Shown here: piece after piece, positions 1 through 45,879 of the stretch | How positions within the stretch are numbered: position 1 is the first letter of the stretch | How the letters are laid out: each line of letters begins with the position of its first letter | Origin: a virus | Strand: one strand, 5' to 3' | DNA: 45,879 nucleotides | Virus record (IMG/VR): IMGVR_UViG_3300024348_000082 | Coordinates: 1-45,879 of that record | Notes under the pieces: generated by a model | What the model saw: the letters and a program-made list of their open reading frames with translations, nothing else | Told to the model about the DNA's origin: nothing | Database searches by the model: none | Position numbers and translations under genes: made by a program

Positions 1-94
1 AATATGAGGTTCCATCCTCGTATACCTGTCTAGCATCACTACTACCACAGTCTTCACTTAGGCAAGGTTGATCCTTTACAACTATTTTTCCCAT
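1..94 (-). CDS. T7 gp4-like primase/helicase, N-terminal fragment cut by the window edge
   Basis: Only the first 31 codons are visible; the gene continues off the left edge. The start ATG (92-94) lies one base after the stop of the upstream 58-residue gene. The peptide begins MGKIVVKDQP and then shows C-x4-C followed at once by GSSDAR and VYEDGTSY. This matches the first half of the zinc-binding element that opens T7-type primase/helicases, where a Cys pair precedes GSSD and a second Cys pair follows an xDGxxF/Y segment; that second pair would fall just outside the window. In the family this zinc domain reads the priming site on single-stranded DNA, and a RecA-like helicase domain follows. 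Position after the exonuclease and nuclease genes fits a T7-like replication module. The family call rests on a short fragment. Confidence 0.78.
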   Translation of the reverse strand, partial: MGKIVVKDQPCLSEDCGSSDARQVYEDGTSY

Positions 95-95
95 T

Positions 96-272
96 TTATT
101 TATTAATTACATTGTTAGCTGCAAAAAAGGCAGTTGATAAAAAACTAAAGGCTATAGAGACTAATAAAAAGTCTGCTGAAGTCCATTGTTCTGCGCCTGT
201 TAATAAGTTAACTGTTTGTGTCAATACTATAAGCATTGAACAAAAACCAAATGTAAAACCAATTAGTTTCAT
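96..272 (-). CDS. Small membrane protein, 58 residues, function unknown
   Basis: The ATG at 270-272 overlaps the stop of the upstream GIY-YIG gene in a TAATG arrangement, so translation is probably coupled. The product starts MKLIGFTFGF and has two hydrophobic stretches, about residues 3-19 and 36-51, separated by a polar loop containing TGAEQWTSAD. It looks like a two-span inner-membrane protein. Similar short membrane proteins sit inside replication operons of many phages without known roles. I recognise no family; a lysis-related role is possible but nothing in the sequence shows it. Confidence 0.6.
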   Translation of the reverse strand: MKLIGFTFGFCSMLIVLTQTVNLLTGAEQWTSADFLLVSIAFSFLSTAFFAANNVINK

Positions 273-718
273 TATTTTAATCCTGCTAATTTATTTAATC
301 TTTTACGATGTCTAAGAGATACTATTTCGGAAGAACGCCATTGTACCCTATCAATAAATCTGTTATACCAAATATGGTTATTAGTTGGAACCTCAACAAA
401 ACATTGAGACCATGTTTCTGCCCAACTCAAACCACCTCTAGTATAATACTGCTCTAGTACATGAAATTCAAATGAATCTATACCATTCTCTTCTATTAGT
501 GCATTAATATCTCGTGAGGAGCTAGTATAGGTTCTCCAATTACTTGGTTTACCTTTATTAAGCTTACCATTACCTCTGAAGATCTTTTTACCAATATACA
601 TCATACCATTATTTTTGTCTTTGATTAAATAAATAAATCCAAAAGCATTTTCATGATCAAGTTGTTCAGTAAAATCCCAGTGGCCATTATCCTTCTTCTT
701 TAATTTGGAAGTGGTCAT
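272..718 (-). CDS. GIY-YIG-like nuclease
   Basis: This 148-residue protein carries a GFIY motif (residues 27-30) and a YIG motif (41-43), spaced as in the GIY-YIG nuclease fold. A conserved-looking Lys/Arg region and NWRTYTSSS segment follow, and FEFHVLEQY is typical of the third strand and following helix. GIY-YIG enzymes cut DNA with a Tyr/Arg/Glu site; in phages they act as junction or recombination nucleases or as free-standing homing endonucleases. The gene overlaps the 5'-3' exonuclease upstream by 32 bases and lies in the replication block, where T7 carries its gp3 junction nuclease, so a role in DNA processing is more likely than homing. That role is inference; the fold assignment is moderately secure. 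Confidence 0.65.
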   Translation of the reverse strand: MTTSKLKKKDNGHWDFTEQLDHENAFGFIYLIKDKNNGMMYIGKKIFRGNGKLNKGKPSNWRTYTSSSRDINALIEENGIDSFEFHVLEQYYTRGGLSWAETWSQCFVEVPTNNHIWYNRFIDRVQWRSSEIVSLRHRKRLNKLAGLK

Positions 719-1391
719 TTATATAGCGCCAAATGTGGATTAACCTGCCATTAGCAAGTAAATACGGTTTCCACTGGTCGCCATAATGTTGTTTGTAAGC
801 ATTTATTACTGCTGCCTTTCTTTTATTATTATTATTACAGCCCTCTAAAATCTTTAAAGCCTTTACTGGCCCGACTTTAGGTAATCCAGGAATATTGTCT
901 ACAGCATCACCCATTAAAATTTGTTTCCAATAATGGATATCTGCTGATTCCTCATCTACTTCATAGTGCTCATCTTTTCCTGGTTTAAAGTGCTTCCCAG
1001 GAATACAATCTAGATCTTTATCTATTGTGCATACTACAAATGGATCGTTATCCCTAGTCGCTTCTAATGCCCAAATTCGAATTAAGTCATCTGCCTCAAA
1101 TCCGTGAGCAACTACAGCATTAGGGTGATTACAAAACCATTCTTTAAGTTCATCAAAATATTCAGCTCTATTCTTTTTAGATGCTAACCTAGATGCACTT
1201 CTTTTATATTCTTTAAAAAACTCTTCTCTCCAATTATTTGGACCACCAATTGCAATGAGGTAATCAGTGCAAAAGGTGTTTTCAATAACTTCTTGAAGAA
1301 CTTCGTCTAATTTAATTTTAGCTTCTTCTACGTCTTCAGTATCCCAAATGGCCTGATATAGTAGAACGTCTCCGTCTACTAATGCTATCAT
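687..1391 (-). CDS. 5'-3' exonuclease / flap nuclease (T7 gp6-like)
   Basis: A 234-residue nuclease of the FEN/5'-3' exonuclease family. The N terminus MIALVDGDVLLYQ supplies the first metal-binding Asp; HGFEADDLI (around residues 96-104) and CTIDKDLDCIPG supply the central acidic clusters; GDAVDNIPGLPKVGPVKAL is the helix-3-turn-helix DNA-binding region that closes the active site. In T7-like phages this enzyme removes RNA primers and degrades host DNA to supply nucleotides. Length is somewhat below T7 gp6 (about 300 residues), as in other marine-type phages. The start overlaps the upstream 62-residue gene by four bases (ATGA type) and the 3' end overlaps the GIY-YIG gene. Confidence 0.88.
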   Translation of the reverse strand: MIALVDGDVLLYQAIWDTEDVEEAKIKLDEVLQEVIENTFCTDYLIAIGGPNNWREEFFKEYKRSASRLASKKNRAEYFDELKEWFCNHPNAVVAHGFEADDLIRIWALEATRDNDPFVVCTIDKDLDCIPGKHFKPGKDEHYEVDEESADIHYWKQILMGDAVDNIPGLPKVGPVKALKILEGCNNNNKRKAAVINAYKQHYGDQWKPYLLANGRLIHIWRYINDHFQIKEEG

Positions 1392-1576
1392 ACTGGGTAG
1401 GTTACTTTCTCGAATCCGTATTTTTTAACTCGAGCTAGTAGCTTCTTACCTACTTTGTTACGAACTTTGTATTTAATAATTGTAGGACGATCTACAAAAC
1501 TAAGATACAAATACTTATCACCACGAGGATATGTGTATGTTGCTGATGGAACTTTATATACTAATGCTTTTTTCAT
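1388..1576 (-). CDS. Small basic protein, 62 residues, function unknown
   Basis: A 62-residue, strongly basic product (MKKALVYKVP..., many Lys/Tyr). It is joined by 4-base overlaps both to the dCMP deaminase upstream and to the exonuclease downstream, so it is clearly part of the replication operon. Predicted mostly beta with a basic C-terminal helix (KKLLARVKKYG). No family recognised. Confidence 0.65.
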   Translation of the reverse strand: MKKALVYKVPSATYTYPRGDKYLYLSFVDRPTIIKYKVRNKVGKKLLARVKKYGFEKVTYPV

Positions 1577-1986
1577 TTTTGTTGTACTCTTATATTACTG
1601 TGAATTAATGTTAAAATACCTGAATCAGTTTTATATCTGTCTGAGAAGATTACCCTCTCAACACCAGATTGGATTAGTAATAGTGAACAATTGTCACATG
1701 GAGCAGTTGTTACATATACTGTTGATCCTTTTAAACTCAAACCTTCTGCAGCAGCCTTAGAGACTAAATTTGCTTCAGCATGAATTACATAGGATAGTGT
1801 TTTATTATAATCATCTTCACATTTATTAGGAAAACCAGTAGGTGTTCCATTAAATCCAAAGCTGAGAATATTGTTATTTTTTACTGCAATAGCACCAACT
1901 TTACGCTTTTCAGCATGAGACATTAGTGCTATCCTTTTAGCAAGATCTAAATACAGGGAATCGTAGCGATCTTCTTTTGTAACCAT
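1573..1986 (-). CDS. Deoxycytidylate (dCMP) deaminase
   Basis: A 137-residue member of the cytidine/deoxycytidylate deaminase family. The zinc site is complete: HAE at residues 69-71 (His ligand and catalytic Glu) and PCDNC at 96-100 (two Cys ligands). The N-terminal half has KVGAIAV and FGFNGTPTGFP, the usual substrate-side elements of dCMP deaminases. The enzyme converts dCMP to dUMP, feeding thymidylate synthesis, which suits an AT-rich phage. I see no thymidylate synthase here, so dUMP would go to a host enzyme or one outside the window. The gene overlaps the preceding 163-residue gene by 40 bases, a longer overlap than its neighbours show. Confidence 0.9.
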   Translation of the reverse strand: MVTKEDRYDSLYLDLAKRIALMSHAEKRKVGAIAVKNNNILSFGFNGTPTGFPNKCEDDYNKTLSYVIHAEANLVSKAAAEGLSLKGSTVYVTTAPCDNCSLLLIQSGVERVIFSDRYKTDSGILTLIHSNIRVQQK

Positions 1987-2438
1987 GAAGGTGCATCCCT
2001 ATTCGTATATCGCATTAAATTTATCTTTTCAGTTAAATAATAATGGCGGTATGATTCAACCGCATCGTCTAACCTACAATGATCTGGCATTGCTAGAGGT
2101 GGATCTTGCCACCCATCTGCTTTAATGTCCCTTGGAAAAGTAGCAAGTGCATCCGAATGATCTAGAATAGTTTTATGTACTTTTCCAAATCGATGAGTAT
2201 ATTCTTTACCAAGTTCTTCCATAAGAATATAAAGCCACATATAATGCTTAATGCTACTACGAACCCAAACAGCAGAAGGATGATTGTCATGTGTCTTTTT
2301 ATAAGGCCCACCTTCACCAACTATATGATGGGCAGTGGATAATAACTGTGCTGACTCAAGAATCATCTTTACTACATGAGCATCATAGTGAGCCTTAGCA
2401 CATTCCGTTTGGTTTTTGTCTAGATAAAATATGTTCAT
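1947..2438 (-). CDS. Conserved phage protein with HxxHVVKM-type motif, function unknown
   Basis: A 163-residue protein starting MNIFYLDKNQTECAKAHYD. The N-terminal stretch with DAHVVKMILESAQLLSTAHH, then NHPSAVWVR and YTHRFGKVHKT, then a C-terminal AMPDHCRLDDAVESYRHYY, follows a pattern I recall from uncharacterised proteins in marine T4-like and T7-like phages. The recurring His, Lys and Glu residues suggest an enzyme, but I know of no established activity and assign none. It overlaps the upstream nucleotidyltransferase by four bases and the dCMP deaminase downstream, inside the nucleotide-metabolism block. Confidence 0.7.
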   Translation of the reverse strand: MNIFYLDKNQTECAKAHYDAHVVKMILESAQLLSTAHHIVGEGGPYKKTHDNHPSAVWVRSSIKHYMWLYILMEELGKEYTHRFGKVHKTILDHSDALATFPRDIKADGWQDPPLAMPDHCRLDDAVESYRHYYLTEKINLMRYTNRDAPSWLQKKIATIPCI

Positions 2439-3019
2439 GATTCATATACAGGTGTAAAGTCAGGATACTTAGCTTGAATTTTCTTTATGTATTGTGGATC
2501 ATCAGTCTTTTTAATTAAATGAACTTTAAACTGTTTACTAATATCAAATTCAATATTAGTGTCTAATTCGTAATCAGTTGGGTTATCTAAGTAACTCCAA
2601 TTATAACCACGAATATAATATGCTTTAGATAAACTTCCATGGAAAGTATCTATCATATCAATTGGTAGTCGATCGCATAATATAATCTGAATTGGCATAA
2701 AGCAATTCTTTACATTAAATACACCAAGCACCCCATTATCTAAACTATGCATATAATAAGAATCTTTAGTTACATCTTCAATTTCATTAGATTGAAGTTC
2801 TAAAGCTTGAGAAACCCGAGCCATAACACTTTCTCTTGGTTCATTGTGATATCCACGAATGTAGACATCTAAGTCTTTAGCAATATTATTTAATGCCCAG
2901 TCTCGTGGTGCTCCACCTAAGATACAAGAATCTGGGTCTACCATGTGCAACATGTTTAATACTGCATTAGCACATGCTTTTTGTGCTTCAATAAATTTTA
3001 CTAAATTAGACTTAGTCAT
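2435..3019 (-). CDS. Nucleotidyltransferase-fold protein (CCA-adding/poly(A) polymerase head-like)
   Basis: From the ATG at 3017-3019 the product is 194 residues; an upstream TTG in frame is possible but less likely. Residues 34-58 show LGGAPRD, then ten residues on, KDLDVYIRG. This GG...RD...DxD arrangement is the metal- and nucleotide-binding head of the DNA polymerase beta superfamily, as in CCA-adding enzymes. The protein lacks the long C-terminal tRNA-binding domains of a true CCA enzyme, so the substrate is unknown. The two tRNA genes here already encode CCA ends, which argues against tRNA maturation as the main role, though end repair is conceivable. It overlaps the next gene by four bases. 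Confidence 0.7.
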   Translation of the reverse strand: MTKSNLVKFIEAQKACANAVLNMLHMVDPDSCILGGAPRDWALNNIAKDLDVYIRGYHNEPRESVMARVSQALELQSNEIEDVTKDSYYMHSLDNGVLGVFNVKNCFMPIQIILCDRLPIDMIDTFHGSLSKAYYIRGYNWSYLDNPTDYELDTNIEFDISKQFKVHLIKKTDDPQYIKKIQAKYPDFTPVYES

Positions 3020-3027
3020 ATTTTCTT

Positions 3028-3225
3028 TCAAAATTTAATTTTACTTTTACCTGTAGACCAAAGAGGTTTATGATTTAATAGTTTTAAACCATTATTTGCA
3101 ATCTTTTCATCAACTAAACTTTTATAAAAGTTAGCTGCTTTATCTGGATCTATATTTACATTAATATTATCTGCTCCAATTTTATGGACACCTCTACGAC
3201 CAATACTACTAACATTTTTGCTCAT
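3028..3225 (-). CDS. Small protein, 65 residues, function unknown
   Basis: The ATG at 3223-3225 follows the DNA polymerase stop by 12 bases, with AAGGAAA upstream as ribosome binding site. The product begins MSKNVSSIGRRGVHKIG and is basic at both ends (C-terminal GKSKIKF). No membrane segment and no recognised family. Lies in the replication operon between DNA polymerase and the nucleotidyltransferase. Confidence 0.6.
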   Translation of the reverse strand: MSKNVSSIGRRGVHKIGADNINVNIDPDKAANFYKSLVDEKIANNGLKLLNHKPLWSTGKSKIKF

Positions 3226-3237
3226 ACTATTTCCTTA

Positions 3238-5115
3238 TTAATGAACATCATACCAATTACTACCAATTTTAGATTCGCCATCCATAATATCCACACCAAA
3301 CAGCTTAGGACCATCTTGGAAAGCTTTCTTAGCAATCTCAGATGCTCTTTCAGCATACTCAGTAGGGACTTCAAATTCAATCTCATCATGATAAAAGATC
3401 AAGGGATTGAATGGTATGTTTTCCTCTTTGAGTCTAACATAGGTAAGAGCAGTAGCTGCCTTACATGTAATAGCCTCACAACTCTGTAACAGATAGTTGA
3501 GAGACTTATGGGCAGATTCACATGGAATCTTTCTACCATCAAGAGCAGGAATCCAAGGGTTGCCACGACTTTCTGTTTGATTATAAACAGCATTAATTCG
3601 TTTAATCAATGGATCTAATCCTGGAATACGTTTTGCAAATTCAGCCTTAACTTTATTGCCTAATTTAGCATTACGAACACCAGTCAAAATTAAAGATACT
3701 TTCTCACCACCAGCACCAAACAAATAAGCATAAATGAATGGCTTTGCTAATTTACGAGATACAGTAGGATCCTTAATAATCTTAGGAAACTTAGATTGTT
3801 CCTCTGTCATTACAGCCGTTAATACATCTGCATTTTTCTGATGAACATCTCCATTTAAAACTTCATTTGTGTATTCATCATTTTTTAGATAATGACATAA
3901 AGCTCTAAATTGATTACCAGAAGAGTCAGCGCCAATAATTGTATACCCAGTAGTGGCCATAAATAACTTGCGAATATCTGCACCCCACTCTGAATCAGCA
4001 CCTGGAACATTGACAATACCACTATGTCTAGCACGACCAGTTGGAGTAGAGATAGTAAAACAACTACCATGTAATCGATTATTCTCATCTAAAGACTCCA
4101 ACCATCCAGATAAAATAGAATGCCTAGATCTAGTAGTATAGTATTTATCAATTAGCATTCCTACATCACCTAATTTCTCTAGTGAGCTAGTAGTTAGCTT
4201 TTCGGATACTTTGATAAACTCATTACCTTGTTTCTTCCAATTCCAATCATCAGGTTCCCAACCAATTTTGTGTAAATATAATTTTACTGAATCAATATTA
4301 CCTAAATCAGGTTGTACATATTCAAATCGTTGGTATGGACCTTCTACCAGACGATCATCCCTGCCATTAGAAGGATCAATATTAAAATATCTAGCAGTAA
4401 CGGCATCATAATTACCGTTCTTAATCCACTTTGGTATTTTAGGTTGTTTATCCAAGACTTTAGTTTCTGTACTAAGTCGTGGCTCAATAACAGCTTGAAC
4501 TTCTGCCATTTGAGCTTCCATAGCAGCCAATAGTTTTGTAGCAGCATCTTTGTCAAATTGCCATCCTATATATTCTGCATCAGCACAAAATTGTGCGGTA
4601 AGGTGCTCATTTTTAATAGAAGTTTTAAGATATGGCTTTTTCTCAGTCATAACTTTTAATTCTCTAACAAGACCTTTATAGACCTTAACGTTAATCTTTA
4701 CGTCTTCTCTACACCGATGTAACATGTCGTTTGAATACTGACTCCAGTCTTCATGTTCAACTTTGCTATGACCAAGGTACTCACCCCATACAGCTAGAGA
4801 ATGTTTTCCGTTGAATCGATCATAATCTATGACTTGCGATAATAACATCGTGTCATATAATTTGATATCTTTATTTGGAATCCAATTGTATAGTTTTCGG
4901 AGAACAAGTAAGTCATAGCCAATAATATTATGGCCAATTAAACTTGTTGCTTTCGATAGGTGTTGTAAGCCTTGCTCTAAGCTTGGATATTGTGGATCAT
5001 AGTCAGTAAAGATTAACTCTTCACCAGTACTAGTATCATTTGTCACAATCATCCAAACTTTACTTACAGTGTCTAGTAGACCATCGCTTTCAATGTCAAA
5101 TACTAGATTACTCAT
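3238..5115 (-). CDS. T7-like family A DNA polymerase with 3'-5' exonuclease domain
   Basis: A 625-residue replicative polymerase. The N-terminal proofreading domain has Exo I (VFDIESDG, D7/E9), Exo II (LIGHNIIGYDLL) and Exo III (CREDVKINVKVY). The polymerase domain has motif A (GADSSGNQF, D397), motif B (RKLAKPFIYAYLFGAGGEK) and motif C (YHDEIEFE, D577). Motif B keeps Lys and the Tyr that aligns with T7 Tyr526, the position affecting discrimination against dideoxynucleotides. It is about 80 residues shorter than T7 gp5; the region matching the thioredoxin-binding insert (around residues 200-275) seems shorter and lacks the Lys-rich loop of T7, so the processivity factor may differ. That last point is inference. 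It overlaps the DUF3310 gene upstream by eight bases. Confidence 0.95.
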   Translation of the reverse strand: MSNLVFDIESDGLLDTVSKVWMIVTNDTSTGEELIFTDYDPQYPSLEQGLQHLSKATSLIGHNIIGYDLLVLRKLYNWIPNKDIKLYDTMLLSQVIDYDRFNGKHSLAVWGEYLGHSKVEHEDWSQYSNDMLHRCREDVKINVKVYKGLVRELKVMTEKKPYLKTSIKNEHLTAQFCADAEYIGWQFDKDAATKLLAAMEAQMAEVQAVIEPRLSTETKVLDKQPKIPKWIKNGNYDAVTARYFNIDPSNGRDDRLVEGPYQRFEYVQPDLGNIDSVKLYLHKIGWEPDDWNWKKQGNEFIKVSEKLTTSSLEKLGDVGMLIDKYYTTRSRHSILSGWLESLDENNRLHGSCFTISTPTGRARHSGIVNVPGADSEWGADIRKLFMATTGYTIIGADSSGNQFRALCHYLKNDEYTNEVLNGDVHQKNADVLTAVMTEEQSKFPKIIKDPTVSRKLAKPFIYAYLFGAGGEKVSLILTGVRNAKLGNKVKAEFAKRIPGLDPLIKRINAVYNQTESRGNPWIPALDGRKIPCESAHKSLNYLLQSCEAITCKAATALTYVRLKEENIPFNPLIFYHDEIEFEVPTEYAERASEIAKKAFQDGPKLFGVDIMDGESKIGSNWYDVH

Positions 5116-5698
5116 TTAAAATTTTTTCAATATCTTTAATTCGAATAGGTTGATTATTGTTCTTAGTGTAAGCAAGTAGGAATTTTAAATACCATAATGC
5201 TTTACCAAGTTCTTGTTGTTCAGCATCTTTACCACCTAGGCGGTCGAGATACTTTCGTACTTGTAACTCTACTGCTGCTTTAAAGCAAGTAGGATCACGA
5301 AAGCTAGGAAGATACTGCATAGTCTCTAGCCATTGTAAATCCATCACATAACTCTGATAGTGACTAGGATTAATAGCACTTTGGTAGTTAGGATTAAGAT
5401 TATTGTTTTCTGCTGTTGGTGGATTTTCTTTTAAGTATTTCATAAGTTGATCTACTTCCCATTCGTCATCACCATCTTCAATTGCCCAATGATTTAGTAA
5501 GTTACGATATTCATTTATAGAATTAATATGATTTAATTCCTTAGAACGATTCTTAACACTAGTAGGCCAAATACATTTAATAGTAAAGAAATCCATATTG
5601 TCTTTCCATGCAGTAACAGCATGTTCAAAGTCATTATAAGTTCCTACTATACCACGATTTTTGCCATATGAGTATATTTCATAAATCGGCACGTACAT
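5108..5698 (-). CDS. DUF3310-domain protein (T7 gp1.7 nucleotide kinase-like C-terminal region)
   Basis: A 196-residue protein. The C-terminal part from about residue 108 has INPSHYQSY, then an acidic/aromatic helix, a KYLDRLGGKD motif and KALWYLKFLLAY, the signature of DUF3310. T7 gp1.7, which carries this domain, phosphorylates dTMP and dGMP, so a role in dNTP supply is plausible. The N-terminal 105 residues (MYVPIYEIYSYGKNRG..., with an acidic segment EDGDDEWEVD) are not part of that domain and I do not recognise them. It overlaps the 62-residue gene upstream by 20 bases and DNA polymerase downstream by eight. Confidence 0.75.
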   Translation of the reverse strand: MYVPIYEIYSYGKNRGIVGTYNDFEHAVTAWKDNMDFFTIKCIWPTSVKNRSKELNHINSINEYRNLLNHWAIEDGDDEWEVDQLMKYLKENPPTAENNNLNPNYQSAINPSHYQSYVMDLQWLETMQYLPSFRDPTCFKAAVELQVRKYLDRLGGKDAEQQELGKALWYLKFLLAYTKNNNQPIRIKDIEKILNE

Positions 5699-5867
5699 CT
5701 AATTTTCCTTCTTCTACTTTATATAAACTACCTTCTGCAATAGCATCTTTTAGCATCCTAATAAATGCATAATTTAAAAGATACTCTCTTGCTTCATTAT
5801 CTAAATCTAATACTACATTTGCGCTACCATCTTCATTTTCAGAGATAGTATTAAGAGTAAATTTCAT
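5679..5867 (-). CDS. Small acidic protein, 62 residues, function unknown
   Basis: Starts MKFTLNTISENEDGSANVVLDLDNEA; acidic and probably mixed alpha/beta. The ATG overlaps the last base of the upstream 87-residue gene and the C terminus overlaps the DUF3310 start. The pattern of a short beta hairpin followed by a helix resembles small phage proteins of unknown role in other T7-like genomes. No function assigned. Confidence 0.6.
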   Translation of the reverse strand: MKFTLNTISENEDGSANVVLDLDNEAREYLLNYAFIRMLKDAIAEGSLYKVEEGKLDVRADL

Positions 5868-6130
5868 TAGTAAACATCTCCATTTTCTTGAATCTTTTTA
5901 TCTTCGTATGGGGAGGCTACCCTACGATAAAATTCAAGTTTAGCACCTTCTAAAGCACCTACAATATCGTTAATTGCTTGGTAATTACCTTTATCTGAAC
6001 GATTAAAGTAATCACGTACAATAGATGTAACAACAAAGTTTAACTCACCTGGGCTAGTGCATAAATCACCAACTTCGGCTACACTTTTTGTATGTAAGAA
6101 TTGTTTAAAATCCTGTCTGATATAAGGCAT
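5867..6130 (-). CDS. Small helical protein, 87 residues, function unknown
   Basis: Starts MPYIRQDFKQFLH; contains CTSPGELNFVVTSIV and a helix-rich middle (YQAINDIVGALEGAKLEFYRR). The start overlaps the stop of the deoxyribosyltransferase-like gene as TAATG. The segment INDIVGALEGAKLEFYRRV resembles small uncharacterised proteins I recall from phage nucleotide-metabolism blocks, where they are usually annotated as hypothetical. No function assigned. Confidence 0.62.
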   Translation of the reverse strand: MPYIRQDFKQFLHTKSVAEVGDLCTSPGELNFVVTSIVRDYFNRSDKGNYQAINDIVGALEGAKLEFYRRVASPYEDKKIQENGDVY

Positions 6131-6543
6131 TAATCTAAATACTCCGTGATAATAGTGTCACATGCTTTATCCACTGTGGATCTCCACTCTGTAACTAAGG
6201 ATTCAAAGAAAGGGTGAATAGTAGAAGCATCAGCTTTAAATGCAACTACTGGCTTACGTAATACATAAGAAGCATAAAATACTTCCATAGCAGTACCGTG
6301 TTTAGCAATTGTAGGATTGTCTAAGTTAACAAGAATTAAATCTGATTCTTGGATATCACGAAGATCTAACTCAAATATTCTCTTCATGTACTTAGCTTGA
6401 AAGTCATGAACCCTACGAGTAGGATCAAGAACTTTTTGATCTGCTTGCTGAAGTAATTCAGTAGCAACATTACGCCAACCTTTTGCATCTTCAATAGAGA
6501 CATGCTCCATTGGTCCTGCTAGATAAATAGTTCTTTGTTTCAT
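6130..6543 (-). CDS. Nucleoside 2-deoxyribosyltransferase-like protein
   Basis: A 137-residue protein opening with IYLAGPM (residues 6-12), a middle DLRDIQESDLILVNL, and HGTAMEVFYA with E87. This is the layout of the nucleoside 2-deoxyribosyltransferase fold and of related DUF4406 proteins: a YLAGP nucleotide loop, an Asp-rich D..SD strand, and a GT..E helix carrying the nucleophilic Glu. The family exchanges or hydrolyses the base of deoxynucleosides or nucleotides, so a dNTP salvage or nucleotide-clearing role fits beside dCMP deaminase and DUF3310. The exact reaction cannot be read from sequence. Overlaps a 61-residue gene upstream by about 50 bases. Confidence 0.75.
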   Translation of the reverse strand: MKQRTIYLAGPMEHVSIEDAKGWRNVATELLQQADQKVLDPTRRVHDFQAKYMKRIFELDLRDIQESDLILVNLDNPTIAKHGTAMEVFYASYVLRKPVVAFKADASTIHPFFESLVTEWRSTVDKACDTIITEYLD

Positions 6544-6676
6544 TTTGTTTTATAACTTGATTTGCAAACTCTGTTAAAAATTTCAAAACATCTTCTGGAT
6601 CTTCTACACACCACATATGAGGTGTTGTATTAGACGCTAAATGTGCTTGTTCTGCAGCTTCGGATATATCAATCAT
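6491..6676 (-). CDS. Small protein, 61 residues, function unknown
   Basis: Starts MIDISEAAEQAHLASNTTPH and is linked by a 4-base ATGA overlap to the 99-residue gene upstream. Its last 17 codons overlap the start of the deoxyribosyltransferase-like gene in another frame. Mostly helical, no membrane segment. The overlap makes the call less certain, but no other gene fills 6544-6672. Confidence 0.5.
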   Translation of the reverse strand: MIDISEAAEQAHLASNTTPHMWCVEDPEDVLKFLTEFANQVIKQNETKNYLSSRTNGACLY

Positions 6677-6972
6677 AATTCTTCTAGTATACGCATATAG
6701 TTAGCAGTATACCATAGACCACCTTGACTATGAGGTCTTTGATGCCTAGTGTAGTCTTGGATTTCTACTTTACACCACACTCGATCTTTGTAGCTTAAGT
6801 GAGGTGCATTCGCAGTAGAGCAACAATGCCAACCAGGGCGATAAGCGTAGCCAACAGTAGGATGTGATTCTGCTCCATAAAGAACGTCTTTCTGTATTTT
6901 CTGTTTACGATTAATAAATAATGGACCATAGGTTCCATCTTTACGCTTCTTAAATAGTTTATATGCAATCAT
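6673..6972 (-). CDS. Conserved hypothetical protein, 99 residues
   Basis: Starts MIAYKLFKKRKDGTYGPLFI and continues with ESHPTVGYAYRPGWHCC, APHLSYKDRVWCKVEI and RPHSQGGLWYTANYM. I recall this string of motifs (KRKDGTxGPLFIN, HP..G.A.RPGWHC, RVWCKVEI) from uncharacterised proteins in phages and bacteria; conserved His, Cys, Arg and Trp suggest a compact nucleic-acid or nucleotide-binding fold. I do not know its function. It overlaps both neighbours by four bases. Confidence 0.68.
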   Translation of the reverse strand: MIAYKLFKKRKDGTYGPLFINRKQKIQKDVLYGAESHPTVGYAYRPGWHCCSTANAPHLSYKDRVWCKVEIQDYTRHQRPHSQGGLWYTANYMRILEEL

Positions 6973-7244
6973 GAATTAAAGGTTAACCAGTCTGGTTCCA
7001 TAGTTACAAGATGTTGAATTAGTCCAATGTTTTCTACATCAGTTAATTGTGCAATTTCTCTAATAAATTCTCGTTCTCCCATCAATGATTCAATTGTACA
7101 AACAGTATAATCTTCATTATATGAAAAGTCATCACCTAGTTTACCTAGTAGTAACATTTCAAATTCAGTAAGAGGGTCAGTGAATGTTATAGTATATTCA
7201 GAAGTAACCAAGAACTGCTCCAATGAAGGGTACAAAGACTCCAA
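6969..7244 (-). CDS. Small acidic protein, up to 91 residues, start uncertain, function unknown
   Basis: The reading frame has no ATG near its 5' end. The longest version uses the TTG at 7242-7244; a better candidate is the TTG at 7209-7211, which has GGAG six bases upstream and would give an 80-residue protein starting VTSEYTITFTDPLTEF. Either choice overlaps the 59-residue membrane gene. The product is acidic (EFEMLLLGKLGDDFSYNEDY) with no recognised domain. Confidence 0.55.
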   Translation of the reverse strand: MESLYPSLEQFLVTSEYTITFTDPLTEFEMLLLGKLGDDFSYNEDYTVCTIESLMGEREFIREIAQLTDVENIGLIQHLVTMEPDWLTFNS

Positions 7245-7377
7245 TTATACGACCGATAATCCAACCAACTTGGGTATCAGCATTCATAGCCAGAATAGCT
7301 ACAAAGTTTGCTATCCATCCGTAGATAGACGCAACTACAATAACTAATCCAACTAAACCAGCAATAAAGTTATTCAT
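7198..7377 (-). CDS. Small membrane protein, 59 residues
   Basis: The ATG at 7375-7377 overlaps the TGA of the upstream 45-residue gene (ATGA). The product, MNNFIAGLVGLVIVVASIYG then WIANFVAILAM, a short polar break with NADTQVGW, and IIGRIIGVFVPFIGAVLGYF, has two hydrophobic segments, about residues 4-30 and 38-58. It is a likely two-span inner-membrane protein. Size and topology would allow a holin-type or superinfection role, but no family is recognised. Confidence 0.62.
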   Translation of the reverse strand: MNNFIAGLVGLVIVVASIYGWIANFVAILAMNADTQVGWIIGRIIGVFVPFIGAVLGYF

Positions 7378-7511
7378 TTACCTTGCCCTCGATAGCGTTT
7401 AAATGATCGACGTTGTGTCTTGGTCATTGTTGATGTTTTAGGTCGTGAACCACCTTGTGAAGTTCGTTTAACAATGCCTTTAACTGTTTCTTTTCCAATT
7501 TTTTTAGCCAT
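7374..7511 (-). CDS. Very basic small protein, 45 residues
   Basis: The ATG at 7509-7511 overlaps the end of the 126-residue gene by eight bases. The product MAKKIGKETVKGIVKRTSQG continues to a Lys/Arg-rich tail (TKTQRRSFKRYRGQGK). The charge suggests nucleic-acid binding, but there is no recognisable domain. Its stop overlaps the next start, so it is embedded in the operon and likely real. Confidence 0.55.
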   Translation of the reverse strand: MAKKIGKETVKGIVKRTSQGGSRPKTSTMTKTQRRSFKRYRGQGK

Positions 7512-7884
7512 TGATTGCTAGACCTCTCATTTTAGTATCTACTTGCTCTGAAGACAAATATTCTGTTCCAATAAAATATTGAGTATTTGTAAATGATAAA
7601 AAAGGGATATGCTTATTGTTCATAAACATATCTTTTATTTCATTACAATAACCAAACATCTTTTTATCGTTAAGTGGACTAGAAGAGTCTGTATATAAAA
7701 ATTGTGCTTTAACTAAATAATCAATTTTAAAATTTTCTTCTACAATATGTGCGTCATATTCACCCATCCATCGTTTTGCAATTATGCTATAAGAACGATT
7801 TAATAAAAATTCTTTACCCTTAATATCAGTAAAAATAGCATAGGGTAGAGTAGTTCTACTTAACTTAAATTTATCTAATTTCAT
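7504..7884 (-). CDS. Hypothetical protein, 126 residues
   Basis: First protein gene after the two tRNA genes. It starts MKLDKFKLSRTTLPYAIF and contains a lysine/aromatic-rich beta-strand pattern with FLYTDSSSPLNDKKMFGYCN and a C-terminal YLSSEQVDTKMRGLAING. No domain or membrane segment recognised. The ATG at 7882-7884 is preceded by AAAGGAATAT, a reasonable ribosome binding site. Confidence 0.62.
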   Translation of the reverse strand: MKLDKFKLSRTTLPYAIFTDIKGKEFLLNRSYSIIAKRWMGEYDAHIVEENFKIDYLVKAQFLYTDSSSPLNDKKMFGYCNEIKDMFMNNKHIPFLSFTNTQYFIGTEYLSSEQVDTKMRGLAING

Positions 7885-7897
7885 ATATTCCTTTAAT

Positions 7898-7972
7898 TGG
7901 TCCCTCTTGTAGGAATCGAACCTACATTAATAACTTAGAAGGTTACTGTTCTATCCATTGAACTAAAGAGAG
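7898..7972 (-). tRNA. tRNA-Arg (anticodon UCU)
   Basis: A complete cloverleaf on the minus strand. The acceptor CTCTCTT pairs with AAGAGGG (one G-U pair), D stem GTTC/GAAC, anticodon stem GTAAC/GTTAT around loop CTTCTAA (anticodon TCT), a 4-base variable loop, T stem GTAGG/CCTAC around TTCGATT, discriminator A, and an encoded CCA end. It reads AGA/AGG; AGA is heavily used in AT-rich phage genes, so it probably supplements the host pool late in infection. Confidence 0.93.
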
Positions 7973-7974
7973 TG

Positions 7975-8049
7975 TGGTGGGATAAGTAGGAATTGAACCT
8001 ACACTCAATCGATTATGAGTCGACTGCTTTACCATTAAGCTATTATCCC
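7975..8049 (-). tRNA. tRNA with CAU anticodon, probably tRNA-Ile2 (alternatively elongator Met)
   Basis: Complete cloverleaf: acceptor GGGATAA/TTATCCC, D stem GCTT/AAGC, anticodon stem GTCGA/TCGAT around CTCATAA (anticodon CAT), 5-base variable loop, T stem GTAGG/CCTAC around TTCAATT, discriminator A and encoded CCA. The anticodon arm closely resembles bacterial Ile2 tRNAs (CGACTCATAATCG), where C34 becomes lysidine and the tRNA reads AUA. It lacks the unpaired 1-72 position and three G-C pairs of an initiator. Two bases separate it from tRNA-Arg. AUA is a common codon in this AT-rich sequence, which favours Ile2. Confidence 0.88.
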
Positions 8050-8050
8050 T

Positions 8051-8077
8051 GATAAAATAGGAGACCTAAGTCCCCTA
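8051..8077 (-). terminator. Intrinsic terminator-like hairpin after the SSB gene
   Basis: On the minus strand GGGGAC-TTAG-GTCTCC forms a 6-bp stem (one G-U pair) followed by TATTTTATC. It lies nine bases after the SSB stop and just before the tRNA pair, so it may end or reduce SSB messages, or mark a processing point ahead of the tRNAs. The U-tract is interrupted, so partial read-through is likely. Confidence 0.6.
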
Positions 8078-8085
8078 GTTGTTAA

Positions 8086-8586
8086 TTAATAAGGACTATC
8101 TTCAAAGTCATCACTACCATTTGCGTCTGCTACCCTTACAATTTCTGTTTCAGTAAGTTCAAAGTCATCACCAGAAGATCTAGGAATATACTCTTTCAAC
8201 TTAGTAATCTGTACAGCCATTAGCATAGATGCAATCTTATTTTCTGGAGGATACTCATACTGGAAAATTTTCACATTAGCAATAGAACCATTACCAATAC
8301 TAGCAGGATCAATTGCAGTTAAAGAACCATCAACTACAGTTACTGGTTGGTTGTCAGCACCATCTTTCTTTTTAGACTTTTTACGAAGAGTTACAGAATA
8401 AAATACTCCATCATCATCTTCTACTGTTTTAGGCTTTAAGTTGAGTGCTACCCATTCTGCTTTAACTTTCTTGTCTCGAGTGCGAATCTGAACATCCCAT
8501 GTAGGTTGTTCTTTGTTAAATTTAGAATTAGGTCTCTTGGGGTCTAATTGTGCCCAGAATAACTCAACATTTTTTAAAATAGCCAT
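8086..8586 (-). CDS. T7 gp2.5-like single-stranded DNA-binding protein
   Basis: A 166-residue protein starting MAILKNVELFWAQLDPKRPN, with a beta-rich core (WDVQIRTRDKKVKAEW, GVFYSVTLRKKSKKK, IANVKIFQYEY) and an acidic tail ending DDFEDSPY. An OB-like core with an acidic C-terminal tail that ends in an aromatic residue is the design of T7 gp2.5 and related SSBs, where the tail contacts polymerase and helicase. It follows RNA polymerase directly and has a phage promoter immediately upstream, so it is expected to be strongly expressed with the replication genes. The family call comes from layout and motifs. Confidence 0.8.
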   Translation of the reverse strand: MAILKNVELFWAQLDPKRPNSKFNKEQPTWDVQIRTRDKKVKAEWVALNLKPKTVEDDDGVFYSVTLRKKSKKKDGADNQPVTVVDGSLTAIDPASIGNGSIANVKIFQYEYPPENKIASMLMAVQITKLKEYIPRSSGDDFELTETEIVRVADANGSDDFEDSPY

Positions 8587-8650
8587 AGGTTTTAGTTTCC
8601 TTAATTATAATTTCATTTTTAATATTTAGTATACAATTGATTTTTGCATA

Positions 8651-8680
8651 CTTTAGTGCTTTAGCGTACCCTGGTAAACT
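8651..8680 (-). promoter_or_regulatory. Phage RNA polymerase promoter (copy 3), upstream of SSB
   Basis: Minus strand TTTACCAGGGTACGCTAAAG, beginning at the RNA polymerase stop codon. It differs from the other two copies at one core position (T for G) and lacks the GAGAGA initial transcribed sequence. By analogy with the T3 promoter, whose CACTAAAG core is similar, initiation would be near 8659. It would drive SSB and the genes below it. A second partial CACTAAAG lies directly downstream at 8651-8658. Confidence 0.72.
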
Positions 8681-10854
8681 TAACAAAAAGCATAATCAGA
8701 ATACACAATTTGTCCTACATCAAGATTACCCCTCTCAGGAATAAGGTCTTTACAATTAAGTTCAGACAATAATTTCTCCAGTGGTTTACTTTTGTAGAAC
8801 TCTACAAACTGTTCTCTAACTCTATAAAATAAGTCATCCATATTTCCTGGTAGTGTACCAAAGGAATCATGAACAACAGTCATCTGATATGGTGCAGATA
8901 CAACAGTCATTGTTAGGTGAGCAGCATCAAAGCTATGCACAATATTTGGTGCAGCACCTGTTTTCTGGGAATCTTTATCAATCGTAGTCTCTTCCCATGT
9001 TTGAAGTTGAACCTTAAGTTCTTCTTCACCATACTTTAACTTAGTACGGATTATCGTTGGTTTCCTATAAGCTTGAACTACAGGGAAATTAGTTACTGGG
9101 GTAGTCCATTGTAAGAATACATTGTTGTCATTAGATCTTTGTGCAAGCTCTTGGAACATACGAAGCATCCTAGCAGGTCCTTTTAGTTTCTCATAACAAG
9201 TTTCAAATACTAGGTCACCTAACATGGCACCCCATAAATGCTCTTTGTCTCTGAGATACTCTGACATATCTCTAGTATCATCAATAATCTGTTGACCCAT
9301 ACCATATGCAGTACCACCATAACCAAGAGTCATAACATTTCTTTTTACTACTTTACGTTGATCTTTAGGATTATCAATGTTTAGCCAGTAAATAGAAAAT
9401 AATTTTTCTCTTATACTTCTATTTTGGTTTCTCCATTCTTGTGCAGCGGCATAAGCTAATGCCTTCTCTTCACTTTTATCTGGAGCATCAAAATATGCTT
9501 TTTGTAATTCTTTAGCTTTGGCATAGACTGAATCAAATTGTTCAATTTCTTTAGTTGTAAGATTTTCACTAAGGGTTCTAAGTTTCTGCCATGCATAATT
9601 TGCAATATACATGTAGACATCACCAGGAGTTTCTTGTGGAACTAAATTAACAAGATGAGCAATCTCTTCGTCTTGTGACATAGCAACTAGGTGTTGTACG
9701 CCATTGTTAGAACCATCAATATAAATTGGTAATGCACAAACATAGTCTTCTAGTTTATTACCTTCAACTAGCCAGTCTTTGATTTTCTTAAGTTCAAAAC
9801 AAGCAGCTAAAAAAGAGAATGGAGCATCTGTCTCAATCCATCCTTGATTAACTGTGGGCTTCTCTGCATAAGAAAGAAAGAGTGTTAGATTCTCATCTAC
9901 GAATTCAGCTCTTTGTTTTAGTGTTACTTTATCATTTCCAAATGAGTTAGATGTATGTATCTTTAACCAATATAACCCATTAGCACCTAATGGTTTTGCA
10001 TTATCTAGTAGTAATAAACCTTTTGCATTATCACTTGATTGCTCATGTAAGAATGCTGTGTTTACATATACACGACCTCTAAAGTCAAAATTGTAGATAT
10101 GATAAAATGCATTATCAAGGTGATTTAAGGCTAATCTTTCAATACCCTGAGCCTCAATTAGCAGAGATTGTTTCTTCTCTGTATCAATCTCACTGTGTAG
10201 TTTAAATGGACTATTATTACAAGGATTTTGTAAAAAATATCTATATACTGAAAATACATCTTTATTAATTCTCCAACCAATTGATTGAAGTTTATTAAGT
10301 GTATCAAACAGAATTTGTTTATCATCACCTTTAAATTTAGAGAGTGAGCTTGAATGTCCCTTCTTTATAATAGGAACACCATTAGCATTATGTGCAGAAG
10401 ACCATGGTGATGGTTCTTCTTTTAAAGGAAAGATATCCGTCTTTGTTTGATCAATTAGATCCCAAAGTTGTTCAATTGCTTTCCAGTCTTTAACTTGTAA
10501 GAAATATGCTTTATATTTACTTTTCTTTCCATTCTTATATGTATACTTTAATCTGAAAATTAAAATACCACATTCAATGTAAGCAATACAAATAAACCAA
10601 CCTACTTGTGCATCAGAAACAGTATCATTAGGTAAATTTAACAATTGTCTAACCCTACGCCCAATTGTTGCAACAATATCTACGAGAGTAGTTTGTCTTT
10701 CTAAACCTCTTAAGATATGTGGATATGAGACGTCAATCAGTGTTTTAGCAGGTACTTCTTTTAAGTAATGCGTATAAATATTACGATCAGCCCGTAATAC
10801 AGCCTGTCGTTTATTTAAATCTGTGATTAGATTTTCAAGGATAATATTTACCAT
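8680..10854 (-). CDS. Single-subunit DNA-directed RNA polymerase, T7 family
   Basis: A 724-residue enzyme that should transcribe the phage's own promoters. Catalytic elements are intact: IDGSNNGVQH with D380 (T7 Asp537), VVKRNVMTLGYGG with K504 and Y512 (T7 Lys631/Tyr639), GAAPNIVHSFDAAHL, and VVHDSFGTLP with D663 (T7 Asp812). The C terminus ends SDYAFC, matching the FAFA-type foot of T7. It is about 160 residues shorter than T7 RNA polymerase, mostly in the N-terminal promoter-melting and exit-channel domain. The segment with FPVVQAYRKP aligns with the region before the T7 specificity loop. The ATG at 10852-10854 follows a TAGGAAAG ribosome binding site, three bases after a 32-residue gene. 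Confidence 0.96.
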   Translation of the reverse strand: MVNIILENLITDLNKRQAVLRADRNIYTHYLKEVPAKTLIDVSYPHILRGLERQTTLVDIVATIGRRVRQLLNLPNDTVSDAQVGWFICIAYIECGILIFRLKYTYKNGKKSKYKAYFLQVKDWKAIEQLWDLIDQTKTDIFPLKEEPSPWSSAHNANGVPIIKKGHSSSLSKFKGDDKQILFDTLNKLQSIGWRINKDVFSVYRYFLQNPCNNSPFKLHSEIDTEKKQSLLIEAQGIERLALNHLDNAFYHIYNFDFRGRVYVNTAFLHEQSSDNAKGLLLLDNAKPLGANGLYWLKIHTSNSFGNDKVTLKQRAEFVDENLTLFLSYAEKPTVNQGWIETDAPFSFLAACFELKKIKDWLVEGNKLEDYVCALPIYIDGSNNGVQHLVAMSQDEEIAHLVNLVPQETPGDVYMYIANYAWQKLRTLSENLTTKEIEQFDSVYAKAKELQKAYFDAPDKSEEKALAYAAAQEWRNQNRSIREKLFSIYWLNIDNPKDQRKVVKRNVMTLGYGGTAYGMGQQIIDDTRDMSEYLRDKEHLWGAMLGDLVFETCYEKLKGPARMLRMFQELAQRSNDNNVFLQWTTPVTNFPVVQAYRKPTIIRTKLKYGEEELKVQLQTWEETTIDKDSQKTGAAPNIVHSFDAAHLTMTVVSAPYQMTVVHDSFGTLPGNMDDLFYRVREQFVEFYKSKPLEKLLSELNCKDLIPERGNLDVGQIVYSDYAFC

Positions 10855-10857
10855 TTA

Positions 10858-10956
10858 TTACTTTCCTACTTCTATTTCTGCCGCCTCCATATTATCTACA
10901 ATCTTCCGTACATAAAATACCATTAACGCAAATAAGCATGCTTTCCAGAATGTCAT
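10858..10956 (-). CDS. Tiny protein, 32 residues, upstream of RNA polymerase
   Basis: ATG at 10954-10956, preceded by AAGGGAAAAT; ends with tandem stops TAATAA three bases before the polymerase start. The product MTFWKACLFALMVFYVRKIV then DNMEAAEIEVGK has one hydrophobic segment (residues 3-17) and an acidic tail. Because it lies between a possible attenuator and the RNA polymerase gene, it may act as a translated leader or coupling ORF. Its reality rests on the good ribosome binding site and tight spacing. Confidence 0.5.
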   Translation of the reverse strand: MTFWKACLFALMVFYVRKIVDNMEAAEIEVGK

Positions 10957-10984
10957 ATTTTCCCTTATTATTATTATTATTTTG

Positions 10985-11026
10985 ATAAGAAAAGCCAGCT
11001 AGATTAGACTCCCGCTGGCAGGGAGT
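10985..11026 (-). terminator. Terminator/attenuator-like overlapping hairpins ahead of the RNA polymerase gene
   Basis: Minus strand holds GCCAGC ... GCTGGC (11014-11019 with 10994-10999) followed by TTTTCTT, an intrinsic terminator layout. Its first arm lies in the loop of an alternative hairpin, ACTCCC/GGGAGT (11021-11026 with 11008-11013). The two stems compete for the same bases, as in attenuators. It sits between the 71-residue membrane gene and the 32-residue gene that precedes RNA polymerase. Confidence 0.6.
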
Positions 11027-11039
11027 TAAAAGTTTAGTA

Positions 11040-11255
11040 TTATTTTTTCTCGCTACTCCTGTTAATGAAATAAAATAAAAACCACCTAATAAAGAGAGCT
11101 AGTAAGATTGAAGCACCAACTGCATCTTGTATACTTACTTTATAACCCTCAACCACCATTATACAAATAAAATACATTACTACTTCAGCTAAAAATATCT
11201 GGAAGTAATTATATTTTTTATTCTTCTTAGGTTTACTTTCTAATTGTGTTGACAT
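11040..11255 (-). CDS. Small membrane protein, 71 residues
   Basis: I chose the ATG at 11253-11255 over a TTG two codons upstream. The product has a Lys-rich cytoplasmic-looking N terminus (ESKPKKNKKYN) and two hydrophobic segments, FQIFLAEVVMYFICIMVV and ASILLALFIRWFLFYFI, ending RSSEKK. The topology (two spans, charged ends) would fit a holin, but no endolysin gene adjoins it and no family is recognised. The start lies inside the end of the upstream 77-residue gene. Confidence 0.6.
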   Translation of the reverse strand: MSTQLESKPKKNKKYNYFQIFLAEVVMYFICIMVVEGYKVSIQDAVGASILLALFIRWFLFYFINRSSEKK

Positions 11256-11466
11256 GACCAATCTTTTTAAATCGTTGATTCAAATTTGCTAAAGGATTAG
11301 CTTTCCATAAATCGAGTTCTTGACCAACTGCATTGAAGAAATCTAGTGAATGTGGTTCATGACGAGCACGAATGTAATTATAGATTTCTTTTCCTACTTG
11401 GTATACATAACCTTCTTCATCTGAAATGTTAACCTTTGATGGATTGAACAAACATTTTTTACACAT
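11233..11466 (-). CDS. Hypothetical protein, 77 residues, N-terminal CxxC
   Basis: Starts MCKKCLFNPSKVNISDEEGY; the CKKC at the N terminus could bind a metal or be a redox pair, but there is no second Cys pair. The rest is helical and polar (VGKEIYNYIRARHEPHSLDF). It begins one base after the stop of the 84-residue gene. No family recognised. Confidence 0.58.
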   Translation of the reverse strand: MCKKCLFNPSKVNISDEEGYVYQVGKEIYNYIRARHEPHSLDFFNAVGQELDLWKANPLANLNQRFKKIGHVNTIRK

Positions 11467-11467
11467 G

Positions 11468-11722
11468 TTATATCCCTAACTTTTTATCTACAAGAATTAA
11501 ATCTTCTACAGCCTTAAAGATTCTACGGAAATCTTCAGCAGACTCTGTAAGAACTGAAACTACAGTCTCTCCAACCATATATGCGGAATTAACATCATAT
11601 AAAGAAGGAGGTACTATTGATTCTAGATAATCATCATACACAGTAACCTTAACTGAATCAAATGCATTTTCTTGAATTGCTTCAATTGTATAGTCACCTG
11701 CTTTTAAAGTTAGTCTAGCCAT
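11468..11722 (-). CDS. Hypothetical protein, 84 residues
   Basis: Starts MARLTLKAGDYTIEAIQENA; a beta-rich N-terminal half (DYTIEAI, SVKVTVYDDYL) and an acidic, helical C-terminal half (ESAEDFRRIFKAVEDLILVDKK). Two bases follow the stop of the 81-residue gene. The proportions resemble small phage regulatory or inhibitor proteins in early regions, but that is only a guess from size and place. Confidence 0.58.
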   Translation of the reverse strand: MARLTLKAGDYTIEAIQENAFDSVKVTVYDDYLESIVPPSLYDVNSAYMVGETVVSVLTESAEDFRRIFKAVEDLILVDKKLGI

Positions 11723-11724
11723 TT

Positions 11725-11970
11725 TTAATCCTCGATTTTTTGATCATATATTGAAGTAAACTCGATAATAGAACCATCGAGTGAAACTTCAGTACACATT
11801 CTTTCCATTAATTCTTTAGTACTAGAGACAGCATAATACATTACCTGCCCTTTAGTATCTAATGAACTAATAGAGGAAATACCAAATTCTTCTAAGGATT
11901 CAAGCATCTCTTCTTGTGTACAACTAAAGTTATTACAGTCAAGAGGATTTAGTAAAAGAAATTTACTCAT
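11725..11970 (-). CDS. Hypothetical protein, 81 residues
   Basis: Starts MSKFLLLNPLDCNNFSCTQE; acidic, with a central YYAVSSTKELMERMC and acidic tail DQKIED. The ATG at 11968-11970 is preceded by TTTTTGGAGTTTTA, a clear ribosome binding site. It is the first gene after the unusual repeat hairpins at 11993-12069, so those may control it. No family recognised. Confidence 0.58.
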   Translation of the reverse strand: MSKFLLLNPLDCNNFSCTQEEMLESLEEFGISSISSLDTKGQVMYYAVSSTKELMERMCTEVSLDGSIIEFTSIYDQKIED

Positions 11971-11986
11971 TAAAACTCCAAAAATT

Positions 11987-12123
11987 AAAAGAGCTTGGTA
12001 CTTACCCCAAGTGGTCTCTCTACTGAGAAAGTCTAGTACATACCCTAGAGGGTCTCTCTAAACCGAGAAGGTTAGTAGATGACTACTTCAACTAAGTCAG
12101 CAGAATATGACTCAAGCTCTTTT
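11987..12123 (-). repeat. Two tandem hairpin units inside an 11-base inverted repeat (possible structured RNA)
   Basis: Two degenerate units of about 38 bases lie at 12031-12069 and 11993-12030. Each reads, on the minus strand, TTCTC-loop-GAGAG, then ACC..GGT, then GTAC: a hairpin with CUC/GAG stem followed by a second small hairpin. The pair is flanked by CAAGCTCTTTT (complement of it at 11987-11997; the other arm at 12113-12123, inside the 36-residue gene), which could close a long stem. It begins just after that gene's stop. Two paired hairpins in tandem are unusual in such packed DNA and suggest an RNA control or processing element. Confidence 0.55.
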
Positions 12124-12182
12124 AAAGTTGTAACTACACTTATTAGAGAACCTGTTTCTTTGTTGTATACAAAAAATGTCAT
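12072..12182 (-). CDS. Tiny protein, 36 residues
   Basis: ATG at 12180-12182 with AAGGAAA upstream. Product MTFFVYNKETGSLISVVTTL then KELESYSADLVEVVIY: an acidic, probably soluble beta-alpha-beta fold, not a membrane peptide. The gene starts nine bases after the stop of the 31-residue membrane peptide. The stop is followed immediately by the tandem hairpin repeat, and part of its coding DNA is one arm of the inverted repeat. Confidence 0.5.
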   Translation of the reverse strand: MTFFVYNKETGSLISVVTTLKELESYSADLVEVVIY

Positions 12183-12191
12183 TTTATTTCC

Positions 12192-12287
12192 TTAGTAAAT
12201 TAGTGCATCAAGACCATGTAAAATCATGGCTAACAAAGCAAATGCAATTATAACCGCAGTTGCAACATCAAGCATTTTATCTGACAT
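12192..12287 (-). CDS. Tiny membrane peptide, 31 residues
   Basis: ATG at 12285-12287 with AAGAGGATAT upstream. Product MSDKMLDVATAVIIAFALLA then MILHGLDALIY: one hydrophobic span (about residues 8-23) after a short charged N terminus. It starts eight bases after the end of the 141-residue gene. Single-span peptides of this kind are common in phage early regions, but I can assign no function. Confidence 0.5.
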   Translation of the reverse strand: MSDKMLDVATAVIIAFALLAMILHGLDALIY

Positions 12288-12295
12288 ATATCCTC

Positions 12296-12721
12296 TTATT
12301 TTGAAAGGTTACTATACAATTCTTTTACACTATTTTTAGTATTGTTAAAGGCAATTTGAGTTCCTTCTTTTGCTCTTTCAACAAAAGATGGCTCAACTTT
12401 TTCTTCTTCTTCCTTCTTTCTAAACAAAGATAAGATGTCGTCTCTTTCTTGTTTAGCTGCTTTCTTAAACTTTCTTGTATTCTCTTCTTTTTGGTAATCA
12501 TCATAAGCACATACAGCAACATTTGCAGTTGTTGTAATAGTACCTACCATAATACCTGTAGCAATAAATGGACCTGCGCCTGGGATAATAAGAGCAGCTG
12601 CAGCACCAATACCAGTGGCAACTGAACCTGTCTTTAACATCTCAGTAGGCTTACAAATATCGTCAGCAAAAGCAGAAATAGAAGAGATAGCAATAGTCAC
12701 AGCAATGATTACTTTTTTCAT
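12296..12721 (-). CDS. Exported or membrane-attached protein with signal peptide, function unknown
   Basis: A 141-residue protein with a textbook signal peptide: MKK, a hydrophobic core VIIAVTIAISSISA, and AFA-DD at residues 18-22 as the cleavage site. Two Cys follow (CKP and VCAYDD, possibly a disulfide). A long Gly/Ala/Ile-rich hydrophobic stretch (about residues 32-66) looks like a membrane-inserting hairpin, and the last 70 residues form a highly charged coiled-coil-like helix (KKAAKQERDDIL, RKKEEEEKVE). Export plus a hydrophobic hairpin suggests a periplasmic or envelope role such as lysis or superinfection control. This is inference; no family is recognised. Preceded by a GGAG ribosome binding site. 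Confidence 0.65.
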   Translation of the reverse strand: MKKVIIAVTIAISSISAFADDICKPTEMLKTGSVATGIGAAAALIIPGAGPFIATGIMVGTITTTANVAVCAYDDYQKEENTRKFKKAAKQERDDILSLFRKKEEEEKVEPSFVERAKEGTQIAFNNTKNSVKELYSNLSK

Positions 12722-12750
12722 TTAAAAACTCCAGTTGTTAAAAAATTAAA

Positions 12751-12861
12751 TTACCAGTTAGAAGATTCGTTTGATTCTTTGAATGACTCTAGTCCCTCAT
12801 AGAGGAAACAAACGCCAAACAAAATAACACAAACTAAACCAATTACTTCAAGAACAAACAT
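12751..12861 (-). CDS. Tiny membrane peptide, 36 residues, after repeat copy 1
   Basis: ATG at 12859-12861, about 28 bases after the 57-bp repeat at 12889-12945. Product MFVLEVIGLVCVILFGVCFL then YEGLESFKESNESSNW: one hydrophobic span (residues 2-20) and a polar Ser/Glu tail. The leader contains TGAAAG as a weak ribosome binding site. Together with the neighbouring 41-residue gene it may have arisen by duplication of a promoter cassette. Confidence 0.5.
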   Translation of the reverse strand: MFVLEVIGLVCVILFGVCFLYEGLESFKESNESSNW

Positions 12862-12888
12862 GATTTACTTTCAAAAGTTAATGAATTT

Positions 12889-12945
12889 GAGTACTCTATC
12901 TAATGATATTTCTTCATTATAGATACATCATTTTTCTCACTTTTT
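12889..12945 (-). repeat. 57-bp direct repeat, copy 1, with a TATAAT promoter-like element
   Basis: Identical over 57 bases to 13096-13152, and recognisably similar for about 24 more bases towards the downstream ATG. On the minus strand it contains a perfect TATAAT at 12916-12921 and an AATGAT...ATCATT inverted repeat around it, like an operator. No good -35 hexamer is visible at 17 bases. It lies ahead of the 36-residue membrane gene, with which it would give a leader of about 50 bases. Its upstream end overlaps the stop codon of the 41-residue gene. Confidence 0.7.
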
Positions 12946-13069
12946 ATTGTGAGTTTTTCAACCTAAAAATACGATTAATAGCGGATGGTGTTAAGTCTTT
13001 AATTGCTAATCTTTTAGAATTAGTAATTCGTTTACCTAAAGCCATTGCAAGTTTATCTTCATGAGTCAT
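12944..13069 (-). CDS. Tiny basic protein, 41 residues, after repeat copy 2
   Basis: ATG at 13067-13069, 27 bases after the repeat copy at 13096-13152. Product MTHEDKLAMALGKRITNSKR then LAIKDLTPSAINRIFRLKNSQ: basic, with a short helix-turn-helix-like stretch (AIKDLTPSAINRIFRL). A DNA-binding role is conceivable because each gene in this pair sits behind an operator-like repeat; this is speculation from the context. The stop codon lies inside repeat copy 1. Confidence 0.45.
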   Translation of the reverse strand: MTHEDKLAMALGKRITNSKRLAIKDLTPSAINRIFRLKNSQ

Positions 13070-13095
13070 ACTTACTTTCAAGAGTTAATGGAATC

Positions 13096-13152
13096 GAGTA
13101 CTCTATCTAATGATATTTCTTCATTATAGATACATCATTTTTCTCACTTTTT
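13096..13152 (-). repeat. 57-bp direct repeat, copy 2, with a TATAAT promoter-like element
   Basis: Second copy of the repeat at 12889-12945, 207 bases away. TATAAT is at 13123-13128. It starts about 20 bases after the terminator at 13170-13195 that closes the bilin cassette, so it is well placed to start a new transcription unit. A TATAAT element is host sigma70-like, not like the phage promoter, suggesting early transcription by host polymerase of the genes leading to the phage RNA polymerase. Confidence 0.7.
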
Positions 13153-13169
13153 TAAGCCTAATTTTTGAT

Positions 13170-13195
13170 AAAAAAGGCCACTCTTTCGAGTGACC
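13170..13195 (-). terminator. Strong intrinsic terminator closing the bilin cassette
   Basis: Minus strand GGTCACTC-GAAA-GAGTGGCC followed by TTTTTT: an 8-bp stem (one G-U pair) with a GNRA tetraloop and an unbroken U6 tract. This is the clearest intrinsic terminator in the window. It follows the 28-residue peptide gene by three bases and separates the heme oxygenase/bilin reductase unit from the small-gene cluster. Confidence 0.85.
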
Positions 13196-13198
13196 GTT

Positions 13199-13285
13199 TT
13201 AGTTTGTTCCACAATACCATTCTATATACTTTTTAGCGTACCAATAGAAGATAGGAGGTATAGTTAGTAGCGCAATGTATTCCAT
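13199..13285 (-). CDS. Tiny membrane peptide, 28 residues, third gene of the bilin cassette
   Basis: ATG at 13283-13285, one base after the bilin reductase stop, and followed within three bases by the terminator stem. Product MEYIALLTIPPIFYWYAKKY then IEWYCGTN: a hydrophobic, aromatic span (residues 3-16) then a basic pair and one Cys. Tight placement between the reductase stop and the terminator argues it is translated with the cassette. It may be a membrane tether or unrelated; no function assigned. Confidence 0.5.
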   Translation of the reverse strand: MEYIALLTIPPIFYWYAKKYIEWYCGTN

Positions 13286-13286
13286 C

Positions 13287-13973
13287 TTATACCTCTGGAA
13301 AAAGACATTCTTGAATAAATTTATTTACTGTAGCTTCATCAAATCCTAACGATTGCATAACTCTAGGTGTATGAGGATTTTTCTTTTGATTTTGACAATA
13401 CCAATTCTGTTGTTCAGTATAATTAAAATTTTCTATTTTATACTCATAACTATGTTGAGCATTTAGTATATGTAGTGTGTCTAAATACTTCTCTAATGAT
13501 CTCTTAGATAAATCTAATACTTCATTTAGTTCAAACTCAGAGTTAATATTACCAGCAGCTACCATTGCTGAACTAAAGATATTCCTAGCCCATTCAGGTA
13601 ACTCTCTTGGTTTACTCCACTCATAATCTTTTACTTCATTAGCAAACCATTTAACTAACTCATGATCTTTATTACCTGATGGACTAAAGTCATGAAATGC
13701 TCCAGTAACTTTTGTTGGGCCAGCTATTAAATCAAAACCATAGATAGGCGCATCTGAATATATCTTTGGAAACACACACAAATGCATCATTAAAAGTTTC
13801 TTAGTATCTCTAGCATCTACAATATCTAAATGGGCTCTACGAATATTACCACTAATATAAATTTTATTTTCCCAAGGAAATGGATGAGTTTCTTCAGATA
13901 AGAAAGTTCTTGACTCTAGTATATCTTTAAAGTCTTGTATATGTTTTTCTAGTTTACTGAATATTATACTCAT
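13287..13973 (-). CDS. pcyX: Ferredoxin-dependent bilin reductase, PcyX-like
   Basis: A 228-residue member of the PcyA/PebS/PcyX/HY2 family, which reduces biliverdin IX-alpha with electrons from ferredoxin. Aligning by eye with cyanobacterial PcyA: RAHLDIV matches HLELA, MMHLCVFP matches LHCVMFP, and YGFDLIAGP matches FGCDIVAGP. H64 and D81 thus equal the catalytic His88 and Asp105 of PcyA, with exactly 17 residues between them. PcyA Glu76, needed for D-ring vinyl reduction, is replaced by Asp (D50). The C-terminal region has CQNQKKNPHTPRV, comparable with PcyA CQQQQKNDKTRRV. Loss of Glu76 with retention of His/Asp fits PcyX, known from marine viral metagenomes to make phycoerythrobilin. The start overlaps the heme oxygenase gene by 20 bases. 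Family certain; PcyX rather than PcyA assignment and product are inference. Confidence 0.88.
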   Translation of the reverse strand: MSIIFSKLEKHIQDFKDILESRTFLSEETHPFPWENKIYISGNIRRAHLDIVDARDTKKLLMMHLCVFPKIYSDAPIYGFDLIAGPTKVTGAFHDFSPSGNKDHELVKWFANEVKDYEWSKPRELPEWARNIFSSAMVAAGNINSEFELNEVLDLSKRSLEKYLDTLHILNAQHSYEYKIENFNYTEQQNWYCQNQKKNPHTPRVMQSLGFDEATVNKFIQECLFPEV

Positions 13974-14490
13974 CAGCTAGCTCATCAAATAGTTGTGTTG
14001 CAAAGGCAAAGACTACTTTAGCTTCATCGGCTAAATCATCTGTTAACTTTTCTCTAACAGTAGCAATCAATTCTGCTCGGTTATAAAACTCATACATTGA
14101 GCCAGAACCTGGAACTAACTTCTTTAGCATTTGACCACCATACATATCACCAAAATGGCGTACATAAATGTGGGCAAGTAATTGTTCTTTTGAGCATGTC
14201 TTTACGTATTCACAATATGCCATTGTACTCATATGTAAATGTTGTCTTGACTTATCTCTATTTAGATCTCTTAGATCTTGTGCAATTTTAGTTGTACGTT
14301 TAATATTTAAGATATCATCTAGTAATCCTAAATCTTCTGCTCTTTGTTCTAGAGTAGCATAGCAGTGTTTTTGATTAAACAAAAAATCTCCATACTCTTC
14401 TTTTGTGATTTGCCCTGCAAACAGTTTCTTTACAAAAGGATGATTCTCTGCACTATCATGTGCATCTTTAATTAGTTCTCTTAATGCCAT
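13954..14490 (-). CDS. Heme oxygenase (biliverdin-producing)
   Basis: A 178-residue heme oxygenase of the HO-1/HmuO fold; it opens heme to biliverdin IX-alpha, CO and iron. The proximal heme ligand is H11 in LIKDAHDSAEN, matching human HO-1 His25. The distal-helix signature is RHFGDMYGGQ, with D115 (human Asp140) and the flexible GGQ, followed by MLKKL. QITKEEYGDFL matches the family's usual QVTxxxYxxFL. The size is slightly below the usual 210-240, because the C-terminal membrane or extension region is short. A good AAGGAG ribosome binding site precedes the ATG. The product is the substrate of the adjacent bilin reductase, and overlapping genes imply coupled synthesis. No electron donor gene is in the window, so host ferredoxin is assumed. 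Confidence 0.93.
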   Translation of the reverse strand: MALRELIKDAHDSAENHPFVKKLFAGQITKEEYGDFLFNQKHCYATLEQRAEDLGLLDDILNIKRTTKIAQDLRDLNRDKSRQHLHMSTMAYCEYVKTCSKEQLLAHIYVRHFGDMYGGQMLKKLVPGSGSMYEFYNRAELIATVREKLTDDLADEAKVVFAFATQLFDELADEYNIQ

Positions 14491-14500
14491 TTAAACTCCT

Positions 14501-14527
14501 TAATAAAATAGGGAACCGAAGTTCCCC
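14501..14527 (-). terminator. UUCG-loop terminator between the tail genes and heme oxygenase
   Basis: Minus strand GGGGAAC-TTCG-GTTCCC stem (six pairs plus a possible extra G) with a stable UUCG loop, followed by TATTTTATTA. The T tract has two interruptions, so termination may be partial. Only 10 bases separate it from the heme oxygenase ATG and there is no room for a promoter, so the bilin cassette would be expressed by read-through from the tail module. Confidence 0.75.
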
Positions 14528-14541
14528 ATTTGTTTACTTAT

Positions 14542-14991
14542 TTACTTACTTGGTCTATCTGGCCATTCTACATCATCATAATCAATAGGATTAGGATATA
14601 ATGTAGTTAGGTCTCGTAATGCTTGCCTATATTCTGCCCATTCCTGCTTTTTTGCAGGAGATAAAGGAGAGTCTGCCATCTGAGTCCAATCAGAAGAAAC
14701 TAATTCAAATCCTCTACGTCCTCTAATAAGTCTATCTAGCATTTCTTCTTGAGAAAAAGTAGTAATTTCCCAATTAATTGAGAAACTACCATCCTCTTTT
14801 TTAGACCATCCATTTTCAGAGCATATTTGATTTGGAGCTAATTCAGGCATATTTTCTTCAATAGGTACATAATTAAACTCTTTTAGTGAGCTATCATTTA
14901 CTTCACCATTAATTACATATGCTAAATTTTCTGCAGTTACTGGATGACCATTTACTTCATTGTTAATAACTTGTATATAATATTTATTCAT
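14542..14991 (-). CDS. Tail fibre assembly chaperone-like protein (Tfa/gp38-like C terminus)
   Basis: A 149-residue protein. The C-terminal third carries DWTQMADSPLSPAKKQEW, AEYRQALRDL, then a WPDRP tail. This is the conserved C-terminal block of phage tail fibre assembly chaperones and related virion-associated proteins. The N-terminal part (NKYYIQVINNEVNGHPVTAE) is beta-like and probably binds a fibre tip. It follows directly after the glycine-rich adhesin gene, where fibre chaperones usually sit. The chaperone role is inference from motif and position. Confidence 0.75.
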   Translation of the reverse strand: MNKYYIQVINNEVNGHPVTAENLAYVINGEVNDSSLKEFNYVPIEENMPELAPNQICSENGWSKKEDGSFSINWEITTFSQEEMLDRLIRGRRGFELVSSDWTQMADSPLSPAKKQEWAEYRQALRDLTTLYPNPIDYDDVEWPDRPSK

Positions 14992-15000
14992 TTTTTACCT

Positions 15001-16005
15001 TTACTTGGCATTAGATGGAAAACTTCTACCTGGACCCCATATAATACGTACTCCACCATGGGCTCCTTTACAAAAATTACCATTGCCACTCTGTGAAGTC
15101 CCAGGACCAGCACCACCGCCTCCACAACGACCACCTTCACCATGATATGTGGTTCTACCATAAAAAGTTTGTGAACCATTAGAGTTTGGAGAACCAAATT
15201 CACCACCAGAACCGCCTTGGCCCCCTGCATGTGGGGTAGTAGAGTTTACATAAGACCAAGTATTTCCCCATTGGCTATTATATGATGAGGCTTGTTGAGT
15301 ACCAGAAGTGCCTTCTCCATAAAGGTCTACACCGCCACCGCCACCAAATCCATAAGTAGAAGATTGGTATCCAAAGCCTCCAGCAGCACCTCCACCAGAA
15401 CCAGAGCCACCATTAGGGCCAAGACTAGTTCCATAATTGCCATCTCCACCATCGCCAGTGTAACCACCAGCACCACCGCCACCACCTTGCCAATTAGTAG
15501 AATAGGTGCCCCCTCCTTTACCCCCAGAAGCTGCTACAGATCCACTAATAGGTACTGCTCTATTAGTACCGGGCGCTTGAGCACCGCCTGCTGCTCCAAA
15601 AAAGCCACTTAGACTAGATGTGCCTCCAGTGGATAAACCATTACTACCTGTTCCAGCGCCTTCACCTACGTTTATAGTGATAGATTGTCCTGGTGTGACA
15701 GGGATGTTGTTAGCCCATGCCGTAGCACCCCCACCACCCGCTGAATTTGCCCATGTATATCCACCAGAACCACCAGCCCCAATACATACAGCAGAAACAG
15801 AATATGTTTCTGATGGTACTACGAAGGTAAAAGTACCTGGAGTACGATATTCTATTTGTCCTGGAGGCCCACTTCCTAATAAATCACCTACATATGAACT
15901 TCCGTAGCTAGTTCCTGTTCTTCCTGCTAATCCTAGAGTAGTTGTACTTACATTTTTAGTAACAACATTATCTGTTTTAATGTTATTAGCGAATAAATCT
16001 GCCAT
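15001..16005 (-). CDS. Glycine-rich tail fibre tip / adhesin
   Basis: A 334-residue protein. Residues 1-60 are a virion-attachment-like N terminus (MADLFANNIKTDNVVTKNVS). From about 70, SVSAVCIGAGGSGGYTW and IPVTPGQSITINVGEGAG lead into long Gly-runs such as GGGGGAGGYTGDGGDG. Such arrays of glycine-rich loops form polyglycine helical bundles in some T-even fibre tips and are common in fibre proteins of environmental phages. The C-terminal GAHGGVRIIWGPGRSFP closes the domain. It probably binds the receptor. A fibre chaperone-like gene follows with a short gap. Confidence 0.78.
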   Translation of the reverse strand: MADLFANNIKTDNVVTKNVSTTTLGLAGRTGTSYGSSYVGDLLGSGPPGQIEYRTPGTFTFVVPSETYSVSAVCIGAGGSGGYTWANSAGGGGATAWANNIPVTPGQSITINVGEGAGTGSNGLSTGGTSSLSGFFGAAGGAQAPGTNRAVPISGSVAASGGKGGGTYSTNWQGGGGGAGGYTGDGGDGNYGTSLGPNGGSGSGGGAAGGFGYQSSTYGFGGGGGVDLYGEGTSGTQQASSYNSQWGNTWSYVNSTTPHAGGQGGSGGEFGSPNSNGSQTFYGRTTYHGEGGRCGGGGAGPGTSQSGNGNFCKGAHGGVRIIWGPGRSFPSNAK

Positions 16006-16015
16006 TTAAATCTCC

Positions 16016-16231
16016 TTAAGTAGCAGAAGAAGATTCTCTTGCTCTAGCTAGTTCTGTTCTCTCTGCAGCAAGTTCCTCTTCAGTCATTGCACGAATAGTA
16101 CCATTAGTCTTGATAAGTCTAAAACCCATTAAGCTATCTGCACAAGTTTCAAAACCTTCTAAATTAGTACCCTCTATTGGATTTAAGTAGCAGATATCAC
16201 TTTTATTTTCAGAATTAAATTTTACGTACAT
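16016..16231 (-). CDS. Small virion or fibre-accessory protein, 71 residues
   Basis: I chose the ATG at 16229-16231 (MYVKFNSENKSDICYLNPIE), which has GGAG eight bases upstream; a longer start at 16246 is possible. The C-terminal half is a Glu/Arg/Ala-rich helix (TEEELAAERTELARARE). It lies between two fibre genes, overlaps the stop region of the upstream one, and may be an accessory or chaperone. No family recognised. Confidence 0.58.
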   Translation of the reverse strand: MYVKFNSENKSDICYLNPIEGTNLEGFETCADSLMGFRLIKTNGTIRAMTEEELAAERTELARARESSSAT

Positions 16232-16232
16232 T

Positions 16233-17180
16233 TTAACGATCTCCATAGTTTAGGGCTGTATCATTCCAGATTTTCTTAATAATAGCGCTTGCACTGCCAG
16301 CATATGTCATATTAAATCTAGATTGATATAATGAGCTTAACATTCGCATATCACAAATAATAGATGAATTTGTGAATGTAGTATTAAGCGCAGTGAAATA
16401 ATTTGTGTCCTTGAAACGATATGTTGTTACATATCTATCAGTGCTAATTAAACAAACTAATACAGTAGTATTTGCAGGAATACTAAAAGAACCAGTCAGA
16501 CTAGAATTACTTGTTGTTGTTTGTGAACTTGCAAGACTAGTCCCTGTTACACCAGTCACACCACTATATAAACCAGAATTAGGTGCTAATACAAACAATT
16601 GAGCACCTTCATAACCAGCACTCCAGTAATCAGAAACATATGAGCTAAAACTAACAGAAATAGCAGCACTACTAGTATTACGAACAGGCATAATACGCAT
16701 TGAATGACCTGCATTACTTGTATCGTTATCATAGTGAAAAATATCACGAGCATAACCTAAACGATTACCATTAGCAAACTGAAGTTGACGACTTAAGCCA
16801 CCTTCAAAATCACCAATGAATTGTTGTTCAGAGGTTCCCGCATTTCCCATACCATCACCAAATGCCATATTAATAAACTGAATTAAATTATTATCAGTAT
16901 GTGCTTGATAAGAATAAAATGTAGTCCAGGGGCCAGAACTAGCCCACTCTCCTGTACTATAAGTGTTATTACGATCAGTATGGCTAATTAAAGAACCAAC
17001 AATACCTTTTCCTTCTGGAGCAACTAAACCAGAGATAACATCAACAACAGGACCAGCACCAAAGACTAAGTTGCCTGCTCCATCTGTTTTCATGAACTGG
17101 CCATTTGTACCATCTGATGTAGGTAGGGTTAGAGCAACACCACCTGATTTTTGAATTTGGTCTACAACAATTTTAGACAT
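16233..17180 (-). CDS. Tail fibre / adhesin protein, 315 residues
   Basis: The N terminus MSKIVVDQIQKSGGVALTLP then SDGTNGQFMKTDGAGNLVFG is a known virion-attachment/trimer repeat of environmental phage fibres: the G-x-F-M-x-T-D-G-x-G-x-L unit caps a beta-prism. The remaining 250 residues are Ser/Thr/Asn/Gly-rich beta structure with no recognised catalytic motif, probably the receptor-binding part. It sits between the tailspike and the glycine-rich adhesin. The general fibre role is well supported; partner and ligand are not. Confidence 0.75.
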   Translation of the reverse strand: MSKIVVDQIQKSGGVALTLPTSDGTNGQFMKTDGAGNLVFGAGPVVDVISGLVAPEGKGIVGSLISHTDRNNTYSTGEWASSGPWTTFYSYQAHTDNNLIQFINMAFGDGMGNAGTSEQQFIGDFEGGLSRQLQFANGNRLGYARDIFHYDNDTSNAGHSMRIMPVRNTSSAAISVSFSSYVSDYWSAGYEGAQLFVLAPNSGLYSGVTGVTGTSLASSQTTTSNSSLTGSFSIPANTTVLVCLISTDRYVTTYRFKDTNYFTALNTTFTNSSIICDMRMLSSLYQSRFNMTYAGSASAIIKKIWNDTALNYGDR

Positions 17181-17190
17181 AATTTATTCC

Positions 17191-20100
17191 TTAATTAAAG
17201 AGTGCAAATCCATTTGGATTCAACACGAAATGATAAGCGTTTGGAGCAATAGTGTATACTGTTGCGCCAGAAAGAGTTAGTGTAGACATACTGAAAGTCA
17301 TTTTATAAGAACCTAAAGTTTTATTAGTACTAATAGTACTTACTAGTGGTAATTCATTTACACTTATACCACTCACTGCAGTGTTTGTATAACTATTTGC
17401 AGAGGTTAAAGTAGCTGCATCACCTGCATCTATGTAAGTCTTAGCTGCATTCTGAGAAGGTACTAATACATTTGAAGTACCTAAAGCAACGTTTGTACTA
17501 ATAATACCAGTTGTTGAAGCTGTAGTCTTAGTGTCTACATAAGTCTTTACTGCATATTCTGTTGGAACCGCAGTATTAGAGTTACCTGACATTGCACCAT
17601 CACTAGAGAACTCATTAATAGTCTCGCCTAATTGTGCACCAATAGAGCCAAGCTTAAGAGAGGTTAAACCAGCTAAATCGAAAGCATTAGCATTCAAGGT
17701 TGCACGGCCAGTAGCTTGATCAATACGGAAATATTCACCAACCCTAAAGTTACCATCTTGGTCAGTACTTACATAATATACACGACCTGGATAGGCTTCA
17801 TCAGTTTCATTACCTTGAGCAGCAGGTTGTGTAGGTACTCCTGGATAGTTAGTTGTTACTACACCGCCAGTACCAATGCTTAAGAAGTCGTGACCAGTTA
17901 AACGAATTTGACTATACTGTCTACGCATAGTAACTACTGAATTTGCTGGAGAACCGTTTGGTTTCTCTTGTGCAAGAACTAATACAATCTCACTACTTGA
18001 GTTTGTGTAGGTTCCTGATACACTCTGAATAACATAAGAGAATATATCACCTGCAATAGAAATACTAGAACCTGGCTTTGGTAAAGCGGTTAATCCATTT
18101 ACGATTAATACGAAACCTTTTTGATCTTCTAGTGCTCCTGTGTTAACAACACCAGTACCACCACTTGTAAAGGTTAATGCTTGACCTGCTGTAAATGTAC
18201 CTGTAGTATTCTTTACATAAACTTTATCAGCAGAATATTGTACGTTAGTAACTATACCTGTACCTGATGGACCTGTAACAGTATCACCTACATTAATAGC
18301 ACCGCCACCATATTGGAAGTTTAATTGTTTACCAACTAAAGCACCTGTTAACGCTGATTCATTAATATCAAATCCACGGGATGTAGCACCCCATGTGCCA
18401 TAGCTATTATTACCGTTTAATGCACGAATAAATCCACCGCCTGAAGCAGTATAGCCAAAATAGCAGTAGTATGTAAAGCAAGATACAATCTCAGATTTAC
18501 CACCATCTTTAACCCAGTAGCCAATACCATTATCAGAGATAACAGTGTAACCATGGAAAATCATAGTCTTAGCACCTGTTGCATGCACAGAGCCATCAAT
18601 TAAAGCGCCAATACCACCAGAGCCAATGAATGAACATTCAAGTACATATGGTGATTTGTGTGTGATAGGGCTAGCTGGATTCAATCTAACAACAACACCT
18701 TTAATAGTAGACGTAGTAACATCTGATGGTGTAGTACCACCAGGAGTCCAACCTGTCATGCCTCTAAAGGTCATCTTATTAAGAATAGAACCATTACTCA
18801 TTAAGAACATGGTTGCTTGTGCGTTTACAGTAACGCCATCATCACTTAAACCAGATTTAGGTTCAATAATAACTGTACGCTGATTATCTCCTACAATAGC
18901 AACATTAGCTGGAATTGTAATAGGTAATTGCTCATCATAAGTACCTGTCTTAACAAAGATTGTAGATCCTTCTGGAGCATTATCACAAGCATATCTAATA
19001 GATGCATATGGAGTTGTTAAGTTTTTACCATAAGCTGCTGCATCTACACCATGTGGAGCCACATAGAATACATTAGCAGATTGTGTAGCACCAATCCAGT
19101 CTAAAGTTATACCATTACCATTAACAGTTAAGCTTTGTCCAGCATCTGTTGCTTGAATTGGAGGTAATACGTCTGAACCGCCAACAACAAACAATGACCA
19201 CTTAGCGGCATCAGTAGGGAAAGAAGCACTAGAGGTATGATCTTGAGTTGCTAAATATGCAGAACCAATTGTATCTTTAATTATATCATCTTTTAGATAT
19301 AAAGTAGAAGGAGCCCAAGTACCTCTCCATCTGACACCTGAGTTAAATTTTTGCCATTTAGCTGCTGCTAAATCAGTTTCAAATGCAGTTGATGCATGGG
19401 GAATAAGAGATATATAAGTATTACCACCATGTGAAATTACTTCATCAATACCATATTCCGTAGCACTAGCCCAAATACCTTTGTTCTTAAAACCTGCAAC
19501 TAATTTATCCCATGTAGCAGTGGTTGTTGGGTTTGTATTGTTATTATCAATCCTAGCTTGGAATAAACTACCACCATAAGTTACAACTTCACCAATTTTA
19601 TAAGCAGTTAAACTAGACCATACACCTTGATATTTTAAACCTGCATTATAGAGTTCCCAGTATGATGCTGCAGTAGGTAAATTGCCAGTTGAATCTTGTA
19701 GTGCAATGTAAGTGTTTGATCCATAGGTTACTAGATCACCCTTCTTATATGCTGTAGCATTTACATATGCACCCTTAAACAGTGTACCACCTGTAATAAT
19801 TTCCCAACTAGCTGTTGTTGTAGGTAGAGTATTAGATTGTTCTTGTTTACTTCTATATAGTGTATTACCATATACAACTAAATCATTTAAATAGTATGTT
19901 GTGACTGAACTATAAGTACCTTGGAATTTAGTACCGCTAATTAAGAGTTCCCACTGAGTAGTATTAGTAGGGATATTACCTGTAGTGTTTACTTTTGCAC
20001 GATAGATATTTGGTCCGTATGCAACTAAGTCACCTGGAACATAGGCTGTTGCGTTATTATAAACACTTTTTGCACTAATACCTTCAACAAACTTATCCCA

Positions 20101-20559
20101 GAATCCTGTTTGAGTAGGATCATTACCTGTAGTATCTTGTTTAGCAATATAAACAGAACCACCATAAACTACTACGTCATTCTTTTGATATGCTGATACA
20201 GGATTGTATGTACCTTCATATTGAATACCATCAGCAAATTGTGACCAGTATGTAGTGTTAGGAGGAGTCTGGTTTACACTGTCTAAAACAGCAATATAGA
20301 CTTTACCACCATGGGCAATACCATCACCTACTTTGTAATCAACAGCTGTGCTAAAATTACCTCTAAATTTAAATCCTTGAATCATCAAGGCCCAATATAC
20401 TGTATTTGTTGGTAAATTACCAGAGGTCTTTAGACCATACGTATATACATAAACGTTACCACCATATTTGACGATATCGTTTGATTCGTAAGTGGTGGAT
20501 TGTAACCAGTCACCTGCGAAATGAAACCGTAGTTTCCCTAAATCAATTAATTGTGTCAT
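17191..20559 (-). CDS. Large tailspike with nine 49-residue repeats and a probable beta-helix
   Basis: A 1122-residue protein. Residues about 12-465 contain nine tandem units of about 49 residues, each with a W or Y, a GD.V.YGG..Y.A strand, a NxPT...W strand and a final G (for example GDLVTYGSNTYIALQDSTGN). These resemble carbohydrate-binding modules of the chitin/cellulose-binding (CBM5/12-like) type. From about 500, FYVAPHGVDAAAYGK, TPYASIRYACDN and STIFVKTGTYDE open a pectin-lyase-like beta-helix. The C-terminal part holds AGLTSLKLGS and a T-rich coiled region. It probably binds, and may cut, a surface polysaccharide. The enzymatic role cannot be shown: no catalytic site is evident by eye. 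Confidence 0.82.
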   Translation of the reverse strand: MTQLIDLGKLRFHFAGDWLQSTTYESNDIVKYGGNVYVYTYGLKTSGNLPTNTVYWALMIQGFKFRGNFSTAVDYKVGDGIAHGGKVYIAVLDSVNQTPPNTTYWSQFADGIQYEGTYNPVSAYQKNDVVVYGGSVYIAKQDTTGNDPTQTGFWDKFVEGISAKSVYNNATAYVPGDLVAYGPNIYRAKVNTTGNIPTNTTQWELLISGTKFQGTYSSVTTYYLNDLVVYGNTLYRSKQEQSNTLPTTTASWEIITGGTLFKGAYVNATAYKKGDLVTYGSNTYIALQDSTGNLPTAASYWELYNAGLKYQGVWSSLTAYKIGEVVTYGGSLFQARIDNNNTNPTTTATWDKLVAGFKNKGIWASATEYGIDEVISHGGNTYISLIPHASTAFETDLAAAKWQKFNSGVRWRGTWAPSTLYLKDDIIKDTIGSAYLATQDHTSSASFPTDAAKWSLFVVGGSDVLPPIQATDAGQSLTVNGNGITLDWIGATQSANVFYVAPHGVDAAAYGKNLTTPYASIRYACDNAPEGSTIFVKTGTYDEQLPITIPANVAIVGDNQRTVIIEPKSGLSDDGVTVNAQATMFLMSNGSILNKMTFRGMTGWTPGGTTPSDVTTSTIKGVVVRLNPASPITHKSPYVLECSFIGSGGIGALIDGSVHATGAKTMIFHGYTVISDNGIGYWVKDGGKSEIVSCFTYYCYFGYTASGGGFIRALNGNNSYGTWGATSRGFDINESALTGALVGKQLNFQYGGGAINVGDTVTGPSGTGIVTNVQYSADKVYVKNTTGTFTAGQALTFTSGGTGVVNTGALEDQKGFVLIVNGLTALPKPGSSISIAGDIFSYVIQSVSGTYTNSSSEIVLVLAQEKPNGSPANSVVTMRRQYSQIRLTGHDFLSIGTGGVVTTNYPGVPTQPAAQGNETDEAYPGRVYYVSTDQDGNFRVGEYFRIDQATGRATLNANAFDLAGLTSLKLGSIGAQLGETINEFSSDGAMSGNSNTAVPTEYAVKTYVDTKTTASTTGIISTNVALGTSNVLVPSQNAAKTYIDAGDAATLTSANSYTNTAVSGISVNELPLVSTISTNKTLGSYKMTFSMSTLTLSGATVYTIAPNAYHFVLNPNGFALFN

Positions 20560-20786
20560 AAGAATTTCACCTGTAAATGTCCATTGTTACCCCACTGAAA
20601 CTTTAAAGTATCACGAGACCAAACCCATTGTCTATAATCATATTTGTCAATAATACCTTCATCAGGTAACATAACTGGAGAACCATCATTAATGATCTCT
20701 ATTTCCAAGTTACCTGTGTCTGGATTAAATCTAAATCCATAAAAGGTTTTATCAGCTAAATCTGTACCTTCATAAAAGCCAGCCAT
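20556..20786 (-). CDS. Small virion-associated protein, 76 residues
   Basis: Starts MAGFYEGTDLADKTFYGFRF and contains FNPDTGNLEIEIINDG, then YDYRQWVWSRDTLKFQW. I recall this pattern from short proteins located before tail fibre genes in marine phages, annotated as structural or hypothetical. Start overlaps the upstream gene's stop as TAATG-like; end overlaps the tailspike start. Probably a baseplate or fibre adaptor. Assignment by context. Confidence 0.65.
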   Translation of the reverse strand: MAGFYEGTDLADKTFYGFRFNPDTGNLEIEIINDGSPVMLPDEGIIDKYDYRQWVWSRDTLKFQWGNNGHLQVKFL

Positions 20787-21112
20787 TATGCTACTCCTGA
20801 TAGAATTGAAGCAATAGCGTCAAAAGCATTAGCATCAACACTGATGGAAATTAATTGATCACCAGGTAATAGTATAATTTTATTACCTTTCATTACTTCT
20901 TCATTTTCTCCGTTACCTACACGTTTATCTTTTACGATGTATGCATCGCCAGTAGATTTACGTAAGATAAGACTAACAGGAAGAAAACTGCCTGTTTTGT
21001 TTGCTAAGTTACACCCAATAAGAATTGCTTTGGTATTAGTAGGAGCTGTATAAATCACAACTTCAGTAGTTCCAATATTAGATGCAACAGCGTTAATAAA
21101 ATTATTTGCCAT
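20786..21112 (-). CDS. Small virion-associated beta protein, 108 residues
   Basis: Starts MANNFINAVASNIGTTEVVI and contains YTAPTNTKAILIGCNLANKT, then a hairpin-rich KSTGDAYIVKDKRV and LLPGDQLISISVDANAF. The shape (TAPTNTKAILIGC... LLPGDQL) is that of small beta-sandwich structural proteins that occur repeatedly in tail regions of environmental phages. Its place between two fibre genes suggests a fibre collar or adaptor. No enzymatic motif. Confidence 0.68.
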   Translation of the reverse strand: MANNFINAVASNIGTTEVVIYTAPTNTKAILIGCNLANKTGSFLPVSLILRKSTGDAYIVKDKRVGNGENEEVMKGNKIILLPGDQLISISVDANAFDAIASILSGVA

Positions 21113-21122
21113 TGTTTTCTCC

Positions 21123-23843
21123 TTAACCTAAAGCAATTGCCATTGCCAATATATCATCCATAGTTACAAAGTCTGCAGTATTGGCTAATGCAGCTGTACC
21201 AAGACCTAAATTTGCCCTTGCAGTAACCACATTTGCTACATCACTCAAATTGTTAGCAGGGACTAAAGAGGCCCCTTGTCCTGATACATAAGCAGATGTC
21301 CAACTAGTACCAGTATAGATACGCATACCTACGTTATTTTGAAAGTATAATGTACCACCAACTAATGTATTACCATCGTTATCAGTTGTTGGATCAGCAT
21401 TTTTAACACCTAAGTATCTATCATCAAAACTATCATAAGCAGCAAAGGCAGAATCTCTTGCCGCCTCAGCACTTAACTGTGCATTTACTGAAGCATTCTG
21501 AGATATTAATGCATTAGCTGCAGATGTAGCAGCATTATTAGCATTGTATATTGTTTCATTCTTATAAGATAAAGAAGTAAGCTCTGATGCTAAAGCATTT
21601 GTAGCACTTGTAGCTGCATTTGTTTGTGAAGTAGCCGCTTGAGAAGCACTTGTAGCAGCTGCATCTTTAGAACTTAAAGCAGAAGCTGCACTACTAGCAG
21701 AAGCAGTAGCACTTGTAGCAGATGCAGTAGCGGATGTCTGTGAATTATTAGCTGAAGTTAATGAAGCAGCAGCACTGGAGGCTGAAGCTAACTGACTTGT
21801 ATTAGCTGATGTAGCAGATGCTGCAGATGCAGTAGCACTTGTTGAAGCAGATGATGCACTTGTTGAAGCGGCATTCTTAGAGGTTAAAGCAGCATTTTCG
21901 CTAGCTAAAGCATTAGTGGCACTAATTGCAGAAGCATTCTTAGAGGCTAAAGCATCAGAAGCACTTTGAGCAGCATTTAATTCTGCAGATCCAATATTAG
22001 CTAATGAAGTTGCAGCACTTGTAGCACTTGTAAGCGCTTGTGATGCAGATGTAGCAGCATTGGTAGCTGACAAATTAGCTGCAGTAGCACCCGTTGTAGT
22101 TTGTAATGCATAAAACTTTGCTGAATAATTTGCACCATCTACTGTACCTCCTAGTTTAGAGGCCCAGTCCATTGCAAATGCTTCGCTAACATCTGCGTTA
22201 TTGGCACTAACAAGAGCATTGGTAGCACTTGTAGCGGCATTATTAGCTGAAGTAGCAGCTGCAGTAGCACTTTGACCTGCATTATTAGCAGATGCTACAA
22301 CACTAGATAAATATCCAGAGGCATTAGTAGCACTAGTAGCTGCATTCAAAGCAGATGTATTAGCATCAGAGGCTTTAGATGAAGCAATATCCGCACTTGT
22401 CGCAGCAGCATTCTTATAGTTTAAAGCATAGTTTTCAGATGCACTAGCATTTGTCTCTGAAGTAGCAGCAGCATTCTTAGATGCTAAGGCACTTGTTGCG
22501 CTTTGAGAAGCACTTAGAGCAGATGTAGACGCTTCAGTAGCTTTAGTAATTGCTGTAGTAGCATAACTTTGAGAAGTAGCACTTGAAGAGGCTGCTTGTG
22601 AAGCACTTAAAGCAGCATTCTGTGAAGCTGTTTGTGCTGTTACATCATAAAATTGCCAACCAGTAGATGTGAATACTTTTAGTTTGTTTTGTACAGTGTT
22701 GAAATACTCAGCACCAATCATTACAGGATCCCCATTACCATCTAGGGTAGGGTCTGCATTTAATTCACCTAAGTAAGTACTTCTGAATGAAGCAAGGGCG
22801 GCTTGGGCAGCAGCTTGATGAGCAGCAGCATCAGCAGCACTTTGAGCAGCTTCATTAGCCTTTACTGTAGCTATACTTGATTGTAGTGTTGCGGTTGTAG
22901 CACTTGTTGCAGCACTAGTAGCACTAGTAGAAGCTTCAGTTGCTTTTGTTGTTGCAGTGGAGGCACTTGTAGATGCTTCACCTGCTTTTGTTGTTGCAGT
23001 TGTGGCACTTATAGCAGATGCATTCTTAGAAGCTAAAGCATCGGATTGGCTTAATGCCGCAGCATTCTTACTAGCTTCGGCATTTGTAGCACTTAAGTCA
23101 GCTAAGTCAGCACTATAATCAGAAGCTACAGCACTTGCTGCAGAGGCAGAAGCACTTTGAGCAGCTTGTGTAGAACTAGTATTAGCGTTAGAAGCACTAC
23201 TAGCAGAATTATTAGCACTTGTTAATGCGTTTGCAGCACTGGTAGTAGCTGATGTAGCTTGAGTGGTTGCAATTGTAGCTTTGGCATCTGCAGTAGTAGC
23301 TGATGTCTGAGCAGCATTTCTATATAGTAAGGCATTAGCTTCAGAGCTAGCTGCAGCGTCTTCACTTAAAGCAGAATCAATGGCTGATAATTGTGAATTA
23401 GTAGCACTAATACTAGCTGCATCTCTAAATAATCCAGCTTGAGTTGCACTTGTAGCAGCATTAGTAGCACTTATAGAAGCAGCATTAGCTTGAGCAATAG
23501 AATTTACAACACTCTGAGCAGCAGCTTGAGCGCTATTACTGGCTAAAGTTGCACTTGATGAAGCAGCAGATGCAGAGGTAGCGGCTTGAGTTGCACTAGC
23601 AGCTGCAGCAGTTACTTTTTGTGCTAGAGTTGTTAATTCAGTAGCAAATTGTAATGCAGTGCCAGTATAGCCATTTTGAACAGCAATTTCGTAAGCACTA
23701 TATCCTTGTGCACCCTGACCTCCAGTACGAGATAAAGACATTATATAGTCTACTGTCTGTACTGTTAAAATGTTATTTTGTGTAGTTACACCAAGCTCAA
23801 TAGAGCCAGGATTTACAACTACTTCATAATTTTGAGTAGCCAT
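21123..23843 (-). CDS. Ala/Ser/Thr-rich tail fibre, 906 residues
   Basis: The N-terminal 60 residues (MATQNYEVVVNPGSIELG...) form an attachment domain. From about 75, very long stretches of Ala/Ser/Thr/Asn heptad-like repeats (ATSASNAATSA type) should form a rod-like trimeric coil. Two copies of a compact domain interrupt or cap it: YLGELNADPTLDGNGDPV ... YFNTVQNKLKVF (about residues 345-390) and YLGVKNADPTTDNDGNTL ... YFQNNVGMRIY (about 800-855). A C-terminal LSDVANVVTARANLGLGTAA is a trimerisation/tip motif of T7-like and other fibres. It is a long flexible side fibre. Composition alone explains many spurious similarities to other coiled proteins. Confidence 0.8.
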   Translation of the reverse strand: MATQNYEVVVNPGSIELGVTTQNNILTVQTVDYIMSLSRTGGQGAQGYSAYEIAVQNGYTGTALQFATELTTLAQKVTAAAASATQAATSASAASSSATLASNSAQAAAQSVVNSIAQANAASISATNAATSATQAGLFRDAASISATNSQLSAIDSALSEDAAASSEANALLYRNAAQTSATTADAKATIATTQATSATTSAANALTSANNSASSASNANTSSTQAAQSASASAASAVASDYSADLADLSATNAEASKNAAALSQSDALASKNASAISATTATTKAGEASTSASTATTKATEASTSATSAATSATTATLQSSIATVKANEAAQSAADAAAHQAAAQAALASFRSTYLGELNADPTLDGNGDPVMIGAEYFNTVQNKLKVFTSTGWQFYDVTAQTASQNAALSASQAASSSATSQSYATTAITKATEASTSALSASQSATSALASKNAAATSETNASASENYALNYKNAAATSADIASSKASDANTSALNAATSATNASGYLSSVVASANNAGQSATAAATSANNAATSATNALVSANNADVSEAFAMDWASKLGGTVDGANYSAKFYALQTTTGATAANLSATNAATSASQALTSATSAATSLANIGSAELNAAQSASDALASKNASAISATNALASENAALTSKNAASTSASSASTSATASAASATSANTSQLASASSAAASLTSANNSQTSATASATSATASASSAASALSSKDAAATSASQAATSQTNAATSATNALASELTSLSYKNETIYNANNAATSAANALISQNASVNAQLSAEAARDSAFAAYDSFDDRYLGVKNADPTTDNDGNTLVGGTLYFQNNVGMRIYTGTSWTSAYVSGQGASLVPANNLSDVANVVTARANLGLGTAALANTADFVTMDDILAMAIALG

Positions 23844-23844
23844 A

Positions 23845-24282
23845 TTAGAGCTCCGTTGGAGAGTATCTTACTTCAACTAAGCCTCTAAATGGTTTCCATA
23901 CTTGTTTGCGAGTACCCACACCTGTATCTCTGATTTCAAGATCAATATAGCCATATACAGGTTTGTTAGGGGATGGTTGTGGAGACCACCCTGCAATCAA
24001 TGTTTCTGGTAACACCATAATAAATTGATTATTAGTGTCTGTTGTATCTAATAATGGGATATCAACAGTTACACCGCCTGGTTTTACTGTCTCTGGAATT
24101 GTTCCAGCACCATCGTTATTTGCTTCTACGACTTTACTAAAGATTTCATAATTCGAAATATTAGTAAGCCATGATAGGGTTAAATTTAAATGTATCTGTT
24201 CACCCTTAATAACAGATACTAGTACTGCACCATCATCAGATATTAAATCCTTTGATGCAGACGTAATTTTACTTCGTGCCAT
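23845..24282 (-). CDS. Virion or tail protein, 145 residues, function unknown
   Basis: Starts MARSKITSASKDLISDDGAV; beta-rich with LVSVIKGEQIHLNLTLSWL and a C-terminal VYGYIDLEIRDTGVGTRKQV then WKPFRGLVEVRYSP. Located one base after the end of the fibre gene upstream in transcription and 45 bases after the GNAT gene. It looks like a small beta-barrel baseplate or fibre adaptor. No family recognised. Confidence 0.62.
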   Translation of the reverse strand: MARSKITSASKDLISDDGAVLVSVIKGEQIHLNLTLSWLTNISNYEIFSKVVEANNDGAGTIPETVKPGGVTVDIPLLDTTDTNNQFIMVLPETLIAGWSPQPSPNKPVYGYIDLEIRDTGVGTRKQVWKPFRGLVEVRYSPTEL

Positions 24283-24327
24283 TTTCTTCCTTTCTCGATC
24301 CTCAGATGGAGCTTAGGGTTAATGAAA

Positions 24328-24771
24328 TCACAATTTTTTAATTGCAATGTATCCTCTCCTTTCCCAACCATACCTTTCAAGTATTTTGGTGAAAGTATTG
24401 TCCTCGTCAAAATGACTTCCTGTGGACATGACTAGTTTAATATCTAGTCTTTTTGCTTCTTCTATTAATTCTTGATGTAAAAACTTTATAACTCTAGCAG
24501 CAGATATTCCTGTTTGATTTGAACAAAAATATGACTGTTGTAATATTTTTTCTTTTGTATGTAGATTTAATCCAGGAGTGGCATATATCCATCCTATGAT
24601 TTTATCATCTTTTATTGCCATTCTAACAAACTTATTTCTTCTAACTAAATTACTTAAGTTATCATAAGCTAATTGTTTATCAGCAGGAATAAAGGTTTCA
24701 TCATTTAATTTTAGATACATATCAACACAAAAATGGATATCTTCTAATGTTCTTGGTTTAATTGATTCCAT
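24328..24771 (-). CDS. GNAT-family acetyltransferase
   Basis: A 147-residue GNAT fold protein: DDKIIGWIYA as the central strands, TGISAARVIKFLHQELIEEA as a motif A-like acetyl-CoA helix (a diverged loop in place of the usual Q/R-x-x-G-x-A/G), and a C-terminal ERYGWERRGYIAIKK, where the usual GF(Y/E)..G.....K strand lies. GNAT proteins of this type are found next to tail genes in many phages; the substrate is unknown (protein or small molecule). It is the first gene after phage promoter copy 2 and so may be expressed strongly late. Neither donor nor acceptor can be deduced from sequence. Confidence 0.75.
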   Translation of the reverse strand: MESIKPRTLEDIHFCVDMYLKLNDETFIPADKQLAYDNLSNLVRRNKFVRMAIKDDKIIGWIYATPGLNLHTKEKILQQSYFCSNQTGISAARVIKFLHQELIEEAKRLDIKLVMSTGSHFDEDNTFTKILERYGWERRGYIAIKKL

Positions 24772-24796
24772 TAATAATATCTTATAATAATATTAC

Positions 24797-24840
24797 CTAG
24801 GAGACGCCTAGGATCTCTCTTTAGCGTCCCCTGGTAAATG
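24797..24840 (-). promoter_or_regulatory. Phage RNA polymerase promoter (copy 2) with leader hairpin
   Basis: Minus strand TTTACCAGGGGACGCTAAAG followed by AGAGATCC; predicted initiation near 24819 by analogy with the T3 promoter. Immediately downstream CCTAGG-CGTCT-CCTAGG makes a perfect 6-bp hairpin (24797-24813). It lies between the 2110-residue adhesin gene and the GNAT gene, so it boosts the fibre module. Confidence 0.82.
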
Positions 24841-24857
24841 TAATAATTTTAATTCAT

Positions 24858-27800
24858 TTAGAAACTAAAATTTGCAGTAGGCATACCATTAATACCTGCC
24901 GTAGTTGATCTTGCTCTTGTATTCAAGTTAAATAACGGACCAGTATTATTATTAAATGCCATTGTTGTAGTTTTACCACTATAATATGGAGGAATAGTTA
25001 ACGTTTCATAAGTAGTCCATGCACCCGTATTATCAAACCTATATTCTGTTACAATTGTTATATCTGAACCTGTATCATTAGCCTTATTAAGATCTACCCT
25101 AAACCAGTAATATGCATTTCTAGGAATAGTTGTTGCTCTTGAGGTGGGATAATCTAAGTATAATTCATATACGACTGGAGGAACATAAGGAGTTTTAGAA
25201 GTATCTGCAATATTCCAAGATATTGAATTACCTGCTTGAATAGTCCTAGCCGCATTAGTGTAGAAGGTACCAGTGATTGTTTCTGTACCCTCAGTAAATA
25301 AATCTGCAGTCATTCCAAAAGTAAAACTTCCAGTAGAAGGAGTTAAGCTTAATGATCCTTGCAATGCATTTTCACTAGTATCTCCTGCCGTAATATTAGT
25401 ACCTGATAATTGCCAATATAGAGTAATTGGGTAAGTTGGTACATTTTGAAAATTCCAGTTTACAGTAACATCAGCTCCTTCATTAACAGTAGAAGGAGAA
25501 GCAGTCCAACTATAAGTAGGAGCACCTAATGAAGTATCATCAATTACCCAACTAAGTGAATTTCCAGCTGATATTGTTTTAGCAGCATCTTTATAGAAAT
25601 AAATATAAGCAGTCTCATCTCCTTCTGTTTTCGTATCAGCTGCCATTGCAATACTTGGACCGCCACTACTAACAAAGCTACCAGTTAAAGAACCTGAAGT
25701 AAGATCCGAAGCTTCTATTCCTATAATAGTATAATAGAAAACTACAGGAGATTGAGCAGGATTACTTGGAGTAGCAGAAATTTGTATACTGCTAGGAGTA
25801 CCCGTTTCTTTAATCTTTACAGGATCAATAGGTGTTCTGGTAAATGACCAAGTAGTCTGAGAAGTATCATTTACAGTAAGAGTTAACTTAGAAAGAGGAC
25901 CTACTAGCCCAGTTTCAGGATCATAAACTGTAGGTCCAAACTTTATTTGATTTGCTGGTAACCTAGTTGGTAGTGTATAGAATTTAAATACTATTGTTTC
26001 TGTACCTTCAGTGAATTGATCTGATAAAGCAGAAAATGTTTTAATAAAAGTTGGATTTAGTAAATTAAATTCTCCATCTATACCATTAGTAGTATTAGTA
26101 GTTATTAAGTCTATATCAGAAGTATTAACTCCAGTACCTAGTGCTCTATAATATATTTTCTGAGGATAACTTGCAATATTACTACTTGATACTCTTATCC
26201 ATGTATACTCTCCTTCTCCTATTGTACTAGTGTAAGTAGTTTCAGTATCATATAAAGAAATTGCATAACTTGGTGGACTTAAGGAGGTATCCTCAATTAC
26301 CCAACTAAGAGTATTACCAATTTGTACAGTTCTATTTGAATCAGAATAGAAAGTAATAGTTGCTGTTTCATCGCCACCATCTGTAAAAATATCTGCATAT
26401 ATAAGTATATCTTTTCCATCGGCCGAATTAAAACTTCCAGTTAATGATCCAGAAGATAGATCGCTTGCTAAAATACCTGTTATACCATAATAAACTGTTA
26501 TCGCTGAAGAATTTGAATTACTTGGTTGTGCAAAGAAAGAAATGAATTGACCTTCTTGTATTGAACCTGTAGCTGGACTTCTAGTAAATGACCAAGTTGT
26601 TTTAGAAGTATCATTTAATATTACAGATGCAGTATTACCAATTTGAGTAGTAAGTGCAGCATCTGAATATATGGAAACAGTTAATGTTTCTGAATTTTCA
26701 GTTAGTTGGTCTGCTAAAACATCTACTGCATAATAAGTAAATGCACTTGTAAGGGCAACTGGGCCAGAAAGAGCAAAGTTAGTGTCTAAAGCTGTAATTC
26801 CAGTACCAGTAAGTTTATAATATATTGTAACTGGATAAAGAGGAATATAACTACTACTTACACCAAAATAAATAGATAAACCTTCGTTTACACTATTATT
26901 ACTAATATTAGTAGAAAAGAATTCTACACTATAGTAAGGGGCACTTAAAGAAGTATCATTGACATCCCAGACTAATGTATTACCAATTTGAATACTTCTT
27001 GTGCTATTTGTATAGAAACTTATTTCTACTGTCTCTGGACCTTCAGTAGCAGTATCTGCCGCCATAGTTATAGTTAAGCCAGCATTAGATGTAAAGCTAC
27101 CTAATGTAGTGGCAGGATCAAAGTCCCCATCAAGAATAGTACCAGTTACAGATTTTAGCCAATAATAAATTGTAATTGGTGCTTGTGCAGGATTACTAGG
27201 AGTAGCTGTAAATGAAATGGATTTATTAGTTCCTGTTTCATTAATTGAACCTGTTGCTGGTGTTCTAGCAAATGTCCAAGTTGTTTTAGAGGCATCTGCT
27301 AGTATAATAGATACAGGAGCACCTAATTGAATTGTCCTATTAGAATCTGAATAAATAGTAAAGGTTAATGTTTCATTTCCTTCAGTATATTGATCAGCTG
27401 TAACATCAATGTCAAAAGATACACTCGGGCCTGAAACATTTACAAATCCTAATATAGGGTCAAAACTAGTATCGTCTACTGTTATACCAGTACCAGACAA
27501 TTTATAGTATGCTGTAAATGGATATGTTAATACATTAGCACTAGCAATAGTGAATGAGAAACTAGAGCCCTCATCTACTGAAGTTTTTGATACAGAAAGT
27601 GAATAAGAAGGAGGACTTTTAGAAGTATCTCCGATATTCCAACTTAATGCATTTCCTATTGTAATAGTTCTATTTGAATCAGAATAAAAGGTTATACCAG
27701 CTGTCTCTAGATTTTCAGTATTTAAATCATTACGCATATTCAGGGTAAGACCTGTATTGCTATTAAAACTACCTTCTAAAGATGCAGATGAAAAATCTGC

Positions 27801-30800
27801 AGTAGTTATATTAGTACCATTTAGCCAATAATATATTGTAGTATTAGGCGCTGATGGGTTACTAGGTGTAGCTGTAAATGCTATGTCTTGTCCTTCATCA
27901 ATTGTACCTGTTGCTGGCACTCTGGCAAATGTCCAAGTAGTTTTAGATGCATCACCAATATTAAATGTAAGTTGATTTCCAATAGGAGTAATATAATTAG
28001 AATCAGAATAAAAGGTTGCTGTTACTGCTTCAGTTGTTTCTGTTAATTGATCTGCTGTAATCAAGAAAGTAATTGTGTCAGAACCTGTTTCTATAAGCCA
28101 AGAACCTTGTAATGCACCTAAATTAAAATCTTCTGTAGTTAAACCAGTACCTACAAGTTTGTAATAAATTGTAAGGGGATAAGCAGGAATATAAGTACTA
28201 GTAGCAGTTACGTCTACAGAAACCCCCTCATCAACTGTAGCTGTATTTGGATCTCTCTCAAATGACCAGCTAGGAGGTGGAGTTTTAGATGTGTCTGCAA
28301 TATCCCATGTTACTGTATTTCCTGCTTGTATAGTAAAAGAGGTATCATGGTAAAAAGTTAGAGTTACTGTTTCAGGATTAGTTTCTGTTGTCAAATCAGG
28401 AGCCATTGTAAGCCCAATGCTTTGTCCACTAGCAGTTATATTCCACTCAAAAGTTGTAGAATTAGGTGGAGAACTAAAGTCTGAAGAATTAATATTTGTA
28501 CCTGTCATTTTACCGTATAATATTTTTGGTAAAACTGCATTTGTACTAATTGTGATTACTTGATTTAATCCCTCATTTACAGAACTTGATGCTTTGGAAA
28601 AGACATACTGAGGATCTCCCATTGTCCAGGATATAGAATTACCAATAGGTATAGTTCTTGCTGGATCAGAATACATATCAAAGAATACAACTTCTCCAAA
28701 TAAACCTTCTACAGTATAGTCTTCTACACCAGTAAAAGTTAATGTAACTGGATTATCATTAGTTAATACTGTTTCTGTAAGTAGAGTACCACTAATAAAA
28801 TCTGCACTAGTTAAGTTAGCATTCCCTCCAGTTATTTCACCATAAACAGTATAGGGATAATTTAAGTAATTAGGCTTTATAGTTAATGTTTGAGTTTGAC
28901 CTTCTACAACAAATCCAGCACTTCTCTCTACAGAAATAGCATCTATAATTTGCCATTCTAACCCAGTAATAATATCAGTACCAGCAGCATCTCTATAAAA
29001 AGTTATTTGAAAGGTTTCTGTACCTTCTGTAATATTATCTTCTTTTATTTGAAACAATACTTGCTGATCTACTGATGTAACATTAAAAGCTATTACTGAA
29101 CCTGTTGTAAAGTTAGTATCAGTATCAAGAGTGCCATTACCAGGAGCAATTCGATAATAAATTGTATAGGGATAAGTGGGTACATTAGTACTCTGAATTC
29201 TAACAACCATATTAGTACCTTCTCGTACTAACGCAGTAGTTGGATTACCAGTTACTTTACTAAATGACCAATTAATAGGAGTTAAAGAAGTATCTTTGAG
29301 TGTCACATTAAAACCAAGATCTGCTAACCTAACTGTAGGTGTAATATCTTTATCTAAGAATAAAGTAAATATTTCATCACCTTCTGTTTTTAAGTCATTT
29401 TTGAATTTAACAGTAATAGTTCCTATACCATTAGTTGTAGTTACTAAATATGTAGTACCTGCTACATAAGCTACGCCATTAATCTCTGCTATATCATCTA
29501 TTAAAATATCACTACTTAAAGGATTTAATCCTATTCTTGCTTTAGTACCCGTTGGAGCAGTTGTAGTTACATTATAGGTATATAAGACACCCTCATTTAC
29601 AATATTAGGTCCTTCTATTGTCCAACTATATTCTTTAGATGTATCATTAACAATAAATTCAACAAATATAGCTGGATTATCATCAATACTTAGTCTTAAT
29701 TTTTTGGGTCCATCTACTCTAAAATCATTTTTAGCTCTAAAGACTATTGATGTACTAGGTTGAGTAGTATTAGCAGGAAGTGTAAATCTATTAGCAACTA
29801 CAGTGGCTCCACTACCTAATGTAACAGTATCTAGCCAATCATTAGCGTCAAATGGTTGATCAGTAGCTCCAACTGAGCTAGGTACTTGGGAAAGGGTATA
29901 GTTTACTACTCTAGGAGAAGTTGAACTTTCTAAAGTATTTAATGTAACTGCAATATATTCACCTTCATTAATACTTGTTGCATTTGCTGGAAACGTTGAC
30001 AAGTTATAAAACTTTGTATTTTTAAGGCTAAACTGTTGTGCTGCACCAACTAGAGCAGTTCCATTAATAGTTGTAATTGTTACAGTAACTGTTTCTGTTT
30101 GTTCAAATATAGTATCAGATGAAGCTATAAGAAAAAAGGTAGACGTATTATTATTTATTGTAAAAGTTCCTGTTAACCCATTTTGAAAATCTGAAGCGGT
30201 TACGCCAGTACCAGATAGAGTATACTTTAATTGCCCACCAGTAGGAACATTAACAGTAGTTATATTGCACTGAACAACAGCGAGATTTCCCTCTTGTTCT
30301 TGAATCGTATTAGTACTCAAAGTTAAAGTATAACTTGCAGCTGGAAATGTTCCTCCAATATAGCCTGGGGAATGAGTTAAGGCATTAATATATAATGGAT
30401 TATGATCTATACTATCAGGTAATATATTTTTAATTTCGCCTAATCTAGTTGAAGAATTAAAAAGTTTAGATCCAGTAAAACTTAAACTTCCAGATCTAAT
30501 TTCTTCGATTATCTTAGGCATCCAAGAAGATAAATAACCCCCACTTTGATTAAAGAAAGCTAAATATCTTTCTCTTTTAAAATTTGAACTATCTAAATAA
30601 GTTAATTTATTAGCATCTAAGTTTGGTAAGAAATATGCAGGATAATCTACAGCAGGTATAATATATTGTTGTCCACCATTAGGCTGTACAAAAGCATCAA
30701 TATTAATATTACTTATTGCCTCTATTTTTAAATGTGACTTTGTTGTGTCAAATACACATTGATTAGAGCTATTGAATAATCTAGCACCATAACCAGAACC

Positions 30801-31190
30801 TGCAGTTGTTATCTGTCCGAGACTAAAACAATATACTTCAGGGATATCTGCTGCTACAGGGAGGTAATCTGTATTCACTGCCGCATATATGTAAATACTT
30901 TGACTACCTGAATAAAATGGATTTGATACATTATAGGCTTTGTTGTATACAGTATCAGATGGTAATGAAATATAAAATAATCCATTAGTTACAGTTGGCG
31001 GAGTATATGTAATACGATAAACAGAATAATTTCTAGTAACGTTATCACCATGAGTATAAGAAAACGCTGGAATCTCGGAAGATATTTCTGCAGAAGCAAA
31101 ACTAGCCCTTCCAACAAACCAGGGTTTTACAATTTCATTGTCAATAACTAATTCAGAAGAATCATTAAAAAATTTAAAACCATAACTCAT
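24858..31190 (-). CDS. Giant Calx-beta-repeat tail adhesin, 2110 residues
   Basis: The largest protein here. Residues 1-280 form an N-terminal virion-attachment domain (MSYGFKFFNDSSELVIDNEI...), related to the 117-residue protein encoded upstream. Residues about 285-2050 contain about 15 tandem units of about 90-110 residues, each with an opening VNEG or IEEG strand, TIYYKLxGTxIT, a DF...GSF hairpin, AD..TEG.ET, and a closing FYSDSxRTxxIGN then I.DTS. This is the Calx-beta pattern found in adhesins and calcium-binding modules (ET/EG acidic residues). The C-terminal 60 residues (TEYRFDNTGAWTTYETLTIP) cap the array. It lies directly after the tail tip protein, so it is a likely receptor-binding or reach-extending fibre. 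Confidence 0.82.
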   Translation of the reverse strand: MSYGFKFFNDSSELVIDNEIVKPWFVGRASFASAEISSEIPAFSYTHGDNVTRNYSVYRITYTPPTVTNGLFYISLPSDTVYNKAYNVSNPFYSGSQSIYIYAAVNTDYLPVAADIPEVYCFSLGQITTAGSGYGARLFNSSNQCVFDTTKSHLKIEAISNINIDAFVQPNGGQQYIIPAVDYPAYFLPNLDANKLTYLDSSNFKRERYLAFFNQSGGYLSSWMPKIIEEIRSGSLSFTGSKLFNSSTRLGEIKNILPDSIDHNPLYINALTHSPGYIGGTFPAASYTLTLSTNTIQEQEGNLAVVQCNITTVNVPTGGQLKYTLSGTGVTASDFQNGLTGTFTINNNTSTFFLIASSDTIFEQTETVTVTITTINGTALVGAAQQFSLKNTKFYNLSTFPANATSINEGEYIAVTLNTLESSTSPRVVNYTLSQVPSSVGATDQPFDANDWLDTVTLGSGATVVANRFTLPANTTQPSTSIVFRAKNDFRVDGPKKLRLSIDDNPAIFVEFIVNDTSKEYSWTIEGPNIVNEGVLYTYNVTTTAPTGTKARIGLNPLSSDILIDDIAEINGVAYVAGTTYLVTTTNGIGTITVKFKNDLKTEGDEIFTLFLDKDITPTVRLADLGFNVTLKDTSLTPINWSFSKVTGNPTTALVREGTNMVVRIQSTNVPTYPYTIYYRIAPGNGTLDTDTNFTTGSVIAFNVTSVDQQVLFQIKEDNITEGTETFQITFYRDAAGTDIITGLEWQIIDAISVERSAGFVVEGQTQTLTIKPNYLNYPYTVYGEITGGNANLTSADFISGTLLTETVLTNDNPVTLTFTGVEDYTVEGLFGEVVFFDMYSDPARTIPIGNSISWTMGDPQYVFSKASSSVNEGLNQVITISTNAVLPKILYGKMTGTNINSSDFSSPPNSTTFEWNITASGQSIGLTMAPDLTTETNPETVTLTFYHDTSFTIQAGNTVTWDIADTSKTPPPSWSFERDPNTATVDEGVSVDVTATSTYIPAYPLTIYYKLVGTGLTTEDFNLGALQGSWLIETGSDTITFLITADQLTETTEAVTATFYSDSNYITPIGNQLTFNIGDASKTTWTFARVPATGTIDEGQDIAFTATPSNPSAPNTTIYYWLNGTNITTADFSSASLEGSFNSNTGLTLNMRNDLNTENLETAGITFYSDSNRTITIGNALSWNIGDTSKSPPSYSLSVSKTSVDEGSSFSFTIASANVLTYPFTAYYKLSGTGITVDDTSFDPILGFVNVSGPSVSFDIDVTADQYTEGNETLTFTIYSDSNRTIQLGAPVSIILADASKTTWTFARTPATGSINETGTNKSISFTATPSNPAQAPITIYYWLKSVTGTILDGDFDPATTLGSFTSNAGLTITMAADTATEGPETVEISFYTNSTRSIQIGNTLVWDVNDTSLSAPYYSVEFFSTNISNNSVNEGLSIYFGVSSSYIPLYPVTIYYKLTGTGITALDTNFALSGPVALTSAFTYYAVDVLADQLTENSETLTVSIYSDAALTTQIGNTASVILNDTSKTTWSFTRSPATGSIQEGQFISFFAQPSNSNSSAITVYYGITGILASDLSSGSLTGSFNSADGKDILIYADIFTDGGDETATITFYSDSNRTVQIGNTLSWVIEDTSLSPPSYAISLYDTETTYTSTIGEGEYTWIRVSSSNIASYPQKIYYRALGTGVNTSDIDLITTNTTNGIDGEFNLLNPTFIKTFSALSDQFTEGTETIVFKFYTLPTRLPANQIKFGPTVYDPETGLVGPLSKLTLTVNDTSQTTWSFTRTPIDPVKIKETGTPSSIQISATPSNPAQSPVVFYYTIIGIEASDLTSGSLTGSFVSSGGPSIAMAADTKTEGDETAYIYFYKDAAKTISAGNSLSWVIDDTSLGAPTYSWTASPSTVNEGADVTVNWNFQNVPTYPITLYWQLSGTNITAGDTSENALQGSLSLTPSTGSFTFGMTADLFTEGTETITGTFYTNAARTIQAGNSISWNIADTSKTPYVPPVVYELYLDYPTSRATTIPRNAYYWFRVDLNKANDTGSDITIVTEYRFDNTGAWTTYETLTIPPYYSGKTTTMAFNNNTGPLFNLNTRARSTTAGINGMPTANFSF

Positions 31191-31540
31191 TTTAGTAGTA
31201 CCAATATTTTAGTTGGTTTCTTTTCAAAACCATGGGTTGCAATAGTAGGAGAAAAGTCTGAATTAATTGCCCAATATGTAATTTGTGGGAATCCACCATT
31301 AGCATCCGAAGTAGGGGGAACACCCTCATAAGGCCCATGTATTTTATATAAATAGTCTCCAGATACTAGAGGTATTACAGTAAGCCTACGATTAGTATGC
31401 TCTGGGTACCTTATTACACTTGGTGCATTGAATGTGGCTGATGTAGACAAATCTAACACAGCGATAGGTATTCCACCATAGCTAGTAGAATCAAATTCTA
31501 TTCCACCAGACTCATTATATGTTCTCATTCCATAAGCCAT
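31187..31540 (-). CDS. Tail-tip accessory protein, 117 residues (paralogue of the adhesin N terminus)
   Basis: Starts MAYGMRTYNESGGIEFDSTS and matches the opening of the 2110-residue protein downstream (MSYGFKFFNDSSELVID) in length and residue pattern: both start M-x-Y-G-aromatic/Met, then N-D/E-S. Such MAYGxR proteins are common next to tip proteins in environmental phages. It overlaps the large adhesin start by four bases. Suggested role: a head-to-tip or fibre-attachment domain acting on its own, or a small fibre. Inference from homology to its neighbour. Confidence 0.65.
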   Translation of the reverse strand: MAYGMRTYNESGGIEFDSTSYGGIPIAVLDLSTSATFNAPSVIRYPEHTNRRLTVIPLVSGDYLYKIHGPYEGVPPTSDANGGFPQITYWAINSDFSPTIATHGFEKKPTKILVLLK

Positions 31541-31568
31541 ACTTTTCTCCTAAATTTTAAATTTTCAA

Positions 31569-34500
31569 TTATCCTAAATTACCTATAATTACTCTAGGTG
31601 CAGTACCACTTGACCCATAAACTAACAGTTGACTATCTGTTAACAATATTCTATTAGCTCCAGAAGTATTACCAATTGCTAAAGCTGAAGTAGAAAGAGT
31701 ACCAGTAATTACTGCACTACCATCTACGTATAATGCAACTTCACCCCAACCAGTTCCGTCATATAAATATGTTTTAGAATATTTTGCAGATTGATTGAAT
31801 AAGGTAACCCTATCTCCACTTCTAGGAGTTTGGTTATCTATAGGTGATGTTTCTGTTACAGGATAAGCATTAACTAAAGCAGCTTGACATGCAGCCGCAA
31901 TTGTAGCAGAACTTGCAGATGAATTAAAAGTTACAGCCCAAGTTAATACAGCAATACCTCTTAAACCCTTTTTACCTTCGTCGCCTTTAGTACCTTTTGC
32001 AGTTTGCAATAGGGGTACAGTTTGTGCATCAACTTGTGAGTTAGTACCACTTAAATACAATACACCTCTTACAAATTTTGTAGTTAGGGGCACAGTACTG
32101 CTATTTACTGATATAGATTTAGAAGTAGTAGGATCACTTGCAGCACTAATAGTTGTCCATGAACTACCATCTGCACTTCCTTGAATTTCAATTTTACCAG
32201 GATAAGCAGAATAAGGATTATTACCAGATTTTACTTCAGCATTAAATGTTAAAGTAGTAGGTGAATAAGTTAACAATGTAGTATCGTAAATCAAGCTATT
32301 AGCGCTAGGTGAGATCTTGTAAATAGAACTAGACTTAATTTTAGTTAATGAGAATGTCTTCTTAGCAATTTCAACTCCTGCTAGTTTAGCAACGTAAGTT
32401 ACTGAAGCTACATTCACAGAAGAAGAGCTACTAATTCCTGAAGTAATCTGATATATCCCAAGTGAATTAGGAGCCGCAGGAGTAATATCAAATCCAACAC
32501 TACTATCATAATGGTAAGTTACACCAGGTACTGGTAAGCTATCCTTAGTTACTAAGAATTGTCCTCTAGCATCCTCATAAGAAGTTACTGTACCTGTATC
32601 ATTAGCAGGTACACCTTGGCTATCGTTAGTAAGCCATGCAGTATATGGTGTTACTCCATCTTTACCATCAACACTTTTATTAACAATTAATTCTTTTCTA
32701 CCTACAACTACAGTACCAAGTTTAGCAATAAATGTTGCTTTACCTGTGTCTGAAGTTATATTCCCAACTGTTACAACACCAGTATTTAAACCTATTGAAA
32801 CTTCTGTTAAATTACTAATAGGAATATCTGGGTCTATATAATAGGTTAAACCAGAAGTTACAAATGCAGCACCTCTCGCAACTTGCATTGTAGTATAAAA
32901 AGGTAATTGATTGTTAGGAGATAATACTCCAGCTGCTGTATAACGAAGAGTTTTATTTTCATTAGTAAGCGTAGCATTATAACTATCATCACCCTCTTTA
33001 ACAGAAAATACAGTTACTTGATCATATACATTTACAGTTGGATCAGTATTAGAAGTTACTACAACTTTTACTAATTTTGGTTGACCAATATATCTAGGGA
33101 CTGAATACGTAGAAGTAGTACCTAAAGCAACAACTTGAGTACCATCTAAAAACCAAGTGTATCTCGGATTTTCAATACCTTCAGCTGTGGCAGTAAAAGC
33201 AATTGTTGCAGGAACTACATCAGTTAATGCAGTAGTATTTTTAGGTTGAAGAAATGCAATGCCATCGGAAGTAAGATTTACTACAGGAGCATCTAAACCA
33301 TCAGCGCCATCTGCCGCTTTATTAATTACAATCTTTTTCTCAAGGATAGTGTTATTAGATTTAACTAACGCTCTAATTACAGCAGTACCCACACGATCGG
33401 TAAGTGAACCAGTAAAACTATTTACGGTTACAACACCAGTACTAGGGTTTACTGTGACAGATATATTAGATGCTGAAACAGAGGAAAACTCTACTGTATT
33501 TGTATTTGCTGGACTTGTGATTGTGTTAGTAATGTTTGCAGTACCACGGAACAATAAAGGTGTCATTGTTAATGGAAAGAAATCTGGGAGAATACTCCCA
33601 GTTGCAGTAGTACCAACAGTTCTATTTGCATCTATATAATCAAAATTATATGCATCACTACCATCTTTAACACTATACATGGTAATGTTATCAAAACGCC
33701 TAATTGCTGAATCAGTAGCCTCATAAACTTCCACATTAATATTCTTAGTTTGACCACTAGGAAATGCAGCCAATGTAATCATACTAGTTGTAGGAGTTAC
33801 ACCTGCTGGAGGTGATCCATCGATGTCCCATACATAGCGAGGATCATCAAATGCTTCTTCTCTAGCATAAATATTAATTGAAGCGTAATCAGGCGTATTA
33901 GAATTAGCAGGATAAACGAAAGCTAACCTATCAGGATCTAATGTAACAATCCTAGTAGCTGCAGCAGTAGATTTAGCAATCCTTAAAGTGATACTTAGAG
34001 TTAGGGTTGCTGCTGTTATTGTAGCGTCAATATCTACTCTAGCATATGGATCATCTACTGCAGTAATAACAAAAGTACCATTTGTAGTTGTATTACTTTG
34101 TAATGTACAGCCTACTGGGGTTAGAGAGTATACTATACCTTCTGTAACAGCAGTGGCTCCTTTGTACACATCAATAGTTATTGACTGAGGCAATTGACCT
34201 GCTTGTGGAACTCCATTTGAATCACAAGTTAAGTTTAATGCTGCTTCAGATAGCCCAATAGCATAGGAGTCAGAACCTGCATTAATATAATAAACTGTCT
34301 CAAAATCTTCTAAGAAAGTTGCGCTTGTACCTTCAGTAACTCTAACTTTAACATCTTTAGTTGGTACATCAATAAAGCTTGGTAAACTAAATGTAGCTGA
34401 TGTTTGACCAGTTTGTAGTACTTCATTAATATACCATTTATAAGTTGGTGCATCAAAACCAGTTACATTAACTGAAAATACAATTGCTGTTGGAGCAATA

Positions 34501-37007
34501 ACAGTACTATTAGCTTGCTTTACGAATGCTCTTCCACTAGCTTTTAGTTTAACTGATTTACCTGAAAAAGCAGTAGCAAATATTGGTGATACTACATTAG
34601 TTACAGCAATATCAGATAATTTACCACCCTTACTTAATGCCCTTACACCAAATATTGTTTGCTCTAAAGTTAATGGAGGTAGTATATATTGTTTATCTGT
34701 TGTGCGACCTAATTCTGTCCAAATTACTTCACCTCCACCTGTTATATTGCCAGGGAAATGATAGTATGTAATATAGCAATCTAGTTGTGATTCGTCAGGA
34801 ACACTAGTCCATTCTAACCTACCTGATGAGTTTAGTATTTGAGCTGTTTCGGCTATATAATTTAAATTAGAAGGTTTTCCAAATTCAAAAGAGTAAATAT
34901 TAATTGCTTTGATATACTCATTATCATCTACATTCCATGCTAGTTGTGTATAATCAAATCTAGTAGCGTTTACTTCACAAACAGATTCATCTGTAATCTT
35001 TACTTCATTAATTCTTAAATAGAGATCTGTATCAACCCCTAATTTAAGTGTTTGGCTAGATAACTTGATAAAATCACCTGGCTCTAAGAATTTATCTTTA
35101 ATTACATATTTAAATTTAATTCCAAATGCTGTTCTACTTGTTCTTACAAGCTCTTCTGCTTTAGCTAATGCATGGTAGTAGTCTGTAATACCATCTGCAA
35201 AGATATCCGTTTCTAAATCTAGATCATTATCTTCTAATTTCATAGCAGTATAAATTACATTACTATTATTAATAGACACTAAACTAGTGTAGTTATCAGA
35301 TCTTGTAGTCCAATGTACAAATGAACCTTTAGATAATTTACCAGCAACTCCTTTTCCAGTCCCACCAGAATCTTGAGCAGTTAATTTAATTCTATATTCA
35401 GTATCTTTGGTTAAGCTTACTGTACCTGTAGTAGTAGTTTGCCAATTTGTAGATGCACCTGAATACAATACTGTATTTGAAGTGGTAGTTATAGAAGCAG
35501 TTGCAGAGTTATCCCCTGTAAATTCAAACGTATATGAACCTGTTTCTTTTACAAAGAATTTCCATGTTTGATCAAATGAACTTCCAGGGCCAGACCAAAC
35601 AGAATATTTCTTTAATAGTATTCCACCTGTTGTATCATTCCACGTATCATCTACAGAGTCTGGATATTTAAATCCACCAACACCCCTTAATGAAACACCA
35701 GATTCTTTTGGAGGCCAAGATACAGTATCTTCTTTAAAGTTTTCAGATTCATTATGAAATCTTACTGTACAGAAGTTTAGTCTTTCGCTTGAAGTAGGCC
35801 AATTAATATTTACATTATCATCGATAATTAAATCATCATCTGTGAGCGTATTTGCAAGTATAATATTAGAATTATTTGTTGGGTATTGTATACTTAATTT
35901 ATACTTACCTCCAGACCATATAAGCCTTGCATCACCCATTGTTGAAAGAATAGATTCAACATTTTCTCTTAATGGTTTTTGGGTATCAATAATTGCATTA
36001 CATTCATATAACCTAACAGATCTAGTATTACCTGTAGCAACACCTTCTGCACCTATTGTATCAATTGTTGGTTTATATATTTTACCACCTATAGATGCGC
36101 TTGGTAATACAATAATATTACAAACTAATTTAGCATTATAAAATGATTCTAAATCAATTAAACTATTATCTAATCCTTTTCCAGCAGTATCATCTAATAG
36201 ATAGTCTAATAGACATAGTGCAGGATTATTAGAATATGCTTTAACTGTAGACACTGAATAAGTATAGTTACCTACAGTACCACTTCTAGTAATATCTCTA
36301 ACTTTTTTGCCTTCAAGGAAAAATTGTAAAGTAGGTACTCCATTAAGGGCTGGATCATCTCTATCTAATTTAATACAGACTGATGCATACGCTAATCCAA
36401 TCTGATCTTTAACTTGAGTAAATACTGAACTAACTCTTTCTGGATTATTAGCTGACATAATTGAGTCTGCTACTGGCAAATCTCCATAATGTATATCAAC
36501 TCTTAGTCCTGACTTAACAGCACTTGATGTAGAATACGAATATTGATCATTTCCAAGATCAGTGCTTGTAGTTACTAATTGGTTAGTTGACAAATCAGGA
36601 TCATCTAAATATCTTGATTCATCTATTACAATATCATATATTTTATTTATTGGGCCTTGACATATTGCTTGTTGAAAGAATAAAAATTCATTTGCTCTAC
36701 CATTTAGATTTATATTAAAACCTGGGGTTAAAAATACCTTATCAGAATTAGCAGTCGCCATTACAAAATTGTTAGATGTATTATGATAAGATCTAACACC
36801 ACCTACTTTTGCTCTACCATAAACTACTGGTAAAGTTACTCCTTCACCTTCTACAACTAATTCATAACCTTTACGAGCTTCAGCAGCAGCTTGTGCTTGT
36901 TTCTTCATTTTTCTAGCTTGTGTTACTTGATAAGCAATAGAAGCTAAGGTAATATATGGGGCTGCAGCCGCTAGGAATGCACCTACTGTTGCTATAATTG
37001 CTGCCAT
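31569..37007 (-). CDS. Tail tip / host-specificity protein J-like, 1812 residues
   Basis: The ATG at 37005-37007, which overlaps the upstream TAA and has GGGGGAAG ahead, is the likely start; an ATG 15 bases upstream is less likely. The N terminus MAAIIATVGAFLAAAAPYIT has a hydrophobic segment, then GYELVVEGEGVTLPVVYGRA and KVGGVRSYH, the opening of central tail tip (gpJ-type) proteins. The first 750 residues form the tip core. From about 770 it has at least three beta-sandwich (Ig-like/FnIII-like) units marked by VKVRVTEGTSATF, KVVVTSNTDP and similar strands, and a short collagen-like KGTKGDEGKKGLRG near 1715. It follows the two distal tail genes in lambda order and probably recognises the receptor. 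Confidence 0.85.
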   Translation of the reverse strand: MAAIIATVGAFLAAAAPYITLASIAYQVTQARKMKKQAQAAAEARKGYELVVEGEGVTLPVVYGRAKVGGVRSYHNTSNNFVMATANSDKVFLTPGFNINLNGRANEFLFFQQAICQGPINKIYDIVIDESRYLDDPDLSTNQLVTTSTDLGNDQYSYSTSSAVKSGLRVDIHYGDLPVADSIMSANNPERVSSVFTQVKDQIGLAYASVCIKLDRDDPALNGVPTLQFFLEGKKVRDITRSGTVGNYTYSVSTVKAYSNNPALCLLDYLLDDTAGKGLDNSLIDLESFYNAKLVCNIIVLPSASIGGKIYKPTIDTIGAEGVATGNTRSVRLYECNAIIDTQKPLRENVESILSTMGDARLIWSGGKYKLSIQYPTNNSNIILANTLTDDDLIIDDNVNINWPTSSERLNFCTVRFHNESENFKEDTVSWPPKESGVSLRGVGGFKYPDSVDDTWNDTTGGILLKKYSVWSGPGSSFDQTWKFFVKETGSYTFEFTGDNSATASITTTSNTVLYSGASTNWQTTTTGTVSLTKDTEYRIKLTAQDSGGTGKGVAGKLSKGSFVHWTTRSDNYTSLVSINNSNVIYTAMKLEDNDLDLETDIFADGITDYYHALAKAEELVRTSRTAFGIKFKYVIKDKFLEPGDFIKLSSQTLKLGVDTDLYLRINEVKITDESVCEVNATRFDYTQLAWNVDDNEYIKAINIYSFEFGKPSNLNYIAETAQILNSSGRLEWTSVPDESQLDCYITYYHFPGNITGGGEVIWTELGRTTDKQYILPPLTLEQTIFGVRALSKGGKLSDIAVTNVVSPIFATAFSGKSVKLKASGRAFVKQANSTVIAPTAIVFSVNVTGFDAPTYKWYINEVLQTGQTSATFSLPSFIDVPTKDVKVRVTEGTSATFLEDFETVYYINAGSDSYAIGLSEAALNLTCDSNGVPQAGQLPQSITIDVYKGATAVTEGIVYSLTPVGCTLQSNTTTNGTFVITAVDDPYARVDIDATITAATLTLSITLRIAKSTAAATRIVTLDPDRLAFVYPANSNTPDYASINIYAREEAFDDPRYVWDIDGSPPAGVTPTTSMITLAAFPSGQTKNINVEVYEATDSAIRRFDNITMYSVKDGSDAYNFDYIDANRTVGTTATGSILPDFFPLTMTPLLFRGTANITNTITSPANTNTVEFSSVSASNISVTVNPSTGVVTVNSFTGSLTDRVGTAVIRALVKSNNTILEKKIVINKAADGADGLDAPVVNLTSDGIAFLQPKNTTALTDVVPATIAFTATAEGIENPRYTWFLDGTQVVALGTTSTYSVPRYIGQPKLVKVVVTSNTDPTVNVYDQVTVFSVKEGDDSYNATLTNENKTLRYTAAGVLSPNNQLPFYTTMQVARGAAFVTSGLTYYIDPDIPISNLTEVSIGLNTGVVTVGNITSDTGKATFIAKLGTVVVGRKELIVNKSVDGKDGVTPYTAWLTNDSQGVPANDTGTVTSYEDARGQFLVTKDSLPVPGVTYHYDSSVGFDITPAAPNSLGIYQITSGISSSSSVNVASVTYVAKLAGVEIAKKTFSLTKIKSSSIYKISPSANSLIYDTTLLTYSPTTLTFNAEVKSGNNPYSAYPGKIEIQGSADGSSWTTISAASDPTTSKSISVNSSTVPLTTKFVRGVLYLSGTNSQVDAQTVPLLQTAKGTKGDEGKKGLRGIAVLTWAVTFNSSASSATIAAACQAALVNAYPVTETSPIDNQTPRSGDRVTLFNQSAKYSKTYLYDGTGWGEVALYVDGSAVITGTLSTSALAIGNTSGANRILLTDSQLLVYGSSGTAPRVIIGNLG

Positions 37008-37603
37008 TATTTCTTCCCCCATTTAAGTTGTAATACCCCAGAACCTTCGTAAATTTGATCGAAAGAAGTGTCTGAAGCATCTCTGCCAAAAGTAGCATCT
37101 TTAGTGGTATAAAATGATTTTGTTAAGTCTAAATCATTCATTGGACTTGAACAGTTTACATTTAGTAATACTTCACCTGTAGTTCCAGTGTTGATACTAT
37201 ATTCTGTACTATCTATTCTTCCACGATATATAGTTAACAAATTAGCTATATCTAGTTCTGGAAGTTTAGTTGTTTGATTCACAAAACCTAGTTTAACATC
37301 TACAAGTTTACCAATTAAACCTGAATCTACACTTGCGCCAAAAGTAAATGTAGGGTCTGCAAAACTTATTTTAAATAATTCTCTATCTACAGTAGAGGAT
37401 AATCTAGGAGTATCAACTTGTATTAGTTTACCATCATTATAATATGTAGTAACAGGTACAGAATTGTTTGTTATAACTACATCTCTATAATAGGTAGTTG
37501 ATCTGTATGTTGTACCTGAAGATACATATACTTCAACTAAATAAAATGCCTCAATAGTTGGTTGAGCCAATATATTTCTAACTGTTGTACTAAATTGAAT
37601 CAT
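37007..37603 (-). CDS. Minor tail / tail-tip assembly protein, 198 residues
   Basis: Beta-rich protein, MIQFSTTVRNILAQPTIEAF onward, with a C-terminal SFDQIYEGSGVLQLKWGKK. The position between the preceding distal tail gene and the J-like gene, its size, and the closing IYEGS...WGK motif fit DUF2163/gpL-like tail hub proteins that link the tape measure-tail tube end to the tip. The stop (TAA) overlaps the J-like start. Assignment by context and motif, no catalytic features. Confidence 0.68.
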   Translation of the reverse strand: MIQFSTTVRNILAQPTIEAFYLVEVYVSSGTTYRSTTYYRDVVITNNSVPVTTYYNDGKLIQVDTPRLSSTVDRELFKISFADPTFTFGASVDSGLIGKLVDVKLGFVNQTTKLPELDIANLLTIYRGRIDSTEYSINTGTTGEVLLNVNCSSPMNDLDLTKSFYTTKDATFGRDASDTSFDQIYEGSGVLQLKWGKK

Positions 37604-38199
37604 AACTTCTCCAATAACCTTATCTGACCATTATCCATTAAGATACCATCACTATAAACCATACCAGATATTACATCAGTATCATATAAACATTGCATTT
37701 GAACATCATCTTTATAATTCATAACTCCAGAGGCAGCAGCAACTAATGTAGGAAAAATACTAATAGTACTAGGTGTACCAGTAGTAAATGTAACATTAGT
37801 TGTTGTCATGTAAACTTTTGAATGACTTGAAAACTTTATAAAAGTACCCTTTGGAATTAAACCAGATAAACCAGATATACTCACTTGCCCAGAACCAATA
37901 GTTCCAGTTGCCGTAGCAGTTCCGTTAGCTGTTCTAGCTTTCATTGCTCCATAGTTTTGAGGTACAATAATTGTAACTGCTTCAGAATACCCTTTAGTCA
38001 CTAAATTAACCATTAAGTCTTGGGCATTATCCGTATGAGGCTCAAGGCCAGCGTCGATTTCCCAACGTTGAGCACTCCTACGGCTAATAAACCTTTTTAG
38101 TGATAGGGTATCTGAAACGAAGACTGGTTGATTACTTCTTACAGTCAATGGTGCTGTAAACTGAGCAATCACCTCTCCATTTTCATAGATACCATACAT
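37600..38199 (-). CDS. Distal minor tail protein, 199 residues
   Basis: First gene after the tape measure. Starts MYGIYENGEVIAQFTAPLTV, with FVSDTLSLKRFISRRSAQRW and a Gly/Thr-rich beta region (TATGTIGSGQVSISGLSGLI). It overlaps the next gene by four bases. Its order (tape measure, this, hub, J) matches lambda-type distal tail proteins such as gpM. No specific family recognised; role from order. Confidence 0.68.
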   Translation of the reverse strand: MYGIYENGEVIAQFTAPLTVRSNQPVFVSDTLSLKRFISRRSAQRWEIDAGLEPHTDNAQDLMVNLVTKGYSEAVTIIVPQNYGAMKARTANGTATATGTIGSGQVSISGLSGLIPKGTFIKFSSHSKVYMTTTNVTFTTGTPSTISIFPTLVAAASGVMNYKDDVQMQCLYDTDVISGMVYSDGILMDNGQIRLLEKL

Positions 38200-38203
38200 A
38201 ATA

Positions 38204-41200
38204 TTACCTTAAACCTTTCTCTCTATTGTGGGAGTTAACCCCCTCAGCAATAGATGGGAGCATTTTATAAATTTCTGATTTTGTCTGACGACTAATATCG
38301 CCAGTGATATTTAAATTAACTACTTGTTGACTAGAATTACTCATTGCAGAGGCAACCCTAGCTTGTTGTGCTTCATTTAGAATTAATTCTCCAGCATGTG
38401 CTACAATAGGAACTGCACCAGTACCATACTGGCTAACAATACCACCATCAGCAAAAGCTCCAGCTAGTAGATTCATATTAGGAGCAAAAGTATTTCCCAT
38501 TCCAAATAAATTTAGGAATGAATTAAAGCCTTGTCCAACTTTATCAAAAAGCCCATTGAATCCACTAAACATATTAGAACCAGGACTTTGTCCTAAAATA
38601 CTACTAATACCTTCAGCTGCAGGAGCTAACCTTACCCATGCCGCAGTTGCAATTGTTGCACCAACTGTACCGCTAGATAAGAAGCCACCAGTCTTTTCCC
38701 CAAATCCAAATGCACCACCAAATAAGTTAGCAAATGTTTTATCCAAGCCTAAACTGTCAACAGCAGAACCAACTAGGCCTTGTGCAAAACCGTCAATGAT
38801 TTTACTTGTAAAGGAATCTAGTAATCCTGTTTTAAACTCTTTAAAGCTACTCTTACCCTTTAGATAAGAAGCAAAACCAGATGTAAATTCGCCTTGGAAA
38901 GCAGCAGCTTGCTCACTACCAAACTTCTTAGCTCCAGAAGATAGTCCAGGAGTACCTTGAGCATTATCAAGTTTATATGCACTAGCTAATGTTTTATCAA
39001 GTAATCCCATACCTTGAGTAAATCTCTCCATTTGTTTTGATAATTCTGGAGAGAATGCACTAGGGTCACCAAGAGATTCTTGTTCTCTTAATATTTTAGT
39101 TTCTATTTTAGTTAGATCTTTTAGTAATGAGTTTAGTCTTCTAATTTCACTACCTTGTAGATTGTTCATATCAATATTGCTTGAATCAACACCAAATCTA
39201 GCAAGTCTAGATTCTAGTGAAGTATAACGATCATCGATATTTATTCCACTACCAGAGATAGTGCTTGTACCCTCTTGAAATCCAAGAAGTCGTTTAAGAT
39301 CTGTACCACTATTCATAGCTTCTAATATTTTCTTATTAAAAGAATCTCTAGCATCAGCAGAATTTACAACATACTCACCAGGACTTAACATAGCAGCAAT
39401 GTTATCATTACCACCAGCACCTGATACGGGTCCATTTACCTCAGAAAATCTTGTTCTAATACTTTCAATAAATCTATCAAAGAATGAACCTTGATCTGTT
39501 CTTCTTGGATCTAACATTGGATCCATCGCTGGACCTCGACCATCAGATCGCATATCAGTAAGAGCTTGTTTTAACCATTCAATACGCTTAGATACTCGTC
39601 CAGGAGTTTGTTGGAAATTTAATGAGTTCTTTAGATTCTCAGCAGCAAACTCATATTTCTTTTCAAGTACAGCAGGAACAAAAGATTTAAACTTAGATAA
39701 TCCACCTTCACCTAATTGATAAGCCATATCGGTTAATACGTCTTGAATCTTAAGTGGTAGTTTAAAATAGTCTTGTCCATAACCTGATACTACTCTTGCA
39801 GCAGAAGTTACAGCATTGGCTAAATCTACTTTAAACAAAGTTTCAATTTGATCTTTAGTATAAGGAATAAAATTTAATTTTTCTAATTCTTTATCAGGTT
39901 GATTATCATATTTAGCTAGCTTGAACTGTGAAATTTCAGCAGGAGTTAACTTATGACCAATACCTACAGTTAGCTTTCTTAAGCTATCTGAGTACACACG
40001 AGGTACATACCCTTCACTCTTACGAAGTTCATCTACATATCCTCCTGATACATAACCAGGAAGACTACCTTGGTTAATTGCCTCAAGTAATCCTCTGTAT
40101 TTCTTAGTAGAATTAGCATTGATAACAAACTCACCATTAGATAACTTTGCTAAAATACTATCGCTTGTGCCAGTACCAGCGCCTTTAATATGTCCGCCAT
40201 TAGCTTTCTTTTGAGGTGCACCATTAGGAAAAAGTAAAGGGTCACTTGGTGTGATAGTAAATGGATTTTTAGTATTCTTAATTCTAGCTACTAATGCATC
40301 CCAACCACTTCCAATATCCGCCCAAGTAGATTTAAACCATCCACGGATTTTTCCACCAATACTATCTTCATCTGCACCCCAGAAAATATAATAAATCAAA
40401 CTTCCAGCAGCAGCTAATCCTAAAGCAATTAAAACTGCAGGAGCAGAAATAACAGTAACTAAGAAAGCTAGTAATCCTTTAACTGCTCCTATGATACCAG
40501 CAGTACTAAATCCAGCACCTAAGGCGATTGATAGAGCTAAACCTGCAGCAATCAATTGTGTTCTTAATGCGGCAATTAATAATGCACCAATTTTAATACC
40601 TAACCATCCACTAACAAATGCTGTTGCAGAAGCTGCACCAAGTGTCAAGAATAATCTTTCAAATGGATCTGTTAATCCTAGGAAATCAGCCGCCTTTTGT
40701 CCAAGAATACCACCCAGAATACCACCTGCTATTAGAAAGCCAGCAGTACTTGCTGCTTTAAATAGTCCACCACCTAATAATAATGTCTCTAAGTATACTA
40801 TTAATTTACCAGCTATATTATTTAATACTACTCCAGCAAAAATAGAAGTACCAATCATTACACCAATTTGAGTAAATGTATCTTCAATTCCAAATGTTTT
40901 ATTAATTTTATTAGCAGCCCACTCACTAAATACTAAACCTAATGCAGTTGATCCAACTCCAACAAAGCCTTTAATAATATTGCTATTTAAACTTTTAGTA
41001 GCCTCTAGTATTGTGGCAGAACCAGAGGTCATTCCTTTTGGTCCAAAGATAGCTTGTTCTAAAAAGGAAGGCTCATTCCCTTTTGATATACTCTTACTAC
41101 CATCTGGATTTAAAATTTCTTTACTAATTTCTTTACCAGTCATTAAAGGCCTAATAATATTTTCATATATTAGTTTAGATACCTTACCAATATTACCAGT

Positions 41201-43099
41201 AAGAATTGCAGTTGCACCAGTTCCAAATAATAGACCTGCTATTAATCCTTTACCATTAGATGCTCCACTAAAGCCAGCACCTTCAAGCAAACCTTTACCA
41301 AATTCACCAATTAAATTACCTAGTACTTTAAGAAGATCAGTAACTCCTTTTTCAGAGTCAGTAAATAAAATATCTTTAATAATCTTACCAAGGGATAAAC
41401 CTAATTCTCTAGCTGCTGTCTTAAGACCTTCTCCACCTAATGCGTCTTGACCTTTAATAGCTAATTTAATAGCTAATCCAGCAGCAAGCAAAGCTCTTAC
41501 TCTAGTATTAAATACTGCTATTAGACCAATAACAATAGCCCCAGCAACAGATCTTCCAAAGTTCTTTATATTTTCCATTGAAATAGTATCTAACGATTTT
41601 GCAGCTAAGTCGCCAAAACCTTTAAAGAACCCTGCTACTGAATTTAATAATTGTTTAATACTATTTACAAACTTAGATAAATCTAAAGATTGCGATATCT
41701 GAGATAAATTAATACTACCTAGTAAATTACCTTTTGAAATACCTGAAAAAGCATCTATAATCTTTTTAACAATACCTTGTTGTTTTGATTCATCATAAGT
41801 AAGTTCTATATTAAGTTTTAAATCAGAGAGTACGCCACCTACTGCTTTAAACAAACTAAGAACATATTTCTTAAATGGTTCAAATACCTTTGTTACACTT
41901 GGTAATAAGGTTTTAGCCCAAGCTACAACACCTTCAATAAGATCAGGCCATGTAGAATTACCTACAACTTCATCCCAGATAGAATAGAATACATGTTTAA
42001 CAAATTTGCCAAAGTCACTAATAGTTTTAATTACGCTATCTAGTGATGGAATATAACTTGCTAAATCTAAGGTAGGTACTTTAAAGGTTAAGGCAGCCAC
42101 ACTATTTCTTAATGTTTTAAATGCGTCTAGTGTAGAATCAAAAATACCTGTAAAAGTTAATGAAGTTAAATTAGCTTTAAATTTTCCGTATAATAGATAT
42201 ATACCATCAAAAGTATCTTTGAAATAATCAAATAAATCATCTAAATATAGTCTTGCTTCAAATACAGTAATCCCGATATCATCAGCAAAAGTATTTAATG
42301 AATCAGCAATTCTTAAAATAAACTTTGTTAACTTTTCACTACCACCTGTAGCTCTAGAAAATTCACCAAGTACTCTTTTTATAGATTCGTTTAATTGAGT
42401 AGTTGCAGATTCAAATGTTGGTGCTAGTGTAGCAAATTCACTATTAATTTTTTCTGTTTGGCTTAATAAAGCTTTAAATACTTTTTCTGAAGTAAGTTTA
42501 CCAGCTTCAGCAAGTGCTCTTAATTCACCAACAGAATAACCAAGACCCTCAGCAATAGCTTGAGCTAGTCTAGGTGTTTGTTCTAGTACAGAATTTAATT
42601 CTTCTCCTCTTAATTGGCCAGATGCTAAACCTTGGCCTAATTGGAAAATAGCTGCCTCTGCGGATGCAGCCGTTGTGCCTGATACGGCAATAGCTTTCTG
42701 AACAGTTTCAGTAGCGGCTAATAATCTTTTATTTGATATTCCACTACCAGAAAGTGATCTACCAAATTTAGTAAATACTTCTGCAGCAGATGCTGTAGTC
42801 CCTCTTGCTCTAACTGAGATTGCTATTAGTTCCTTTTGAACTGCAATCAAATCTTTTGTGCGACCAGTAACTAACCCAATGCTGTTCTCTAGATTAATTA
42901 GAGAATCACTAGCTTTGTTAAGGGCAGTAAAAGCAGTTAATCCAGCAAATACAGCAGTAACACTTTTAGCTAATGAAGCTAAAGTAGTAGATGCTTTCTC
43001 TGTTGTAACAGCTATATTATTGACTGACTTGTTTAAGTTATTTAAATCTTTTTGTGCTTGTGTAGAGTCGGAGGTGACTTTAAATCCAAATTCTGACAT
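38204..43099 (-). CDS. Tape measure protein with embedded GH24-type lysozyme
   Basis: A 1631-residue tape measure. The N-terminal 250 residues (FGFKVTSDSTQAQKDL, then LGYSVGELRALAEAGKL and TQLNESIKRVLGEFS) are the usual tape measure N-terminal domain; hydrophobic segments cluster around residues 500-900 (for example GLAAAGSLIYYIFW). Two GGHIKGAGTGTSDSI/LSNGEFVIN-type motifs flank a T4-lysozyme-like domain at about 1020-1175: KSEGYVPRVYSDSLRKLTVG with E1029, D1038 and T1044. Those residues have the same spacing as the T4 lysozyme E11/D20/T26 triad, so the domain should cleave peptidoglycan during DNA entry. Residues sum to a tail of roughly 240 nm by the 0.15 nm per residue rule. AAGGAG precedes the ATG. 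Confidence 0.93.
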   Translation of the reverse strand: MSEFGFKVTSDSTQAQKDLNNLNKSVNNIAVTTEKASTTLASLAKSVTAVFAGLTAFTALNKASDSLINLENSIGLVTGRTKDLIAVQKELIAISVRARGTTASAAEVFTKFGRSLSGSGISNKRLLAATETVQKAIAVSGTTAASAEAAIFQLGQGLASGQLRGEELNSVLEQTPRLAQAIAEGLGYSVGELRALAEAGKLTSEKVFKALLSQTEKINSEFATLAPTFESATTQLNESIKRVLGEFSRATGGSEKLTKFILRIADSLNTFADDIGITVFEARLYLDDLFDYFKDTFDGIYLLYGKFKANLTSLTFTGIFDSTLDAFKTLRNSVAALTFKVPTLDLASYIPSLDSVIKTISDFGKFVKHVFYSIWDEVVGNSTWPDLIEGVVAWAKTLLPSVTKVFEPFKKYVLSLFKAVGGVLSDLKLNIELTYDESKQQGIVKKIIDAFSGISKGNLLGSINLSQISQSLDLSKFVNSIKQLLNSVAGFFKGFGDLAAKSLDTISMENIKNFGRSVAGAIVIGLIAVFNTRVRALLAAGLAIKLAIKGQDALGGEGLKTAARELGLSLGKIIKDILFTDSEKGVTDLLKVLGNLIGEFGKGLLEGAGFSGASNGKGLIAGLLFGTGATAILTGNIGKVSKLIYENIIRPLMTGKEISKEILNPDGSKSISKGNEPSFLEQAIFGPKGMTSGSATILEATKSLNSNIIKGFVGVGSTALGLVFSEWAANKINKTFGIEDTFTQIGVMIGTSIFAGVVLNNIAGKLIVYLETLLLGGGLFKAASTAGFLIAGGILGGILGQKAADFLGLTDPFERLFLTLGAASATAFVSGWLGIKIGALLIAALRTQLIAAGLALSIALGAGFSTAGIIGAVKGLLAFLVTVISAPAVLIALGLAAAGSLIYYIFWGADEDSIGGKIRGWFKSTWADIGSGWDALVARIKNTKNPFTITPSDPLLFPNGAPQKKANGGHIKGAGTGTSDSILAKLSNGEFVINANSTKKYRGLLEAINQGSLPGYVSGGYVDELRKSEGYVPRVYSDSLRKLTVGIGHKLTPAEISQFKLAKYDNQPDKELEKLNFIPYTKDQIETLFKVDLANAVTSAARVVSGYGQDYFKLPLKIQDVLTDMAYQLGEGGLSKFKSFVPAVLEKKYEFAAENLKNSLNFQQTPGRVSKRIEWLKQALTDMRSDGRGPAMDPMLDPRRTDQGSFFDRFIESIRTRFSEVNGPVSGAGGNDNIAAMLSPGEYVVNSADARDSFNKKILEAMNSGTDLKRLLGFQEGTSTISGSGINIDDRYTSLESRLARFGVDSSNIDMNNLQGSEIRRLNSLLKDLTKIETKILREQESLGDPSAFSPELSKQMERFTQGMGLLDKTLASAYKLDNAQGTPGLSSGAKKFGSEQAAAFQGEFTSGFASYLKGKSSFKEFKTGLLDSFTSKIIDGFAQGLVGSAVDSLGLDKTFANLFGGAFGFGEKTGGFLSSGTVGATIATAAWVRLAPAAEGISSILGQSPGSNMFSGFNGLFDKVGQGFNSFLNLFGMGNTFAPNMNLLAGAFADGGIVSQYGTGAVPIVAHAGELILNEAQQARVASAMSNSSQQVVNLNITGDISRQTKSEIYKMLPSIAEGVNSHNREKGLR

Positions 43100-43110
43100 A
43101 AAGTCTCCTT

Positions 43111-43157
43111 AAAAAATAGCCCTTAATGTAGCTTAAAATAAAGCAGCATCAAGGGCT
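43111..43157 (-). terminator. Terminator-like hairpin just ahead of the tape measure gene
   Basis: Minus strand AGCCCTTGATG pairs with CATTAAGGGCT (11 bp, one G-U pair), with an inner GCTT/AAGC stem in the loop, followed by ATTTTTT. It lies between the 120-residue tail completion gene and the tape measure gene, leaving only the ribosome binding site after it. Partial termination here would lower tape measure relative to tube and chaperone synthesis. Confidence 0.7.
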
Positions 43158-43163
43158 AGGGTG

Positions 43164-43526
43164 TTATAATTTTATTGGTTTATAACCTTGGGAAATTAGG
43201 GTCTTCTCAATAAAGAAAGAAGGGGCCTGTTTGGATGATCCTTTGTTTAGATATATAATATAAGGAGCATCATTTGTTACAGTATAAAATTTATCTGTAA
43301 ATCCAACTAAAAACTTATTTGAAAACTTGAAACTAAGTTTAAATTTAGTTTCTTCAGAATAATCCCATCTGCTTCTTGCATAACCAGTATCAATTGGAGT
43401 TGCCATTGAAAGGGTCATCTTTAAATGTTCTAATTCTTTATTAAAAAATTTATTTGATTCCTTTTCAATTCTAGTATTTAAATCTTTAGAAAGTTCTTTT
43501 ATACCACCGAGTTTAAATTTAATCAT
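43164..43526 (-). CDS. HK97 gp10-like tail completion/neck protein, 120 residues
   Basis: Starts MIKFKLGGIKELSKDLNTRI. The middle has ATPIDTGYARSRW, and later NDAPYIIYLNKGSSKQAPSFF, the signature of HK97 gp10-like/minor tail proteins: DTG...R.SW, then APYAxxxxxG..QAPxxxx. These act as neck or tail completion proteins, usually near the head-tail joining genes; here the gene follows the tail chaperones, a less common position. Overlaps the T-domain end by eight bases. Confidence 0.7.
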   Translation of the reverse strand: MIKFKLGGIKELSKDLNTRIEKESNKFFNKELEHLKMTLSMATPIDTGYARSRWDYSEETKFKLSFKFSNKFLVGFTDKFYTVTNDAPYIIYLNKGSSKQAPSFFIEKTLISQGYKPIKL

Positions 43527-43782
43527 CTGAGGTCATCCAATCTATATTATTTCTAGAAGCAGTTTCTTTTAATCTATTTAGCAATCCAGATTTAACTAAG
43601 GAATCTGCTAATGTTGAGGGTTGAGAATATCGTTTTAGGTCTGCAAGTGAAGAGAATAAAGCTTCAGGCTTTTGTTTTACACCTTGTGCTTGTAGTAGCA
43701 TAGCTGTTCTATTATCTTCTCGCCAACCATAGGGTCGTTGTTTAAAATATTTACACCATCCTGTGAATTCTTCATAGGACAT
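43519..43782 (-). CDS. Tail assembly chaperone T region (reached by -1 frameshift from the G gene)
   Basis: The ATG-initiated 87-residue frame starts MSYEEFTGWCKYFKQRPYGW and contains REDNRTAMLLQAQGVKQKPE and ALFSSL, the hallmark of the T region of gpG-GT chaperones in siphoviruses (PYGWxxDxxRxAxLLxxxxN type). The frame is open upstream without interruption to the slippery site at 43857-43863, so the main product is probably the G-T fusion described at that site, not a free 87-residue protein. The T region recruits tail tube subunits on to the tape measure. Confidence 0.75.
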   Translation of the reverse strand: MSYEEFTGWCKYFKQRPYGWREDNRTAMLLQAQGVKQKPEALFSSLADLKRYSQPSTLADSLVKSGLLNRLKETASRNNIDWMTSDD

Positions 43783-44147
43783 TCCTTCTTCAATCTCGTA
43801 AACACTTTTACCTAAATTATATGCAACCTCAAATATTAGTAATTCCGAGTCAGTTAGTTTCCCGCTGCTGTACCTTTATCCATACCTGAGAATTTGATAA
43901 TCTCATTTGATAAGTTTGCTAACTCATCAATAGGGAACGAAGATAAATCTTCATCCGTTAAATCTTCTGCACCTTCGACCGCTTGTCGAATTACAGTCCG
44001 TAGAAGAACAAGTTCATCTCCTGCGGCAGCATCGTTATAAGCTTCTTGTAACTTCATAACTTCAGTGACTGATAGCTTTTTAATAACTACTTCTTCACCT
44101 ACAAATTTAACTTTTTTTGTTAACTTTTTACCAACTAAATGTTTCAT
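43519..44147 (-). CDS. G-T fusion tail assembly chaperone by -1 programmed frameshift
   Basis: In the G frame the ribosome meets GCG-GGA-AAC-TAA. The heptamer GGGAAAC (43857-43863) is in exact slippery phase (G-GGA-AAC). A -1 slip re-reads the last base as CTA, giving LTDSELLIFEVAYNLGKSVY and running in frame into the T region, with no stop until 43519. The fusion would be 209 residues. Lambda uses GGGAAAG for the same purpose. The frequency of slipping cannot be read from sequence; a GC-rich downstream stimulator is not obvious. Confidence 0.8.
43854..44147 (-). CDS. Tail assembly chaperone G protein, 97 residues
   Basis: Starts MKHLVGKKLTKKVKFVGEEV and has a helical C-terminal half (VTEVMKLQEAYNDAAAGDEL, then DEDLSSFPIDELANLSNEII). 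Short acidic-helical proteins of this kind precede the tape measure in every lambda-like tail and coat the tape measure during assembly. Its stop immediately follows the slippery heptamer. The start overlaps the previous gene's stop as ATGA. Confidence 0.8.
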   Translation of the reverse strand: MKHLVGKKLTKKVKFVGEEVVIKKLSVTEVMKLQEAYNDAAAGDELVLLRTVIRQAVEGAEDLTDEDLSSFPIDELANLSNEIIKFSGMDKGTAAGN

Positions 44148-44386
44148 ACTTCACCTTTACTATCATTGAATAAATGTTTATTGTTCTCTTGGAAATCATC
44201 TAATAACTTACGTACTGTATGTAGTACAGATAATGTTTCCATAATTTCTCTTCCAGCATCGGTATCTTTATCGAAGTCTTGGAATCTTTCAAATGATTTA
44301 CGAATACTAATATCAACACTACGTCTCATATGACGAAATGTAGTCTTCATAACAAATGATTTACTGAATGGTGGTTTATCTACCAT
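44144..44386 (-). CDS. Hypothetical tail-region protein, 80 residues, first gene after promoter 1
   Basis: Starts MVDKPPFSKSFVMKTTFRHM; basic, mostly helical (DFDKDTDAGREIMETLSVL). It overlaps the G-gene start by four bases and is separated from the tail tube gene by a terminator-like hairpin and a phage promoter. AAAGGAAAAT precedes the ATG. Phages with this tail arrangement often have a short gene here; function unknown. Confidence 0.6.
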   Translation of the reverse strand: MVDKPPFSKSFVMKTTFRHMRRSVDISIRKSFERFQDFDKDTDAGREIMETLSVLHTVRKLLDDFQENNKHLFNDSKGEV

Positions 44387-44420
44387 AATTTTCCTTTAAT
44401 ACTTATTAATACTACCTAGG

Positions 44421-44460
44421 GGAGCACCTCAGATCTCTCTTTAGTGTCCCCTGGTAAAAG
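44421..44460 (-). promoter_or_regulatory. Phage RNA polymerase promoter (copy 1) ahead of the tail chaperone/tape measure operon
   Basis: Minus strand TTTACCAGGGGACACTAAAG followed by AGAGATCT; predicted start near 44439. Only one core base differs from copy 2 (A for G). A hairpin lies in the leader: CTGAGG pairs imperfectly with CCCCTAG around TGCTC, and CCTAGG is shared with the copy 2 leader. The overlap with a terminator-like stem on its upstream side suggests a transcription restart here. Confidence 0.82.
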
Positions 44461-44475
44461 GGAGGATTAGTCCCT
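44455..44475 (-). terminator. Short terminator-like hairpin after the tail tube gene
   Basis: Minus strand AGGGA-CTAATCC-TCCCT followed by TTTTAC, a 5-bp stem with a 7-base loop and a short T tract that runs into the promoter 1 sequence. Weak by intrinsic-terminator standards, but located exactly between the tail tube stop and the promoter, so it may partly uncouple tube expression from the downstream operon. Confidence 0.5.
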
Positions 44476-44482
44476 AAATTGT

Positions 44483-45034
44483 TTAGACAGGAGCAACTGT
44501 AGCTGGACCATAGAACTCACTTTGAATAGACAAAGTTAGAGTAGCTTGGTTAGCATCTGTTAGTTGAGGACTGACTAGCAAAGCTTCTAATTTTCCAACG
44601 AAGTAGAAGTTAGAGTTTTCTTTAGCACCTAAGCCAGCAGCGTTAGTTTCTAAAGTAGCAGGTTTTGTGTTAAGCAAAGAGAATTGGAAAGCGTATTGCT
44701 TACCATCACCTACTTTAGCACCTAAACCACCGACCACAGTAGGATCCCAGTCAGCAGCTACATAGTTAATTGTAACTTCTAGGTTAGGGGCATCTGACTG
44801 ACCCTGAATCTGTTGTGATGTCTTTTGACCATAAGTTGGTACGTTAACAATGTTAGCGGGTGTACCAATTTGTGGGAATTCACGAACGTTTTTAACTTCT
44901 TTAAAGCCAGCTGCAGATGAAAATAACGCAACTAATTCTGTTAGCGTATCAGCAGTAGTGATATTCGTAATAGCGGTAGTGTTAACTGCGAGAGCAGAAT
45001 AAACACCAGCACCGATTGATGTGATATGAGCCAT
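44483..45034 (-). CDS. Major tail tube protein
   Basis: A 183-residue protein starting MAHITSIGAGVYSALAVNTT, with EFPQIGTPANIVNVPTYGQK and ATLTLSIQSEFYGPATVAPV near the end. The phrase PANIVNVPTYGQ with a two-layer beta pattern is that of phage tail tube proteins (FPxFGxxxNxVxVPxxG). Its order - connector, terminator, tube, chaperones, tape measure - is lambda-like, so it should polymerise into the tail tube around the tape measure. AGATTAAAA precedes the ATG. No C-terminal Ig-like domain is present. Confidence 0.85.
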   Translation of the reverse strand: MAHITSIGAGVYSALAVNTTAITNITTADTLTELVALFSSAAGFKEVKNVREFPQIGTPANIVNVPTYGQKTSQQIQGQSDAPNLEVTINYVAADWDPTVVGGLGAKVGDGKQYAFQFSLLNTKPATLETNAAGLGAKENSNFYFVGKLEALLVSPQLTDANQATLTLSIQSEFYGPATVAPV

Positions 45035-45036
45035 TT

Positions 45037-45438
45037 TTAATCTCCAAATGTATTGAATGTAATCATGTAATCTCCCCTAAAAAGAGAAGGATCATCACGA
45101 TCTAGACCAAGTATTGTTACACTACTAGGTCCGAATTGAGTTCCATTTTGCAAAGTTTTACCTTCGAAAAAATTGTCTAGATTGTCTGCAATTGTAAAGA
45201 TATCCTTGTCGCCATTTCCAGCTTTAACAAAGATAGATAAAATTATTGCACCAGAAAGTTTCTTAGAGAATCGGAATCCGTCTAAGCTACCTTTGCCTGG
45301 CAAAATTGCTAATTTTATAAAAGAAGTTGATGTTGAAACAGCACCTTGATAATTTTCTGGATATGTATTTATATTCAGAGCTTTCCAAGCATTAGTTGCA
45401 AATACGTTATAAATGTCTTGTCTTAAAAGTTCATACAT
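45037..45438 (-). CDS. Tail terminator protein (gpU-like)
   Basis: A 133-residue protein starting MYELLRQDIYNVFATNAWKA. Two-layer alpha/beta with a central LSGAIILSIFVKAGNGDKDI and a final DRDDPSLFRGDYMITFNTFG. Size, position just before the tube gene, and the closing strand fit tail terminators that cap the tail tube and dock it to the neck. The ATG overlaps the stop of the upstream gene. Role from order and pattern. Confidence 0.75.
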   Translation of the reverse strand: MYELLRQDIYNVFATNAWKALNINTYPENYQGAVSTSTSFIKLAILPGKGSLDGFRFSKKLSGAIILSIFVKAGNGDKDIFTIADNLDNFFEGKTLQNGTQFGPSSVTILGLDRDDPSLFRGDYMITFNTFGD

Positions 45439-45785
45439 TATTTGCCCCTTGCAGCTATAATAGCAGTTACAATATAACCATCATCAGAGACTTTGATAAT
45501 ATTATATACAGTACTATTTACTACTACTTGAGTATACACAGAGAAATCTTCTCCAGTAGACTTAGTAATAAGCTTTGTAATTATTGTGGGTACTCCCTCA
45601 GATTGTGAGATACTACTTTCCAGTACTACTTTTTTAGTAACTGTGGATGTTGTGTTAACAATCGTTCCAGTAGCAAAATCAAAACCTGATACTGTTTTAT
45701 CATTAAAAACAGCATTAACAGCAAGGTCTCCTATCTTATTGAATGCAGAGTCAATAGCAGATATGACCTTGTTTCTTAATGACAT
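45438..45785 (-). CDS. Head-tail connector/head closure-like protein, 115 residues
   Basis: Starts MSLRNKVISAIDSAFNKIGD; then beta-rich DKTVSGFDFATGTIVNTTST and FSVYTQVVVNSTVYNIIKVS. It lies upstream of the tail terminator gene, where siphovirus head completion/closure proteins are encoded. The start overlaps the upstream stop (TAATG). The family is not certain; the assignment uses order and the beta-barrel-like pattern. Confidence 0.65.
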   Translation of the reverse strand: MSLRNKVISAIDSAFNKIGDLAVNAVFNDKTVSGFDFATGTIVNTTSTVTKKVVLESSISQSEGVPTIITKLITKSTGEDFSVYTQVVVNSTVYNIIKVSDDGYIVTAIIAARGK

Positions 45786-45879
45786 TAGTTAGCCCTCCAC
45801 CATTGTTTTCCTGATCCATTAACTAATAATGGGGACAATAGCTTTTTAATTCGAAGGGGTAGAACTGGTATCTTAAGAA
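45785..45879 (-). CDS. Truncated 3' end of an upstream head/connector gene
   Basis: The last 31 codons of a gene running off the right edge. The end of the product is KIPVLPLRIKKLLSPLLVNG then SGKQWWRAN. Its stop overlaps the 115-residue start. Basic and hydrophobic; too short to name. Sequence beyond the window should reveal a neck or head-tail connector gene. Confidence 0.6.
   Translation of the reverse strand, partial: LKIPVLPLRIKKLLSPLLVNGSGKQWWRAN

Follow-up and report, generated by a model that had tools for sequence, protein, structure and literature searches.

The virus record analysed here, a single stretch of 45,879 bp whose main genes lie on the minus strand (the window), carries two tandem copies of a 38-bp element built around TATAAT, upstream of a T7-like RNA polymerase (RNAP) gene. 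These copies are likely to be early promoters in tandem, of a kind carried by Naomviridae-like phages; the host RNAP probably reads them, and their architecture is atypical but tightly conserved. The sequence, conservation, position and orientation of the element are direct observations on the DNA, as is a separate motif of the phage polymerase in the same genomes. On sequence grounds only, the analysis provides a transcription plan with two polymerases for marine phages of a family in which U replaces T in the DNA of the characterised members.

The tandem repeat in the window

Comparison of the window with itself revealed an 81-bp direct repeat, 95% identical and with a spacing of 207 bp, which includes an identical core of 57 bp (12889-12945 and 13096-13152). 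Both copies are read on the minus strand and each contains TCTATAATGAAGAAA. The two identical 57-bp copies with TATAAT described by the sequence-only reading are thus borne out as part of a longer repeat. They had been said to lead into a 41-residue basic and a 36-residue membrane gene; both ORFs are present, the 36-codon one being hydrophobic. The features of the region are as follows.

13287-14490, minus strand: bilin cassette upstream of the terminator, heme oxygenase (13954-14490) and ferredoxin-dependent bilin reductase (13287-13973)
13170-13195, minus strand: strong intrinsic terminator, stem GGTCACTCGAAAGAGTGGCC followed by T6, with which the bilin-cassette unit ends shortly ahead of the first predicted early promoter
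13072-13152, minus strand: 81-bp repeat, copy 1 in transcription order (direct-repeat comparison)
13116-13153, minus strand: predicted early promoter element, first in transcription order, -37 to +1, TATAAT at 13128-13123 (repeat, weight matrix, conservation)
12944-13069, minus strand: 41-codon basic ORF between the two predicted promoters, stop included (net charge about +6 by residue count)
12865-12945, minus strand: 81-bp repeat, copy 2 in transcription order, 95% identical (direct-repeat comparison)
12909-12946, minus strand: predicted early promoter element, second, -37 to +1, TATAAT at 12921-12916 (repeat, weight matrix, conservation)
12897-12925, minus strand: imperfect inverted repeat over the -10 and the leader, its second arm lacking conservation among relatives
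12751-12861, minus strand: 36-codon hydrophobic ORF after the second predicted promoter
8680-10854, minus strand: T7-like single-subunit RNA polymerase gene, with which the putative early region ends (homology)

Along the minus strand the order is therefore heme oxygenase, bilin reductase, a small ORF, the terminator, copy 1, the 41-codon ORF, copy 2, the 36-codon ORF, further small ORFs and the RNAP gene. At its -37 edge the second element shares bases with the TAA that ends the 41-codon ORF. One copy had been proposed to begin after the cassette terminator, and copy 1 indeed does; the same arrangement of terminator and first element is seen in relatives. In a weight-matrix scan of the whole window the two copies scored 51-55 bits, the shuffle maximum and the next-best site were both at 3.7 bits, and a third copy was absent. 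A pure assembly duplication, named beforehand as one case that would speak against the element, can be excluded, as the pair recurs with identical spacing in the independent contig L005. Other genomes, the isolate DSS3_VP1 among them, have tandem pairs that have diverged and lie 206-447 bp apart. As a separate observation, the bilin cassette, with a PcyA/PcyX-type reductase, lies here in a long-tailed phage bearing a T7-type RNAP and is also found in contigs L004 and L005.

Conservation and distribution of the element

With TATAAT set as -12 to -7, the element forms a 38-bp block from -37 to +1 that reads A5-6 GTGRGR A3-4 N4-5 [GC]C[AC]TC TATAAT GAAGAAA; more fully, its 5' part consists of A5-6, (G/C)TGRGR, A3-4 and four to five free bases. 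The A-tracts, centred at about -34 and about -24, flank TGRGR at a fixed distance. All fetched loci were pooled and near-identical copies collapsed, which gave 66 non-redundant elements; since TCTATAAT and [TC]GRGR were required for inclusion, invariance at these positions is partly by construction. This set is conserved from -37 to +1; one base further on, the information content is down from 1.42 bits to 0.36 bits, so that conservation spans exactly a promoter footprint. Loci collected via the polymerase gene alone showed the same elements with the same spacing, and TATAAT is present in the element of 21 of 21 such loci and in both window copies. Positions -28/-26 covary with -17 to -15: TGAGA is paired with GCA or GTA in most elements and TGGGG with CCC in the rest (39/3 versus 0/24, Fisher 5e-15, a statistic that ignores kinship). 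One contig, L083, bears both types. The conserved ATGAAGAAA was also considered as the start of a leader peptide and ruled out, as the frame is not kept (variants GATACA and AGAAGA). In L084, L085, L106, L137 and others, the ATG of an apparent endonuclease-like ORF (MKKWNKLF...) coincides with TATAATGAAGAAA, and this start codon would hence precede the predicted +1.

The proposed search for further copies outside the window was run and found them in both Naomviridae isolates and in dozens of marine contigs. The exact 29-mer around TATAAT occurs in three other contigs, one of which has the same 207-bp pair, and up to five copies were counted in a single contig. A DNA search with a 601-bp region gave strong matches only to the Ruegeria phages DSS3_VP1 (E 3e-5) and DSS3_PM1 (3e-4), the other two matches being weak; that to Marinobacter phage PS3 was discarded because it is weak and lies outside the element. 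Within 12700-13300 the DNA likeness to the DSS3 phages is confined to the element, although the RNAPs share 50% of their amino acids. The pattern TGRGRN11TCTATAATGAAGAA was found in 66 stretches of IMG/VR, with a chance expectation of a few (a rough estimate from pattern length); about four of them, which lack the A-tract, look like chance matches (L105, L116, L126 and L128). These 66 stretches and the 66 non-redundant elements are different sets, and the equal number is coincidental. In 84,980 genomes of bacteria and archaea, a comparable scan returned three chance-like matches, and by these scans the motif is phage-specific. When six whole records were scanned with the weight matrix, each contained 1-4 elements; these scored 30-61 bits, shuffles stayed below 9 bits and no other site exceeded 4 bits. 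No description of the element was found in the literature searched, which excludes the founding roseophage paper (Curr Biol 2021, doi 10.1016/j.cub.2021.05.014). The motif can be used as a marker for early regions and relatives in metagenomes.

Position relative to the RNA polymerase gene

All 21 loci with this RNAP clade (fetched via the polymerase gene, RNAP at 46% amino acid identity or more, at least 1.5 kb of upstream sequence) contain one to three elements, which share the strand of the RNAP gene and lie 1.2-8.5 kb upstream of it. The opposite strand of these loci has none, and the element is absent from 6 of 6 loci with more distant RNAPs (30% identity). The co-occurrence is drawn from the 21 polymerase-selected loci and not from a re-search of 36 element-bearing records for RNAP, of which 5 were positive; most are short fragments, and about four are the chance-like matches named above. 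The elements follow terminators and precede small SD-ATG ORFs, which vary between phages. Their position is that of T7-type early promoters, upstream of the RNAP gene, on the same strand and before small early genes, both in the 21 loci and in the annotation of DSS3_VP1. In this isolate two copies, 447 bp apart, lie directly after the terminator of the tape-measure gene and before the early genes and the RNAP. A third, partial element is seen at 67767-67811 of DSS3_VP1 (about 5768-5812 of L058, plus strand), where a terminator-like stem is followed by GCATCTATAATGAACCAA without TGAGA. It precedes the conserved gene DSS3VP1_00104 of 661 residues and possibly marks a second early operon.

A second motif was found in intergenic regions of the same genomes, ATAGGKKRCGTTAAAGAGGGG in the DSS3 phages and TACCAGGGGACGCTAAAGAGA in the clade of the window. 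Written as ATAGGTGACGTTAAAGAGG, it resembles the SP6 promoter, and it is shared across the family. A loose regular expression for this motif gave many chance matches, and a weight matrix was used instead. There are 15 sites in DSS3_VP1 and 14 in DSS3_PM1, all on the coding strand; in DSS3_VP1 the stretch that runs from the elements through the RNAP gene is free of sites, the first being found about 1.3 kb beyond that gene. Longer relatives of the window have about five sites and the window has three, all assigned by weight matrix.

8653-8678, minus strand: SP6-like putative promoter for the phage polymerase, beginning 2 nt beyond the RNAP gene
24813-24838, minus strand: SP6-like putative phage-polymerase promoter, intergenic, in the tail-gene block
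44433-44458, minus strand: SP6-like putative phage-polymerase promoter close to where the structural-gene block begins

The TATAAT element does not match this SP6-like motif, and the two have separate distributions in the genomes. The presence of a separate SP6-like motif in a T7 layout argues that the TATAAT element serves another polymerase than that of the phage, most simply the host's. With the phage motif being distinct, the elements upstream of the RNAP gene occupy the site of T7-type early promoters.

From this arrangement we infer where transcription starts, that the host RNAP is used, when this happens and what the upstream block does. On entry of the DNA, the host RNA polymerase would start just after TATAAT, with +1 at about 13116 and 12909 on the minus strand, and the terminator at 13195-13170 would shield the elements from upstream read-through. 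Host transcription would then run through the small early genes to the gene of the single-subunit RNA polymerase, which in turn would use its own SP6-like promoters for the middle and late genes. Recognition would involve the perfect -10, the purine-rich stretch after it and a block of A-tract, TGRGR and A-tract in place of the TTGACA -35. The early promoters suggested by the sequence-only reading are accordingly retained on footprint, position, orientation and the separate SP6-like motif, and the host polymerase that it named is their likely reader, judged by sequence and position. The exact predicted start sites can be tested in cultured DSS3_VP1 on Ruegeria pomeroyi.

Architecture of the predicted promoters

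Both window copies have the canonical -10 hexamer TATAAT. A -35 hexamer TTGACA at 16-18 bp is absent, positions -35 to -30 reading AAAA(G/C)T, and there is no extended -10 TGn, as -15 to -13 read (A/C)TC. A standard sigma-70 scan misses both copies because of the absent -35 hexamer. Mapped sigma-70 promoters of Alphaproteobacteria are mostly without the T at -7 (PMC8407463), and a perfect TATAAT is therefore a strong -10 for such hosts. The DSS3 isolates have an alphaproteobacterium as host. For alphaproteobacterial hosts the strong TATAAT may offset the missing -35. As read from the alignments, the architecture is unusual in lacking both TTGACA and an extended -10, in its rigid TGRGR at -30 and in its near-invariance. 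This near-invariance, together with the absence from bacterial genomes, exceeds the needs of a plain sigma-70 promoter, and a phage-supplied recognition factor would fit too. A near-invariant promoter without a -35 also poses the question of which reader recognises it, and how, on uracil DNA.

Among known systems, the class I promoters A1-A3 of T7 are closest in layout, being tandem promoters before small early genes that end in a single-subunit RNAP gene. The two-polymerase programme, with phage-RNAP promoters outside the early cluster, is likewise shared. T7 A1-A3 have sigma-70 -35 and -10 hexamers, whereas the element lacks a -35 and has the fixed A-tract/TGRGR block, and the virus has the tape-measure tail genes of a long-tailed phage. 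Promoters of SP6/T7-type RNAPs resemble the second motif of these genomes and not the TATAAT element. Late promoters of T4 similarly combine a strong -10 box with no -35 hexamer, but they act late and need gp55, gp33 and gp45, whereas the element is in an early position and has an extra upstream block.

Alternative explanations

A phage factor, virion-borne or made very early, could act with the host polymerase or in its place by contacting TGRGR (-30 to -26) and [GC]C[AC] (-17 to -15). The motif is phage-specific, near-invariant and without a -35, and the covarying positions form two sites about one helical turn apart, all of which would suit such a factor. Early genes, however, normally start without phage proteins, and no virion RNAP or transcription factor could be recognised among the four giant proteins of the window (a tape measure, a tail fibre, one with weak Ig/PA14 matches and one without any match), so that we regard this as unlikely. 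There is a slim chance, rated only a little above that, of a promoter class specific to the phage family, in which the A-tract/TGRGR block covarying with -17 to -15 would be read by a factor that the phage delivers or produces and that is perhaps suited to uracil DNA free of thymine methyl groups. An N4-type hairpin promoter, suggested by the GGGG...CCCC subclass, was rejected, as no virion RNAP was recognised and the conserved short stem with a 3-nt loop upstream of +1 was not found; the GGGG/CCCC pairing is limited to one subclass, absent in the TGAGA subclass, and the inner bases vary. That the phage's own T7-like polymerase reads the element would explain why every testable locus of this RNAP clade has it, and the GAAG that follows the -10 bears a loose likeness to an SP6 start. 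The same genomes nevertheless hold the different SP6-like motif with the distribution expected for that polymerase, and the element is confined upstream of the RNAP and conserved to -37, beyond a T7-type promoter. The candidate was dropped when the separate motif was found and is very improbable.

The sequence-only reading had also proposed that the inverted repeat is an operator and that the 41-residue basic protein might bind the repeats. Each window copy does contain an imperfect 10-bp inverted repeat (TATCTATAATGA-AGAAA-TATCATTAGATA), and the small basic protein is encoded between the copies. Conservation of both arms and their spacing was not found in the relatives: close relatives have a second arm of the form TATC-N4..6-GATA, variable in spacing and sequence, and the DSS3 phages and distant phages have none. 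Among the loci examined, the protein occurs only in the window, L005 and L016, the others having different first genes, while the element is present in dozens of genomes. Neither the operator nor its proposed binder is thus needed, and we give this reading even less credence. The leader folds no better than shuffles, which counts against the operator too; an RNA-hairpin leader was ruled out on the same ground and for want of conservation. Lastly, two near-identical copies in one genome might reflect a site other than a promoter (an origin, a packaging site or an RNA leader element) or a recent neutral duplication. Against this stand the conservation across genomes, the single orientation relative to genes, the end of conservation at the predicted +1, the up to five copies per contig and the presence of the element in independent contigs and isolates; it is the least credible of the explanations. 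Tandem early promoters probably read by the host polymerase account best for the copies.

Relation to the Naomviridae

The DSS3 phages (Naomviridae, Noahvirus) have the same element in two copies, and their RNAP is homologous to that of the window at 50% amino acid identity. DNA polymerase, exonuclease and deaminase are also homologous; together with the RNAP and tape-measure matches, these are the homologues of core genes of the family in the window itself. Portal, coat and minor head proteins, at 39-60% amino acid identity, were found in related records of complete length. In contrast to the window, the DSS3 phages are without the TATC...GATA leader stem and the 41- and 36-codon genes, and the element is preceded by the tape-measure gene rather than by the bilin cassette.

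The genus Noahvirus is defined by deoxyuridine replacing thymidine in its DNA (PMC9868039). Given the related deaminase in the window (1573-1986), its DNA may, speculatively, be uracil-substituted as well, which would bear on sigma-promoter contact. On the minus strand of the window, the dCMP/dCTP-deaminase-like gene is accompanied by a nucleoside 2-deoxyribosyltransferase-like gene at 6130-6543.

Two further observations concern the early region and its surroundings. Within it, at 11990-12075 (minus strand), lies an imperfect repeat, about 38 nt long and arranged in tandem, whose stems are paired (CTTCTCGGTTTAGAGAGACCCTCTAGGG... / CTTTCTCAGTAGAGAGACCACTTGGGG...); the repeat has no Rfam match, folds no better than shuffles and is conserved in L003, L004 and L005. 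Shortly after the RNAP gene, at 7898-8049 on the minus strand, there are adjacent genes for tRNA-Met(CAT) and tRNA-Arg(TCT).
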